Assembly: GCF_028290785.1 (NCBI RefSeq) | Contig: NZ_JAQGJD010000227.1 | Coordinates: 1 to 64,000, forward strand | DNA length: 64,000 nucleotides | Direction: 5' to 3' | DNA from: Tardiphaga sp. | GTDB lineage: Bacteria > Pseudomonadota > Alphaproteobacteria > Rhizobiales > Xanthobacteraceae | Program-made: the position numbers and the translations under genes | Part shown: positions 1 through 64,000 of the stretch, one piece after another | How positions within the stretch are numbered: position 1 is the first letter of the stretch | Layout: every line of letters begins with the position of its first letter | Notes under the pieces: generated by a model | What the model was told of the DNA's origin: nothing | The model's input: only the letters and a program-made list of their open reading frames with translations | Database searches by the model: none

Positions 1-752
1 GTCAGCGTGGTCACGCTCTCGGCGAAGCCGGGCAGTTGCGCCCCGAGCGTACGATCGGCATTGAGCACGAAGGATGCGCCGTCGAACACCAACTCGTCCT
101 GGCCGCCTACCTGGTTGAGATAGACCAGCGGCAGGTTGCTCTCCATCACGCGGGCGACCTGCACCGACAGGCGAAGGTCGTTCTTGTCGCGAGCATAGGG
201 CGAGCCGTTCGGCACGATCAGGATTTCCGCGCCGGTCTCAGCGAGGCATTCGACCACGTTCTCGTAGTCCTCGGATTCTTCCATCCAGGTGTCTTCGCAA
301 ATCGGCACGCCGATCCGCAGCCCGCGGATGGTCATCGGCCCGGATACCGGACCGCGGGCGAACACCCGCTTTTCGTCGAATACGCCGTAATTCGGCAGGT
401 TGACCTTGAAGCGGATCGCCGCGATGCGGCCTTCGTCGAGCAGCGCGCAGGCATTGTAGAGCTTGCCGCCATCGACCCAGGGCGAGCCGATCAACATGGC
501 CGGACCGCCGTCGGACGTCTCCCGCGCCAGTTCTTCGATAGCGGCGCGGCAGGCGGCCTGAAACGACGGTTTCAACACCAGGTCTTCCGGCGGATAGCCG
601 GCGATGAACAGTTCGGGCAGCACCACGAGCGATGCACCATCGGCTTTCGCCTGCGCGCGCGCGGCACGCGCCATGGTGGCGTTGCCGGCGATGTCGCCGA
701 CGGTTGGGTTGAGCTGGGCAAGCGTAAGGATGAAGCGCGCGGAATCTGTCAT
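1..752 (-). CDS. nadE: Glutamine-dependent NAD+ synthetase, N-terminal (glutaminase) part, cut by window edge
   Basis: This reading frame is missing from the ORF track because it runs off the left edge. Reading the minus strand gives [21 protein letters not shown], the usual start of the nitrilase-like glutaminase domain of large NAD+ synthetases. The expected catalytic Glu ([16 protein letters not shown]), Lys ([13 protein letters not shown]) and Cys (VPICEDTW) are all visible. This domain releases ammonia from glutamine for amidation of deamido-NAD in the C-terminal synthetase domain, which lies outside the window. A second in-frame ATG sits two codons upstream (end 758). No clear Shine-Dalgarno separates the two starts. 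Confidence 0.9.
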
Positions 753-795
753 GGCCATAGTTAAGCCCGCGGGCTCGCCTTTCGCAATTGCAGGA

Positions 796-1194
796 TCAGA
801 TCAGACCTATGCGTTCGCCGAGCGCAAACAGCCAGGTCAGCCCCGCGATCAGCAGCGCGACGCCGACGGCGGCCGACCCCATGTCCTTGACGGCGCCGAT
901 CTGCGGATCGTGATCGGTGGTGAGCCGGTCGGCGAGCTTCTCGATGGCAGTGTTGAGCAGTTCCACCGCAAGCAGCAACAGCACCACCGCCACCAGTTCG
1001 AGGCGGCGGGCGGCCGTCGTACCGATCAGGAAGCTGAGCGGCAGCGCGAGGAGCAGCGCGAACAGCTCCTCTCGAATGGCCTGTTCGGAACGGGTGGCGA
1101 AAGTCAGCCCGTTCCAGGTGTTGATCAGGGCCCGCCAGAGGCGCGTCAACTCAAAGGCCCGACGCGACCGGCATCGGCTCGGCTTTACCCGCAC
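796..1194 (-). CDS. dgkA: Diacylglycerol kinase, prokaryotic type
   Basis: A small integral membrane protein with the DgkA signature: the catalytic segment [11 protein letters not shown], the [12 protein letters not shown] segment before the last helix, and three hydrophobic helices. DgkA phosphorylates diacylglycerol to phosphatidate at the inner membrane. The GTG start at 1194 makes the gene overlap the 3' end of the DAHP synthase gene by 44 bp. An in-frame TTG at 1149 would shorten the N-terminus and almost remove the overlap. The sequence does not decide between them, but either way the two genes look translationally linked. Confidence 0.88.
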
Positions 1195-2539
1195 GCGACG
1201 TCTTCAGCAGCTCGGCGACCAGGAACGCCATGTCGATCGACTGCTCGGCGTTCAGGCGGGGATCGCAGACCGTGTGGTAACGGTCGTTGAGATCCTCGTC
1301 TGATATCGCACGTGCGCCGCCGGTGCATTCGGTGACGTTCTGTCCGGTCATCTCCAGATGCACGCCGCCGGCATGGGTGCCTTCGGCCTGATGGATGGTG
1401 AAGAACGACTTCACCTCGGACAGGATGCGATCGAACGGCCGGGTCTTGTAGCCGGAGTTCGAGGTGATGGTGTTGCCGTGCATTGGATCGCACGACCAAA
1501 CCACCGAACGACCTTCCCGCTGTACGGCGCGGATCAGGCCCGGCAGATGATCGCCGACCTTGTCGGCACCGAAGCGGTTGATCAGCGTCAGGCGGCCAGG
1601 CTCGTTATCGGGATTGAGCACGTCGATCAGCTTGATCAACTCGTCCGGCTTCAGCGACGGGCCGCACTTCAGGCCGATCGGGTTCTTGATCCCGCGGAAG
1701 TATTCGATATGGGCATGATCGAGCTGGCGGGTGCGGTCGCCGATCCAGATCATGTGGCCGGAGGTCGCGTACCAGTCGCCGGTCATCGAATCGACGCGGG
1801 TGAAGGCCTGCTCGTAGCCGAGCAGCAGCGCTTCGTGGCTGGTGTAGAAATCGGTCGAACGCAGCTCCGGATGGCTTTCCAGGTTGAGGCCGCAGGCGCG
1901 CATGAAGTTCAGCGCATCCGAAATGCGGTCGGCCAGTTCCTTGTAACGGCGCGACTGCTGCGAATCCTTCAGGAATCCGAGCATCCACTGGTGCACGCTG
2001 CCGAGATTGGCGAAGCCGCCGGTCGCGAACGCGCGCAGCAGATTCAGTGTCGCTGCGGACTGCCGGTAGGCGTCGAGCTGACGCTGCGGATCGGGCGTGC
2101 GCGATTCCGCCGTGAAGGCGATGTCGTTGACGATGTCGCCGCGGTAGCTCGGCAGTTCGATGCCATTGAGCTTCTCCATCGGCGAGGAGCGCGGCTTGGC
2201 GAACTGGCCGGCGATGCGGCCGACCTTCACCACCGGCACGGCGCCGGCATAGGTCAGCACCACCGACATCTGCAGGAAGGCGCGGAAGAAATCGCGGATG
2301 TTGTTGGCGCCGTGCTCGGCGAAGCTTTCGGCGCAATCACCGCCCTGCAGCAGGAAGGCCTCGCCGGCAGCGACGCGCGCCAGCGACTTCTTCAGGTTGC
2401 GGGCTTCGCCGGCGAACACCAGCGGCGGAAACGTCGCAAGCTGCGCCTCGACATCGCCGAGGGCCTTCAGGTCCGGATAGGCCGGCATCTGCTGCACAGG
2501 CTTGTTGCGCCAGCTATCGGGCGTCCACCGCTCGGACAT
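1151..2539 (-). CDS. 3-deoxy-7-phosphoheptulonate synthase, type II
   Basis: First enzyme of the shikimate pathway, condensing phosphoenolpyruvate and erythrose 4-phosphate. The protein (462 aa from [13 protein letters not shown]) is a class II (plant/AroA-II) DAHP synthase. It contains [45 protein letters not shown] and [11 protein letters not shown], which are typical of this class. The start at 2539 is preceded by CAGGAGA at good spacing. The 2656 start given by the ORF track is an upstream extension without support. The gene is followed by dgkA and nadE on the same strand. Confidence 0.93.
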
Positions 2540-2685
2540 CACAAAATCTCCTGAAAAACCGCGCCTCAAGGCAGGCTGCGGAGGCCGCGTTATACACAGG
2601 GTTGTGGCAGATCGCCAGTTGGAAATCTGCCTTTCGACACAAGCCCTTGCAGCCAAAGCCGAATTCGCATTTGCTGCATGTCATT

Positions 2686-3615
2686 ATGACGCAGAAGAAT
2701 TTCAAGGTGGCGGAGGCTACGCTGGACGACGTATTCGCCGACGACATCAGTTTCCCGGCCGCCGACGGCTTTGCGCTGGGCGCAACGCTGTATCTGCCGC
2801 GTGGGACCAGGACCCATGCGGTGCTGGTCAATTCTGCCACCGCGGCGCCGCGCAAGATCTACAGGGGCTTTGCCAGCTACCTCGCCGGCCGCGGCTGCGC
2901 GGTACTGACCTACGACTATCGCGGCACCGGCGACTCGCGGCCCAGATCGTCGATTAGCACCGGCCAGCGGAATTCCCTGATCGGCTTTAAAGCGTCGATG
3001 TCGGACTGGGCGGCGCTCGACGTCACCGCGGCGGTGGTCTGGATGCGCGAACGCTACACGGCGATGCCGCTGGCCTTTGTCGGCCACTCCTTCGGCGGCC
3101 AGGCGCTGGGGCTGATCCCGAACAATTCCGAAGTGGCGCGGGCGCTGCTGATCGCTGCCCAGGCCGGTACCTGGCGGCTAATGACCTCGCCGGAGCGCTA
3201 TCGCATCTATGCACTGCTGAAATTCATCGGCGTGCCGCTGACCCGGGCCGCGGGCTACACCCCCGGCAGGATCGGGCTCGGTCTCGATCTGCCCAAGGGC
3301 GTATTCCTCGAATGGGCGCAATGGGTGCTCAGGGATCGCTACTTTTTCGACGACGCCAGTCTGAGGTCGCTGTCGAACTTTCCGCGCTATCGCGGCGCGC
3401 TGCGGGCGCTAAGTTTTTCCGACGATCCGTGGGCGACGCTTGCTGCAGTCGAGATGCTGTGCGCGGGATTCACCTCGATCCGGCCGGATATCCACGCCAT
3501 CACGCCGGCTGAGGCCGGCGCGAGAAAGATCGGACACTTCGGCTTCTTCCGCCCCGAACATCGCGACACGCTGTGGCGCGGCGCCGCGGAATGGCTGCAG
3601 CGGGCGCCGGATTAG
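2686..3615 (+). CDS. Alpha/beta hydrolase of unknown substrate
   Basis: A 309-aa protein from MTQKNFKVAEATL. The alpha/beta-hydrolase fold is shown by the oxyanion-side motif YDYRGTGDS, the nucleophile elbow GHSFGGQALG, and a C-terminal histidine in KIGHFGFF. It has no signal peptide. It resembles predicted serine hydrolases that take an N-terminal ester-like substrate, but nothing here names that substrate. Its stop codon directly abuts the stop codon of the convergent gor gene (3615 against 3616), so there is no room for a terminator between them. Confidence 0.75.
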   Translation: MTQKNFKVAEATLDDVFADDISFPAADGFALGATLYLPRGTRTHAVLVNSATAAPRKIYRGFASYLAGRGCAVLTYDYRGTGDSRPRSSISTGQRNSLIGFKASMSDWAALDVTAAVVWMRERYTAMPLAFVGHSFGGQALGLIPNNSEVARALLIAAQAGTWRLMTSPERYRIYALLKFIGVPLTRAAGYTPGRIGLGLDLPKGVFLEWAQWVLRDRYFFDDASLRSLSNFPRYRGALRALSFSDDPWATLAAVEMLCAGFTSIRPDIHAITPAEAGARKIGHFGFFRPEHRDTLWRGAAEWLQRAPD

Positions 3616-5001
3616 CTACTCCGCGGCCTCGCGGACGTAACGCGCGGTCGGCGTGCGCATCGTCACAAGTTCCTCGGCCGCACTTGGATGCACGGCGATG
3701 GTGGCGTCGAAATCGGACTTGGTGGCCTTCATCTTCACGCAAATGCCAAGCACCTGGATCAGTTCGGCCGCCTCATGTCCAACCACATGACAGCCCACCA
3801 CGATGTCCGTGCTAGCATCGACGATCAGTTTCATCAGCACCCGGCTGTCGCTGCCGGACAATGTCGCCTTGATCGGCTTGAAATCGGTCTTGTAGACATC
3901 GACATGGCTGAACGCCGCGCGAGCTTCCGCTTCCGTCATGCCGACGGTGCCGACTTCGGGCTGCGTAAAGACGGCGGTCGGGATGTTGCTGTGATCGACC
4001 TTGACCGGCCGCTTGCCGAATACGGTATCGGCGAAGGCGTGCCCCTCGCGGATCGCCACCGGTGTCAGGTTGATGTGGTTGGTCACGTCGCCGACCGCAT
4101 AGATATGCGGCACATTGGTCTGCGAGAATTCATTGACCGCGATGCCGCCATGGGCGTGCTTGACGTTGACCCCGGCCTTGTCGAGGCCGAGGTTGACGAC
4201 GTTGGGATGGCGACCGATCGCGAACATCACCTGGTCCGCGGCGATGCTCGAGCCGTTCGACAGATGCGCCGTGAAATCATGACCGTGCTTGTCGATCTTG
4301 TTGACCGTGCAGCCGGTGAGGATAGTGATCCCCTGCTTCTCCATCTCTTTGCGCACATGCGCCCGCACGTCCTCGTCGAAGCCGCGCAGGATGTTGTCAC
4401 CGCGATAAACCACGGTCACGTCGGAGCCGAAGCCGGCAAAGATGCAGGCGAATTCCAGCGCGATGTAGCCGCCGCCCTGGATCACGATCCGCTTCGGCAA
4501 CTGCGGCAGATGGAACACCTCATTGGACGAAATGACGTGCTCGATACCCGGAAAAGCGGGCCCGTGGTTGGGCGCGCCGCCGGTAGCGATCAGCACATAT
4601 TTGGCGGTCACCGTCTCGCCGGTCGATAGCCGCAGCGTATGCGGATCCTCGAATACGGCGCGGGCTTTTACAATGTTGGCGCCAGACTTCTCGACATTGG
4701 CGGTATAAATGCCCTCAAGCCGGGCGATTTCCCTGTCCTTGTTGGCAATGAAGGTCGGCCAGTCGAAGGTCGCAGATGGAATCGTCCAGCCGAAGCCGGC
4801 GGCATCCTCGATGTCGCGATGGATGTGCGAGGCATAGACCATCAGCTTCTTCGGCACGCAGCCGCGGATTACGCAGGTGCCACCGAAGCGATACTCCTCG
4901 GCGATCATCACCCTGGCGCCGTAGCCCGCGGCGATCCGCGCGGCGCGCACGCCGCCCGAACCACCTCCAATCACGAACAGATCGACGTCGAAGTCAGCCA
5001 T
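3616..5001 (-). CDS. gor: Glutathione-disulfide reductase
   Basis: A 461-aa class I pyridine nucleotide-disulfide oxidoreductase. It has an N-terminal FAD site (VIGGGSGGVRAAR), the redox-active disulfide GGTCVIRGCVPKK, an NADPH-binding Rossmann motif (IQGGGYIALEFA), and a C-terminal dimerisation domain ending in the His-Pro active-site region (AVHPSAAEELVTMR). The spacing and the VIRGCVPKK form fit glutathione reductase rather than dihydrolipoamide or mercuric reductase. It recycles GSSG to GSH in the cytoplasm. It probably shares a transcript with the DUF2059 and rpiA genes upstream. Confidence 0.92.
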   Translation of the reverse strand: MADFDVDLFVIGGGSGGVRAARIAAGYGARVMIAEEYRFGGTCVIRGCVPKKLMVYASHIHRDIEDAAGFGWTIPSATFDWPTFIANKDREIARLEGIYTANVEKSGANIVKARAVFEDPHTLRLSTGETVTAKYVLIATGGAPNHGPAFPGIEHVISSNEVFHLPQLPKRIVIQGGGYIALEFACIFAGFGSDVTVVYRGDNILRGFDEDVRAHVRKEMEKQGITILTGCTVNKIDKHGHDFTAHLSNGSSIAADQVMFAIGRHPNVVNLGLDKAGVNVKHAHGGIAVNEFSQTNVPHIYAVGDVTNHINLTPVAIREGHAFADTVFGKRPVKVDHSNIPTAVFTQPEVGTVGMTEAEARAAFSHVDVYKTDFKPIKATLSGSDSRVLMKLIVDASTDIVVGCHVVGHEAAELIQVLGICVKMKATKSDFDATIAVHPSAAEELVTMRTPTARYVREAAE

Positions 5002-5041
5002 GTCTCGCCCCGAGCACCGGAGTGCTTTCTGGAGATAACTA

Positions 5042-5578
5042 CTAGATCTCTTTGCCGCGCTTGCGCATCTCGGCGCGGAACTGGCCGTTGACTTCTTCCG
5101 AGAACGACTGCGCCCACTGCTGCATATAGTTCATGCTCGCGGAAATCGACTGGGGCTCCTGCGCCAACAGCTTCTGGCCGAGCGGCGACTTGTAGAACGT
5201 CGCGAGGTCCTTCAATTCCGGCTCGGTGAAGTCACTGGCGTAGATCCGCGCCATCTGCTCGCCGATTTCCTTGTCGCGGCCGGCCATCGCCTGCGCCACG
5301 ATCAGGGCGACCTCGTTGAGGTCCTTCTGGTAGTTCAGGTTGCTCTGCAGCAGCGAATCCTTGACGCGCCCGACCATGTTGGGAATGGCATTGGCATACA
5401 TCGCGCTGGCGTTCTTCATCGCCAGGATTTCCTTGGCGTAACCGATCGCCGCCGGCGACGCGGGCTTGATCGGACGGCTCTGTGCCTGCGGGTTTTGCTG
5501 GGCCGTGGCCGGCAGCGCGGAGATGGCCACCCCGAACGCAAGTCCGGCGGCCAGCAGCAGGTTGGAACGAATGGTCAT
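5042..5578 (-). CDS. Exported DUF2059 protein
   Basis: A 178-aa protein starting MTIRSNLLLAAGLAFGVAIS and ending its signal peptide at about SALPATAQQ. The mature part is helical and carries the DUF2059 signature around DFTEPELKDLATFYKSPLGQK. No enzymatic function is established for this family as far as I know. The start at 5578 is supported by GGAGA upstream. The ORF track extends 12 codons further without support. It lies 22 bp downstream of rpiA and 40 bp upstream of gor, so all three could be co-transcribed. A periplasmic location is inferred from the signal peptide. Confidence 0.82.
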   Translation of the reverse strand: MTIRSNLLLAAGLAFGVAISALPATAQQNPQAQSRPIKPASPAAIGYAKEILAMKNASAMYANAIPNMVGRVKDSLLQSNLNYQKDLNEVALIVAQAMAGRDKEIGEQMARIYASDFTEPELKDLATFYKSPLGQKLLAQEPQSISASMNYMQQWAQSFSEEVNGQFRAEMRKRGKEI

Positions 5579-5600
5579 CTGATTCTCCGTGGTTGCGGCA

Positions 5601-6299
5601 TTAGGGCCGCTCAAAAACGCGAATACCTTCAGAGCCTGCTAGCATCGCCATGCTCGCAAGACCAATGAATAGCCCGTGCTCGACCACGCCCGGGATCGGG
5701 TTGAGCAACCCGGCGAGCCGCGGCACGTCGGTGATCTGCCCTAGATGGGCGTCGAGGATCCAGTGACCGCCATCGGTGACAAAAGCATGGCCGTCGCGGT
5801 CGCTGCGTACCTTCAACTCACCCGACAGACCACATTGTTCGAAGGCCCCGACGATGGCCCGCCGCGTCGCCGAGAGGCCGAACGGGATCACTTCCACTGG
5901 CAGCGGGAAACGACCCAGGGTCGGCACCCATTTGCTATCGTCGGCGATCACGATCATGCGGTCAGAAGCGGCCGCGACAATCTTTTCGCGCAGCAGCGCG
6001 CCGCCGCCGCCCTTGATCAGGTTCAGCGCGGCGTCGATCTCGTCGGCCCCGTCAACGGTCAGATCGAGCCGATCGATCTCGTCCAGAGTGGTCAGCGGGA
6101 CGCCACAGCGCACCGCGTCGGCTCGCGTCGCCTCCGACGTCGGCACCCCGATCACCTTGAGGCCGGCCTTGACCCGCTCGCCCAGCAGTTCGACGAAATG
6201 TTTGGCCGTCGATCCGGTGCCGAGTCCCAGCCTCATACCGTCTTGGACGTGCTCGAGCGCCTGCGCGGCGGCCTGCCGTTTCAGTTCGTCCATGGTCAT
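5601..6299 (-). CDS. rpiA: Ribose-5-phosphate isomerase A
   Basis: Interconverts ribose 5-phosphate and ribulose 5-phosphate in the pentose phosphate pathway. The 232-aa protein shows the RpiA motifs in order: [16 protein letters not shown] (phosphate loop), [29 protein letters not shown] (active-site region) and IADDSKWV. ATGs at 6299 and 6293 are both possible, while the track start at 6323 lies outside the conserved N-terminus. The length matches the family. Confidence 0.93.
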
Positions 6300-6474
6300 G
6301 ACGGGCGGAGTCCTTGAATTCAAGTCGGGTCCCGCGGGCGGGCTCTGTCGGCTTATCTAGCGACGTTTGGCCGGAAGGAACAGGGTCAACCGCGAGCTTT
6401 CCCCGCCAGAGCCAGCCGGTGCCAGTTCGTCCTGCCCCTTGCACCTTCGGCGCGAGGCCGGTAGCGATCGAGGC

Positions 6475-7158
6475 ATGACCGATTTTCCCCTTGTTGTATT
6501 TGATCTCGACGGCACGCTTGTCGATACCGCGCCCGACCTGATCAGCGCGCTGAACTGGGTACTGGCCCGCGAGGGCCTGCCGCCGGTGCCGCTGGCATCC
6601 GCCCGCAAAATGATCGGCCAGGGCGCCCGGCGCCTGATCGAGCGCGGGCTGGAGCTGGAAGGCCGCGAGATGAGCATGGCGGACGTCACCCGCCTGACCA
6701 CGGATTTCATCGATCACTATGCCGCCCATATCGCCGACGCGTCGGAGCCGTTCGACGGCCTAATCGCGGCACTCGATAACCTCGAAGCCAGCGGCTACCG
6801 CTTCGCGGTGTGCACCAACAAGCTGGAATGGCTGTCGCAACTGCTGCTCGACCGGCTCGGCCTGACGCCGCGCTTTCAGGCGATCTGCGGCGCCGACACC
6901 TTTGGGGTGTCCAAGCCGGATCCCGTGATTCTGCAGCAGACCGTGGCCCGCGCGGGCGGACGGATGTCGGCCGTGGTCATGGTTGGCGATGCCGGCCCGG
7001 ATATCGGCGTGGCGCGGCGTGCCGGGATACCGGTGATAGGCGTCGAATTCGGCTACACCGAAGTCCCGATCGCCGACCTCAAGCCCGACCTGCTGATCGG
7101 ACATTTCCGCGATCTGCCGGACGCTATCGCCCGCCTGCTGCCCAGTGCACCTCAGTAA
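6475..7158 (+). CDS. gph: Phosphoglycolate phosphatase (HAD superfamily)
   Basis: A 227-aa HAD hydrolase with motif I VFDLDGTLVDTAPDL, motif II (VCTNK), the motif III Lys region (GVSKPDP) and motif IV MVGDAGPDI. The helical cap between motifs I and II is of the Gph/PGP type. The likely substrate is 2-phosphoglycolate from DNA repair or the Rubisco oxygenase reaction. Other sugar phosphates cannot be excluded. The start at 6475 is the ATG immediately before the DLDGT strand. The longer ORF in the track runs back into the region upstream of rpiA. Confidence 0.82.
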   Translation: MTDFPLVVFDLDGTLVDTAPDLISALNWVLAREGLPPVPLASARKMIGQGARRLIERGLELEGREMSMADVTRLTTDFIDHYAAHIADASEPFDGLIAALDNLEASGYRFAVCTNKLEWLSQLLLDRLGLTPRFQAICGADTFGVSKPDPVILQQTVARAGGRMSAVVMVGDAGPDIGVARRAGIPVIGVEFGYTEVPIADLKPDLLIGHFRDLPDAIARLLPSAPQ

Positions 7159-7201
7159 GTGCCTGATCGAAAAGGTGATTTCAAAGCTGCTCGCGACCGA
7201 G

Positions 7202-7217
7202 TTAACCATCAATTAAC
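7202..7217. promoter_or_regulatory. Full CtrA box
   Basis: TTAACCATCAATTAAC matches the alphaproteobacterial CtrA consensus TTAA-N7-TTAAC exactly, including the common TTAACCAT left half. It lies 92 bp upstream of the lipoprotein start at 7309 and downstream of gph, so the lipoprotein is the likely target. Confidence 0.6.
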
Positions 7218-7308
7218 TATGCAGGGCCCGGTGGTTGCGCGGAATTGACGACACTTCTATGGTTGTCGGTGGGGACTGCGGCCAGCCGCGAAAAGTGACG
7301 GATATACT

Positions 7309-7752
7309 ATGCGTAGAGTAATTGTGTTGATGGCCGCCGGCCTGAGCTTGGCAGGCTGTGCCTCGTTCTCGATGGATTCCTTCAAATCGGCGCCCACGCC
7401 GGTCACTGTGCAGTTCGATTCGATTCCGCCAGGCGCGGACGTCGTGACCTCGACCGGCCCAGGCTGCAAGACGCCCTGCTCTATCCCCCTCGCAACCGAA
7501 ACCGGCTTCAGCGCCACCTTCAGCCTGGCCAAGTTCCAGCCGATGACGGTTCCGGTGACCGTGACCAGGACCGGCGGCGAACTGCTCAGTGCCGCGACCA
7601 TCACGGTCGAGCCCAGCCCTGTCGTGGCGGAACTGCAGCCGCTGGTGCCGTCGCGGCGCGGCGCGCGCAAGACGGCCCGAAAGCGTGCGTCCGCCGCCGC
7701 TCCGGCTGCAGAGGCTCCGGCAACCACGCCGTTCCCGGCGCCCGCTCGCTAA
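7309..7752 (+). CDS. Small lipoprotein with PEGA-like domain
   Basis: A 147-aa protein with an N-terminal lipoprotein signal ending in the lipobox LAGC at about Cys17. The middle (VQFDSIPPGADVVTS, CKTPCSIPLATETGFSATF, KFQPMTVPVTV) reads like a PEGA-type beta domain of the kind found in surface-associated proteins. The tail is rich in Arg, Lys, Ala and Pro and is probably disordered or cell-wall facing. A CtrA box upstream suggests cell-cycle-linked expression. No closer function can be given. Confidence 0.75.
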   Translation: MRRVIVLMAAGLSLAGCASFSMDSFKSAPTPVTVQFDSIPPGADVVTSTGPGCKTPCSIPLATETGFSATFSLAKFQPMTVPVTVTRTGGELLSAATITVEPSPVVAELQPLVPSRRGARKTARKRASAAAPAAEAPATTPFPAPAR

Positions 7753-7872
7753 CTCAGCGCCATCGCGACACCCCGGCACGATTGTGCCGACGGCGTTGCG
7801 TGACTACATTGGGTGCGCGGCAGGAGTGCCGCGCGAGACCACGGTGTTGTCCGTAACGACAAGGCGTCCTGA

Positions 7873-8904
7873 ATGACCGTCTCCGAATTGAGTCCTGCCC
7901 TGATCTCGCCTGCCATGATCGATCCGTTCGGCCGGACGATCAACTATTTGCGGGTCTCGGTCACCGATCGCTGCGACCTGCGTTGCTTCTATTGCATGTC
8001 CGAGGACATGACCTTCCTGCCCAAAGCCGACCTGCTGACGCTGGAAGAACTCGACCGGCTGTGCTCGACCTTCATCGCCAAGGGCGTGACGAAACTACGC
8101 CTTACCGGCGGCGAGCCGCTGGTGCGCCGCAATGTGATGTCGCTGGTGCGCTCGCTGTCGCGCCACCTCAAGACCGGCGCGCTGCATGAGCTGACATTGA
8201 CCACCAACGGTTCGTTGCTGGCGAAGTATGCCCAGGAGCTGGCCGATTGCGGCGTGCGCCGCATCAACGTCTCGATGGACACGCTGGACGCCACAAAATT
8301 CCGCGCCATCACCCGCTGGGGCGACCTCAACAAGGTGCTGGAGGGAATAGAGGCGGCACGCGCCGCAGGCCTCGCGGTGAAGATCAACGCGGTGGCGCTG
8401 AAAGGCCTGAACGAGGACGAGATCCCCGAACTGATGCAGTGGGCGCACGGCAAGGATATGGCGCTGACGCTGATCGAGGTGATGCCGATGGGCGATATCG
8501 GCGAAGGCCGCATCGACCAGTACGTCCCGCTGTCGCTGCTGCGCGCCCGCCTTGCAACCAGATACACGCTGACCGACCTGCCCGACGATACCGGCGGTCC
8601 GGCGCGCTATGTCCGGGTCGGCGAGACCGGCGGCAAGCTCGGCTTCATCACGCCGATGACCCATAATTTTTGCGAGTCCTGCAACCGCGTTCGCATCACC
8701 TGCACCGGCACGATCCACACCTGCCTCGGTCATGAGGATGCCTCCGACCTGCGCAGGCCGCTGCGCGCCTCCCCCGACAACGACCTGCTCAATGCCACCA
8801 TCGATCGCGCCATCGGCCTGAAGCCGAAGGGCCACGACTTCATCATCGACCGCCGGCACAACCGACCGAGCGTCAGCCGCCACATGAGCGTCACCGGCGG
8901 ATAA
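7873..8904 (+). CDS. moaA: GTP 3',8-cyclase, molybdenum cofactor biosynthesis
   Basis: A radical-SAM enzyme that starts molybdopterin synthesis from GTP. The 343-aa protein carries the N-terminal SAM cluster motif CDLRCFYC, the GGEPL motif ([11 protein letters not shown]), the C-terminal second 4Fe-4S cluster site ([15 protein letters not shown]...C), and the conserved Gly-Gly C-terminus. The length is typical. The cofactor it makes would be needed by the molybdenum hydroxylases encoded at 55.6-61.6 kb in this same window. Confidence 0.95.
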
Positions 8905-9040
8905 TGCCGCGCCGGCGGTCTTCAACGGCTAGTCGTTCCCCACCCTATCCCTGCGTCAAACTGTCAAATTACCAATTGACGCCGGCTTGGCACGCTGAAA
9001 TGGTGCCGCCGCATCACGTGGCGCAGCGTAAAAAGCTGCC

Positions 9041-9057
9041 CTTTCTCAGTGAGAAAG
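9041..9057. repeat. Short perfect inverted repeat upstream of dctQ
   Basis: CTTTCTC-AGT-GAGAAAG is a perfect 7-bp inverted repeat with a 3-bp centre, 31 bp before the dctQ start. It could be an operator or a leader hairpin. No matching second copy was noticed, so function is open. Confidence 0.35.
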
Positions 9058-9088
9058 CGGGTGCAGGGACGGGTTCAAGGGGACAGCG

Positions 9089-9625
9089 GTGGACGTACTC
9101 AAAATCACGCGCGTGATCGACAGCTTGAGCGATGCCTTCGGCTTCATCGCCAAATGGCTGGTGCTGCTCGCCTGTCTCATCAGTGCCGGCAACGCCACCG
9201 TCCGTTATCTGTTCAACTACAGTTCGAACGGCTGGCTCGAGATCCAGTGGTACATGTTCGCGGGGATCGTGTTTCTCGGCGCCGCGCAAACGCTGCGGCT
9301 GAACGAGCATGTGCGCGTCGACCTGGTCTATTCAGCGGTGTCGGATCGCGCCCGGCTGTGGATCGACATCGTCGGCATCATCCTTTTCCTGACCCCCGCG
9401 ATGGCTTTCCTGCTGTATTTGACCACCCCATTCTTCCTCAATTCGTGGCGGCTGCAGGAGACATCGAGCAATGCCGGCGGTCTGATTTTGTGGCCGGTCA
9501 AGATGATCTTGCCGCTCGGCTTCATGCTGCTGCTGCTGCAGGGTCTCGCCGAACTCGCCAAGCGCATCGCAGCCCTCGCCGGCGTGGTCAAACTCGACAC
9601 TCATTACGAAGCGCCGCTGCAATAG
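9089..9625 (+). CDS. TRAP transporter small permease (DctQ-like)
   Basis: A 178-aa protein with four predicted membrane helices and the DctQ-family pattern NGWLEIQWYMFAGIVFLGAAQTLRLNEHVRVDLVY. It is the small membrane subunit of a tripartite ATP-independent periplasmic transporter. The GTG start at 9089 is preceded by AAGGGGA. The large permease gene follows 61 bp downstream. The solute-binding protein is encoded nearby but on the other strand (11991-13079). Confidence 0.88.
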   Translation: MDVLKITRVIDSLSDAFGFIAKWLVLLACLISAGNATVRYLFNYSSNGWLEIQWYMFAGIVFLGAAQTLRLNEHVRVDLVYSAVSDRARLWIDIVGIILFLTPAMAFLLYLTTPFFLNSWRLQETSSNAGGLILWPVKMILPLGFMLLLLQGLAELAKRIAALAGVVKLDTHYEAPLQ

Positions 9626-9686
9626 CGGCGTTTTCTTTTCAGCCAGACAATTTCGACCCGGATAATTCTACAGTCAGGACCGCACG

Positions 9687-11093
9687 ATGTTTTCCTATGG
9701 CGTGATGCCCCCGCTGATGTTCGGCACCATGATCTGTTTCATGCTGATCGGATTTCCGGTTGCGTTCTCTCTCGCCGCGGTCGGGCTGTTTTTCGGCGTC
9801 GTCGGCATCCTCACCGGGCATTTCGATCCGTCGTTCCTGCAGGCGTTGCCGTTCCGGTTCTACGGCACCATCTCCAACGACCTGCTGCTGTCGATTCCGT
9901 TCTTCACGTTCATGGGCGCTATTCTCGAGCGCTGCGGTCTTGCTGAAGACCTGCTCGAAGGCACCGGCCAGCTATTTGGCAAGGTACCGGGCGGCCTCGC
10001 TTACGCCGTCATCATCGTCGGCGCCATCCTCGGCGCCATTACCGGCACGGTTGCGGCCTCCGTGATCGCCATGGGCGTGATCTCGCTGCCGATCATGATT
10101 CGCTATGGCTACGACATGCGGCTGGCGACCGGCGTGATCGCCGCATCGGGCACCATCACGCAGTTGATCCCGCCGTCGCTGGTGCTGATCGTGCTGGCCG
10201 ACCAGCTCGGCCGCTCGGTCGGCGACATGTATCTTGGCGCCATCGGCCCCTCGATCCTGCAGGTCGCGATCTTCATTCTCTACATCGTGTTCCTGTCGAT
10301 CATGCGGCCCAACGCGATGCCGCCATTGCCGGCGGATGTCCGCGAGCCGTTAAACTGGAAGCTGGTCAGCCGCGTGCTGTGGGGCATGATCCCGTCCATC
10401 GTGCTGATCTTCCTGGTGCTCGGCACGATCGGCATGGGCCTCGCCACGCCAACGGAAGCAGGCGCCATGGGCGCCGTCGGTGCCATGGTGCTGGCCGCGC
10501 TTCACAAGCGCCTGACCTGGCCGCTGGTGGAACAGGCCATGACATCGACCATGCGCCTGACCTCGATGGTGGTGTTCATCCTGATCGGCTCGACCTGCTT
10601 CAGCCTGGTATTTCAGGGCATGGACGGTGCGCGCTGGATCGAGCACCTGCTGACCGGCTTGCCCGGCGGCGCGCTCGGCTTCCTGATCTTCGTCAATATC
10701 TTCGTGTTCTTCCTGGCGTTCTTCCTCGACTTCTTCGAGATCGCCTTCATCATTATCCCCCTGCTCGCCCCCGTGGCCAGCAAGCTCGGCATCGACCTGG
10801 TGTGGTTCGGTGTGCTGCTGTGCGTCAACATGCAGACCTCGTTCATGCACCCGCCATTCGGCTTCGCGCTGTTCTACCTGCGCGGCATCGCGCCGCCGGA
10901 AGTGAAGAGCTCGGACATCTACTGGGGCGCCATGCCCTGGGTGTTCATGCAGATCATCCTGGTGGTGATCGTGATCTGGTGGCCCGGTCTCGTCACCTAC
11001 TGGATCGACAACAGCGTCCTCGATACCACCAACGTCAAGATCGACATCCCGCAGATCGAGATGCCGAAACTGGACTTCGGGCCGTCGAAGTAA
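9687..11093 (+). CDS. TRAP transporter large permease (DctM-like)
   Basis: A 468-aa polytopic protein of the DctM family. It has many hydrophobic helices and the family segments FMGAILERCGLAEDLLEG, GTVAASVIAMGVISLPIMIRYGYD and GTITQLIPPSLVLIVLADQLG. It forms the sodium-driven translocation channel with DctQ. The C-terminus has a short hydrophilic tail (IDIPQIEMPKLDFGPSK). The partner binding protein resembles the TakP group, suggesting 2-oxo acids or related carboxylates as cargo. Confidence 0.9.
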   Translation: MFSYGVMPPLMFGTMICFMLIGFPVAFSLAAVGLFFGVVGILTGHFDPSFLQALPFRFYGTISNDLLLSIPFFTFMGAILERCGLAEDLLEGTGQLFGKVPGGLAYAVIIVGAILGAITGTVAASVIAMGVISLPIMIRYGYDMRLATGVIAASGTITQLIPPSLVLIVLADQLGRSVGDMYLGAIGPSILQVAIFILYIVFLSIMRPNAMPPLPADVREPLNWKLVSRVLWGMIPSIVLIFLVLGTIGMGLATPTEAGAMGAVGAMVLAALHKRLTWPLVEQAMTSTMRLTSMVVFILIGSTCFSLVFQGMDGARWIEHLLTGLPGGALGFLIFVNIFVFFLAFFLDFFEIAFIIIPLLAPVASKLGIDLVWFGVLLCVNMQTSFMHPPFGFALFYLRGIAPPEVKSSDIYWGAMPWVFMQIILVVIVIWWPGLVTYWIDNSVLDTTNVKIDIPQIEMPKLDFGPSK

Positions 11094-11107
11094 AACGAGG
11101 CGCAAGC

Positions 11108-11863
11108 TCAACCGTCGAAGGTGACTTCGGCTTCGCCCAGCGTGTCGAAGCGGACCACGCATCGATCGCCGGGCTTGAGAAAGTCCATCCCGGTCCAGCT
11201 ACCGGTGGTGACGATCTGGCCCGCCTTTAGCCCGCCCGCCTCGCGCAGCATGTTGGCCAGCACCACCGCGCCGCCGAGCGGATCGCCGCTGGGATGACCG
11301 CCTTGGCGCTGCAGCACGGTCTTGCCGTTGACGATAAGCGTCACGCGCAGGTTCGGCAGATCGAGATGCGACCAGTCCGACATCTCTGGTCCGGTGACCA
11401 GCCCGCCATTGATTCCGCAATCCGCGAGCTGGTCCATACGGGGCCGGCTCAGCGGCTCGCGAAACCGACTCGACACCACCTCGATCACCGGCAGCAGGGT
11501 GACCACCTCGGCGATCTCCTCGCGCGTATAGGGCTCGTCCCTCGCCGGCAGATCGCGCGTGAAGCGAAACGCGGTTTCACCCTCCACCCCGAGATGCGGA
11601 ACGTCGGCTGGCGACATTCGTGCAGGGCTGGTGCGAATCGTCGTCGCCTCGATCCATCCACGCGTCGGCTCGCCGTCCGACGGCGCGCTGACTTTGAAGG
11701 CTCCGATAGGCTGCTGCAGCAAGGCGGCGACGCGGTCCTGGATTTGATGGGCTTCCGCCACGGACGACGGCGTGACGGGAAGCGCCTCGATCAGCACTCC
11801 GCTGCGGCGCGCGCTGGCGAGAAGCTCGGCAGCCGTTTCAATTTCAGCTTCGGTCATGGCCAT
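11108..11863 (-). CDS. 2-keto-4-pentenoate hydratase / fumarylacetoacetate-hydrolase-family enzyme (MhpD-like)
   Basis: A 251-aa protein of the MhpD/DmpE-type hydratase family. Visible features include the metal-ligand region GVEGETAFRF, the segment EVVTLLPVIEVVSSRF, and the C-terminal TTGSWTGMDFLKPGDRCVVRFDTLG. Such enzymes hydrate 2-oxo-4-pentenoates from meta-cleavage pathways. The start at 11863 (MAMTEAEIE) has AAGGAG five bases upstream. The gene lies between the TRAP permeases (convergent, 15 bp away) and the binding protein (same strand, upstream). That position suggests the transporter's cargo is an unsaturated 2-oxo acid. Confidence 0.75.
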   Translation of the reverse strand: MAMTEAEIETAAELLASARRSGVLIEALPVTPSSVAEAHQIQDRVAALLQQPIGAFKVSAPSDGEPTRGWIEATTIRTSPARMSPADVPHLGVEGETAFRFTRDLPARDEPYTREEIAEVVTLLPVIEVVSSRFREPLSRPRMDQLADCGINGGLVTGPEMSDWSHLDLPNLRVTLIVNGKTVLQRQGGHPSGDPLGGAVVLANMLREAGGLKAGQIVTTGSWTGMDFLKPGDRCVVRFDTLGEAEVTFDG

Positions 11864-11941
11864 GTGGCTCCTTCCAGGAACGTAACGCTTACCGGATTCG
11901 TGGTCTGTGCGTGGACGAAGGGAGACCCCCCTCAACAAAAA

Positions 11942-11967
11942 GCCCGGCCTTCTCGCGAAGGCCGGGC
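11942..11967 (-). terminator. Rho-independent terminator downstream of the TRAP binding-protein gene
   Basis: A perfect 10-bp stem, GCCCGGCCTT / AAGGCCGGGC, with a 6-base loop, is followed on the minus strand by TTTTTGTTG. It lies 24 bp after the dctP-like stop codon and should separate that transcript from the hydratase gene. It also has a T-rich flank on the plus strand. Confidence 0.85.
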
Positions 11968-11990
11968 TTCTTTTTCGAAACAGGCTTCGA

Positions 11991-13079
<1,089 letters not shown>

Positions 13080-13285
13080 TCAGGCTCTCCTTAGTTGCGG
13101 GCGTTTCCCTAGAATCCGGGAGCATGTTCAACGGGTGAGCCGCAGCCCGAGTCAACCGAAGACGCTCTGGTGTAAGGCTCTCTAACACGGATATTCGGCC
13201 GCGGAAAACACGGCGAGCGCGATCACCCGGTCCATTAGCCGAAAGTTCTATGCGGCAAGAACGCCTTGCGTTTTCGCGCCGGTGC

Positions 13286-14425
13286 TCAGGCTGCTGCGAC
13301 GACGCCCTTGAGTTGGTCTCGGATCCTGGCGCCGATTGCCCGGTAGATTTCGGCATGCGCGCCGTTCGGTTCGCTTTCCACCACCGGGGTGCCTGCATCC
13401 GACATGGCCCGAATCGACATGTGCAGCGGCACCTCGCCGAGGAACGGCACACCGAGCCGTTCGGCCTCGTGCCGCGCGCCGCCATGGCCGAAGATATCCG
13501 AGCGGGTGCCGCATTCCGGACACTGGAAATAGCTCATGTTCTCGACAATGCCGAGCACGGGCACGTTGACCTTGCTGAACATGGCCAGACCGCGTCGCGC
13601 ATCTATCAGTGCCAGATCCTGTGGCGTGGAGACGATTACCGCGCCCTTCAGCGGCACGTTCTGCGCCAGCGTCAGTTGCGCATCGCCGGTGCCCGGCGGC
13701 ATATCGACGACCAGGACGTCGAGCGTGCCCCAGGCGACGTCGCGCAGCATCTGGGTGATCGCCGACATCACCATCGGCCCGCGCCAGATCATCGCGGTCT
13801 CTTCCTCGACCAGGAAGCCGATCGACATGATCGACAACCCGAACTTCATGATCGGGATCATCTTCTTATTGTCGTCGAGAGTCGGCTTGTCGCGAATGCC
13901 CGTCAGCCGCGGGACCGAGGGCCCATAGATATCGGCATCCAGCAGACCGACACGCAGACCGAGATCGCGCAGGCCGAGCGCAATATTGAGTGCGGTGGTC
14001 GATTTGCCGACACCGCCCTTGCCGGAAGCCACGGCGATGACAGCGGCAACGCCCGGAATCTCGGCCTGCTTCGACATCGGCGATCCCGCCGGATTTTGTG
14101 GCGGACGGTGCGCGGAGACCGGCTGGACACCCTGCTTGTGCGAATGGCTGTGCGGCGCGGGGGGCGGTGCAGCGCCCGCCTTGCGCTCGGCGGTCAGCGC
14201 CACCATCGCGCCGCTAACACCGGGAACAGCGCGCACGGCCGCCTCCGCCTGCGCGCGGACGCCTTCCCAGGCGCGTGCCTCGGCGGCATCGACATTGATC
14301 GAGAACAGCACCTTGCCGTCGGTGACCGAAATCTCCGACAGCACATTGGCATGCGCCAAGGGCACGCCGCGCGGCGACATGACCTTGGCCAGGCCATCGA
14401 GAACTTGCTGTTTGGTCACGCTCAC
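13286..14425 (-). CDS. apbC: Iron-sulfur cluster carrier ATPase (Mrp/ApbC/NBP35 family)
   Basis: A 379-aa P-loop ATPase. The N-terminal MIP18/DUF59 domain (MSVTKQQVLDGLAKV...) is followed by a His/Pro-rich linker (PPPAPHSHSHKQG). The Mrp ATPase domain then carries the deviant Walker A SGKGGVGKST, LLDADIYGPSVP, and the CPEC metal-binding pair (YFQCPECGTRSDIFGHGG). It loads 4Fe-4S clusters onto apo-proteins in the cytoplasm. It is transcribed away from the dehydrogenase gene at 14700. Confidence 0.92.
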   Translation of the reverse strand: MSVTKQQVLDGLAKVMSPRGVPLAHANVLSEISVTDGKVLFSINVDAAEARAWEGVRAQAEAAVRAVPGVSGAMVALTAERKAGAAPPPAPHSHSHKQGVQPVSAHRPPQNPAGSPMSKQAEIPGVAAVIAVASGKGGVGKSTTALNIALGLRDLGLRVGLLDADIYGPSVPRLTGIRDKPTLDDNKKMIPIMKFGLSIMSIGFLVEEETAMIWRGPMVMSAITQMLRDVAWGTLDVLVVDMPPGTGDAQLTLAQNVPLKGAVIVSTPQDLALIDARRGLAMFSKVNVPVLGIVENMSYFQCPECGTRSDIFGHGGARHEAERLGVPFLGEVPLHMSIRAMSDAGTPVVESEPNGAHAEIYRAIGARIRDQLKGVVAAA

Positions 14426-14480
14426 TGGATGTCTCCCGGCCGGCTGGTGTCAGACCGGAGACATAGAGCTATTTCGGCCC

Positions 14481-14505
14481 AAGTACATGGCGAAAGTACA
14501 TGGCG
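14481..14505 (+). repeat. Short tandem direct repeat
   Basis: AAGTACATGGCG occurs twice with one base between copies, in the gap between apbC and the dehydrogenase gene. The 274-bp gap holds no other gene that I can support. Confidence 0.4.
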
Positions 14506-14699
14506 GATTCCCTGCGGTTGCCGCGACGAGTGTGCAGTGCAGCATGAGCATCGGGATAGCGGGGCTTTGCTGCACCGCCATCCGCGTTTATGGTCGCTAC
14601 TCAATCCTGCCAACCGCCTTCTGGGCACGCGCGGGCCCGTCACCTCACCTCACGCACCACGTTCGGCAGTCAAGCCGACAACATCCTAAGGGTATGGAC

Positions 14700-15569
14700 A
14701 TGGCTAAAGTTGCTTTCATCGGTCTCGGCGTCATGGGTTTCCCGATGGCCGGTCATTTGGTCGCCAAGGGCGGCCACGAGGTCACCGTCTACAACCGCAA
14801 CGCCGCCAAATCCAAGGCCTGGGCCGAGAAGTTCGGCGGCCGTTCCGCACCGACGCCGCAGTCAGCAGCCGAAGGCCAGGAATTCGTGATGGCCTGCGTC
14901 GGCAATGACGATGACCTGCGCGCCGTGACCATCGGCAAGGACGGCGCGTTCGCGGGGATGGCGAAAGGCGCGATCTTCGTCGATCACACCACCGCTTCGG
15001 CCGAAGTGGCGCGCGAACTCGATGCTGCGGCGACCAAGGCCGGCTTCCAGTTCATCGATGCGCCGGTTTCGGGCGGTCAGGCCGGCGCCGAGAACGGCGC
15101 CCTCACCGTGATGTGCGGCGGCGCCACCGCGCCCTACGCCAAGGCCGAGCCGGTGATCGCCGCCTATGCCAAGATGTGCAAGCTGCTGGGACCGGCCGGT
15201 TCGGGGCAGCTTACCAAAATGGTCAACCAGATCTGCATCGCAGGCCTAGTCGAGGCGCTGTCCGAAGGCATCCATTTTGCCAAGAAGGCCGGCCTCGACG
15301 TCAATGCGGTGGTCGAAGTGATCTCCAAGGGCGCGGCGCAGTCCTGGCAGATGGAGAACCGCCACAAGACCATGAACGACGGCAAGTTCGATTTCGGCTT
15401 CGCCGTGGAATGGATGCGCAAGGATCTCTCGATCTGCCTCGCCGAAGCCCGCCGCAACGGCGCCAGCCTGCCGGTCACCGCGGTCGTCGATGCGTTCTAT
15501 TCGGAGGTCGAGACCATGGGCGGCAAGCGCTGGGACACGTCGAGCCTGCTGGCCCGCTTGCAGCGCTGA
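14700..15569 (+). CDS. Beta-hydroxyacid dehydrogenase (3-hydroxyisobutyrate dehydrogenase family)
   Basis: A 289-aa NAD(P)-dependent oxidoreductase. The N-terminal Rossmann motif FIGLGVMGFPMAGHL, the substrate-binding signature FIDAPVSGGQAGAENGALTVMCGG, and the catalytic Lys region GSGQLTKMVNQI define the HIBADH/tartronate-semialdehyde-reductase/GLYR family. The exact substrate cannot be fixed from sequence. The start at 14700 has AAGG eight bases upstream. ATG 14694 is an alternative. The 1.6-kb ORF in the track is a read-through of an upstream open frame antisense to apbC. Confidence 0.82.
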   Translation: MAKVAFIGLGVMGFPMAGHLVAKGGHEVTVYNRNAAKSKAWAEKFGGRSAPTPQSAAEGQEFVMACVGNDDDLRAVTIGKDGAFAGMAKGAIFVDHTTASAEVARELDAAATKAGFQFIDAPVSGGQAGAENGALTVMCGGATAPYAKAEPVIAAYAKMCKLLGPAGSGQLTKMVNQICIAGLVEALSEGIHFAKKAGLDVNAVVEVISKGAAQSWQMENRHKTMNDGKFDFGFAVEWMRKDLSICLAEARRNGASLPVTAVVDAFYSEVETMGGKRWDTSSLLARLQR

Positions 15570-15753
15570 ACCGACTGTTCCGGAGCACATTTCGACGGCG
15601 CGCGGCCATCTTCCCGGCTGCGCCCGTCAAGCCGATTTTCATACGAAATTAACCCGATTATCGCGTTCTTTAAGGCACCTCTTAATGATTGTGCGGCACT
15701 GATAGACGCAGTGGAAATTCGTGCGTCTGGCGTGCAGGATTCGTGTAAGCGTG

Positions 15754-17355
15754 ATGAGTAAGCCCGCAGATAGGCCCGAAGTCGTTCAGCTCCCGGCCGA
15801 AAAACCGATCGTTGCGCCGGCGCGAAATCGCCGGGCAGCGGCGCAGCGGGTCCGCGAGGCGCGCGACCGGTTAACCTCAACTTCCGGAACCCGCCCGGCA
15901 TTCGACCGCGAATTGCTCCGGCAATACGCCCAGACACGGCTGTCCGCCTCGCTGGTGGTGACACTGCTGGTGATCGGCACCGGTCTGCTGTTCGGGTTCT
16001 GGATGCAGCCGCTGCCGGCCGCCATCTGGGCCTGCGCGATGCTGTGCATCCACGCCGCGATCGTCCGCACTTGCACGCGTTACCTGGCCGAGCCGCCCGC
16101 CCAAAACCGCACCCGCAAATGGCGGATGCGGTTCATCCTGCTCGACCTGCTCTATGGCATGTGCTGGACCGTGGTTCTGGTACATCCGACCGGCATCGAT
16201 GTCGTCGCCAATTCGCTGATGATGTTCCTGATGCTGCTGGTGGTCGCGGTCTCCAGCATGCTGGCGGCGAGCCTGCCGATCGCGGCGTTTGCGGCCACCG
16301 CGCCGGTGACACTTGGCGTCGCACTGAACTTCGTCCTGCGCGGCACCTTCGACAATTACGTGCTGGCGATTCTGGCGGTAGCCGCCGAAGGCTATTTTGC
16401 CCTGCTGGCGCACCGCCTGCACTCCACCACGCTGGCGACGCTGGAAGCGCGCGCCGAAAAGGATGCGCTGATCGGCGAGTTGGAACAGGCCAAAGCGATC
16501 TCCGACGAAGCCCGCCATCGCGCGGAGGCCGCCAATGTCGCAAAATCTCGTTTTCTCGCCCAGATGAGCCACGAGCTGCGCACGCCGCTGAATGCCATTC
16601 TGGGCTTCTCCGAAGTGATGAAGAGCGAGATTTTCGGCGGTCACGCGGTGCCCGTGTACAAGGACTATTCCGCCGACATCCATAATTCCGGCGTGCACCT
16701 GCTTAACCTGATCAACGAAATCCTCGATTTGTCGCGGATCGAGGCCGGCCGCTACGAACTCAACGAGGAAGCCGTCTCGCTGGTCCACGTCGTGGCGGAC
16801 TGCCATCACCTGCTCAAGCTGCGCGCATCGAGCCGCGGCATCACCATCCATGAAGTGTTCGAGAACGGCATGCCGCGAATCTGGGGCGACGAGCGCGCCT
16901 GCCGCCAGATCGTCCTCAACCTCCTGTCGAACTCGATCAAGTTCACCCCGCAAGGCGGCGAGATCTGGCTCAAGGTCGGCTGGACCGCGTCCGGTGGACA
17001 ATATCTCAGTTGCCGGGACACCGGCTCCGGCATCGCCGAGGACGAGATCCCAATCGTACTGGCGTCGTTCGGCCAGGGCTCGAACTCGATCAAGTCGGCC
17101 GAACAAGGCGCCGGCCTCGGCTTGCCAATTGCCAAGAGCCTGATCGATATGCATGGCGGCACTTTTACGCTGAAATCAAAACTGCGGGTCGGCACCGAGG
17201 TGATCGTCACCTTCCCGCCGGAGCGGGTGATGTCGGCGCTGGCGCCGATGGCCGAGGAAGCCCCCTCGCTGCAGCCGGAATACGAGATCAACGTCGCCGA
17301 CGAGCGCCGCCGCCCCCGCAACAAGCCGATCATGAATGCGGGGACCGGGCTGTAA
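15754..17355 (+). CDS. Membrane-bound sensor histidine kinase (PleC/DivJ-like)
   Basis: A 533-aa protein with a basic N-terminal cytoplasmic stretch, about six hydrophobic helices (roughly residues 60-235), a short coiled coil and a HisKA domain with the phospho-acceptor His273 (SHELRTPLNAILGFSEVM). An ATPase domain follows, with N box (NLLSNSIKF), G1 (CRDTGSGIAEDEI) and G2 (GAGLGLPIAKSLIDMHGG). The HisKA sequence is close in style to the PleC/DivJ/PdhS group of alphaproteobacterial cell-cycle kinases. No response regulator is adjacent, which is common for that group. Confidence 0.85.
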   Translation: MSKPADRPEVVQLPAEKPIVAPARNRRAAAQRVREARDRLTSTSGTRPAFDRELLRQYAQTRLSASLVVTLLVIGTGLLFGFWMQPLPAAIWACAMLCIHAAIVRTCTRYLAEPPAQNRTRKWRMRFILLDLLYGMCWTVVLVHPTGIDVVANSLMMFLMLLVVAVSSMLAASLPIAAFAATAPVTLGVALNFVLRGTFDNYVLAILAVAAEGYFALLAHRLHSTTLATLEARAEKDALIGELEQAKAISDEARHRAEAANVAKSRFLAQMSHELRTPLNAILGFSEVMKSEIFGGHAVPVYKDYSADIHNSGVHLLNLINEILDLSRIEAGRYELNEEAVSLVHVVADCHHLLKLRASSRGITIHEVFENGMPRIWGDERACRQIVLNLLSNSIKFTPQGGEIWLKVGWTASGGQYLSCRDTGSGIAEDEIPIVLASFGQGSNSIKSAEQGAGLGLPIAKSLIDMHGGTFTLKSKLRVGTEVIVTFPPERVMSALAPMAEEAPSLQPEYEINVADERRRPRNKPIMNAGTGL

Positions 17356-17394
17356 TCGAGAAGCTTGCGCAAGCGATCCGAACCGCTTCACTAT

Positions 17395-17619
17395 ATGGAC
17401 ATGAGCAAAGAAACGCCGTGCATCGCCATCTGCATCATCGATCCCAAGACCAAGCTGTGTCTCGGCTGCGGACGGACGCTGCCGGAAATTGGCGGCTGGC
17501 ACAGCATGGACAGCGCAAAGCGGCTGGACATCATGGCGCTGCTGGCGGCGCGTATGGCGGAAGCCGGTCTGGCGCCGACCTCGACCTATGCGCCAAAAAA
17601 GAAGACTGCCATTTCCTGA
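17395..17619 (+). CDS. Small DUF1289 protein
   Basis: A 74-aa protein starting MDMSKETPCIAICIIDPKT. It carries the DUF1289 cysteine pattern C-x3-C...C-x2-C (PCIAIC then CLGCGRT), which probably binds a metal, and a conserved tryptophan (GGWHSMDSAKR). Function is unknown. It lies directly before the retropepsin-like gene with an 11-bp gap. A second ATG two codons in is also possible. Confidence 0.75.
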   Translation: MDMSKETPCIAICIIDPKTKLCLGCGRTLPEIGGWHSMDSAKRLDIMALLAARMAEAGLAPTSTYAPKKKTAIS

Positions 17620-17629
17620 CAGGTGCACT

Positions 17630-18142
17630 GTGAGCCGCGTGGCGCTGCTGGTCATTCTGGTGGTCGCCACCGCCGGAGCGGCGCTGGCCTATGGCGACCC
17701 CACCCAGATTTCCAAAGCCGGCGCCGTGGTCTCGGACATGCTGCGCAGCCAGACGCCGCCGCCCTTGCGCGCCGTGGAAGTGGCGCGCGGCCAGACCGGC
17801 GAGTTCGGGCTGCAGGCCAAGATCAATGGCGTCAACGCACCCATGGTAATCGATACCGGCGCGACTTCCGTGGTGCTGACCTGGGAGACGGCAAAAGCCG
17901 CCGGGCTGCCGCTGGAACTACTCAACTACAATGTCGAAGTGGAGACGGCCGCGGGCCACACCAAGGCGGCGCGGCTGACGCTGGATCGTCTCGCCGTGGG
18001 CAAGCTGGTAGAGCGCTCGGTCCCCGCATTGGTAGTGCCACGCGGGCAGATGAAGACCAACCTGCTCGGCATGAGCTTTCTCGACCGGCTGGAAAGCTGG
18101 GAAGTCCGCGCCGACAAATTGATGCTGCGCGGCTATCCCTGA
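17630..18142 (+). CDS. Retropepsin-like aspartic protease (TIGR02281/clan AA type)
   Basis: A 170-aa protein with an N-terminal signal anchor (MSRVALLVILVVATAGAALA) and one retropepsin-like domain bearing the catalytic motif VIDTGATSVVLTW. The later GMSFLDRLESWEV segment is typical of the family. A single D-T-G site implies a homodimeric enzyme. It is probably periplasmic or membrane-attached. The GTG start at 17630 was chosen because it precedes the signal sequence. The ORF track extends into the DUF1289 gene. Confidence 0.78.
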   Translation: MSRVALLVILVVATAGAALAYGDPTQISKAGAVVSDMLRSQTPPPLRAVEVARGQTGEFGLQAKINGVNAPMVIDTGATSVVLTWETAKAAGLPLELLNYNVEVETAAGHTKAARLTLDRLAVGKLVERSVPALVVPRGQMKTNLLGMSFLDRLESWEVRADKLMLRGYP

Positions 18143-18153
18143 GCGCCGCGACC

Positions 18154-18234
18154 GTAGGATGTGTTGAGCCTTTGCAAACCCATCGACGGCTGCCGAAAGG
18201 TGATGGGTTTCGCAAAGAGCTCAACCCATCCTAC
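18154..18234. repeat. Dispersed-type intergenic inverted repeat
   Basis: Long imperfect inverted repeat: GTAGGATGTGTTGAGC ... GCTCAACCCATCCTAC outside, and GCAAACCCATC ... GATGGGTTTCGC inside. This is the form of a short palindromic repeat that is scattered between genes in Bradyrhizobium-group genomes (from memory). It sits between two convergent genes and could also end transcription. Confidence 0.75.
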
Positions 18235-18237
18235 ACA

Positions 18238-19236
18238 TTACGCCGCTTCTGACACGACTTCTTCCGTATCGACCAATGCGATCGCGTCGCGCAGCACTTC
18301 CACGCCTGCGCCATGCCGGGTGGCGTTCTCCGAAAGATAGCGGCGGAACGCACGGGCGCCGCGCACGCCGTGAAACGCACCGACGAAATGCCGCGTGATC
18401 GAATGCAGACGCGTGCCCTGCCGGAGCTGATCTTCGATGTATGGGATCATCGCCTCGAACGCGTCCTTCACGGTCGCATGCGGCGCAGCCTCGCCAAACA
18501 GTTCGGGATCGACGGACAGCAGCCGCCACGGCTCCTGATAAGCGGCGCGGCCGAGCATCGCACCATCGACACGGTCGAGATGCGCGGCCGCTTCGGAGAT
18601 GCTGGCGATGCCGCCGTTGATGACGACGGGCACATCCGGCAGTGACGCCTTCAGCCGATAGACGCGGTCGTAATCCAGCGGCGGAATGTTGCGATTTTCC
18701 TTCGGCGACAGGCCGTTCAGCCACGCCTTGCGCGCGTGCACGACGAGGCCGTCGGCGCCGGCGGCGATCACCGCGCGCGCTAGCGTATCGAGCGCCACTT
18801 CGGGATCCTGGTCATCGATGCCGATCCGGCATTTGACGGTAACGGGCACGTTCACGGCGCGCTTCATGGCCGCGACGCCCTGGGCCACCAGATCCGGCTC
18901 CGCCATCAGGCAGGCGCCGAAGCGGCCGTCCTTCACCCGGTCGGAGGGGCAGCCGACATTGATGTTGATTTCGTCATAGCCGAAATCCGCGCCGATTTTC
19001 GCGGCTTCCGCGAGATGCTGAGGATCCGAACCGCCCAGCTGCAGCGCCACCGGGTGTTCGCTGGCATCGAAGCCGAGCAGCCGCTGGCGGTCGCCATGGA
19101 TGATGGCGCCGGTGGTCAGCATCTCTGTGTAGAGAAGCGCACGCCGCGTCAGCAGCCGGTGGAACACCCGGCAGTGACGGTCGGTCCAGTCCATCATAGG
19201 CGCCACGGCAAATCTATGTGATTGATTTAACAGCAT
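18238..19236 (-). CDS. dusA: tRNA-dihydrouridine synthase A
   Basis: A 332-aa flavoprotein that reduces uridines in the D-loop of tRNA. The N-terminus HRFAVAPMMDWTDRHCR, the active-site region INVGCPSDRVKDGRFGACLM, the conserved HARKAWLNGLSPKENR and INGGIASISEA fit DusA specifically. The start at 19236 (MLLNQSHRF) gives the usual family length. The ORF track runs 30 codons further upstream (19326) through AT-rich sequence that looks like leader. No good Shine-Dalgarno is visible at either start. Confidence 0.9.
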   Translation of the reverse strand: MLLNQSHRFAVAPMMDWTDRHCRVFHRLLTRRALLYTEMLTTGAIIHGDRQRLLGFDASEHPVALQLGGSDPQHLAEAAKIGADFGYDEININVGCPSDRVKDGRFGACLMAEPDLVAQGVAAMKRAVNVPVTVKCRIGIDDQDPEVALDTLARAVIAAGADGLVVHARKAWLNGLSPKENRNIPPLDYDRVYRLKASLPDVPVVINGGIASISEAAAHLDRVDGAMLGRAAYQEPWRLLSVDPELFGEAAPHATVKDAFEAMIPYIEDQLRQGTRLHSITRHFVGAFHGVRGARAFRRYLSENATRHGAGVEVLRDAIALVDTEEVVSEAA

Positions 19237-19413
19237 TTTTAGTACATTCAAATCGTTAGGTCGCGTCGTGTGCACCACATTGTACGCTATAACGACGTTT
19301 TTCCGACTTTCAACGCTCCGCTGCACGCGGAACGCACGCCCGTGGCAACTATAAGCCGACTGAAAAAATCAGACTCTGAAGAAAGCTAAGTTCGACGAGA
19401 GGGGAATATCGCA

Positions 19414-19509
19414 ATGAGCCATTCTCCGCCGAAAGGACGCGGGGGCGTGGGGCACGATATGTCAAAGCTGGAGAGCATTGTGCGATATCTCCGGGATCGA
19501 GGTCGATGA
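19414..19509 (+). CDS. Possible 31-aa small protein
   Basis: The ORF starts MSHSPPKGRGGVGHDMSKLE and ends IVRYLRDRGR. It has GAGAGGGG about 9 bases before the ATG. It is too short for the ORF track. The C-terminal half could form a basic helix. There is no homology evidence, so it could be chance. The end of the ORF overlaps the left arm of the inverted repeat at 19501. Confidence 0.2.
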   Translation: MSHSPPKGRGGVGHDMSKLESIVRYLRDRGR

Positions 19510-19554
19510 TTCCACTAAATAGGGCCGAGCAGATCGGGCTTTGAATCATCGACC
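19501..19554. repeat. 12-bp perfect inverted repeat with 30-bp spacer
   Basis: GGTCGATGATTC (19501-19512) and GAATCATCGACC (19543-19554) are exact reverse complements. The intervening 30 bases are GC-rich. Could form a long stem in RNA or DNA. Confidence 0.55.
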
Positions 19555-19573
19555 ACCGGCATCACGCCGGTGG
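19553..19573. repeat. Perfect 8-bp hairpin next to the longer inverted repeat
   Basis: CCACCGGC-ATCAC-GCCGGTGG. It follows the previous repeat directly and shares its last two bases. It could act as a terminator for the dadA strand or as the second stem of a structured RNA. It lacks a run of T. Confidence 0.5.
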
Positions 19574-19611
19574 CACCTTACGCGTCCATAGCCGTCATCG
19601 CGGAGTTCCGA

Positions 19612-20865
19612 TCACAGATAACGCTGCATCGACAGCGCATCGGCGTCGATCTCCGGCTTGATGCCTTGCATCTGGTCGGCCACGACGCGCGCTGAACCGC
19701 ACGCCATCGTCCAGCCGAGCGTTCCGTGGCCCGTATTCAGATGCAGGTTGGGCAACCGGGTCGGCCCGATGATCGGCGGACCGTCGGGCGTCATGGGCCG
19801 CAACCCGCTCCAGAACGTCGCTTGCGAGAGATCGCCGGCTTTGGGGAAAAGGTCGATCAAGGAGCGGTCCAGCGTCGCGCGGCGGTTGGGCGACAGCCGC
19901 ACCTGATAGCCGCCGACCTCCGCCGTCCCGCCGACGCGAATGCGGTCGCCGAGCCGTGTGATCGCCACCTTGTAGGTCTCGTCCATCACGGTGGATTGCG
20001 GAGCGGAGGTTTCGTCGGTGATCGGCACCGTGATCGAGTATCCCTTGACCGGGTAGACGGGAATGTCGATCCCGAGCGGCCGCAGCAGCAGCGGCGAGAA
20101 GCTGCCGAGCGCCATCACGTAGCGGTCCGCCGCGAACACGCCCTTGTCCGTCGTCACCTGCGCTACCGCCCCGCTCTGGACGTCGATGGAGCGGATCGTC
20201 GTCCCGTACTCGAAGTGCACGCCCAACGCGGCGGCTGCCGCTTCCAGCCGCTGCGTGAACAGATGGCAATCGCCGGTCTCGTCGTCGGGCAACCGCAATC
20301 CGCCGACAAACGAATCCTGCACCAATGCCAGTCCGGGCTCGGCGCGGATGCAGCCGGCGCGGTCCAGCACCTCGAACGGGACGTTGTACTGCCGCAGAAT
20401 GTCCACGTCGCCGCCGATCGCATCGAGCTGCGACTGCTTGCGAAACAATTGAAGGGTGCCCTGGCTGCGATCGTCGTAGCTGATGCCGATGTCCGCGCGC
20501 AGCGCGCGCAGGCAATCGCGGCTGTATTCGGCAACGCCGACCATGCGTGACTTGTTCAGCGCATAGCGACTGGCGGTGCAGTTGCGCAGCATCTGCAGTA
20601 TCCAGCGCCACATCGCGGGATCGGCCTGCGGGCGCAGCACCAGCGGGCCGTGGCGGTCGAGCATCCACTGCACCGCCTTCCACGGCACGCCCGGCCCGGC
20701 CCATGGCGAGGCATAGCCCGGCGAGACTTCGCCCGCATTGGCGAAGCTGGTCTCCAGCCCAGGGCCCGGCTGACGGTCGATCACCGTGACTTCGAATCCG
20801 GCCTTTGCGAGATAATAGGCCGTCGTGACGCCGACCACGCCGGCTCCCATGACCAGGACTTTCAT
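19612..20865 (-). CDS. dadA: D-amino acid dehydrogenase small subunit
   Basis: A 417-aa FAD-dependent oxidase of the DadA family, oxidatively deaminating D-amino acids at the inner face of the membrane. It shows the N-terminal dinucleotide motif [18 protein letters not shown], the typical [30 protein letters not shown] block, and the C-terminal [14 protein letters not shown]. It is transcribed divergently from an Lrp/AsnC regulator, the classic arrangement for amino-acid-induced catabolic genes. No alanine racemase gene is adjacent. Confidence 0.9.
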
Positions 20866-21114
20866 GACAATCGATCTCCATGAGCTTCATTGCCCGCGGT
20901 CTCTCGGCCAGGCTGCGAAGAATTCGTTGATAGCGATGACCGAGCTCGGCCAGTATTTTTGCTGCCCGGCCCTGGGCTGCATCCCGCCCACCATGTCAGA
21001 TTACGCGCGGCGGTTTTTAGCGTTTTCTAGTGGAGTTTCTGATAAAATCACCGAAATTCTGTACGTTATCTCTATTTTGAGGGATATTCCTGCGATACAT
21101 GGAGACCCAGCCTC
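20866..21114. promoter_or_regulatory. Divergent dadA / Lrp-family promoter region
   Basis: A 249-bp AT-rich gap between two divergent starts. It includes the stretch GATAAAATCACCGAAATTCTG near the regulator side, the sort of AT-rich sequence Lrp proteins bind. No precise operator can be defined from one copy. Confidence 0.4.
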
Positions 21115-21591
21115 GTGAGCGTTGAAATCGATTCCATCGATCGCAAGATCCTGCGGCACCTCGTACAGGATGCGAGGATCAGTCAGGTCGTTCTATCGGA
21201 GCGGGTTGGCCTGTCGGCGACCGCCTGCACCCGGCGCATGCTGCATCTGGAGAAGAGTGGCGTGATCACGGGCTATTCCGCCGACATCGACGCGGCCGAA
21301 CTCGGCTTCATGATGACGGTGCTGGTGCACATCACCCTCGACAGGCAGAGCGAGGATGCGCTGTCCGCGTTCGAGCGCGAGATTGTCAAATGCCCCGACG
21401 TGGTGTCGTGCCATCTGATGTCGGGCAATGACGATTATCTCGTGCAGGTTCAGGCGCGCGACATGCTGGACTATGAACGCATTCACAAGCAGCATTTGTC
21501 GCGCATGCCCGGCGTCTCGCGGCTTCACTCCAGCTTCGCCATGCGCAGCGTCATCAAGCGGAGCATTTCGCCAGCCGCGCTCAGCGACTAG
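21115..21591 (+). CDS. Lrp/AsnC-family transcriptional regulator
   Basis: A 158-aa protein with an N-terminal winged helix-turn-helix (SIDRKILRHLVQDARISQ...SATACTRRMLHLEKSGVITGY) and a C-terminal RAM ligand-binding domain (VLVHITLD..., HLMSGNDDYLVQVQARDM). It lies divergent to dadA and most likely controls that gene in response to an amino acid, as in other bacteria. The GTG start at 21115 is the first codon before the conserved N-terminus. It has GGAG 12 bases upstream, which is rather far. Confidence 0.87.
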   Translation: MSVEIDSIDRKILRHLVQDARISQVVLSERVGLSATACTRRMLHLEKSGVITGYSADIDAAELGFMMTVLVHITLDRQSEDALSAFEREIVKCPDVVSCHLMSGNDDYLVQVQARDMLDYERIHKQHLSRMPGVSRLHSSFAMRSVIKRSISPAALSD

Positions 21592-21723
21592 CACGCGCTC
21601 GACTGCGGTGCCGGTGCAACGATCGACGGGAGCGTGCACTACCATCGGCCAATGACACGCGATCTCAGCTCCACGCTCACGAATGGCGATCGTCATATGG
21701 ACAAAGGACCACACGCCGATCTT

Positions 21724-24700
21724 TTAGGATTGCGTCTCAAGAACCGCCGCCGGCTCTTGCTGCGGAGGTACGTGCTCCGACAACGCAGCGTCTTGCACTA
21801 AGTCCACAGCGTCAGCCTTTGGCCGGTCATCCCCGTGATTGGGGTAAATCCGGAACCATGCGACGTACAGCGCTGGCAGAAACAAGAGTGTCAGCAACGT
21901 TCCGACAATGATGCCGCCCATCATCGCGTAGGCCATCGGGCCCCAGAAGATCTCGCGCGCGATCGGAATCAGCGCGAGACTTGCGGCGGCCGCGGTCAGC
22001 AGGATCGGCCGCATACGATGTTCGGTCGCCTCCACGACGGCTTCCCAGGCCGCGCGCCCCTGCTTCCTCAAATCCTCGATCTGCACGATCAGGATCACCG
22101 AGTTTCGGATCAGAATGCCGATCAGCGCCAGCACACCAAGGATGGCAACAAAGCCGAGAGGTGCGCCGCTTGGCAGCAGGGCCATGACGACGCCGATCAC
22201 GGCGAGCGGCGCGACCGCGAATACCAGGAACAAGCGGTGGAAGCTCTGCAACTGAATCATCAGGACCGTAGCCATGACGAAAAGCATCAACGGAACGACG
22301 GCCACGATCGGCGCCTGGCTCTTAGCGCTCTCCTCGACGGAGCCGCCGATATTCACCGAATACCCTGCAGGGAGCCCCTTGGCGAACTGCGTCACCTTCG
22401 GCGCGAGCTGATCCACCACGGTCTTCGGCTGAACGTCATCGACGATCCCCGCCTTCAGCGTAATCGTGGGAACGCGCGCGCGCCGCCAGATGGTCGGCTG
22501 CTCGATCTCGTAGCGCACATTGGCCACTGCCCCGAGCGGCACCGATTGACCGCCGCCCCCCGTCAATTGCAGGTCCCGCAGCGTATCGATCGAGGCGCGC
22601 TCCGCCGTAGTAGCCCGGCCCGTGACATTCACGAGGTAGATGCTGTCACGAACCTGGGTGATCGGTGTGCCCTCAAGCACGGAGTTCAAGGTCGTCGCGA
22701 TGTCTTCCGACGTCACGCCAAGCTGGCGCGCCTTGTCCTGAAGTACGTCCACCTTGACGACGCGCGCAGGCTCCATCCAGTCGAACACGACGTTGCCAAG
22801 ACCGGGATTGCTCCGCACAACGCCTGCAAGTTGCTGCGAGATATCCCTGACCTTCGCGATGTCTGGCCCGCTCACGCGGTATTGCACGGGACGCCCCACC
22901 GGCGGGCCGACCTCGAGTAGCTTGACGTAGGTGTCGGTACCGGGAAACGTCTTCCTCAAATACTCCTCAAATTTCGCCTTGACGAGGTCGCGCGCTTTTA
23001 CACCGCCCTTGGTCACAACTACCTGCTGGCCAAACCACGTATTGGCTGTCTGCACGTCGAACGACAGCACGAACCGCGGCGCGCCCGTGCCGACATAAGT
23101 CGACCAATGCTCGACGGAGCCATTGCCCTGTAGCTGTTCGCGCTCGAAGCGCGCCATCTGCGCGTTGGTGTCTGCAATCGAGGCGTTTTGCGGCAGATTC
23201 CAGTCGATCACCAGTTCATCGCGATCCGACGACGGAAAGAATTGCTGCTGCACGAAATTCATGCCGAACAACGCGATGAAAAACGCTGCAACCGTCACGC
23301 CGACCGTGGCCCAGCGGTAGTGCATGCAGACGAGCAGCAGGCGGGTGAACATCTGCGCCAGCCGGCCCTTCTCGTCATGGTGGCCCTTGATTTTGGCCGG
23401 TAGGATGGTGACCCCGAGCAGCGGCGTGAACAGCACCGCGACGATCCACGACACGATCAGGGAGACCCCGATCACCACGAACAGGGTGAAGGTGAACTCG
23501 CCGGCATTGCTGCTGTTCAGCCCGATCGGGATGAAGCCCGCGACGGTGACCAGCGTACCCGTCAGCATGGGAAACGCGGTCGATGTATAGACGTGGGTCG
23601 CCGCCTTCTCCAGGGGATCGCCGACCTCCAGCCGGGCCACCATCATTTCGACGGCTATCATGGCATCATCGACCAGAAGGCCCAGCGCGATGATCAATGC
23701 ACCGAGCGAAATTCTCTGCAATGAAATGCCGGCATAGGCCATCACAACGAACGTAATGGCGAGAACCAGCGGGATCGCAATGGCGACGACAAGTCCGGCG
23801 CGCATGCCCAAGCTAAGAAAGCTGATGGCAAGAACGATGACTACGGCCTCGAACAGCGCTTCGGTGAATCCCGACACGGCATGCTCGACGACGACTGGCT
23901 GATCCGCGACCAGGTGAACGCCGATGCCGATCGGCAGGTCGGCAATGACCTTTGACATTTCCTGCTTCAGCGCCTCGCCGAAGTGCAGCAGGTTTGCGCC
24001 GGACTTCATGCCGATGGCAAGCCCGATCGCAGGCTGACCGCTGTACCTGAACAAGGTCTTGGGCGGATCGGCGTAACCGCGCGTGATGGTCGCGACATCC
24101 GTCAAGGGAAAGAAGCGGTCGTTGATCCGCAGGTTAACCGCTTTCAGGCTTGCCTCCGACGTGAACTGGCCGTTCACCCGCACGGCGATGCGCTCGGGGC
24201 CTTGCTGAAAGACGCCGGACGGCGCGACCGCGTTTTGCCCCTGCAGGGAAGCCATGATCGAATGGACATCGAGGCCAAGGGCCGCGATTTTCCGCGTCGA
24301 GAATTCAAGGTAAATCACCTCGTCCTGGGCGCCCAGAATATCGACCTTGCCGACGTCCGGCACGGCCAGGACCTTGGCGCGGATGCCTTCAACCTCATCG
24401 CGCAGCTGGCGCTGGGTCAAACCATCGCTGGTGAAGGCATAGATGTTGCCGAACACGTCGCCGAAGCGATCGTTGAACCCCGGTCCGATTACGCCTTGCG
24501 GAAAGTCGCCCTTGATATCCGCAATCATATTGCGGACCCGGATCCAGGTCGGCTTGACGTCGGCCGCCTTGGTGTTGTCGCGCAAATAGACGAAGACGGT
24601 GGTCTGGCCCGCGACCGTCAGGCTCTTGGTGTAGTCGAGCGATTCCAGCTCCTCGAGCTTCTTCTCGATCCGGTCAGTGACCTGACGCGTCATCTCTTCA

Positions 24701-24876
24701 GGCGAGGCGCCCGGCCACTGCGCCTGGATCACCATGGTCTTGATGGTGAAGTCAGGATCTTCCTGACGACCAAGCTGAAGGTACGCAAAAAGGCCTGCCG
24801 CCATGAAGGCGATCATGAAATACCAAACAAGCGAACGATGTCCGAGCGCCCAGTCGGAAAGGTTGAACGGCTTCAT
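21724..24876 (-). CDS. RND-family efflux transporter, inner membrane pump
   Basis: A 1050-aa HAE-type RND permease beginning MKPFNLSDWALGHRSLVWYF. It has the normal two-fold layout: 12 membrane helices and two large periplasmic loops. The proton-relay pair in helix 4 is present (LGLLVDDAMIAVEMM). The start at 24876 overlaps the upstream adaptor gene by ATGA. The ORF in the track begins 400 bp earlier because its frame is open inside that gene. It exports small hydrophobic compounds with its adaptors and an outer-membrane channel that is not encoded here. Confidence 0.92.
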   Translation of the reverse strand: MKPFNLSDWALGHRSLVWYFMIAFMAAGLFAYLQLGRQEDPDFTIKTMVIQAQWPGASPEEMTRQVTDRIEKKLEELESLDYTKSLTVAGQTTVFVYLRDNTKAADVKPTWIRVRNMIADIKGDFPQGVIGPGFNDRFGDVFGNIYAFTSDGLTQRQLRDEVEGIRAKVLAVPDVGKVDILGAQDEVIYLEFSTRKIAALGLDVHSIMASLQGQNAVAPSGVFQQGPERIAVRVNGQFTSEASLKAVNLRINDRFFPLTDVATITRGYADPPKTLFRYSGQPAIGLAIGMKSGANLLHFGEALKQEMSKVIADLPIGIGVHLVADQPVVVEHAVSGFTEALFEAVVIVLAISFLSLGMRAGLVVAIAIPLVLAITFVVMAYAGISLQRISLGALIIALGLLVDDAMIAVEMMVARLEVGDPLEKAATHVYTSTAFPMLTGTLVTVAGFIPIGLNSSNAGEFTFTLFVVIGVSLIVSWIVAVLFTPLLGVTILPAKIKGHHDEKGRLAQMFTRLLLVCMHYRWATVGVTVAAFFIALFGMNFVQQQFFPSSDRDELVIDWNLPQNASIADTNAQMARFEREQLQGNGSVEHWSTYVGTGAPRFVLSFDVQTANTWFGQQVVVTKGGVKARDLVKAKFEEYLRKTFPGTDTYVKLLEVGPPVGRPVQYRVSGPDIAKVRDISQQLAGVVRSNPGLGNVVFDWMEPARVVKVDVLQDKARQLGVTSEDIATTLNSVLEGTPITQVRDSIYLVNVTGRATTAERASIDTLRDLQLTGGGGQSVPLGAVANVRYEIEQPTIWRRARVPTITLKAGIVDDVQPKTVVDQLAPKVTQFAKGLPAGYSVNIGGSVEESAKSQAPIVAVVPLMLFVMATVLMIQLQSFHRLFLVFAVAPLAVIGVVMALLPSGAPLGFVAILGVLALIGILIRNSVILIVQIEDLRKQGRAAWEAVVEATEHRMRPILLTAAAASLALIPIAREIFWGPMAYAMMGGIIVGTLLTLLFLPALYVAWFRIYPNHGDDRPKADAVDLVQDAALSEHVPPQQEPAAVLETQS

Positions 24877-25946
24877 GGGTTCTGATCCTTGATAAGGACA
24901 TGCTGCCCCGGCGTGAGGCTGTGAATTCCGGCGGTAACGATGCGCGCGCCGGGATAAAGCCCGTCGATGATGCGGGCACCTCCGGTGTCGTCGGCGAGAC
25001 CGACCTTGTGCAACGACACGGTGCTGGCAGGCTGATCGACGACCCAGACAAAATTGGCGCCATCCTTGGCCAGTACCGCCGACGCGGGCACGCGCAAAGC
25101 CGGACTTTCGGCTTTGCCGAGCTTTGCCGTAACGGTCGCGCCCAGACGGAAGCTGTCTGGCGGATTGTTCAATGCGATGCGGGCGCGCCGCAGGCGCGTG
25201 ACCGGATCGGCCTGGGGTGCGATCTCGCGGACCCTGCCTTCCACCTGAACGGCAGGCAGCAACTGCAAGCAAACCGTGAATGGCAGTCCAATTTCCAGTG
25301 GTACCGGGAAGTCCTCGCCGATATCGACCACCGCTTCCCTGATGTCAGGCCTCGCAACCGTCACGACATTCTGGCCGGGGGAAACCACCTGTCCGACTTC
25401 CGCGCCCACTGCAGTGACAACTCCTGCGAAATTCGCCTTGAGCTGTGCATAGCCGCGTTGCTCAATGGCCTTGATCAAGTTTGCCTGTGCATGCGCCACC
25501 GACGCGTCGGCACCGGCCCGTGCCTGCTCGGCATTGTCCAACGTCTGTTTTGTAGTGGCTTGGGTTGTGATGAGGGTTCGCTTCCGCTTCTCCGTCGCCG
25601 CAGCGGTCGCCAACTGCGCCTCGGCCTTCGCGAGCTCGGCCCTGGCCGAGTGCACTGCAAGCTCCAGAGCCGTGGAATCGATGACACCGACGGTTTGTCC
25701 GTCGCTGACGAGATCACCGACGGAGACGGGACGTCCGGTCAGGCGTCCCAAGACGCGGAACGCGAGATTGGTCTTGAACTGCGGCTCGACAACGCCCACC
25801 GCGACGGGGCCGTCCGTGCGGCCCGGCTCAAGAACCATCGACAACACGGGTCGCACAGGCTCGGGCGCTTTCGCGTCCTGCTGACATCCAGCCAGCATCA
25901 GCGCGGATACAAGTGGGCCGGTTGCGATCATGGCGCGCCGGTTCAT
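24873..25946 (-). CDS. RND efflux adaptor (membrane fusion lipoprotein) 2
   Basis: A 357-aa HlyD/AcrA-type adaptor with an N-terminal lipoprotein signal (lipobox LAGC, MLAGCQQDAK). It has a barrel-sandwich domain (AFRVLGRLTGRPVSVGDLVSDGQTVGVID), a coiled-coil hairpin (residues about 90-165) and a beta-barrel segment. It overlaps the pump gene by four bases (ATGA) and the other adaptor by four bases, so the three genes are one tightly coupled operon. Two different adaptors per pump suggest a hetero-hexameric adaptor ring. Confidence 0.88.
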   Translation of the reverse strand: MNRRAMIATGPLVSALMLAGCQQDAKAPEPVRPVLSMVLEPGRTDGPVAVGVVEPQFKTNLAFRVLGRLTGRPVSVGDLVSDGQTVGVIDSTALELAVHSARAELAKAEAQLATAAATEKRKRTLITTQATTKQTLDNAEQARAGADASVAHAQANLIKAIEQRGYAQLKANFAGVVTAVGAEVGQVVSPGQNVVTVARPDIREAVVDIGEDFPVPLEIGLPFTVCLQLLPAVQVEGRVREIAPQADPVTRLRRARIALNNPPDSFRLGATVTAKLGKAESPALRVPASAVLAKDGANFVWVVDQPASTVSLHKVGLADDTGGARIIDGLYPGARIVTAGIHSLTPGQHVLIKDQNP

Positions 25947-27172
25947 GACGGGTCTCCCTCATATGTCACGGGCTGGCCAACGCTCAGCAGCTTGCCGCCG
26001 TCGATGACGACGCGGTCGCCCGGCTTGAGCCCGGCCTTGATCAGTACTTCACGGGCTTCATAACCGCCGATCGTCACCGGCTTGAGCGCAGCCGTTTTGG
26101 TCGCCGGATCGACGGTCCAAACCGCCGGCTTCGATCCCGCCGCCACCAACGCACTCCAGGGCAACGCGATCTCCGGCAGGGCTTTCGCTTTGACGGTTCC
26201 TGCAACGGCGCTTCCAAGCGTCATCGCGGCCGGCGGATCCTGAATGGCTACTTTGACCCGAATGGTCGAACTCTTCGGGTCAACCGCGGGCGAGACTTCC
26301 CTGACATCTCCGTTTGCCGTCGCGGCCGCGTCAGAGACCAGTGCCAGCGACACGCGGCTGCTATCGATATCGCTAAAGAAAAGCGATTCGTAGACGTCGA
26401 AGACGGCGTCCCGCTCTCCGTCCTGCGCCAGTGAAAACACCGGTTGCGCGGCCTGTACGATCTGGCCAACTTCCAGATTGCGCCCGGTGACCACGCCGGC
26501 GGCTTCGGCGCGCAGCGCAGTATGGTTCAGGGCGTCTTTTGAGGTTCCAAGCGCAGCTCTTGCTGCTTCAAGCCCACCTTCTGCGGTTCGCAATCCCTCC
26601 TGCGCCTGATCGTATGCCGTCCGCGTCGTGAAACCGCTTGCGATCAGCGCCTTCTGCCGTTCGAAGGTAGCGCTGGCTACCCGCAACTGGGATTCTGCGG
26701 CCAGCACGGCGGCGCTGGCGGCATCGACGTCGGCCTGCTGCTCGGCGGGATCGAGCACAGCCAGGACTTCACCAGCCTGGACGCTGGCGCCGACATCGAC
26801 ATAGCGCGCGAGCACACGTCCGTTGACGCGGAACGAGAGATCCGCGCGAAACCGGGCCTGGATTTCGCCGGTCAGGGTGACGGAGGCCTGTCGGTCGCGC
26901 GGCTGCACGATCGCCGTGCGCACGATCGCGGCCCGAGGGACAGGAGCAGCGGCGTGATCGTTGCAGCCACTCAGTGCGGTCGCGACAAGCGTAGCCGCGA
27001 GCCCGCAAAGCGCCTTCAAGGCGCCGTTGGTTCGAACGGTATTGGTCTGGTTTGAAGAGCCGGGTTTCACAGCGCATCTGCGGTCGTCCGCTCCCTCATT
27101 TACTTCACGCTGCAGAATGGCCTGCTCCAGACTTGCAGGATCCGGGCTGAGCATTGTCACGATGATCTCCAC
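25943..27172 (-). CDS. RND efflux adaptor (membrane fusion lipoprotein) 1
   Basis: A second adaptor of up to 409 aa and the first gene of the efflux operon. The lipobox LSGC (ATALSGCNDHA) is preceded by a hydrophobic stretch. However, the start at 27172 leaves about 50 extra residues before the signal sequence, which is unusually long. A GTG in the AVKPGSS segment would give a normal signal peptide, so the true start is uncertain. The barrel-sandwich domain (DLSFRVNGRVLARYVDVGASVQAGEVLAVLD) and coiled coil are intact. It lies divergent from the TetR gene at 27374, with an operator between them. Confidence 0.85.
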   Translation of the reverse strand: MEIIVTMLSPDPASLEQAILQREVNEGADDRRCAVKPGSSNQTNTVRTNGALKALCGLAATLVATALSGCNDHAAAPVPRAAIVRTAIVQPRDRQASVTLTGEIQARFRADLSFRVNGRVLARYVDVGASVQAGEVLAVLDPAEQQADVDAASAAVLAAESQLRVASATFERQKALIASGFTTRTAYDQAQEGLRTAEGGLEAARAALGTSKDALNHTALRAEAAGVVTGRNLEVGQIVQAAQPVFSLAQDGERDAVFDVYESLFFSDIDSSRVSLALVSDAAATANGDVREVSPAVDPKSSTIRVKVAIQDPPAAMTLGSAVAGTVKAKALPEIALPWSALVAAGSKPAVWTVDPATKTAALKPVTIGGYEAREVLIKAGLKPGDRVVIDGGKLLSVGQPVTYEGDPS

Positions 27173-27282
27173 TGGTTGCGCCGGATGATCGGGGTCGAAC
27201 GCGCACGTGGCGGCTCAGCCGGTCATTCGAATGAGCTGTCACAGCCCAGCTACCGAAGCCGGCTAGTGACGCAATAATCAAA

Positions 27283-27297
27283 CTATACCGTATATTT
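27283..27297. promoter_or_regulatory. Putative TetR-type operator, ACTATAC copy 1
   Basis: ACTATAC-C-GTATATT is a 15-bp near-palindrome between the efflux operon and the divergent TetR gene. A related 15-mer occurs at 29597. The position fits autoregulation plus control of the pump. Confidence 0.5.
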
Positions 27298-27373
27298 TCT
27301 TTTACTTGCATTTCCGGCGTGGCCATGTCAAGTGAGATTTAGGCGCGCACAGACTCGTGATTGGGAATTGGTG

Positions 27374-28036
27374 ATGGCGAAGAACAAAAGTCCAAAACGC
27401 GGCAGACCTCCCAAGGAGCTTGCCGGCGACGTCCAAACGCGGATTCTCGATGCAGCCCAGCAGCTATTCCTCGAAAAAGGATTTCGAAGCGCCAGCATCG
27501 ACGATATCTCCGCACTGGCCCCCGCGAGCAAACCGACCATCTACGCCCACTTCCCCGGCAAGGAGGCGCTGTTCGTGGCCGTGGTGGCCCGGACCATCAA
27601 CGGATTAACGGATTTCGAGGGGTTCACGCCGGCAGGCCGCACGACCCAGGAAAAGCTCACCAATCTCGGCATCGAGATCGTGGAAAGATTTGTCGAGGAC
27701 ACACTGGACCTCACGCGCGCGACGATCGCGGAGGCGCGACGATTTCCCGAGTTAAGCCGAAATGTTCACGACGCGGCGCGAGACCGCGCGGCTGGAGCCG
27801 TTTCGCAGCTCTTGAACGAGACAACGCAGAAGGTTGCGCGTTCACCAAAAGGACCTTTCAGCGCAAAACGAAGCGTTGCGACCGCGCAGATGTTCATGGA
27901 TCTCATCCTGCTTCCGATGCTGATGAGATCTTTGATGGGTGAGGAATTGAAGGATCTCAGAAAGGAGCTGCCGACGTTCCTGCACGAACGGGTCAATTTC
28001 TTTCTTGCGGCTTGCGAGGCAGACTGGAAGCCGTAA
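27374..28036 (+). CDS. TetR-family regulator, probable repressor of the adjacent efflux operon
   Basis: A 220-aa protein starting MAKNKSPKRGRPPKELAGDV. The helix-turn-helix region is ILDAAQQLFLEKGFRSASIDDISALAPASKPTIYAHFPGKEALF, a standard TetR/AcrR DNA-binding domain. The C-terminal domain resembles the AefR-like group. Divergence from an RND operon is the usual layout for a drug-responsive repressor. The track start at 27332 adds 14 codons. The ATG at 27374 is preferred because it begins the basic AT-hook-like arm. Confidence 0.85.
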   Translation: MAKNKSPKRGRPPKELAGDVQTRILDAAQQLFLEKGFRSASIDDISALAPASKPTIYAHFPGKEALFVAVVARTINGLTDFEGFTPAGRTTQEKLTNLGIEIVERFVEDTLDLTRATIAEARRFPELSRNVHDAARDRAAGAVSQLLNETTQKVARSPKGPFSAKRSVATAQMFMDLILLPMLMRSLMGEELKDLRKELPTFLHERVNFFLAACEADWKP

Positions 28037-28056
28037 ATCAGGCCGGACTCCGTTTG

Positions 28057-28710
28057 CTATCTTTGCCACACGGCCTTGGGACGCAATTCGGCGACGGGAT
28101 CGATCGACCGAGCCCACGGAGCTTGACGCAGCGCGCCGGCGCAGAAATCCATCATCTCGTCGAACGCGGGCCGAACGGTAGCGGCGTTGATCCGCGACGG
28201 ATTGAGATATCCGTCCATCGCTTCAAGCAAGCAACAGGTCATCGCCATCGGATTTCCCGGTCGCAGTTCGCCGCTCCCCTGCCCGCCAGCGACGATCGCG
28301 CGCACAATCCCGTGGATCCGGTCTGCGTAAGACAGGGCGACCGTCCAGTTCTCGCGTACCGCCGCAGCGACCAATTCGTGCTGCTTGCCATCGTGCTTCA
28401 GCCGATGTTCGTGCAGCAACGAGATTGCCTTCAGAACAAACGTTAGACGCTCCACAACACAGCCGCTCCCGCCAGCCTCAAGCGTTGCGACTGCGTAGGC
28501 CTGTTCGAACAGATCGGCCACGACCGCCTCTTCGATCGCCTGCTTTGAGGGGAAGAAGCGGTAGACATTGGCGGGAGACATTGACGCCGCGCGAGCGATA
28601 TCGGCAACGGTTGTCTTCTTGAAGCCGATCTCGCGGTGCAAGTGGACGGCAGCTTCCACGATCCGCCGGCAAACATCTGACGGTCTGCTCTGGGTTGTCA
28701 CCTCTCGCAT
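28057..28710 (-). CDS. TetR-family regulator
   Basis: A 217-aa protein from MREVTTQSRPSDVC with the DNA-binding segment RIVEAAVHLHREIGFKKTTVADIARAASMSPANVYRFFPSKQAIEEA. The C-terminal half resembles the group that regulates efflux genes, but its ligand is unknown. It is convergent with the other TetR gene (20 bp between stops) and lies 10 bp downstream of the small gene ending at 28721, so it is probably part of that minus-strand transcript. Confidence 0.83.
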   Translation of the reverse strand: MREVTTQSRPSDVCRRIVEAAVHLHREIGFKKTTVADIARAASMSPANVYRFFPSKQAIEEAVVADLFEQAYAVATLEAGGSGCVVERLTFVLKAISLLHEHRLKHDGKQHELVAAAVRENWTVALSYADRIHGIVRAIVAGGQGSGELRPGNPMAMTCCLLEAMDGYLNPSRINAATVRPAFDEMMDFCAGALRQAPWARSIDPVAELRPKAVWQR

Positions 28711-28720
28711 CGCCCTGGCC

Positions 28721-29158
28721 TCAGCGCGAAGGGATCGCCTGCAGTTCGCGCCGGCAGGCCTCGCCGAAGAAACGCAATGGATCCATTTCCTCCATGAACT
28801 CGGGCAAATCAACCAATTCCCGGTTTGGCGACAGATAGGTTTCGATGATCAGGCGACCTGCCCGCTCGGCGGCTTGAACGACTTCATCGCTGGACGAGAT
28901 CCGCATCCGCCCGACCAGCGCATACAGGTTGACCAATTGTGGAATTTCGGATTTGTCGCTGACCAGCGCGTCGGCGTATATCTTGGAAGCCTCCTCGATG
29001 AAGCTTCGATAGAGCCGCTCGCGTTTGGAAATGGACCGGGCAAAGTGGCGGTCGCGAAGCCTGCGACGCCGAGTCACCCATCCAGTCACGATGGTGGAGA
29101 TCGCCCCGAAGGCCGAGCCGCCGAACGCGGCGAAGGCGGGAAAATAAATCGTGTTCAT
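28721..29158 (-). CDS. Small membrane-anchored protein of unknown function
   Basis: A 145-aa protein starting MNTIYFPAFAAFGGSAFGAI. One N-terminal hydrophobic helix is followed by a basic patch (TRRRRLRDRHFARSISKRERLY) and a helical cytoplasmic domain. I do not recognise the family. An upstream ATG at 29173 is possible. The gene lies between the signal-peptide gene at 29163 and the TetR gene at 28710, all on the minus strand with gaps of 4-10 bp. Confidence 0.65.
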   Translation of the reverse strand: MNTIYFPAFAAFGGSAFGAISTIVTGWVTRRRRLRDRHFARSISKRERLYRSFIEEASKIYADALVSDKSEIPQLVNLYALVGRMRISSSDEVVQAAERAGRLIIETYLSPNRELVDLPEFMEEMDPLRFFGEACRRELQAIPSR

Positions 29159-29162
29159 GCGA

Positions 29163-29453
29163 TTATTCCTCATCTTTGGCGTCTCGGCCGATCGGGTACG
29201 ATCCTATTGTTCTAACTAAAGCCGTTGATGCGCCGTGCTCGAAGACGGCTCTGCAGGCGTTGCTGAGTTCCGGCTGTCTTTGCCTGAGGCAGGTTTCCAC
29301 ACTGGTGGCATCAGGAACGTAGCTGGCGCACAGCCGGAAAGCGTCGGGCGCGCATGCAGCCCTTTGCTCGGCAGTGCCGCGATCTTCTTGGGCTAAGACG
29401 GCCCCATTGCCGAACAAAGCCGCCAACGTGACGACTAACGTGTACTTGAACAT
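29163..29453 (-). CDS. Small exported cysteine-containing protein
   Basis: A 96-aa protein with a signal peptide (MFKYTLVVTLAALFGNGAVLAQ) and a mature part with four cysteines (AACAPDAFRLCAS, VETCLRQRQPELSNACRAVF). The spacing suggests two disulfides, as in the small cysteine-rich periplasmic proteins common in Bradyrhizobium. No function is known to me. It is the first gene of a three-gene minus-strand group and lies divergent from the small plus-strand pair beginning at 29630. Confidence 0.65.
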   Translation of the reverse strand: MFKYTLVVTLAALFGNGAVLAQEDRGTAEQRAACAPDAFRLCASYVPDATSVETCLRQRQPELSNACRAVFEHGASTALVRTIGSYPIGRDAKDEE

Positions 29454-29596
29454 CCTGAATCCTTTCTCCGTTGAAGCACCCTGCATTTCGAACGGAAACG
29501 CAGCCTCACGCTCCGCCGTCCGCCATACCGACAGCTCCGAACACGCGTTTGTGAGTCTTTGGCCTTGACACATCCCGCAGCTCGGGATTTATATGA

Positions 29597-29611
29597 ACTA
29601 TACGGTGTAGT
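29597..29611. promoter_or_regulatory. Putative TetR-type operator, ACTATAC copy 2
   Basis: ACTATAC-G-GTGTAGT is near-palindromic and closely matches the site at 27283. It lies 19 bp before the start of the small membrane protein gene at 29630 and in the divergent gap with the exported-protein gene. Confidence 0.5.
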
Positions 29612-29629
29612 ATATTTTGGAGGATGAAA

Positions 29630-29836
29630 ATGTCAACGCTGTTGTTATTGCTGGCGAGGGAAAATCCATGGCCCGGGCTCGCGGTCGCATCGCTCAACTT
29701 GATTGTCGCTTTGTCCCTTGTCGGCATAAGCCTGCTGCTGGGCGTCACAATTTCGTTGCTCGCCTGGTTTGGCACGCTCGTCGATCGCGGGGCGGTGCCG
29801 GTCCGGCGTCGCTCAGAGCGGAGGGCCGCTCCATGA
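29630..29836 (+). CDS. Small two-helix membrane protein
   Basis: A 68-aa protein beginning MSTLLLLLARENPWPG, with a hydrophobic stretch (VASLNLIVALSLVGISLLLGVTISLLAWFG) long enough for one long or two short helices and a basic tail. A strong Shine-Dalgarno GGAGG is six bases from the ATG at 29630. Its last codons overlap the next small gene by ATGA. Function is unknown. Confidence 0.6.
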   Translation: MSTLLLLLARENPWPGLAVASLNLIVALSLVGISLLLGVTISLLAWFGTLVDRGAVPVRRRSERRAAP

Positions 29837-29991
29837 CGCCAGCCCTTCTCCTCGCCCGCGACTGCATCATCTATTGGGTCAACGTGTGGCTTGCGCCGGT
29901 TGAGGGTGCCTTCGACTTGATCGAGTCGGAGCTCGTGCGCAGAGGCGTCGAGCTTGAGGTAGCCAAACGCCCTTCCCTGCCGGCCGCCTGA
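29833..29991 (+). CDS. Very small amphipathic protein coupled to the preceding gene
   Basis: A 52-aa protein, MTPALLLARDCIIYWVNVWL..., starting in an ATGA overlap with the 68-aa gene, which implies translational coupling. The N-terminal half is hydrophobic and the C-terminal half charged. The long ORF 29617-29991 in the track shares this frame, but its first part is the alternative frame of the 68-aa gene. Confidence 0.5.
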   Translation: MTPALLLARDCIIYWVNVWLAPVEGAFDLIESELVRRGVELEVAKRPSLPAA

Positions 29992-30113
29992 CCCGGTTTC
30001 AACCGGTCGCGGCGACGGCACTTCGCTGCGCCGCGAGCACAGTCCCGGCCAGTACAGCCTCGTGCCAAACCAGGTCGCCGGTCATGTTTAACCAGAACCA
30101 CAGGATCTACCCC

Positions 30114-30707
30114 ATGCCCAGGAAACGGTTGTTTGCCCTCATCGTTTGGTCCGCTGCCCTCGCCAGCACGGGAGCGATGGCCGACGTCCCGCCGGCCCCT
30201 GTCGATGCTGAACGGCCGCGCGCGGCCGCACCCGGCGATGTCGATGAAGCAGCGAAGCGCCGTGTGCTCGAGCAATTCCGCACCGTCCGGGTACCGCTCG
30301 GTCAGGCGATGGCAACTGCGGAACGTCTGCATGAAGGTTCAAGGGCGGCAGACATCAGCTTCGAGGTATCGAGCCAGGCCGTCTATCGCGTGCGCACGAT
30401 CAAGAAAGAGCGGGTCTGGGAAAACGTCATAGATGCGAACACCGGAATCGTATCGCAGGCGGAGATCGCATCATCGCTGAAAGAGCTTGATCGAGAAGAT
30501 CTCGCCAACATCGTCGCCCTGAAGTGGATCAAACAGGAGCTGTCGGATGCGGTGCGGGTCGCTGAGAAAGCCGCGGAGGGAAACGCGCTCGCCGGTGGGC
30601 TCGTGAAGCAGAATGGCAAACTTAACTTCGTGGTCATCGTGGCCAGTGGCGGTCACTTGAAGGAAGTGATGCTCGAGCCGCCCAAGGTCGGAGCACTGCA
30701 GCGATGA
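30114..30707 (+). CDS. Exported PepSY-like protein
   Basis: A 197-aa protein with a signal peptide (MPRKRLFALIVWSAALASTG, cleavage near AMADVPPAP). The first mature half has a PepSY-like pattern (PLGQAMATAERLHEGSRAADISFEVSSQAVYRVRTIKKERVWENVIDANTG). PepSY domains are thought to bind or inhibit in the periplasm. The start at 30114 has AGGA eight bases upstream. A short GAAGGCC/GGCCTTC inverted repeat follows the gene. Confidence 0.68.
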   Translation: MPRKRLFALIVWSAALASTGAMADVPPAPVDAERPRAAAPGDVDEAAKRRVLEQFRTVRVPLGQAMATAERLHEGSRAADISFEVSSQAVYRVRTIKKERVWENVIDANTGIVSQAEIASSLKELDREDLANIVALKWIKQELSDAVRVAEKAAEGNALAGGLVKQNGKLNFVVIVASGGHLKEVMLEPPKVGALQR

Positions 30708-30792
30708 AGAAGGCCTTCCGCCCAGCATCCAACGTCGGCCTTCATCGCACCTGGTAGGCGCCAATCGAAACGCGATGAGGAGATCTTGATGG

Positions 30793-31668
30793 CTACCGAT
30801 GTCGTCGTGTGCCGCTAACAACAGGCGACGCCATCGAATCTTCAGCTTTCGCGGCAGCAGCTTCCCGATGCAGCGCTACGGCCTGCTCCGCAGCCGCCAC
30901 CGCTCGGCCGTAACGGAACCAGGGAATCCGCGGCCAGAGATGATGCACCAGATGATAGTTTTGGTTCAGCATCAGGACCTGGGGCAGCCTGCCGCGAAAC
31001 ATCCGCGTACTTTCTAGCGGGTGCGTGGATGTGTGCGGATAATGCACCGCCCATGCGCCCGACAATTCAAGCAGCGCGCCGGAAATCAGCGCGGGTCCGA
31101 TCCAGCCCCACAGCAGGAATTCGATGCGTCCCGTCGAGACGCATGCAGCGATCACCGATATCTGTAGCGCGACCGTCGCCAGATGTTCCAATAGTTGTCG
31201 GCGCCTGCCCGCCCACAACCCCCTGCGCAACATGAAGTGATTGTCGTGCAGAAGCCGTACCACCGTCCACGGCGGCAGCAGCCAACGCGGCCGGCGTCCG
31301 ATGACGAAGTCGGGATCGCGCTCGGCGTCGTTGGTGAAGGCGTGATGCTGCAGGTGGATGACGCGGAAAAGCGGAAACGACAGGCCTTCGATCGCCACCG
31401 AAATGCGCCCCATCCAGGCATTGATACGGCGGTCCGGATGCGCGTTGCCGTGCACGGCCTCGTGGCCGACGGTGTAAAAACAATACAGACATAGGAACGC
31501 CACGGCGCCGGCGGCATAGCGCGAGATCGCGCCGTTCCAGAACAGCAGCGCGGACGCTGTAAGGACCGTCAGGTCGATGGCGAACACCCATACGGTGGGA
31601 TTGCCGACCAGTCGTTCCGGTAGCTGGATCAGCGAGCGATCGATCTGAACATTCGAGATGCGCGCCAT
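30793..31668 (-). CDS. Membrane fatty-acid desaturase / hydroxylase
   Basis: A 291-aa integral membrane di-iron enzyme from MARISNVQIDRS, with GGAGG just upstream of the ATG. All three histidine boxes are present: HEAVH (His69-His73), HLQHH (105-109) and HLVHH (239-243). The third box (NQNYHLVHHLWPRIPW) is like that of carotenoid ketolase/hydroxylase-type and acyl desaturases. The gene is divergent from the polyketide synthase and shares its operator region, so it probably tailors the polyketide chain. The 376-aa ORF in the track runs back through the operators and is not credible at its N-terminus. Confidence 0.87.
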   Translation of the reverse strand: MARISNVQIDRSLIQLPERLVGNPTVWVFAIDLTVLTASALLFWNGAISRYAAGAVAFLCLYCFYTVGHEAVHGNAHPDRRINAWMGRISVAIEGLSFPLFRVIHLQHHAFTNDAERDPDFVIGRRPRWLLPPWTVVRLLHDNHFMLRRGLWAGRRRQLLEHLATVALQISVIAACVSTGRIEFLLWGWIGPALISGALLELSGAWAVHYPHTSTHPLESTRMFRGRLPQVLMLNQNYHLVHHLWPRIPWFRYGRAVAAAEQAVALHREAAAAKAEDSMASPVVSGTRRHR

Positions 31669-31731
31669 CTGGCGCCTCCGCGTGGTCCGCGTGTGTGTAT
31701 CCTGCGCGTATCGACACATCGAAAAAAGCAA

Positions 31732-31752
31732 AATGCACTTATTGGTTGTATT
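31732..31752 (+). promoter_or_regulatory. Cluster operator, site 1
   Basis: AATGCACTT-N6-TGTATT, a 21-bp near-palindrome matching WATRCACTT-N6-TGYATW. It lies 64 bp from the desaturase start and 128 bp from the PKS start, in the divergent promoter. The right half (TTGTAT) could overlap a -35 element for the PKS direction. Confidence 0.75.
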
Positions 31753-31769
31753 ATCTTTACATTGCCCTT

Positions 31770-31790
31770 TTTCCATGTGTAAAGTGCACT
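31770..31790 (-). promoter_or_regulatory. Cluster operator, weaker inverted copy
   Basis: On the minus strand this reads AGTGCACTT-N6-TGGAAA, keeping the CACTT core and TG at the right spacing but with poor outer arms. A second, weaker site beside site 1 would fit control of two divergent promoters. Confidence 0.4.
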
Positions 31791-31819
31791 GTGTCGAATT
31801 GAACAGCCCACTGAAATCG

Positions 31820-31841
31820 GCGGCAGGCACGTGCCTGCCGC
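31820..31841. repeat. 22-bp perfect palindrome in the PKS leader
   Basis: GCGGCAGGCAC followed directly by its exact reverse complement GTGCCTGCCGC, with no spacer. It lies 39 bp before the PKS start codon. It could be a dimeric protein site or part of an mRNA hairpin near the ribosome site. Confidence 0.7.
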
Positions 31842-31880
31842 AGCAGCCTTCCGTTGTCGCCCGCGTAAAGGGAGCAGCTT

Positions 31881-39575
<7,695 letters not shown>

Positions 39576-39599
39576 GCCCACCAAAGGGAAGAACGATCG

Positions 39600-40625
39600 G
39601 TGACAGCTATCTTCGTCACGGGCGCCACGGGCGTCGTCGGCCAGGCTCTGATTGCGCGCCTTCCGTGGGCGCAATTGTATTGCCTGGTTCGGCGAACCCC
39701 AGTGAGCGGACGGAACATCCAGCCGATCGCCGGCGACATCTCGCTTCCGCGTCTGGGTCTGACGCGCAGCGAATATGTCGAACTGGCGGGTCGGATCAAT
39801 CTGGTCGTCCATGCCGCGGCGATCACCGACTTCGAACAGCCGCAGGACACGATCAATCAGACTAATGTCGAGGGCACCCAAAACATCATCGAACTAGCCT
39901 GCACCGCGAGCGTGCCGCTGTATTACATCGGCACCGCCTTCAGTGAGACCAGGACCAGCATCGGCGGCTTTGACGCCAACAGCTATGAAATTTCAAAACG
40001 TGCGGCGGAACAGGTTGTTCGATCGAGCGGCGTGCCGCACGTGATCCTGCGCCCGTCCGTCGTGGTGGGAGATTCTCGCACGGGCGCGATCAGCCGCTTT
40101 CAGGGCTTTCATCTGGTGATGGGCCTGCTGCTGCGAGGACTGCTGCCGATGGCCCCGGCAGCGCCGTCGTCCTATATCGACTTCGTGCCGCAGGATCTGG
40201 TCGCCCGCATCATCGCCGGATTGATCGAGCGCGGCGACACTCATGGCGAGCACTGGCTGACGCTCGGTGATAGCGCCATCACACTGCAACAGCTCGTGGA
40301 GTGGTGCCTCGAACACGCGACGCGCCTGACAGGGCGAACAGTCGCCAGGCCGCGGGCGTTCAGTCCCGACGCCTTCGAACGTTTGATCCGCCCGGTGTTC
40401 CTGCCGGCTCTGCCTCCGCATCTGCGGCAGCTATTCGACCGGGCCCTGCACATGGCGCGATACTTCAACATCGACCAGGCATTTCCCAGTTCGGTGCCGC
40501 GCCTCTGTGCCGAGCTGAACATCGAGAAGCTGCCGCAGCCCCAACCGACCCTGGCGCGCAACATCGAGTATTGGGCGAGACGGAACGATTTCGGTGGCGA
40601 AGTCGCGCAAGCCCTGCCCGCCTGA
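39600..40625 (+). CDS. Stand-alone thioester reductase (NAD-binding-4 / male-sterility family)
   Basis: A 341-aa extended SDR with the N-terminal cofactor motif VTGATGVVGQAL and the catalytic Tyr/Lys pair in YEISKRAAEQ. Like the terminal reductase domains of NRPS/PKS and the fatty acyl-CoA reductases, it should cleave an acyl thioester with NADPH to an aldehyde, or on to an alcohol. It is 24 bp after the PKS stop, and the GTG start has AAAGGGAAG upstream. Since the PKS lacks a releasing domain, this is the natural candidate for chain release. A plain dehydratase/epimerase-type SDR is a less likely alternative. Confidence 0.82.
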   Translation: MTAIFVTGATGVVGQALIARLPWAQLYCLVRRTPVSGRNIQPIAGDISLPRLGLTRSEYVELAGRINLVVHAAAITDFEQPQDTINQTNVEGTQNIIELACTASVPLYYIGTAFSETRTSIGGFDANSYEISKRAAEQVVRSSGVPHVILRPSVVVGDSRTGAISRFQGFHLVMGLLLRGLLPMAPAAPSSYIDFVPQDLVARIIAGLIERGDTHGEHWLTLGDSAITLQQLVEWCLEHATRLTGRTVARPRAFSPDAFERLIRPVFLPALPPHLRQLFDRALHMARYFNIDQAFPSSVPRLCAELNIEKLPQPQPTLARNIEYWARRNDFGGEVAQALPA

Positions 40626-40628
40626 CGG

Positions 40629-41945
40629 ATGCAAATCATGATCGACAGCGGCGACGTCGTGAAACTTTACAGGCAGCACGTCAACAGCGGGATGGCCAGA
40701 CTCGCCGGGCTGGTCGGCATGGCCACGGAAACGCGAGCGTCGGGAAGCCTGGTCTACGACGAGAACGATCGCGCCTATCTCGATTGCGGCGGCTATGGCG
40801 TATTCATTGCCGGCCATTGCCACCCGACAATCGTCAGCGCGGTTCGCGCCCAGCTCGAGCGCCACCCGCTCGGCACCCGCAGCATGCTGAGCCGCGAACT
40901 GGCTTCCGCCGCGTCCACCCTGGCAGCGGTGGCGCCGGGCGAGTTGCGCTACGTCTGCTTCGCCAATTCCGGCGCCGAGGCCAGCGAGATCGGCGTCAAG
41001 ATCGCCCGGCTCAACGGCAAGTCCACATTGATCTCGATGCATGGTGGCTTCCATGGCAAGACTCTCGGCGCACTGAGCATCAGCGGCCGGCCGCGATACC
41101 GGATACCATTCGAGCCGCTGTTGCCCGGCGTCGAACACGTCGCATTCGGCAGCGCCGAACTCGTCGATGCCGCGGTCGCACGTCATGGCGACGCTTGCTG
41201 TGTGATCGTCGAGCCGGTGCAGGGCGAGGCCGGCGTCATCATCCCGCCGCACGGCTACCTGCGCGATGTGCAAGCGATCTGCCGGCGCCATGGTGCCATG
41301 CTCATGCTCGATGAAATCCAGACCGGGCTGGGGCGGCTGGGCACGTGGTGGGGCGCCGATCGCGAAGGGATCACGCCAGACGTGATGCTGGTCGGCAAAG
41401 GCTTGAGCGGCGGCTGCGTGCCGGTCGCGGCAGCAGTCGTCACGCCACGGGCGTTCGAGGCGCTGAACCGCGATCCGTTGCTGCACACCTCGACCTTTGC
41501 CGGAAGTCCGCTGGCAACCAGCGCCGCGCGGGCTGCCATCGAAGTTATCCGCGACGAAGATTTGGTCGGGCGCGCGGAATCCATCGGCGCGCGCCTGCTG
41601 GGTTCGATCCGTACGATCATCCAGGAGAGTTGCCCCGATCTGGTCGTGGGCGTTCGCGGCATGGGATTGCTGATCGGCATCGAATTCGCCGCAGATCATA
41701 TCGCCGGCGATTTTATCCTCGAACTCATTCAGCTTCGAATTGTCGTATCGACTTCTCTCAACGCGCCGCGGGTGGTCCGTTTCACACCGCCGGCGGTGCT
41801 CAGCGAGAAGGAGATCGATTGGTTGCTCGGCGCGATCCGCGAGGCCGCCGTCACCATCCGCAGCCGCCATGCCCCGGCTTCCAGGACGGGCATCGAACGT
41901 TTCCGCCACAGCATGCTTTGCGTCCACAACGGGCGCCCGGCCTGA
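40629..41945 (+). CDS. Class III (omega) aminotransferase
   Basis: A 438-aa PLP enzyme. It shows GHCHPTIVSAVRAQL, the PLP-phosphate and ring contacts (NSGAEASEIGVK, MHGGFHGKTLGAL), the Asp in LMLDEIQTGLGR, and the Schiff-base Lys in LVGKGLSGG. This family includes putrescine- and other omega-transaminases that aminate terminal aldehydes. It follows the thioester reductase with a 3-bp gap, so a reductive-release plus amination sequence giving a primary amine is the simplest reading. The start may be 40629 or 40638. Confidence 0.9.
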   Translation: MQIMIDSGDVVKLYRQHVNSGMARLAGLVGMATETRASGSLVYDENDRAYLDCGGYGVFIAGHCHPTIVSAVRAQLERHPLGTRSMLSRELASAASTLAAVAPGELRYVCFANSGAEASEIGVKIARLNGKSTLISMHGGFHGKTLGALSISGRPRYRIPFEPLLPGVEHVAFGSAELVDAAVARHGDACCVIVEPVQGEAGVIIPPHGYLRDVQAICRRHGAMLMLDEIQTGLGRLGTWWGADREGITPDVMLVGKGLSGGCVPVAAAVVTPRAFEALNRDPLLHTSTFAGSPLATSAARAAIEVIRDEDLVGRAESIGARLLGSIRTIIQESCPDLVVGVRGMGLLIGIEFAADHIAGDFILELIQLRIVVSTSLNAPRVVRFTPPAVLSEKEIDWLLGAIREAAVTIRSRHAPASRTGIERFRHSMLCVHNGRPA

Positions 41946-41960
41946 ACGAGGGAGAGCGAC

Positions 41961-42422
41961 GTGCGACAGGTCGATGTGCTCGGCAAGGTGGCAGGTCTTA
42001 CCTGCGCGGAGATCTACGCCAGGTTGGCCGATTTTGCGATCTATCCAAAATACAGTCCGGCGGTGCGCTCGGTTGTTGTCAGTGCGGGTGATGACGGCCG
42101 CTTCTACAGCGAATGGGAAGTCAGCTTTCGCGAGGGCATCCTGCGCTGGAAGGAAGAGGACATCTTCATGCCCGCCGCTTACCGCTTACGGTTTTCGCAG
42201 ATCGAGGGCGACATCGAATCCTTCGATGGCGAATGGTCGGTCGTGGCCGACGGCCCCGGCGGATGTCTGGTCCGCTTCTCGTGCGCCTTCGACATGGGCA
42301 TCCCCGGCCTCAACGACATCCTCGAGCCGATTGCCGAGCAGGCGCTGCGCGACAATGCCCGATCGATCATCAAGGGATTGGTTCCGCCGGTCGAATTCAT
42401 TTCGGCCGAAGACGCGGCCTGA
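41961..42422 (+). CDS. SRPBCC-fold protein (polyketide cyclase/dehydrase type)
   Basis: A 153-aa protein whose pattern matches the START/SRPBCC superfamily: an N-terminal strand with LTCAEIYARLADFAIYPKYSP, antiparallel strands (FYSEWEVSFREGILRWKEED) and a long C-terminal helix (LNDILEPIAEQALRDNARSIIKGL). Members include aromatase/cyclases and CoQ10-binding COQ10-like proteins, both of which would suit this locus. The GTG start has GAGGGAGA upstream. It is the fourth gene of the PKS operon. Confidence 0.8.
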   Translation: MRQVDVLGKVAGLTCAEIYARLADFAIYPKYSPAVRSVVVSAGDDGRFYSEWEVSFREGILRWKEEDIFMPAAYRLRFSQIEGDIESFDGEWSVVADGPGGCLVRFSCAFDMGIPGLNDILEPIAEQALRDNARSIIKGLVPPVEFISAEDAA

Positions 42423-42434
42423 GGGAGAATCGAA

Positions 42435-43568
42435 GTGGAGTTCCTGACGCCAGAGCGCGCGACCTGCAACGAGTTCATTCCCGGCCTGGATCGGTCGCTT
42501 CAGGCGATCCCGTTCATGGAGCTCGAGAGTCCGCGCAGCGAAGCGATCCGGCTGTTTCGCGAGGCCGGCGGACCCGGCCTGCTGATCCCTCGGCAATATG
42601 CTGGCGGCGGCGCAACGCCGCTGCAGGCGGCGCGCATTCAGCGCGCCATCGGTAGCCGGTCGCCCTCGCTCGCGGTCGCCACCACCATGCACCAGTTTTC
42701 AGTGGTGACATTTGTCGAACTGGCCCGCCAGCGCAGCGGCCCCGAGACATTTCTGCTGGAAGCCATTGCCCGACAGCACCTGCTGATGGCCTCGGGCTTT
42801 GCGGAGGGCCGCAGCGGAACGGGCATTCTTGACGCCACCATGCAGGCGAAGCGGACGCCGGCCGGCTTCGTCGTCAATGGTCGCAAGAAGCCGTGCAGCC
42901 TGTCGCGTTCGATGGACCTGCTGACCGCCAGCGTGATGGTCGAGCCCGACCCTGCCGCCAACACAGACGCTGCCTTCGCAGTGCTGTTGATACCAGCGAA
43001 GTCGGACGGCATCGAACGGCAGCCATTCTGGAAAAATCACATCCTGGGCGGCGCCGAAAGCGACGAAGTGATCCTGACCAACGTCACCGTGCCCGAGCAA
43101 CTAGCCTGGGTTACCGAGCGATCCGGCGAAATGGATCCGATCCAGATCTGCGGCTTCATCTGGTTCGAACTGCTGATCACGGCATCCTATCTCGGCATCG
43201 CCAGCGCGCTGGCCGAGCGTGCCATCGCCGCCCAGCGCGGCCATCATGCCGACCGATCATTGCTCGGCATCGAGCTCGATGGGGCGATGACGGCGCTGGA
43301 AGGCGTCGCCTGCCACATGATGGCGGGACAGATCGGCGCCGACCTGCTCGGCCGCATGCTGCTGGTGCGCTACGCGGCCGAGCGCGCCATCGAGCGCGCC
43401 ACCGACCTCGCTGTGGCGCTGCTTGGCGGCATCGCCTTCATCCAGTCGGCCGAAGTCAGCTATCTGCTCGCGGCGTCCCGGGGGCTTTCATTTCATCCGC
43501 CCTCGCGCGGCAGCATGTCGGAGGCGCTGGCGGCACACCTCGCCGGCGAGGCACTGCGGCTGCCGTAG
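42435..43568 (+). CDS. Acyl-CoA-dehydrogenase-like flavoprotein
   Basis: A 377-aa protein with the overall acyl-CoA dehydrogenase order: a helical N-domain (PGLLIPRQYAGGGATPLQAARIQRAIG), a central beta domain (GFVVNGRKKPCSLSRSMDLLTASVMV) and a C-terminal helical bundle. The usual C-terminal catalytic motif around YEGT is not visible; the matching region reads FHPPSRGSMSEAL. It may therefore not be a true dehydrogenase, and flavin-dependent hydroxylation or a non-catalytic role is possible. The GTG start is 12 bp after the SRPBCC gene and has GGGAGA. Confidence 0.78.
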   Translation: MEFLTPERATCNEFIPGLDRSLQAIPFMELESPRSEAIRLFREAGGPGLLIPRQYAGGGATPLQAARIQRAIGSRSPSLAVATTMHQFSVVTFVELARQRSGPETFLLEAIARQHLLMASGFAEGRSGTGILDATMQAKRTPAGFVVNGRKKPCSLSRSMDLLTASVMVEPDPAANTDAAFAVLLIPAKSDGIERQPFWKNHILGGAESDEVILTNVTVPEQLAWVTERSGEMDPIQICGFIWFELLITASYLGIASALAERAIAAQRGHHADRSLLGIELDGAMTALEGVACHMMAGQIGADLLGRMLLVRYAAERAIERATDLAVALLGGIAFIQSAEVSYLLAASRGLSFHPPSRGSMSEALAAHLAGEALRLP

Positions 43569-43611
43569 TGGGCGATCGATCATTCGGAGCGTCTTATCGC
43601 AGGAGGTTGCA

Positions 43612-44436
43612 ATGGGTCTTCACGGAAAGCGTGTCCTGATCACCGGGGCCGCGGGCGGATTGGGATCGGCCACCATGGCCGCGCTGACGGCTAGCGGCTG
43701 CAGCGTCATCGGCATCGACAGGACACCCGGCGTCGGCGCCGCTGCAGACCGCGTCATCGTCGCCGATCTCAGGAACCCGTCGGAAGTCAGCGACGCCGTC
43801 GCGGAGGCGGTCGGACGGCTCGGCGGCCTGGATATTCTCATCAACAACGCCGCGGTGCTCGACTTGCAGGATCCCGGCGCGGCACCGGTGAACGACAGCA
43901 TCGAGCACTTCGACGTCAACCTGTTCGGTGCCTGGCGGACGACCGCCGCGGCCCTGCCCGCTTTGCTCGAAGCACGCGGCCGCGTCATCAACGTGTCGTC
44001 GCTATTTGCGGTGGTCAACGCGGTCTTCATCCCCGCCTATTCGGCTAGCAAGCGCGCGATGGTCGCCTATTCCGACGTGCTTCGCATGCAGTATGGAGAT
44101 CGTATCGGCGTCACCACGGTCTATCCCGGCTACATGGGAACACCGATCCACGACAAGATCGCGCGGCAGGGGCTGTCGGTGGCCCGGCTGGTCACTTTCA
44201 AGATCGGCGGCCGGACGCTGCTCAGCCTCGAAGAACCGCTCGACGCGGCTGCCCGCACCATGGTTCGCCTCTGCCGCGGCCGGGTGCGCCGCGATTGCGG
44301 GCTGACATTCTTCGGCTCGTTGTCGCTGCTTACGGCTCGCCATGCGCCGCGGTTCGTCGATGGGTTCATCCGCTGGCGCGTCGGCCGGCTGGTCCGCCAC
44401 GGCATCCTCAGCATTTCACTGGAGTCGAAGACCTGA
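43612..44436 (+). CDS. Short-chain dehydrogenase/reductase
   Basis: A 274-aa classical SDR with the N-terminal cofactor motif LITGAAGGLGSATM, NNAAVLD, the active Ser in VINVSSLF, and the YSASK catalytic pair. The last 70 residues are more hydrophobic and basic than usual and may associate with membrane. The start at 43612 has a very strong AGGAGG. The longer ORF in the track (43423) overlaps the flavoprotein gene and is not needed. It is the last gene of the PKS operon. Confidence 0.88.
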   Translation: MGLHGKRVLITGAAGGLGSATMAALTASGCSVIGIDRTPGVGAAADRVIVADLRNPSEVSDAVAEAVGRLGGLDILINNAAVLDLQDPGAAPVNDSIEHFDVNLFGAWRTTAAALPALLEARGRVINVSSLFAVVNAVFIPAYSASKRAMVAYSDVLRMQYGDRIGVTTVYPGYMGTPIHDKIARQGLSVARLVTFKIGGRTLLSLEEPLDAAARTMVRLCRGRVRRDCGLTFFGSLSLLTARHAPRFVDGFIRWRVGRLVRHGILSISLESKT

Positions 44437-44462
44437 CAACGCGGCCAGAATCTACGAGCTAA

Positions 44463-44483
44463 AATACACTTTATGAGTGCATT
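44463..44483 (+). promoter_or_regulatory. Cluster operator, site 2
   Basis: AATACACTT-N6-TGCATT, a full match to WATRCACTT-N6-TGYATW. It lies 84 bp before the start of the disordered-protein gene at 44567, in a 130-bp gap that also contains TTATATC as a possible -10 region. Confidence 0.75.
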
Positions 44484-44566
44484 TAAGCACGTTATATCTT
44501 GACGCGAGCATTACTGCATTGGCAGAATGCGTACGTCCAAAACCCTTGGCCAGATGGGAGGACTTC

Positions 44567-45214
44567 ATGGTGACCAACGAAGAACGCGAACAGGATCAGC
44601 AGCGCGACCGCGATGACGCACGCGCCCGAGACAGAGCCCGCCAACGCGACCGCGACCGTTCCTCGCGGCACACCCGCCGCGACTCTTCCCCGCGCAACTC
44701 CGCTCCTTCGAATTTGGGGGCGGTCGTTCGCGACGTTGATCGACTGGCGTATTCGCTGACTCGCGCCGGCGCTCGCGCCTATTTCGGCACTGTCGGCGCG
44801 CTTGGCGATCTGGTCGTCAACCTCGCCGACTCCCTCTATTCATCGCCCCACGGTATCGACGACCGGGATCGCTCCCGGAGTCACGACAGGGATCGGGACA
44901 GCGACGCCGACGATCACCGCGCCGATTCACGCGAGCGTAACGAGCATCGCCGTCCCCGATCATCGCGCTCCGAGCGGTCGCGCTCCCTCTCCTCCGACGT
45001 CTACGGCGATCTCAGTCAGGCGCTTCGGGATACGGCTGATGTGTTTTCGGATTCGGCGCGCGAGTTTTCGCAAACCTACGACGACGAACAGGAACGCGAC
45101 GACGACTACGAAGATCGCGTCAGCAGGGCCGAGGAAGATGCGCCGAAGCAGGAGCGGCCGCGACCGCCGCGGACCCGGCCATCGGCACCGCCCGAGCCAA
45201 AAGAAACGACCTAG
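44567..45214 (+). CDS. Arg/Asp/Ser-rich disordered protein with amphipathic helices
   Basis: A 215-aa protein starting MVTNEEREQDQQRDRDDA, with GGGAGGAC upstream. Three low-complexity segments rich in RD, RS and RE dipeptides (about residues 5-45, 100-150 and 180-215) surround two likely amphipathic helices: DVDRLAYSLTRAGARAYFGT...LVVNLADSLY and DVYGDLSQALRDTADVFSDSAREF. I do not recognise the family; the composition resembles eukaryotic SR proteins only superficially. A lipid- or granule-binding scaffold is one possibility. It heads the transcript containing the two UbiB-like kinases. The upstream start in the track (44477) lies inside the operator region. Confidence 0.7.
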   Translation: MVTNEEREQDQQRDRDDARARDRARQRDRDRSSRHTRRDSSPRNSAPSNLGAVVRDVDRLAYSLTRAGARAYFGTVGALGDLVVNLADSLYSSPHGIDDRDRSRSHDRDRDSDADDHRADSRERNEHRRPRSSRSERSRSLSSDVYGDLSQALRDTADVFSDSAREFSQTYDDEQERDDDYEDRVSRAEEDAPKQERPRPPRTRPSAPPEPKETT

Positions 45215-45336
45215 CTCGGGCGCGAGACTGGTCTGTCATGGTAGGCATCGCCCGGTCATCCGGGCGACGAATGTCTTTTGCACTTTCGCTCAGGCCGCCG
45301 GTGCCGGACGCCTGAGGCCCAGCGCAGAAATAGCCG

Positions 45337-46977
45337 ATGTGGCGCATGAGCACCTTCCTGGCAGACGCGGTCCGAAGCTGGGTGGTGCTGTGGGTGCTGC
45401 TCACCTTCAATATCGCGCCGCTGTTGCGCACCACGCTTGGCCTGGCGGCGCGTGGCCTGCCGGTGCCGGTCCGGATTCGTCTTGCGATCGAACGGCTGGG
45501 TACGACCTATCTCAAGCTCGGTCAGTTCATGGCGATGCGCTTCGACCTGCTGCCGCGCGAGATCTGCGACGAGTTGCAGCGCCTGTTCGAAAACGTGCCG
45601 CCGTTACCTTTCGACACGGTACGCGCAGTCGTGGAGGCAGAGCTTGGCGCTCCGCTCGCGGACCTGTTCTCCGGGTTCGATCCGCAACCGATCGGCGCCG
45701 CTTCGATCGCGCAGGTCCACAGCGCGCGCAACCATCGCGGCGAACGACTGGCTGTCAAGATCCAGCGGCCAGATATCGATCGCGTGTTTGAGGCCGACAT
45801 GCGGATCCTCGGGCGGCTGGCGAGGGCGGTCGATTGGTTCGGCTGGTTTCCCAGCCTGGTGCTGAACGACATGGTCGCCGAGTTCGCTACCTTCACCCGG
45901 CGGGAACTGGATTTCGTGCTCGAAGGCCGTACCGCCGAGCGGCTGCGCAGCTACGCAACTACGGCAGAGACCGTGCCGAGAATCTACTGGACGATGACGA
46001 CGCGCAAGGTGCTAACCATGGAGTTCATCGAGGGCCTCAGCATCGCCGAGGCCGGCCGCAGGCTGCAGCGCGGCGAGGCCGCGACCATCCACACCGCTCT
46101 CCCCCATTTTTTCCTCGACGAGGCGCTGCACAATCTCGCTTTCGCCTCGCTGCACCAGTTCTTCGGCACCGGCTTCTTCCACGCGGATCCGCATCCCGGC
46201 AACATCCTGCTGCTGGCCGACAGCCGGGTCGCCTTTATCGACTTCGGCATCTTCGGCATGCTGAGCCGCGAGAAACGCGAATGGCTGGCCGGTTACACCG
46301 AAAACCTCGCGGTGGGCAATATCGACACCGCCTATCGCTACTACGCTAAGCTCTCGACGCCCACCGGGCGGACCGATCTCGAAGCTTTCAGGCGCGAGAC
46401 CAAGGCCGTTCTCAGCGAATGGTACCAGTCATCGTTGCGCGCGAATACGGCTTTAAGCGAGCGTCATATCGGCAAGGTGATTGGCGACATCACCGATATC
46501 CTGAGGCGGCACAGCGTCCGCGTCGATCTCGATACGCTGTTGTTCTGGCGCGCCGCCATCGCGCTGGATTCCAGCGCGCTGAGCCTGTCGGCGGATTTCG
46601 ACCTGATGCGCGAGATGCGATACTATTTCCGGCAGCAGCACCCCTCACCGGTCGATCGGCTCATGGCGGTGGCCACGAGCGCCGCTCGAACGGCCGACGT
46701 CCGACAAGCAGTGACGAACGTTCCGGACGCGTGTGACAAGGCCGTCAGCATGCTTGTCGCAGGACAAGATGCAGGCGCCGTCGCGATCCAGGAGAGCACG
46801 CCGCATCGCCGCACCGTCAACAACTACGCGCGCGCAACCATACTGGCAGCCCTGTCGATCACCACCTGCCCGCTGGCGCTTCAATTCCAGAATGAAACGA
46901 TGCGTGCGGCGGCATGGGTGGTGCTGATGCTGGTTCCGTTTTCGGCAGTATTGATTGCCAAGCCATGGCAGAGCTAG
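45337..46977 (+). CDS. UbiB/ABC1 (ADCK)-family atypical kinase 1
   Basis: A 546-aa protein with the family hallmarks: the KxGQ motif (YLKLGQFMAMRFDLLP), the Ala-rich nucleotide loop (GAASIAQVHSA), the catalytic and metal sites (FFHADPHPGN, FIDFGIFGM), and two C-terminal membrane helices. Family members are ATPases that help move or present polyprenyl lipids such as coenzyme Q and plastid quinones. It begins at ATG 45337 (second ATG at 45346) and overlaps the next kinase by 13 bp. It is not beside ubiquinone genes, so a role specific to this cluster is likely. Confidence 0.88.
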   Translation: MWRMSTFLADAVRSWVVLWVLLTFNIAPLLRTTLGLAARGLPVPVRIRLAIERLGTTYLKLGQFMAMRFDLLPREICDELQRLFENVPPLPFDTVRAVVEAELGAPLADLFSGFDPQPIGAASIAQVHSARNHRGERLAVKIQRPDIDRVFEADMRILGRLARAVDWFGWFPSLVLNDMVAEFATFTRRELDFVLEGRTAERLRSYATTAETVPRIYWTMTTRKVLTMEFIEGLSIAEAGRRLQRGEAATIHTALPHFFLDEALHNLAFASLHQFFGTGFFHADPHPGNILLLADSRVAFIDFGIFGMLSREKREWLAGYTENLAVGNIDTAYRYYAKLSTPTGRTDLEAFRRETKAVLSEWYQSSLRANTALSERHIGKVIGDITDILRRHSVRVDLDTLLFWRAAIALDSSALSLSADFDLMREMRYYFRQQHPSPVDRLMAVATSAARTADVRQAVTNVPDACDKAVSMLVAGQDAGAVAIQESTPHRRTVNNYARATILAALSITTCPLALQFQNETMRAAAWVVLMLVPFSAVLIAKPWQS

Positions 46978-48566
46978 CCGCTGGGATCGAACGCAGGCGC
47001 CCCGCCCGGCTGGCGCGGCAATGGGGAGGTCCGGTCGGCCTCCGGCGATTCCTCGAACGACGAGGGCCGGTGTTCGTCAAGATCGGCCAGTTCCTGGCGC
47101 TGCGGCCCGACCTGATCGCGTCGGAGTACTGCGTCGAACTAATGCGGCTGTTCGAGCGCGTACCGCCATTTCCGTGGTCCGAGGTCCGCCGCATCATCCG
47201 CGCCGATCTCGGCGCCGAACCGGCCGAACTGTTCGGCTATCTCGACCCCCAACCGCTCGCCGCCGGGTCGCTGGCACAGACTCACTATGCGCGGCTGCGC
47301 AGCGGCCGCGAGGTCGTGATCAAGATCCTGCGGCCCGACGTGCACCGACAGGTCGCGCGCGATCTGCGCCATGCGCGCCGCCTCGCCCGATTGCTGGAGC
47401 TGAGCGGCGGCAGCTTCATCCTCGATCCGCGCGCCACGATCGAGGAGCTGGCCGGCTGGCTGATGCAGGAACTGGATTTCGTGCGCGAGCTGCGCAATAT
47501 CCAGCGGCTGCGCCGGTTGGCCTTTGACAGTCCACTTCAGGTGATCCCGAAACCCTATCCGCAGCTCAGCGGCGACCGCGTCCTGACGATGGACTATGTT
47601 CGCGGCGTCCATGTGATTGATCTGCTCGCAGCGCCCTCCCGAGATACCAGCGATATCGAACAACACGACGACATCGACCGCGGTCTGCTGGCCCGAGACC
47701 TGATCGAGGCGTGCCTGACGCAGATATTCCGCTACCGCTTTTTCCACGCCGATCTGCATCCCGGCAATCTGATCGCAAAACCCGACGGCGGAATCGCCTT
47801 CATCGATTTCGGCCTGTGCACCGAACTCGACGACACCGTACGTCAACGTCAGATGCACTATCTGGCGGCGCTGTATCGCGGCGACAACGAACGCGTATTG
47901 CGCGCGCTGCTCGACATCCTGGTCGCCACCGAGGCGGCCGATCCGGAGGGGCTGCGCCGCGACTTCCTCGCCGCGGCCCGCGCCAGGATCGATCATGACG
48001 GTCGCTCCACGCGCGAGGGCCGCGGCCAGGCCTTCTCGTCCGCCATTGCGAATTACCTCATCGACGTGATCCGCGCGGCGCGGAACAATGGATATCAGAT
48101 TCCGACCCAGGTACTCGCGATGTACCGCGCTTTGCTGACCGTCGAACTGGTCGCGCATCAGCTCGGAAGCCGCGCCGACCTGCGCTCCGTGGGCCGTCGC
48201 TTCATCGAGAAGCTGCAGCGCGACGAAGCGTTTCGCATCATCGATGCCGAGAATCTGGTGCCAACCCTGCTAAGCTACTTCGCGCTGTGGCGTGACTATC
48301 CCGGTCAGGCAAGCCAGTTGCTGACCGACCTTGCCGATAACCGCTTTGTCCTGAAGGTCAATGTCGGTGAAAGCCATGAGACGGAACAGGACCGCAACCG
48401 CCGCGCCCGCGGCTTGATCAGCGCGATCCTGGCCGTCAGCGTCGCGGTACTGCTGGCGTTTCCGGGATCGCCGGCCGCAGGCGGCGGCTGGATCACCGGC
48501 CTGCTGGTGACGCTGCTGCTGTTGCTATACCTCGTGACCTATCTGCACTACCGCCGCCTGAAGTGA
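46965..48566 (+). CDS. UbiB/ABC1 (ADCK)-family atypical kinase 2
   Basis: A 533-aa paralogue of the preceding protein. It shows FVKIGQFLALRPDLIASEY, an altered Ala-rich loop (AAGSLAQTHYA, with Gly and Leu where the first has Ala and Ile), FFHADLHPGN, FIDFGLCTE and two C-terminal membrane helices (ISAILAVSVAVLLAF, GLLVTLLLLLYLVTYLHY). The start at 46965 lies inside the end of the first kinase gene. Tandem, divergent copies suggest a heteromeric pair. It ends 14 bp before the convergent gene at 48580. Confidence 0.87.
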   Translation: MAELAAGIERRRPARLARQWGGPVGLRRFLERRGPVFVKIGQFLALRPDLIASEYCVELMRLFERVPPFPWSEVRRIIRADLGAEPAELFGYLDPQPLAAGSLAQTHYARLRSGREVVIKILRPDVHRQVARDLRHARRLARLLELSGGSFILDPRATIEELAGWLMQELDFVRELRNIQRLRRLAFDSPLQVIPKPYPQLSGDRVLTMDYVRGVHVIDLLAAPSRDTSDIEQHDDIDRGLLARDLIEACLTQIFRYRFFHADLHPGNLIAKPDGGIAFIDFGLCTELDDTVRQRQMHYLAALYRGDNERVLRALLDILVATEAADPEGLRRDFLAAARARIDHDGRSTREGRGQAFSSAIANYLIDVIRAARNNGYQIPTQVLAMYRALLTVELVAHQLGSRADLRSVGRRFIEKLQRDEAFRIIDAENLVPTLLSYFALWRDYPGQASQLLTDLADNRFVLKVNVGESHETEQDRNRRARGLISAILAVSVAVLLAFPGSPAAGGGWITGLLVTLLLLLYLVTYLHYRRLK

Positions 48567-48579
48567 TGCCGCGCCAGCG

Positions 48580-49560
48580 TCACTGCAGCGTGAGATTGGG
48601 GCCGGGATCGAGCAGAAGCCCGTTCTGCGCCAGCACCCAGGTGGAATGCTGCACCACCGCGCGCAGCAGATAGTCGCCGATCGGACTATCGACGAAGATC
48701 AGAACCAGTTCGTCGTTGGCATAGGCCTCCAGCAACAGCCCGCGCAGCATCAGGAAGATCGCTTCGGTGCGCTCGGCTACATTCATGTCGATAAATTCCT
48801 CGCCGAGCCGCAACACCTGTTCGACCAGCCCGACATAGGGCGCTGTCACTTGTCCGAGTTGAACCACAATATTGACGAGGCGTTCGACAATGGCCGGCAA
48901 CTGGTGTGGCGGCAGCGAACGAAGGACGGCGCCTGCCTCCGGCTCGATCTGCTTTAGCGCCGCCCGCAACTGGCGTTCGTATCTGGTCGGCATGAACATC
49001 CATTTGCTGAACCACATGACGATACGGGAGAAGACCAGCGCGATGCGCAACAGCCCGTCATAAGCACCGCGCGTGAAGCTCGGCAGCTTGACCTTCTGCA
49101 CCGGCTGCCAGCAGGCCGGATGGATGTTCAAGATCTCTACGCTCCAGTCGATCAGGATTCCGACAAACGGCGCCAGCAAGGTCTTCTGGATGCTGAGAAA
49201 CGGCAGCCCGCCGAAATTGTATTTCTCCAGCACCCGCACCACCAGGTCCGTCGCGAAGCGGCGCTTCACCGCGCCGGTGCCGTCGCCGAAACGCTCAGAC
49301 TGATGCACTGCGGCTAGTACCAATGCACTCAGGCTCGACTTCAGTCCGCTATTCCAATGCGTCACATCCGGTATTGCCCCGAGCAGGGCGAACACGTCGC
49401 GGGCATCCCGGGCGATGTCTTCCCGGCGGTCGCGGAATTCCTCGATCAGATCTTCCGCGCGACGCTGCACGCGGTCGGCCACCGCCTGCTGTTCCGGCGA
49501 GAGCGGAGCCGTGCGCGGCCCGAACAATCCGCCCAGCAGCCATCCAGAGGCCTCCACCAC
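48580..49560 (-). CDS. Unknown protein, 326 aa, conserved position in the cluster
   Basis: I do not recognise this family. After MVEASGWLLGGLFG the protein has a charged helix (ADRVQRRAEDLIEEFRDRREDIARDARDVF), then mixed helical segments with hydrophobic patches (LPFLSIQKTLLAPFVGILIDW, LLRIALVFSRIVMWFSKWMFM), which may be membrane-associated. The start is doubtful. GTG 49560 has GGAAGAGG upstream, but an in-frame ATT 42 bases earlier sits three bases after GGAGGGG and would add SYLGFLVRATEEAV. The gene is divergent from the UbiA gene across operator site 3. Confidence 0.65.
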   Translation of the reverse strand: MVEASGWLLGGLFGPRTAPLSPEQQAVADRVQRRAEDLIEEFRDRREDIARDARDVFALLGAIPDVTHWNSGLKSSLSALVLAAVHQSERFGDGTGAVKRRFATDLVVRVLEKYNFGGLPFLSIQKTLLAPFVGILIDWSVEILNIHPACWQPVQKVKLPSFTRGAYDGLLRIALVFSRIVMWFSKWMFMPTRYERQLRAALKQIEPEAGAVLRSLPPHQLPAIVERLVNIVVQLGQVTAPYVGLVEQVLRLGEEFIDMNVAERTEAIFLMLRGLLLEAYANDELVLIFVDSPIGDYLLRAVVQHSTWVLAQNGLLLDPGPNLTLQ

Positions 49561-49645
49561 CGCCTCTTCCGTCGCCCGAACAAGGAAGCCGAGATACGAA
49601 ATGGTCCCCTCCGCGAGGTACCGGGAGGACTTCGCCCGCCCACAT

Positions 49646-49666
49646 TATACACTTATAACTTGCATA
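49646..49666 (+). promoter_or_regulatory. Cluster operator, site 3
   Basis: TATACACTT-N6-TGCATA, a full match to the cluster consensus. It sits between the divergent unknown gene and the UbiA gene. On the minus strand it overlaps TATAAT, a good -10 for the unknown gene. On the plus strand TTGCAT-17-TACTTT is a possible promoter for UbiA. Confidence 0.75.
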
Positions 49667-49695
49667 CACGTAAAAGTAGAAATACTTTCTGCAGC

Positions 49696-49711
49696 ACGCA
49701 TTTGCATGCGT
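49696..49711. repeat. Inverted repeat downstream of operator site 3
   Basis: ACGCAT-TTGC-ATGCGT, perfect 6-bp arms, 30 bp after the operator and 90 bp before the UbiA gene. It could be an additional regulatory site. No second copy was noticed. Confidence 0.35.
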
Positions 49712-49800
49712 CCTGCAAATATCGTTCGTGTACAAACTTTTTCATGACGCGGACTTGGCTTGTGCGCAGTTCCTGTGCTTGGCACGCAAAGGATGCCTCG

Positions 49801-50742
49801 ATGCTGGAGATCGAAGTGGCCCAAGCATCCGGCGACCCGCCAACGCTCGTCCGAAGCCTGGCGTCGTACTTTCGGGAATGGCGGTATCAGGCCAATGCAA
49901 TCATCGCCTGCGTCCTGTCGATGTATGTGGGATGGATCGCGCTCGCTGGAAGCTTTTCGCTTCCGCGACCGGTGATATCCATCGCGCTCGCTGCCGCGAC
50001 GACCGTATGCATGGTGCTGGCGATCTTCCTCATCAACGACGCCGCGGACCGCGATATCGACAAGCTCGTGCATCCCGAGCGGCCGATCCCCCGCGGCCTG
50101 TCGCAGTGGCAGCACATCTATGGTGCCGGCGTTGGCTTGATCCTCATCGCGCTTGCCTGCGCGACGTTCCTGAGCAGCCGATTCCTCGCCGCAGTCGCGC
50201 TGCAGGCGACGCTGGTTATCTTTTATTATAGCTATTTGAAGCGGTTTTTTCCGCTGCCCTGCTCGTCTGAACTGATCGCGCCGCTGATCAGCGCGCTGTT
50301 TCCCGTCACCGCCTTCGCCGTCGTCCCGGAATTTCACGGCGGGTTGCTGATCGCGGTCGCCTGCTTCATCTACTCCTCCGACATGGCACAGGATCTGCTG
50401 GGCGGCATCCATGACGAGACTGGTGATCGCCGCTACCATGTGCGCACTTTCGCAGTAGCCCTGGGTTCGGACATCACGCGGTGGATTTCGGCGACGGCCT
50501 TCATCGTCTCGGTTGGTGCCGGCGTCGCGGTGTTTGTTTTCGGCGCGCTCGGCTGGATCTACCTGGTGACCTTCTCAGCATTCAGTCTTGTGATGCTGAG
50601 GCAGTACCTGCGCGTGTTGCTTGCCGACAGAGACACGTTGCCGACAGCCGCCGGCCGCGCCAATCATTTGGGCGGCGCCTATTACTTCGTTGTCTCGGCA
50701 TCGATCCTGCCGGATTTGCTGCTGCGCCAGTGGCTGGCCTAG
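49801..50742 (+). CDS. UbiA-superfamily prenyltransferase
   Basis: A 313-aa polytopic membrane protein. The first Asp-rich motif is N79-D80-x2-D83-x3-D87 (INDAADRDIDKLVHPERPIP). The second is DMAQDLLGGIHDETGDRRYH followed by RTFAVALG. Both bind the prenyl diphosphate through magnesium. The enzyme transfers a prenyl group to an aromatic or other lipophilic acceptor within the membrane. The acceptor here is unknown. The start at 49801 has AAAGGA seven bases upstream. The track start at 49357 lies inside the opposite gene. Confidence 0.88.
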   Translation: MLEIEVAQASGDPPTLVRSLASYFREWRYQANAIIACVLSMYVGWIALAGSFSLPRPVISIALAAATTVCMVLAIFLINDAADRDIDKLVHPERPIPRGLSQWQHIYGAGVGLILIALACATFLSSRFLAAVALQATLVIFYYSYLKRFFPLPCSSELIAPLISALFPVTAFAVVPEFHGGLLIAVACFIYSSDMAQDLLGGIHDETGDRRYHVRTFAVALGSDITRWISATAFIVSVGAGVAVFVFGALGWIYLVTFSAFSLVMLRQYLRVLLADRDTLPTAAGRANHLGGAYYFVVSASILPDLLLRQWLA

Positions 50743-50852
50743 CCGTCCGCTGGCCTGCGGGAAACGCAAAAATCCGCCCAGCGCGTTTCTCGACTTGGAA
50801 AATCTACAACTTCTGGTAGTATTACCAAGCGCGTCTCGCATCGAGGTGTCCT

Positions 50853-52859
50853 ATGGGGTCCCGAACGAAGTCAGGCACGGTCCGCCAAGGCAGTGCCCCC
50901 GCCCCGCTTCCTCGCGACGTGCCGGCGGTGCCGCATCGCGAGACCTTGTTCGGCCCAATCGCCACGAAACTGCAGCGCCGAACCTACATGGTCTGGCTGA
51001 CGCTGTGCATCCTCGGCGCGATCCCCAACATCCTGGCCGTGACGCTATATCCGGGCTTTTCGGTTGCGAGCCGGGCATTCGGCTGGGGCCTCTGGCTGCC
51101 GGGCGCCGGATTTGTGGCTGTCGGCGGCGCGGCGATATGGCTATTCCCTCTGACGCTCGTGATCTTCGTGCTGTCATGCGCGCTCTGGCTGCTGTGCGGC
51201 GCGGTGATCCTGCCCCCCATCATATGGATCGCTGCAGCGTCGGTGTCCTATGCCATGGCCGGCGACAGCGTCTCCGAATGGACCTGGCTCATCGTGCCCG
51301 GGGTTGCGCTCACGCTCTATGCGCTGCATCGCTATGTCCTGCACTGGAATTATCAGACGGCGGTCGAGCTCGGCCGGAAACGCGCCGCCGCCCTGCCCGC
51401 CGCCCTGGCGGAACTCGACGCGGTGCAGAGCCTGGCGCCGGACGCCAATGCCCACGAACTCACCTGCGACGAGATCGCTGGCGCGCGCTACATCTTCGAT
51501 CGCGCGCTGCAACCGGTCGGACAATTCGAGGGCTTTACGCGAATCGATAATTTCCAACTCGCCGGGTTGCGGTATCAGCTCAACTACATCAGCTACGGTC
51601 TTGCCATGCTGCAGCGGAAGTACCTGCCGAATTTCCATGGCTATCTCAACCAGGCACAGCGCTACGCTATCGAATCCCTGACCTCGCCGGAGGTCTGCGG
51701 CTACTGGACATGGGAGAACGCGTGGGGAAACCTGTCGCTCAATCCCGATCCGGTCGGCACCAAGGACGACGTCATGCTGGCCGGGCTGTCGCTCAGCGCC
51801 CTGACCTGCTACGCGGAAAACACCGGCGACCTGCAATACCAGAAATCGGGCGCGCTGCAATTCAAGCCCTTCAAGCACCGCCGCCGGACCTATGGCCACA
51901 ACGCGCAGAGTTTCGTGGACTGGATCACGTGGAACTGGGATCACGCAATCTATTATTTGTATGCCTGCGAGCCGCACTGGGTGTTTCCGATCTGCAACTC
52001 CTACGCGCTGTGCGGCGTAAAGCCATTCGACCGCACCAACGGTACCTCGATTGCGGCAGCGGTCTATCCGCCATTCATGCGGGGACTCGAAGGCGAATTC
52101 ATCGCGCCTGGCGGCGGTTTGCAGCCGGAGCTGTCGTCGCTGGTCGGGATCAGCCCGTTCTGGAACGTGACGCAGATGCAGATGGACAACCTGCTGTCGG
52201 TAAGCCAGGTCATCAACGCCATCCACCCCGGCTACGCGAAGCTCTGGTATGTACTGGCGCGCCATGAATATCTTGAACTGACGGCGACCGGCCTTGAGCT
52301 CAAACAGGGCTCGTGGAGCGACTGCACCGACTTCGGCAACTATCAGCAGAATCCAGGCATGGCGCTCGGCACCATCGCGCTGGCCGCGCGCGAACATGGC
52401 GATGACATCATCGCCGAAGCGGCGTTGCGCAAGGCTGCGGAACTGCTGACCCCGGTCACCACGCCAGGCGTGCTCGCCTATCAGGACATTTCCAATACCG
52501 CGAATATCAACCTGGCCGTGGCGCGCTGGGCGCGGCGCGATCACTGGCTCGACGTCATCAACTTCGCGCCGCGCCCGGGCGCCATCACCGGGCCGATCCT
52601 GTCCGATTGCGCATACCCGGACGTGCTCGTCGCCCGCGCCATCAGCAACGGCACCGACCTGAACCTCGTGCTGTATGACGGCAAGCAGCCCGGACGCTTC
52701 CCCATCCGCATCGCACGGCTGTCGCCGGGCCGCAGCTATGCCGTCGAAGGCGCTCAGCCCGCTTCGCTGCTCGCGTCGCCGGACGGCGCCGCCACGCTCC
52801 ATGTCGAACTGAACGGCCGGACGGTTGTCCGGCTGCGTTTGCAAGACACCGTACACTGA
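50853..52859 (+). CDS. Linalool dehydratase/isomerase-like protein with N-terminal membrane region
   Basis: A 668-aa protein. Residues about 45-165 hold four hydrophobic helices. The C-terminal domain matches the linalool dehydratase/isomerase (LDI) fold: FEGFTRIDNFQLAGLRYQLNY (Asp232), GYWTWENAWGNLSLNPDPVG, KDDVMLAGLS and CEPHWVFPIC. In the Castellaniella LDI the two catalytic cysteines are nine residues apart (171/180); here Cys372 and Cys381 have exactly that spacing. It may therefore hydrate, dehydrate or isomerise an allylic alcohol or isoprenoid group, plausibly one added by the UbiA enzyme just upstream. Membrane anchoring suggests a lipid substrate. Confidence 0.85.
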   Translation: MGSRTKSGTVRQGSAPAPLPRDVPAVPHRETLFGPIATKLQRRTYMVWLTLCILGAIPNILAVTLYPGFSVASRAFGWGLWLPGAGFVAVGGAAIWLFPLTLVIFVLSCALWLLCGAVILPPIIWIAAASVSYAMAGDSVSEWTWLIVPGVALTLYALHRYVLHWNYQTAVELGRKRAAALPAALAELDAVQSLAPDANAHELTCDEIAGARYIFDRALQPVGQFEGFTRIDNFQLAGLRYQLNYISYGLAMLQRKYLPNFHGYLNQAQRYAIESLTSPEVCGYWTWENAWGNLSLNPDPVGTKDDVMLAGLSLSALTCYAENTGDLQYQKSGALQFKPFKHRRRTYGHNAQSFVDWITWNWDHAIYYLYACEPHWVFPICNSYALCGVKPFDRTNGTSIAAAVYPPFMRGLEGEFIAPGGGLQPELSSLVGISPFWNVTQMQMDNLLSVSQVINAIHPGYAKLWYVLARHEYLELTATGLELKQGSWSDCTDFGNYQQNPGMALGTIALAAREHGDDIIAEAALRKAAELLTPVTTPGVLAYQDISNTANINLAVARWARRDHWLDVINFAPRPGAITGPILSDCAYPDVLVARAISNGTDLNLVLYDGKQPGRFPIRIARLSPGRSYAVEGAQPASLLASPDGAATLHVELNGRTVVRLRLQDTVH

Positions 52860-52870
52860 CGGGAGACGTC

Positions 52871-53140
52871 ATGGGCTGCTGTATCCTTGGGGCACTGATC
52901 ATCAGCCGATGCATCTATGCGTGGCGGCGCGTACGAGTTCTATTCCGGCGGATCGGCCCGCTATTCGCGACGCTGGTGGCCGCAGAAGTGGCCCTCCTCG
53001 TCGCCGCTGCTGTTCACGAAGCGCCGCGGCACCGCGACCACCTGCTGTCGCTGCTGCCGGCGATGGCTTTCGCCGCAGGCGCCGAGCCAGCCATCTGCAC
53101 GAACGGAGACGGAAAGCCGCCGCACCCCGTTATACAATAG
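52871..53140 (+). CDS. Small membrane protein following the LDI-like gene
   Basis: An 89-aa ORF, MGCCILGALIISRCIYAWRR..., with GGGAGA at good spacing and a gap of 11 bp after the LDI-like stop. It has two hydrophobic segments (CCILGALIISRCIYAW and ATLVAAEVALLVAAAV) and four cysteines. Function is unknown. Its 3' end overlaps the left arm of an imperfect operator copy at 53131. It could be a real third gene of the UbiA unit or a decayed remnant. Confidence 0.5.
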   Translation: MGCCILGALIISRCIYAWRRVRVLFRRIGPLFATLVAAEVALLVAAAVHEAPRHRDHLLSLLPAMAFAAGAEPAICTNGDGKPPHPVIQ

Positions 53141-53147
53141 GCCAGTC

Positions 53148-53168
53148 TATACACTTTTAAGTTGTATA
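53148..53168 (+). promoter_or_regulatory. Cluster operator, site 4
   Basis: TATACACTT-N6-TGTATA, the most symmetrical copy (TATACA-N9-TGTATA). It lies 60 bp before the DUF3050 start. The overlapping TTGTAT-17-TATTAA forms a plausible promoter. An imperfect copy (TATACA-N9-TCTATA) overlaps it on the left at 53131-53151. Confidence 0.8.
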
Positions 53169-53227
53169 AATTTACATGTTCTCTTATTAATAGCAGGTGT
53201 AACGCCCAGATGGACGGGAGCCAAGCC

Positions 53228-54019
53228 ATGCTGCAGGACGCCACGCCGCCCCAAGCTGAAACGGAGCTGGATCGCCTCGACGAATTGCGCCAGTCGCTGC
53301 TACGGCACCCTATCTACGCCGAAGTGAATTCGATCGCGCGGCTCAAACTATTCATGGAAGACCATGTCTTCGCGGTGTGGGATTTCATGTCGCTGCTGAA
53401 ACGGCTGCAGCGCGACGTCACCTGCCTCGACGTGCCGTGGTTTCCCGCCGCCGATCCGCACGCCGCGCGGCTCATCAATGAAATCGTGATCGGTGAGGAA
53501 AGCGACCTCGGCCCGGACGGCACTTCTCCGATCAGCCATCTCGAACTCTATGTCGGCGCGATGCAGGAGATCGGCGCTCGCACCGACAAGTTTCGACAGT
53601 TCTGCAAGCTGGCTCAAGATGGCATTCCAATCCCGCACTGCCTGCAACAGGTTGATGCGCCGCCCCACGTCCGGGTCTTCGTCGAACATACGATGGCGCT
53701 GGCGTCGCGGGGAACCACCGAACAGGTGCTGGGCGGATTCCTGTATGGCCGCGAAGACGTGATACCGGACATGTTTCAAAGTATCCGCAACGGGTTCTGG
53801 GCGAGCCAGGCCGAAATTCCAAAACACTTCGACTATTATGTGCTTCGCCATATCGAACTCGACGGCGACAGCCATGGCCCGCTCGGCAAGGAACTGCTGG
53901 CGCGGGTCATCGGCGGTTCGCCCGACAAGGCGCGGCGGGCCTACCAGTCCGCCGCCGACAGCATCGAGCACCGCATCGGCCTGTGGAGTGGCACGTTGCG
54001 CGGGATCCGTTCGGCCTGA
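53228..54019 (+). CDS. DUF3050 protein (heme-oxygenase-like fold)
   Basis: A 263-aa protein from MLQDATPPQAETEL, chosen because GGGAG is eight bases upstream. ATG 53210 is an alternative. All-helical, it carries the family blocks FMEDHVFAVWDFMSLLKRLQ, INEIVIGEESD, FVEHTM and HIELDGDSHGPLG. These supply His and carboxylate residues spaced as in heme-oxygenase-like di-iron oxidases. If that holds, it would use oxygen to modify the cluster product, but no DUF3050 reaction is known to me. It is the first gene after operator site 4. Confidence 0.8.
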   Translation: MLQDATPPQAETELDRLDELRQSLLRHPIYAEVNSIARLKLFMEDHVFAVWDFMSLLKRLQRDVTCLDVPWFPAADPHAARLINEIVIGEESDLGPDGTSPISHLELYVGAMQEIGARTDKFRQFCKLAQDGIPIPHCLQQVDAPPHVRVFVEHTMALASRGTTEQVLGGFLYGREDVIPDMFQSIRNGFWASQAEIPKHFDYYVLRHIELDGDSHGPLGKELLARVIGGSPDKARRAYQSAADSIEHRIGLWSGTLRGIRSA

Positions 54020-54117
54020 TTTTCATCTGGCCGAGCACCGGGAACCTTACGCGCCTCCAGAAATTGACATGCGAATTTTGACAGGCCATTCGCCTGCCAA
54101 TCTGTCGCGTTCGCCTG

Positions 54118-55390
54118 GTGTTGCGGCGATTTATGTTTCTTGCCTTTGGTGCTGTCATTCAAGATTTCAATCCAGATACCACCGAGCAAGCGGATTTGCG
54201 CGGCGGGCGTTCGCCGTGGTTCGCCGGCGTAGATCGCGCCAAGCGCCGGCCACTCACCCAGGACATTCGTTGCGACGTACTGATCGTCGGCTGCGGCATC
54301 ACCGGATCGCTGATGGCGGAAGAACTGACGCGCCAGGGACTCGACGTCGTGATGGTTGATCGCGAACTGCCGGGCCGTGGCAGCACCGCGGGGAGCACCT
54401 CGATGTTGCTGTGGGAGATCGACCGCTCGCTGCAGGAATTGACCCACCTCTATGGCTATGAGCGCGCGGCGCGAGCCTATCGCGCCAGCTTCGAAGCCGT
54501 GCATGGGCTGATGGCGCTGGTTCCGGCTCAACCTGCCTTGCGAAATGCGCGACAAGGATTCGCTGTATCTCGCCGCCGGCGATTCCGCGAAGGACCTGAT
54601 CGAGGAACACGCGCTGCGGCAGCGCGCCGGCCTGCCCGGCGCCTTTCTGGATCACCGGATGCTGCTGTCCGAGTATGAGATCAGCCGCGCCGGCGCGCTG
54701 CTCTCGCCGGGATCGGCCGACGCCGATCCGATGCAACTGGCGAGCGGTTTGCTGAAAGTCGCCGTGGGGCGCGGTGCGCGACTGTTCGAGGGCGAAGCTA
54801 CCGCATTCGATTCCGCCGCCCATTCGGTCGGCGTGCAAATGAAAGATGGCTATACCATAGAGGCGCGCCACGTCGTGCTGGCCACCGGCTATGTGATGCC
54901 GGAGATCGTCAAGGCGACGGTGCAGAAACCATCTTCGAGCTGGGCGATCGCTACCCGTCCGCAACCGGACAACATCTGGCGCGACGCCGCGCTGATCTGG
55001 GAAGACAGCAAGGACTATCTCTACGCCCGTAGCACCAAGGCCGGCCGAATCATCATCGGCGGCGAGGACAGCGACGAGATCATCGAACCCGAAGCGCGCG
55101 ACGCACTGATAGCCGACAAGGCCGACGCGCTGACGAAGAGACTGGCCGCGCTGTGGCCGCGCGCGAAACTCGATATCGAGTTCCGCTGGGCCGGCACATT
55201 CGACACCACCAGCGACGGCCTGCCGCTGATCGGTCCAGTGCCCGACCACTCCGGCGTCTATGCGGCCTATGGCTATGGCGGCAACGGCATCACCTTTAGC
55301 TACATGGCAGCACAGCTGATCTGCGGAGCGATTGCCGGACAACATTCGCCGCTGCTGGAAGATTTCGCGCTGGACCGCGACGGGACCTAA
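54118..55390 (+). pseudogene. FAD-dependent oxidoreductase (DAO family) split by a +1 frameshift
   Basis: Two overlapping ORFs form one protein of about 424 aa. The first (from 54118) has the FAD motif VLIVGCGITGSLMAEELTRQG up to MALV. The second frame continues RLNLPCEMRDKDSLYLAAGD through the C-terminal FAD signature (FDTTSDGLPLIGPVPDHSG...GYGGNGITFS). One extra base in GGTTCCGG (54519-54526) explains the break. Either the gene is freshly inactivated or the base is a sequencing error; the second part shows no other damage. A start at 54133 is an alternative. It follows DUF3050 and probably shares its transcript. Confidence 0.8.
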
Positions 55391-55633
55391 GATCGCCAAG
55401 CCTCGTGACACCTGCGCGATGACGCCACCGAGACGGCTGCCCCTCCTGAACGGGCCGCCGGGTTAGGCTTGCGGACCACCGTCAAATTTTAGGGCAGACT
55501 TGCCGGGCGACCGCGCGAATCGCGCCGACGGAGGCAGCAGACGCATGGTTTTGCGCCAACGGTGTTGATTGACATCGCCCGGCCGATTGTTAGCATACAA
55601 GTGAATTTTCGCCCGCTTGACTGGGGTTTTCGC

Positions 55634-56491
55634 ATGAAACCGGCGCCGTTCACCCGCCACGTCCCTAAGACGATCGACGAAGTCGTCAGCGCGCTGGCCG
55701 AGTTCGCGCCGCAGGACGGGCGGATCCTGGCGGGCGGTCAGAGCCTGGTGCCGATCATGGCGTTCCGGATGGCGCGGCCGACGCATCTCATCGACATCAA
55801 CGAGGTCGAGGGCCTCGACCGCATCGCCATCGACGGCGATTACCTCTCGATCGGCGCGCGCGCCCGCCATGGCGCATTCCACAAGCCGGTGATCGATGGT
55901 GTGCTCGGAAAATTGCTGGCCTTCGTGGTCAGCCATATCGCGCATTACCCGATCCGGATGCGCGGCACGTTCTGCGGCAGCCTCGCCCATGCCGATCCGT
56001 CCTCGGAGTGGTGCCTCGTGGCGGCGACGCTCGGCGCCCAACTGGTAGTGAAGAGCGTACGCGGTGAGCGTATCGTCGCGGTCGAGGATTTTCTCGAAGG
56101 CATCATGTCGACCTCGCTGGCGGAAGATGAGTTTCTGGCCGAGGCACGGCTGCCGCTACTGCCCGCGGACACCCAGTTCGGCTTCTACGAATTCAGCCGC
56201 CGCGCCGGCGACTTTGCGATGGCCGCAGCCCTGGTCACCTATCGCCTGGTGGATGGCGTGATCGTCGATGCCCATGTCGGCATCGGCGGCGCCGAGGATC
56301 GCCCACGACGGATTGCGGAAGCCGAGGCGGTATTGAACGGCCAGGCGCCCTCGCCCGACCTGTTCGTCGCCGCCGGCGAAGCCGCGGCCGATGCCGTCGA
56401 GCCGCTGGAAGATATCCTGACCACGGCGGAATATCGCTGCGATCTGGTGCGCGCCGTGACGCGCCGCGCGCTGGAGCGCTCATTGCCATGA
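55634..56491 (+). CDS. Molybdenum hydroxylase, FAD-binding medium subunit (CoxM-like)
   Basis: A 285-aa subunit starting MKPAPFTRHVPKTIDEV. The two FAD-binding segments are present: ILAGGQSLVPIMAFRMARP and RMRGTFCGSLAHADPSSEW. It passes electrons from the Fe-S subunit to the final acceptor in xanthine-oxidase-family enzymes. The start is set by the family N-terminus; the track extends 24 codons upstream. It is the first of four genes joined by ATGA or GTGA overlaps. Confidence 0.9.
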   Translation: MKPAPFTRHVPKTIDEVVSALAEFAPQDGRILAGGQSLVPIMAFRMARPTHLIDINEVEGLDRIAIDGDYLSIGARARHGAFHKPVIDGVLGKLLAFVVSHIAHYPIRMRGTFCGSLAHADPSSEWCLVAATLGAQLVVKSVRGERIVAVEDFLEGIMSTSLAEDEFLAEARLPLLPADTQFGFYEFSRRAGDFAMAAALVTYRLVDGVIVDAHVGIGGAEDRPRRIAEAEAVLNGQAPSPDLFVAAGEAAADAVEPLEDILTTAEYRCDLVRAVTRRALERSLP

Positions 56492-58842
56492 CTGCCCACA
56501 CCAAGGGCTCCGGCACGACCTGGGTCGGGCGGTCGCTGCGGCGTGTCGAAGACCCCGCTTTGGTCACCGGCCAGGGCCGCTTCACCGCGGATCTGCCGGC
56601 CGTACACTGGGTCCGCTTCGTGCGCAGCAGCGTCGCCGCCGGCACGATCGGAAGCATCACCGCACCCGACGGCGCCGGCATCGTCACCGCGGCCGATCTG
56701 AAATCGCTGAAGCCGATCCGGCCCATGCTGAGCAAGTTCAACTACGTCGCCGTGGGTCAGCCGATCCTCGCCGATGGCGTGGTGCGTTTCACCGGCGAAG
56801 CCATTGCCGCAGTCTATGCACGGGGCAAGGACGAAGCCGAAGATATCGCCGAACTGATCGAGGTGGAAATTGCCGAGACGTCGCCGCTGATCGATGCCAT
56901 CGACGCGCTCGCCGACGGCGCGCCGCTGGTGCATGCGGAGGCCACGGGCAATGTGATCGTCGAAGGTCGCATCGTCACGCCGGGTTTCGACGAGGTCTGG
57001 AAGACGGCGCACACGATCATCCGCGTCGATGGCCGCTCGCGCCGGCAGAATGCGACGCCGATGGAAGCCCGCGCAGGCCATGCGGCGTTTGACGCCTCCA
57101 CCGGCCGGGTCACCCTGACCTGCACCACCCAGATGCCGCACCTGACGCGCACTGCCGTGTGCGACATCATCGGCATGCCGGAATCGGATCTGCGCGTGGT
57201 GGCACCGGATGTCGGCGGCGGCTTCGGCCAGAAGATGTCGCTGGCGCCGGAATACGTGCTGCTGGTGTGGCTGGCGCGAAAACTGCGCAGCTCGGTGGCG
57301 TGGACCGAGGACCGCCGCGAAAACCTGATCGCCAGCTTCCACAGCCGCGACCAGCACGTCGAACTGGAAGGCGCATTCGACAAGGGCGGCAAGCTGCTGG
57401 CGCTGCGCGGCGACATCGTCGCCAATGTCGGCGCCTATTCCTGCTTCCCCACCACGTCCGGCGTCGAGCCGCTGATGGCGCTGGCGGAGCTGCCCGGCCC
57501 CTACGACGTCCGCGCCTATCACTGCCGGTCGCGCGGCGTGCTGACCCACACCTGTCCGATGGCGCCGTATCGCGGCGTGTCGCGACCGGTCATTACTTTC
57601 GTGCTGGAACGGCTGATGGACAAGGCCGCGGCCTTCTTCGCCATCGAGCCCACCGAACTGCGCCGCCGCAACCTGATCGACACGTTTCCCTACACTTCCG
57701 CGACCGGTCTCGTGTTCGACGACGGCAGCTACAAGGCGACCATGGAGATGGCGATTGCCGCCATCGACCTGCGCTCGTTTCGCAAGCAACAGCAGACGGC
57801 GCGCGAAAACGGCCGCTATCTCGGCATCGGCTTTGCGACCTTCTCCGAGCGCACCGGCTATGGCACCCCGGCCTTCGCGGCACGGGGCATGGCGATCTCG
57901 CCGGGCTTCGAGACCGTGCATCTGAGCATCGACCCCTCCGGCTTCGTCGAGGCGCGGATCGGCTCGTCGCCGCATGGCCAGGGCCTGCGCACGTCGCTCG
58001 CGCAGATCATCGCCGACGAAATCGGTATCGATCCCGAATTCATCAAGGTGGTGCATGGCGACACCGACCGCTCGCCCTATGGCTGGGGCACCTTTGCCAG
58101 CCGCTCGCTGGTGCTGTCCGGCGGCGCCAGCCTGATTGCTGCGCAAAAGATTCGCGCCAAGCTGGTGAAAATGGCGGGCCACATGCTGGAAGCGGCGCCG
58201 GAAGACATCACGCTGCAAGCCGGCTCGGCGCATGTGATCGGCACCGACCGCTCGATCACCATCGCCACTCTGGTGCGCGCGGCCTATCATCAGGTGCACA
58301 TCTTCAATGGCGAAATCGAGCCCGGCATGACCGAGACCGGCACCTACGATCCATCCGGCACCTTCTCCAACGCCTGCCATGTCGCCCTCGTCGAGGTCGA
58401 TATCGACACCGGGCGCGTCGAAATGAAAAAATTTCTAGTCGCCGAGGATGCCGGGCTGATCATCAATCCGATGATCGCCGATGGCCAGGTGCATGGCGGC
58501 GTGGCGCAGGGCATCGGCAACGCGCTGCTCGAGGAAATCATCTATGACGAGACCGGCAATATCCTGAGCAGCACCCTGGCGGATTTCCTGCCGCCTACAT
58601 CTAGGGAAATTCCCGAGATCGAACTGCACCACATCGAGACCCTGACCGGCAATTCCATCACCAAGGCCAAGGGCCTTGGCGAAGGCGGCGCCATCGGCGC
58701 GCCGGCGGCGGTGATCTCGGCGATCAACGACGCGCTCTCCCCATTCGGGGTTTCCATCGACGAGATGCCCGCGACGCCGCAACGGATTCGGGCGGCCCTG
58801 CGCAGCAGCGGAAAGTTGCCAAGTCACGGAAGATTTGCATGA
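56488..58842 (+). CDS. Molybdenum hydroxylase, large molybdopterin-binding subunit 1 (CoxL-like)
   Basis: A 784-aa large subunit of the xanthine dehydrogenase/aldehyde oxidase family. It carries GGGFGQKMSLAPEYVLLVWLARK, the active-site loop MAPYRGVSRPVITFVLERLMD, and the catalytic Glu in GLGEGGAIGAPAAV. The active-site loop is not the AYxCSFR form of CO dehydrogenase, so it is not a carbon monoxide enzyme. The substrate is probably an aromatic heterocycle, aldehyde or similar. It overlaps the M gene by four bases. Confidence 0.9.
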   Translation: MTAHTKGSGTTWVGRSLRRVEDPALVTGQGRFTADLPAVHWVRFVRSSVAAGTIGSITAPDGAGIVTAADLKSLKPIRPMLSKFNYVAVGQPILADGVVRFTGEAIAAVYARGKDEAEDIAELIEVEIAETSPLIDAIDALADGAPLVHAEATGNVIVEGRIVTPGFDEVWKTAHTIIRVDGRSRRQNATPMEARAGHAAFDASTGRVTLTCTTQMPHLTRTAVCDIIGMPESDLRVVAPDVGGGFGQKMSLAPEYVLLVWLARKLRSSVAWTEDRRENLIASFHSRDQHVELEGAFDKGGKLLALRGDIVANVGAYSCFPTTSGVEPLMALAELPGPYDVRAYHCRSRGVLTHTCPMAPYRGVSRPVITFVLERLMDKAAAFFAIEPTELRRRNLIDTFPYTSATGLVFDDGSYKATMEMAIAAIDLRSFRKQQQTARENGRYLGIGFATFSERTGYGTPAFAARGMAISPGFETVHLSIDPSGFVEARIGSSPHGQGLRTSLAQIIADEIGIDPEFIKVVHGDTDRSPYGWGTFASRSLVLSGGASLIAAQKIRAKLVKMAGHMLEAAPEDITLQAGSAHVIGTDRSITIATLVRAAYHQVHIFNGEIEPGMTETGTYDPSGTFSNACHVALVEVDIDTGRVEMKKFLVAEDAGLIINPMIADGQVHGGVAQGIGNALLEEIIYDETGNILSSTLADFLPPTSREIPEIELHHIETLTGNSITKAKGLGEGGAIGAPAAVISAINDALSPFGVSIDEMPATPQRIRAALRSSGKLPSHGRFA

Positions 58843-59318
58843 CCGACAAGACCAACATCACGCTGAACATCAACGGCCGCAACCACGCCATCTCCGTGGA
58901 ATCGCGGCGCACGCTGGCGGATGCGATCCGCGAAGAATGCGGCCAGACCGGTACCCATATCGGCTGTGAGCACGGCGTCTGCGGCGCCTGCACGGTGCTG
59001 GTCAGCGGCGAACCGGTGCGCTCCTGTCTGATGTTCGCGCAGCAGGCGGCCGGCAAGGAGATCCGCACCGTGGAAGGTTTGGCGCGGGGCGACGAGATGC
59101 ACCCGATGCAGCGCACCTTCATGGAGAACCACGGCCTGCAATGCGGTTTTTGCACGCCGGGCTTCCTGATGCTCGCGGTCGGCGTGCTGGAGAAGGAGCC
59201 GGACATCTCCGACCATGATCTGGTCGACGTGTTGTCGTCCAACCTGTGCCGCTGCACCGGCTATCAGAATATCATCAAGGCGGTGCGGGCCGCCGCCATC
59301 GAGATGCGCCAGTCGTGA
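58839..59318 (+). CDS. Molybdenum hydroxylase, 2Fe-2S small subunit (CoxS-like)
   Basis: A 159-aa protein with the plant-type 2Fe-2S site (CEHGVCGACTVLVSGEPVRSC) and the second, xanthine-oxidase-specific site (CGFCTPGF ... CRCTGYQNI). It carries electrons between the molybdenum centre and FAD. It overlaps the upstream L subunit by four bases and the downstream L subunit by GTGA. A single S subunit for two L genes implies that it is shared, or that both L proteins act in one complex. Confidence 0.93.
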   Translation: MTDKTNITLNINGRNHAISVESRRTLADAIREECGQTGTHIGCEHGVCGACTVLVSGEPVRSCLMFAQQAAGKEIRTVEGLARGDEMHPMQRTFMENHGLQCGFCTPGFLMLAVGVLEKEPDISDHDLVDVLSSNLCRCTGYQNIIKAVRAAAIEMRQS

Positions 59319-61618
59319 GCGGCGCCCGGCCAAAACTCGTTGGTCAGTCGATTGCCCGCAAGGAAGACGGACCGCTGCTGCGCGGCCAGGGCCTGTTCGC
59401 CGCCGATGTGAATTTTCCGAACCAGTTGCACATGCGCGTGGTGCGCTCGACCTATGCGCACGGCAGGATTCTCTCGGTCGATCTGGCGCCGGCGCTGGCG
59501 ATCCCCGGCGTCCATGCGGCATGGGCCTTCGCCGATGTCGCCGACATCCCGCCGATCGACTTCCGCCTCACCAAGCTCGAACAGCTCGCCGCCTATCGGC
59601 AGACCATCCTGGCCAAGGATCGCGTGCGTTATGTCGGCGATCCCGTCGCCGTGGTGTTCGCCGACGATCCCTATCTGGCCGAAGACGCTGCCGAACATGT
59701 GGCCGTCGAGATCGAGGAACTGCCGGTCATTCTTCATGCGGACGGCGAGGTCGGCGAATTCCGCGAGGGGTTGCCCACCGAACCCGCCATCATCCGCAAG
59801 GGCTATGGCGATATCGATGCCGCCTTCGCCGCCGCGCATGCCACCGTCAGCCTGTCGTTGTCGATCGGCCGGCACTCCGGCGTGCCACTGGAAACCCGCG
59901 GCTCGATCGGTCGCTATGTCGCCAGCACCGACATGCTGGAGATGTACGGCGCCGCGAAAGTGCCGCACTGGAATCGCGACCAGATCGCCAGGATGCTCGG
60001 GCGGTCGCCGGCCAGCGTCAACCTGTTCGAGGGCCATGTCGGCGGCGGGTTCGGCGTCCGTGGCGAGTTGTATCCCGAAGACGTGCTGGTGTGCCTCGCG
60101 GCGATACGGCTGGGCCGCCCGGTCAAGTGGATTGAGGATCGCCGCGAGAACCTGATCGCCACCAACCATTCGCGGCAGCAGACCCATCACATCCGCGCCG
60201 CCATCGATCGCGACGGCCGCATCCTCGCCATCGACGACGAATTTTATCACGACCAGGGCGGCTACATGCGAACGCATGCCGCCACCGTTCCCGATCTCGC
60301 CGCCGCGATGCTGCCCGGTCCCTATCGCGTGCCCGCCTATCGTGCCGTCGGCCACATCCGCCTGACCAATAAGACGCCGGGCGGCACCTACCGCGCGCCC
60401 GGGCGCTATGAAAGCACCTTTGTCCGCGAGCGGCTGCTCGATGCGATCGCCGCGAAAGTCGGCGTCGATGGCGTCGAGATCCGGCGCCGCAACCTGATCG
60501 ACAAGAGCGAGATGCCGGTGACCCGCGCGCTGGAAACGCTGGGCACAGACATCGTACTGGATTCCGGCGACTACGCGCGATTGCTCGACAAGGCGCTGGA
60601 CGGCGTGAGCTGGCCCGAACTGCAGGCGGTGATCGCGCAGCGGCGTAGCGATGGCGAGTTGGTCGGCGCCGGCGTGGCGATGTTCGTCGAGAAGAGCGGG
60701 CTCGGTCCGTTCGACGACGTGCACATTACCATCGATATCACCGGGCATGTCGAAGTCGTCACGGGCGCGGCTTCCGTCGGCCAGGGTGTCGAGACTGTGA
60801 TCGCGCAAATCTGCGCCGATACGCTGGGCGTGAACTATGACGATATCAACGTGATCCACGGCCAGACCAACCGCATCGCAAGGGGCCTCGGCGCCTTCGC
60901 CTCGCGCGTCACCGTGATGACCGGAGAAGCAACACGGCTCGCGGCCGTCAAACTGCGCGACAGGGTGCTGGCGGTTGCCTCGGAGCTGCTGCAGTCCCCT
61001 GCCGCGGATCTTGATATCGTCAATGGCCTGATCGTGCGCAGCGGCATCAGTGCCGGCCCATCGATCAAGCTGGCGCAGATTGCCGCGGCGCTGGCACCGG
61101 GATCAACGCTGCTGGGCAACGACGAGCCTGGATTATCCGCCGAGGCCTCGTTCGAATCCAAGCATATGGTTTACCCCTACGGCGTCCATATCGCCGTGGT
61201 CAGCCTGGCGCGCGACACCGGCGCGATCGATATCGAGCGCTATCTGGTGGCCTACGATATCGGCAAGGCCGTCAATCCCATGCTGGTCGAAGGCCAGATT
61301 GTCGGCGGCGTGGCGCAGGGCATCGGCGGCGCGCTGTACGAGGAATTCACCTATGACGATCGCGGCGAGCCGCTGGCGGTGACGTTCGCGGACTACCTGA
61401 TGCCGACGGCGCGCGAGGTGCCGCACATCGACGTCATCATCTCCGAGGATGCGCCGAGCCCGCTCAACCCGATGGGCCTCAAGGGCGCCGGCGAAGGCGG
61501 CACCAACGCCGTCGGCGCGGCCATCGCCGCGGCGATCGACGACGCGCTCGGCCAGCCCGGCGCGATCACGCGGCTGCCGGTGTCACCGCAGATGATCAAG
61601 GCGATGTTGAGAAAATAG
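59315..61618 (+). CDS. Molybdenum hydroxylase, large molybdopterin-binding subunit 2
   Basis: A 767-aa large subunit with a GTG start overlapping the S gene. Motifs: GGGFGVRGELYPEDVLVCLAAIRLG, the active-site loop GGTYRAPGRYESTFVRERLLDAIA, and the Glu in GLKGAGEGGTNAVGAAI. It is clearly a diverged paralogue of the first L subunit (for example FGVRGELYPED against FGQKMSLAPEY), so the two should differ in substrate. No maturation genes (XdhC or CoxD types) lie in this window. Confidence 0.9.
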   Translation: MSGARPKLVGQSIARKEDGPLLRGQGLFAADVNFPNQLHMRVVRSTYAHGRILSVDLAPALAIPGVHAAWAFADVADIPPIDFRLTKLEQLAAYRQTILAKDRVRYVGDPVAVVFADDPYLAEDAAEHVAVEIEELPVILHADGEVGEFREGLPTEPAIIRKGYGDIDAAFAAAHATVSLSLSIGRHSGVPLETRGSIGRYVASTDMLEMYGAAKVPHWNRDQIARMLGRSPASVNLFEGHVGGGFGVRGELYPEDVLVCLAAIRLGRPVKWIEDRRENLIATNHSRQQTHHIRAAIDRDGRILAIDDEFYHDQGGYMRTHAATVPDLAAAMLPGPYRVPAYRAVGHIRLTNKTPGGTYRAPGRYESTFVRERLLDAIAAKVGVDGVEIRRRNLIDKSEMPVTRALETLGTDIVLDSGDYARLLDKALDGVSWPELQAVIAQRRSDGELVGAGVAMFVEKSGLGPFDDVHITIDITGHVEVVTGAASVGQGVETVIAQICADTLGVNYDDINVIHGQTNRIARGLGAFASRVTVMTGEATRLAAVKLRDRVLAVASELLQSPAADLDIVNGLIVRSGISAGPSIKLAQIAAALAPGSTLLGNDEPGLSAEASFESKHMVYPYGVHIAVVSLARDTGAIDIERYLVAYDIGKAVNPMLVEGQIVGGVAQGIGGALYEEFTYDDRGEPLAVTFADYLMPTAREVPHIDVIISEDAPSPLNPMGLKGAGEGGTNAVGAAIAAAIDDALGQPGAITRLPVSPQMIKAMLRK

Positions 61619-61765
61619 GTCGCACGATCCTCGGTCGGGATGGGTGTGACCAGGACAATTCATCGCGCCGTCACAGCGCCAGGCGACTCCAGAGCGCCCA
61701 GCCGGCCCCCGCGCCATCCCCGCCTCGACTAGCCCTTGGTCAGCATCGTGCTGTAGGATTCCAAC

Positions 61766-62704
61766 ATGGAAATAGCATGGCTTGAGGATTTTCTCGCGGT
61801 TCTGGATGAAGGAGGGTTTTCCCGGGCGGCGGAACGGCGCGCCGTCAGCCAGCCCGCCCTCAGCCGACGAATCCGCTCGCTGGAGCAATGGGTTGGCGCC
61901 GCCTTGTTCGATCGCAACACGCATTCCGTTCGGCTGACCGCCGCCGGCGAACGCTTCCGTCTGGTGGCCGAGGAAACCCTGCGCCGTCTACAGATCGGGC
62001 GCGAGGAAGCGTTTGGCGCGGCTCAAGCGGCTTCCAGCGCACTTCGCTTTGCCGCCACCCACGTCCTGTCCCTGACGTTCTTTCCGCGCTGGCTGCGCGC
62101 ACTGGAAGCCGCCGCGCCGATCCTGTCGACGGTCCAGCTCACCGCCGACAATATGGTAGCCTGCGAAAAGCTGATGGTGGAAGGCCGCGCCCAGTTCCTG
62201 CTGTGCCATCACCATAGCGAGGCGGCATCGCGGCTGACCAATGACGCTTTCCGCTCGATCCATCTCGGCGACGACATCCTGTTGCCGGTGATGTCGCCCA
62301 CGCTGCAACCGCGCGAACTGGGCGCGGCGCCGTTTCTCGCCTACACGTCGGAGTCCGGCATGGGCCGCATTCTGGCTGCGGCCTGGGCGGCCACCGGCAC
62401 GAGGGCGCCGGCGGAGCCGGTGTTCGCATCGCACCTGGCCAGCGTGCTCGCGACCATGGCGCGGGATGGACGCGGCGTCGCATGGTCGCCGCTCAGCCTC
62501 GTGGCCGACGATCTCGCAGCCGGGACGCTGGTCCGCGCCGGCGGCACGAGCGATGAAGTGCCGATGGAAATTCGGCTGTTTCGCCCGAAAGCCCGGCAAA
62601 GCCCCGGTGCCGAGGCACTATGGAATCATGCTGCCGGGCTCTCGCTGCCTCAGGCAAAGAATGCAGTCAGCTCCGCGATCGTTTCCTCCGGTCGCTCTTC
62701 CTGA
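61766..62704 (+). CDS. LysR-family transcriptional regulator
   Basis: A 312-aa regulator with the N-terminal helix-turn-helix WLEDFLAVLDEGGFSRAAERRAVSQPALSRRIRSLEQWVGAALFDR and a C-terminal type 2 periplasmic-binding-like effector domain. It is 147 bp downstream of the molybdenum hydroxylase operon on the same strand, and convergent with and overlapping the end of the hydrolase gene by 55 bp. It may control either; the inducer cannot be guessed. Confidence 0.87.
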   Translation: MEIAWLEDFLAVLDEGGFSRAAERRAVSQPALSRRIRSLEQWVGAALFDRNTHSVRLTAAGERFRLVAEETLRRLQIGREEAFGAAQAASSALRFAATHVLSLTFFPRWLRALEAAAPILSTVQLTADNMVACEKLMVEGRAQFLLCHHHSEAASRLTNDAFRSIHLGDDILLPVMSPTLQPRELGAAPFLAYTSESGMGRILAAAWAATGTRAPAEPVFASHLASVLATMARDGRGVAWSPLSLVADDLAAGTLVRAGGTSDEVPMEIRLFRPKARQSPGAEALWNHAAGLSLPQAKNAVSSAIVSSGRSS

Positions 62705-63582
62705 AGCGTATGACCGCAATCGAACGCGCGGCCGGAAACGTGCAACGCCTTTTCCCGCCAGGTCTCCAGCACATCGTAGAGCGCGCCGACGGTGCCCTTG
62801 CCGCCCCAGATCGCGAGCAAGGGAGCCGTGACCCGCCTGTCGGCGTCGGCGGCATCGTGCACGAGATCGATGGTCGCGGCCGCACGATAATCCTCGCAGA
62901 TCGCGTGGCGAGTCGCGGGATCGTTGTAGCAACGCAGATATTCCGCGAAGGCGGCGGGTTCGGTGGCGCCGGGTGTCTTGACCTGCCCGTCAATATGCGT
63001 GCGCAGGAAGAATTCCGGATCGGCGCCGATCATCCGCTCCGGCAACGGCGCCGGCTGGATCAGGAAGAACCACCAGAAATAACGCGTGGCAAACGCCTTG
63101 TCGGTTCGCGCATACATGGTTGAGGTGGGTGCGATATCGATCAGCGCGACCCGCGACACGGCCTCGGGATAATCGAGCGCCATGCGATGCGCGACGCGGC
63201 CGCCGCGATCGTGGCCCGCGAGGTCGAAGCGTTCATGTCCGAGGGCGCGCATCACCGCGACCTGATCGCGCGCCATGCTGCGCTTCGAATAGGCCGCATG
63301 GTCGGCCCCGCTTTCCGGCTTGCTGCTGTCGCCATAGCCGCGCAGGTCGGTCGCGACGATGGTGAAGCGCTGGGCGAGTTGCGCCACCACCTTGCGCCAG
63401 GTGACGTGAGTCTGCGGATGCCCGTGCAGCAGCAGCAGCGGCGGCCCCTTGCCACCAATGGCAGCGCGGATCGTGATGCCGTCGGCCAGCGTCACATCGA
63501 GCAGGCGGAAGCCCGCCAGGAATGGCGACGGGCCGCGTTCGGCAAACGTCGCATCGGAATCGGGGAGAGTTAAGCCAGCCAT
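62650..63582 (-). CDS. Haloacetate-dehalogenase-like alpha/beta hydrolase
   Basis: A 310-aa protein close to fluoroacetate dehalogenases. It has HGHPQTHVTWRKV, TDLRGYGDSSKP, the nucleophile and substrate-binding HDRGGRVAHRM (Asp125, Arg126, Arg129), CEDYRAAATID (Tyr232) and the base His291. The halide pocket normally contains His-Trp before FLxQPAP, but here it reads Trp170-Trp171 (YFWWFFLIQPAPLP), so the His is replaced. The activity may therefore be altered or not dehalogenation, with epoxide or ester hydrolysis as alternatives. It overlaps leuD by 13 bp. Confidence 0.8.
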   Translation of the reverse strand: MAGLTLPDSDATFAERGPSPFLAGFRLLDVTLADGITIRAAIGGKGPPLLLLHGHPQTHVTWRKVVAQLAQRFTIVATDLRGYGDSSKPESGADHAAYSKRSMARDQVAVMRALGHERFDLAGHDRGGRVAHRMALDYPEAVSRVALIDIAPTSTMYARTDKAFATRYFWWFFLIQPAPLPERMIGADPEFFLRTHIDGQVKTPGATEPAAFAEYLRCYNDPATRHAICEDYRAAATIDLVHDAADADRRVTAPLLAIWGGKGTVGALYDVLETWREKALHVSGRAFDCGHTLQEERPEETIAELTAFFA

Positions 63583-64000
63583 GGATTTTCAACCAGATAT
63601 GAATGCTCGAATGATGTGATGGCGGCGCGATCCTGCAAAGTCGCGCCGACCGCGTCGAGGCCCAGAACCAGAGCCTGTTTGCGCCCCGGCTCGATTTCAA
63701 AGGAGACAACCGAGCCGTCAGCGAGCAACACGCGCTGCCCCGGCAGATCGACCGTCAGTTGGCATGTCGCCGGATCGGTCGCAAGCTCGCTGATCCGGCG
63801 GGTGCTGGCCTCGTCCAGCGTGATCCCGAGGACGCCGTTGCGGGCGCAATTGTCGAAGAAGATGCCGGCGAAGCTGGTGCCGATCAAGACGCGGATGCCG
63901 AGTTGGCCGAGCCCCCAGACAGCATGTTCGCGGCTCGACCCGCAGCCGAAATTCGGACCCACGACCAGAAATTTGGCGTTGCACCACGGATCCCGGTTGA
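63570..64000 (-). CDS. leuD: 3-isopropylmalate dehydratase small subunit, 3' part, cut by window edge
   Basis: The minus-strand frame runs to the window edge as NRDPWCNAKFLVVGPNFGCGSSREHAVWGLGQLGIRVLI, the conserved LeuD core. The loop GPNFGCGSSREHA binds substrate. It forms the leucine-pathway isomerase with LeuC, which is not in the window. The gene ends in LVENPWLA and its last codons overlap the start of the dehalogenase-like gene, so the two are co-transcribed. Confidence 0.9.
   Translation of the reverse strand, partial: NRDPWCNAKFLVVGPNFGCGSSREHAVWGLGQLGIRVLIGTSFAGIFFDNCARNGVLGITLDEASTRRISELATDPATCQLTVDLPGQRVLLADGSVVSFEIEPGRKQALVLGLDAVGATLQDRAAITSFEHSYLVENPWLA

Follow-up and report, generated by a model that had tools for sequence, protein, structure and literature searches.

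Results

Gene Content of the Locus

The window (the whole stretch of 64,000 nucleotides of Tardiphaga sp. DNA analyzed here) contains a gene for a protein rich in Arg, Asp and Ser that is the first gene of an operon with two intact ABC1/UbiB kinase genes on the same strand, with ABC1a directly downstream (Table 1). No terminator was found in the gap before ABC1a, where a hairpin can form although shuffled versions of the stretch fold equally well. ABC1b begins at an ATG at 46,965 and overlaps ABC1a. The earlier note had placed the gene at the head of a kinase operon with two ABC1-type kinases and a prenyltransferase nearby, and this arrangement stands: Pfam family PF03109 matches ABC1a and ABC1b with E values of 4e-58 and 1e-61, respectively, and the prenyltransferase belongs to the UbiA family.

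Table 1. Features of the polyketide cluster around the gene for the Arg/Asp/Ser-rich protein, numbered from the first nucleotide of the window.
Feature	Position	Strand	Remarks
Operator copy upstream of polyketide synthase	31734..31751	+	Pattern match
Single-module reducing type I polyketide synthase	31881..39575	+	2564 aa; head of main operon; domains read by eye from sequence
Cluster-specific operator before Arg/Asp/Ser-rich gene	44465..44482	+	TACACTTTATGAGTGCAT; 0 mismatches; also reads on the other strand
Promoter-like site, TTGACG-18-CAGAAT	44499..44528	+	One consensus match, against 0.2 in shuffles; weak
Arg/Asp/Ser-rich protein gene	44567..45214	+	215 aa; two amphipathic helical regions (residues 49-92, 143-178)
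ABC1a, ABC1/UbiB-family kinase	45337..46977	+	PF03109; KLGQ, GAAS loop, HADPHPGN, DFG; C-terminal hydrophobic segment
ABC1b, ABC1/UbiB-family kinase	46965..48566	+	PF03109; KIGQ, AAGS loop, HADLHPGN, DFG; two C-terminal hydrophobic segments
Convergent orphan	48580..49560	-	Predicted all-helical (poor prediction); no Pfam or NCBIfam match
Operator copy between divergent orphan (-) and UbiA (+)	49648..49665	+	Pattern match
UbiA-family prenyltransferase	49801..50742	+	PF01040
Operator copy upstream of DUF3050 gene	53150..53167	+	Pattern match

Upstream of the Arg/Asp/Ser-rich gene, Pfam identifies a thioester reductase, a class III aminotransferase, a START-type cyclase, an acyl-CoA dehydrogenase-like protein and an SDR, and downstream the two kinases are followed by the orphan, UbiA, a linalool dehydratase/isomerase domain protein, a DUF3050 protein and oxidoreductases. 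The combination found at 31,881–54,019, in which a polyketide synthase is accompanied by a free-standing thioester reductase, a PigE-like class III aminotransferase, UbiA, a linalool dehydratase-like protein and DUF3050, is unusual. The same-genus genomes searched contain no close relatives of the orphan or of the linalool dehydratase-like gene, and on plasmids the DUF3050 genes lie in unrelated contexts. The stretch 21,724–28,812 encodes an RND efflux pump, together with two adaptors of the HlyD type, as a candidate exporter of the product, and beside it two TetR-family genes (27.3–28.8 kb) that are candidates for control of the product.

The ATG of the Arg/Asp/Ser-rich gene at 44,567 is preceded by a ribosome site (GGGAGGA-N4-ATG); an in-frame GTG at 44,477 is an alternative start that we disfavor because the gene would then overlap the operator. 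The frame's synonymous-codon score of +0.049 per codon is the highest of the six frames (the others range from −0.21 to +0.018) and is below the 0.11–0.19 of the neighboring genes, and no competing minus-strand ORF of at least 90 aa was found across most of its length. Coding support is therefore moderate: a codon score lower than that of the neighbors limits it, whereas the ribosome site, operator and promoter-like site strengthen it, as does the lack of a minus-strand rival over most of the frame.

Composition and Predicted Helices of the Protein

The Arg/Asp/Ser-rich, charged and disordered make-up that the earlier note described is borne out. The protein contains 41 Arg (19%), 34 Asp (16%), 27 Ser (13%), 15 Glu and 9 Thr, has low-complexity tails, and has many of its Ser and Thr residues adjoining Arg. 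The RD/RS/RE repeats that it reported are likewise more than a consequence of composition: the dipeptides RD (12), DR (10), RS (7), SR (6), RE (3) and ER (5) total 43, compared with 28.9 ± 4.2 in composition shuffles, of which 5 in 2000 reach 43. The charge is nearly balanced, as Asp and Glu are interleaved with Arg, and successive segments along the protein carry +3, 0, −1, −9 and +1.

The two amphipathic helices also claimed there coincide with residues 49–92 and 143–178, whose whole-segment amphipathic moments were matched by none of 2000 shuffles each and whose best 18-residue windows were reached by 1.75% and 0.35% of shuffles, respectively. The Kyte-Doolittle maximum over 19 residues is 1.04, so the protein has no transmembrane helix. 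A single-sequence AlphaFold model, the helix check that had been suggested, predicts helices at 49–67, 69–92 and 134–191, and tentatively at 4–36, with low to middling confidence (mean pLDDT 64.5); the one predicted in the RD-rich N-terminus may merely reflect charged, low-complexity sequence and not a real helix. To judge from these properties the protein is probably mostly unstructured, with charged low-complexity tails around two amphipathic helical regions.

A Cluster-Specific Operator

An operator pattern, YRCACTTWWNRRKTGYAT, was built from the four window sites listed in Table 1; its shape is near-palindromic, roughly TACACTTWTAAGTTGTAT. The window contains 7 matches to this pattern, which represent the 4 sites (3 of them readable on both strands), where 0.32 would be expected, a comparison that is partly circular because the pattern derives from the same four sites. 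The near-absence of the pattern from the rest of the genome is not circular: beyond the four sites, the 5.28-Mb genome contains one further operator locus, with one mismatch (contig C386), and the reversed-pattern control gave 0 matches genome-wide. The cluster operator is real and nearly confined to the polyketide cluster, and the claim that the Arg/Asp/Ser-rich gene has a cluster operator of its own holds for the site at 44,465. A fatty-acid desaturase gene (30,793–31,670, minus strand) diverges from the polyketide synthase gene and probably belongs to the cluster regulon, because an operator lies between the two.

The ABC1 Kinases

All of the ABC1 motifs (KxGQ, Ala-rich loop, HxDxHPGN and DFG) are intact in both kinases. 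We considered and rejected the possibility that they are orthologues of the ubiquinone UbiB protein, since they score 286 (ABC1a) and 274 (ABC1b) bits against TIGR01982, the UbiB equivalog model with a cut-off of 488, and form a separate clade in the tree. In a loop alignment, PLAAGSLAQTH of ABC1b faces PFAAASIGQVH of COQ8A, which puts a Gly at the A339 position; the count along the aligned chain of COQ8A starts at KxGQ, whose Lys we take to be K276. The AAGS loop is also present in the ABC1b orthologue described below and absent from most other ABC1 loops compared. AAGS or GAGS loops were also seen in two kinases linked to DUF6781 (below), the AAGS one being from Shinella (L090).

A Kinase-Orphan Cassette in a Betaproteobacterial MAG

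A betaproteobacterial MAG contains adjacent ABC1a and ABC1b genes that are collinear with those of the window (~42% and 41% identity, respectively), and the orphan has a convergent counterpart in the same place (L052:5342-6307; 42% identity), so that the orphan occurs in two proteobacterial classes. In the tree the window and MAG kinases pair one to one, with support of 100/99 for ABC1a and 100/100 for ABC1b; the two pairs are sisters (87/84), and their clade lies apart from UbiB and from the DUF6781-linked kinases. By gene order and tree, then, the ABC1a-ABC1b-orphan arrangement and its orthology recur in the MAG. No orthologue-level match to the kinase cassette was found in samples of 289 genomes of the class and 399 of the phylum, and judged by these samples the cassette is rare. 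The structure model of the orphan (pLDDT 44) is too poor to be used for a structure search, and the orphan was absent from viral contigs.

The MAG contig on the upstream side (L007) overlaps the other MAG contig by 181 bp at ~92% identity; most simply, the two would be strain variants of one locus, and we infer from this that the two sides are contiguous. Upstream of ABC1a in the MAG are a phosphate permease and an Rdx protein and, further up, a 95-aa small helix protein, in which Ser/Arg-rich tails flank a single amphipathic helical region. Its likeness to the Arg/Asp/Ser-rich protein was reached by 27 of 2000 shuffles on preselected helices and by 342 of 2000 overall; since this is indistinguishable from chance, we do not call it a homologue, and no homologue of the window protein is detectable beside the MAG cassette. 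An aldehyde-decarbonylase-like diiron protein is encoded beside the small-helix/ABC1a locus (L007:271-1278, minus strand). The cluster operator is absent from the MAG loci, and the MAG has no homologue of the linalool dehydratase; the latter finding suggests that the cassette moves independently of the other cluster genes.

Searches for Homologues and the DUF6781-ABC1 Pairing

No homologue of the Arg/Asp/Ser-rich protein was found in 61 relatives or in the plasmids searched, and a pattern scan of the genome's own contigs, a weak search whose patterns lay mostly in the low-complexity tails, found none. The protein has no match in Pfam (0 families at E ≤ 1, the phasin profile included), NCBIfam or PHROGs, and the Pfam scan shows neither an RRM nor a helix-turn-helix. 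Among solved structures it resembles only one, the NELF-E RD repeat (E = 0.07), a match of composition. The earlier note had named homologues in unrelated contexts as evidence against its proposal; with no homologue found, none came to light. For the same reason the function can only be inferred, and no residue of the protein has evolutionary support: it is an orphan, and its function is not settled by sequence.

The DUF6781 family (PF20572) provides a positional parallel. On a Polaromonas plasmid a DUF6781 gene lies directly before an ABC1 kinase gene (the pairing in strain JS666 was taken from match coordinates), and 5 of 5 plasmid DUF6781 genes, 3 of them alphaproteobacterial, are directly upstream of such a kinase. 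When 300 genomes from the order of the MAG were searched for the family, 61 contained DUF6781, and in the Burkholderiales loci fetched an ABC1 kinase directly follows DUF6781 in 25 of 30; the remaining 5 had no ABC1 kinase within the short flanks retrieved. On this genomic evidence, then, genes for small helical proteins recurrently sit immediately ahead of ABC1 kinase genes, an arrangement that the window gene shares in being directly upstream of ABC1a on the same strand. The Arg/Asp/Ser-rich protein was also considered as a DUF6781 member, and no relation was found (no Pfam match, an hhalign probability of 0.1, and a motif scan); DUF6781 proteins, unlike it, have no Arg/Asp/Ser tails, and their linked kinases form a separate clade. 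Among the papers searched none was relevant to DUF6781, the only one that names it being on spiders.

Discussion

We propose that the Arg/Asp/Ser-rich protein is a lineage-specific, phasin-like surface scaffold or accessory for the ABC1a/ABC1b pair, a reading to which we would give a little under an even chance. Its two amphipathic helical regions would dock on a membrane or lipid surface, and its balanced-charge tails would stay disordered and gather partners: ABC1a and ABC1b, which it presumably contacts, and perhaps the prenyltransferase and the late enzymes, which would handle a polyketide-derived, putatively hydrophobic product. The cluster-specific regulator would switch the gene on together with the pathway. 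By analogy, a lipid-droplet location is possible. Phasins likewise have amphipathic, non-transmembrane helices, although our protein lacks a phasin match; ABC1 kinases co-occur with lipid-particle proteins on plastoglobules (PMC4915526), whose fibrillins have a lipocalin domain that is missing from it.

Several observations argue for such a scaffold: segments that are more amphipathic than shuffles without being transmembrane, joined to charged low-complexity tails; an operator common to the polyketide synthase, the Arg/Asp/Ser-rich gene, UbiA/orphan and DUF3050, with first place in the ABC1 operon; and intact kinases in a cassette conserved in the MAG. The DUF6781 helical proteins encoded directly upstream of ABC1 kinases strengthen the analogy with partner proteins of such kinases. 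There are also precedents: COQ8B, in the presence of ATP, streamlines the COQ metabolon although it is not one of its integral components (PMC7615680), while the yeast UbiB proteins Cqd1 and Cqd2 reciprocally control CoQ distribution (PMC8346625). ABC1a and ABC1b share the four ABC1 motifs with these proteins, and differ from them in being a tandem pair in a biosynthetic cluster and in the Gly of the ABC1b loop. The reading is weakened by the lack of a homologue, a MAG cassette without the protein, the lack of a phasin or DUF6781 match and the moderate coding score. It does not imply condensate formation, since one study saw no phase separation of peptides with alternating R and D (PMC9324279).

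A different relationship between the same partners would make the protein a substrate or regulator, with ABC1b phosphorylating Ser/Thr in the RS/RD tails and so moving it from a surface-bound state to a soluble or clustered one and back, in loose analogy to the SR proteins with their kinases. ABC1b and its orthologue do have AAGS where COQ8A has AAAS, the A339G change in ADCK3/COQ8A reverses its ADP preference and enables autophosphorylation (PMC4718504; PMC7263595), and the protein offers many Ser and Thr next to Arg. However, UbiB-family action on other proteins has rarely been shown (none demonstrated according to PMC7263595; COQ3 phosphorylated by COQ8B, PMC7615680), the MAG orthologue keeps AAGS without a recognizable relative of the protein, and the Shinella kinase has AAGS as well; we consider this unlikely. 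In a fuller version, the protein would be an SR-like scaffold, a naturally de-repressed ABC1 kinase would phosphorylate its Ser/Arg/Asp tails, and kinase activity would thereby govern how a polyketide/prenyl-lipid metabolon assembles on a membrane or lipid surface; this we regard as very unlikely. The protein might instead serve one specific enzyme as a small accessory of the carrier or chaperone kind, and its helices might then bundle with those of ABC1a, ABC1b or the orphan. The COQ metabolon includes COQ9-like partners, and the single-sequence model predicts helices, but the model's confidence is low, there is no fold or homologue to compare, and a bundle would not need long charged tails; this too seems improbable.

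The remaining alternatives set the kinases aside. RS, RD and RE repeats are common to this protein and to eukaryotic SR or Arg-rich mixed-charge proteins (U1-70K, the NELF-E RD repeat), and its Arg-rich tails might bind RNA or DNA in a ribonucleoprotein or, for example, as a cluster-specific regulator. SR proteins, however, combine an RRM with an RS domain, whereas this protein is bacterial, has no RRM and has 13 RS/SR dipeptides beside 22 RD/DR; its Arg-rich low complexity and its one structural resemblance, to part of a transcription elongation factor, must be set against a nearly balanced charge, the lack of an RRM or helix-turn-helix in the Pfam scan, and two amphipathic helices that would be left unexplained, which makes a nucleic-acid binder quite unlikely. 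Finally, the frame could be a spurious or drifting one, high-GC, low-complexity and functionless, between two operons. Its low codon score and lack of homologues fit this, as do the antisense Arg/Asp/Glu-rich frames that also arise in high-GC DNA (L015), but a strong ribosome site, an operator and promoter-like site directly upstream, the best score of the six frames, no minus-strand ORF over most of its length and ordered amphipathic segments make it quite unlikely.

Three results stand firm: an operator specific to the cluster, a conserved cassette of ABC1a, ABC1b and the orphan, and the association of DUF6781 with ABC1 kinases. The targets of ABC1/UbiB kinases, and how these kinases organize the synthesis of hydrophobic molecules, are an unsettled question in the field. 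Judging from the DUF6781-ABC1 pairing, reliance on a small helical partner from an adjacent gene may be a recurrent trait of ABC1 kinases, and the locus described here offers a compact bacterial regulon outside ubiquinone synthesis in which a dedicated operator accompanies two ABC1 kinases, an orphan predicted to be helical and a disordered, charged protein.
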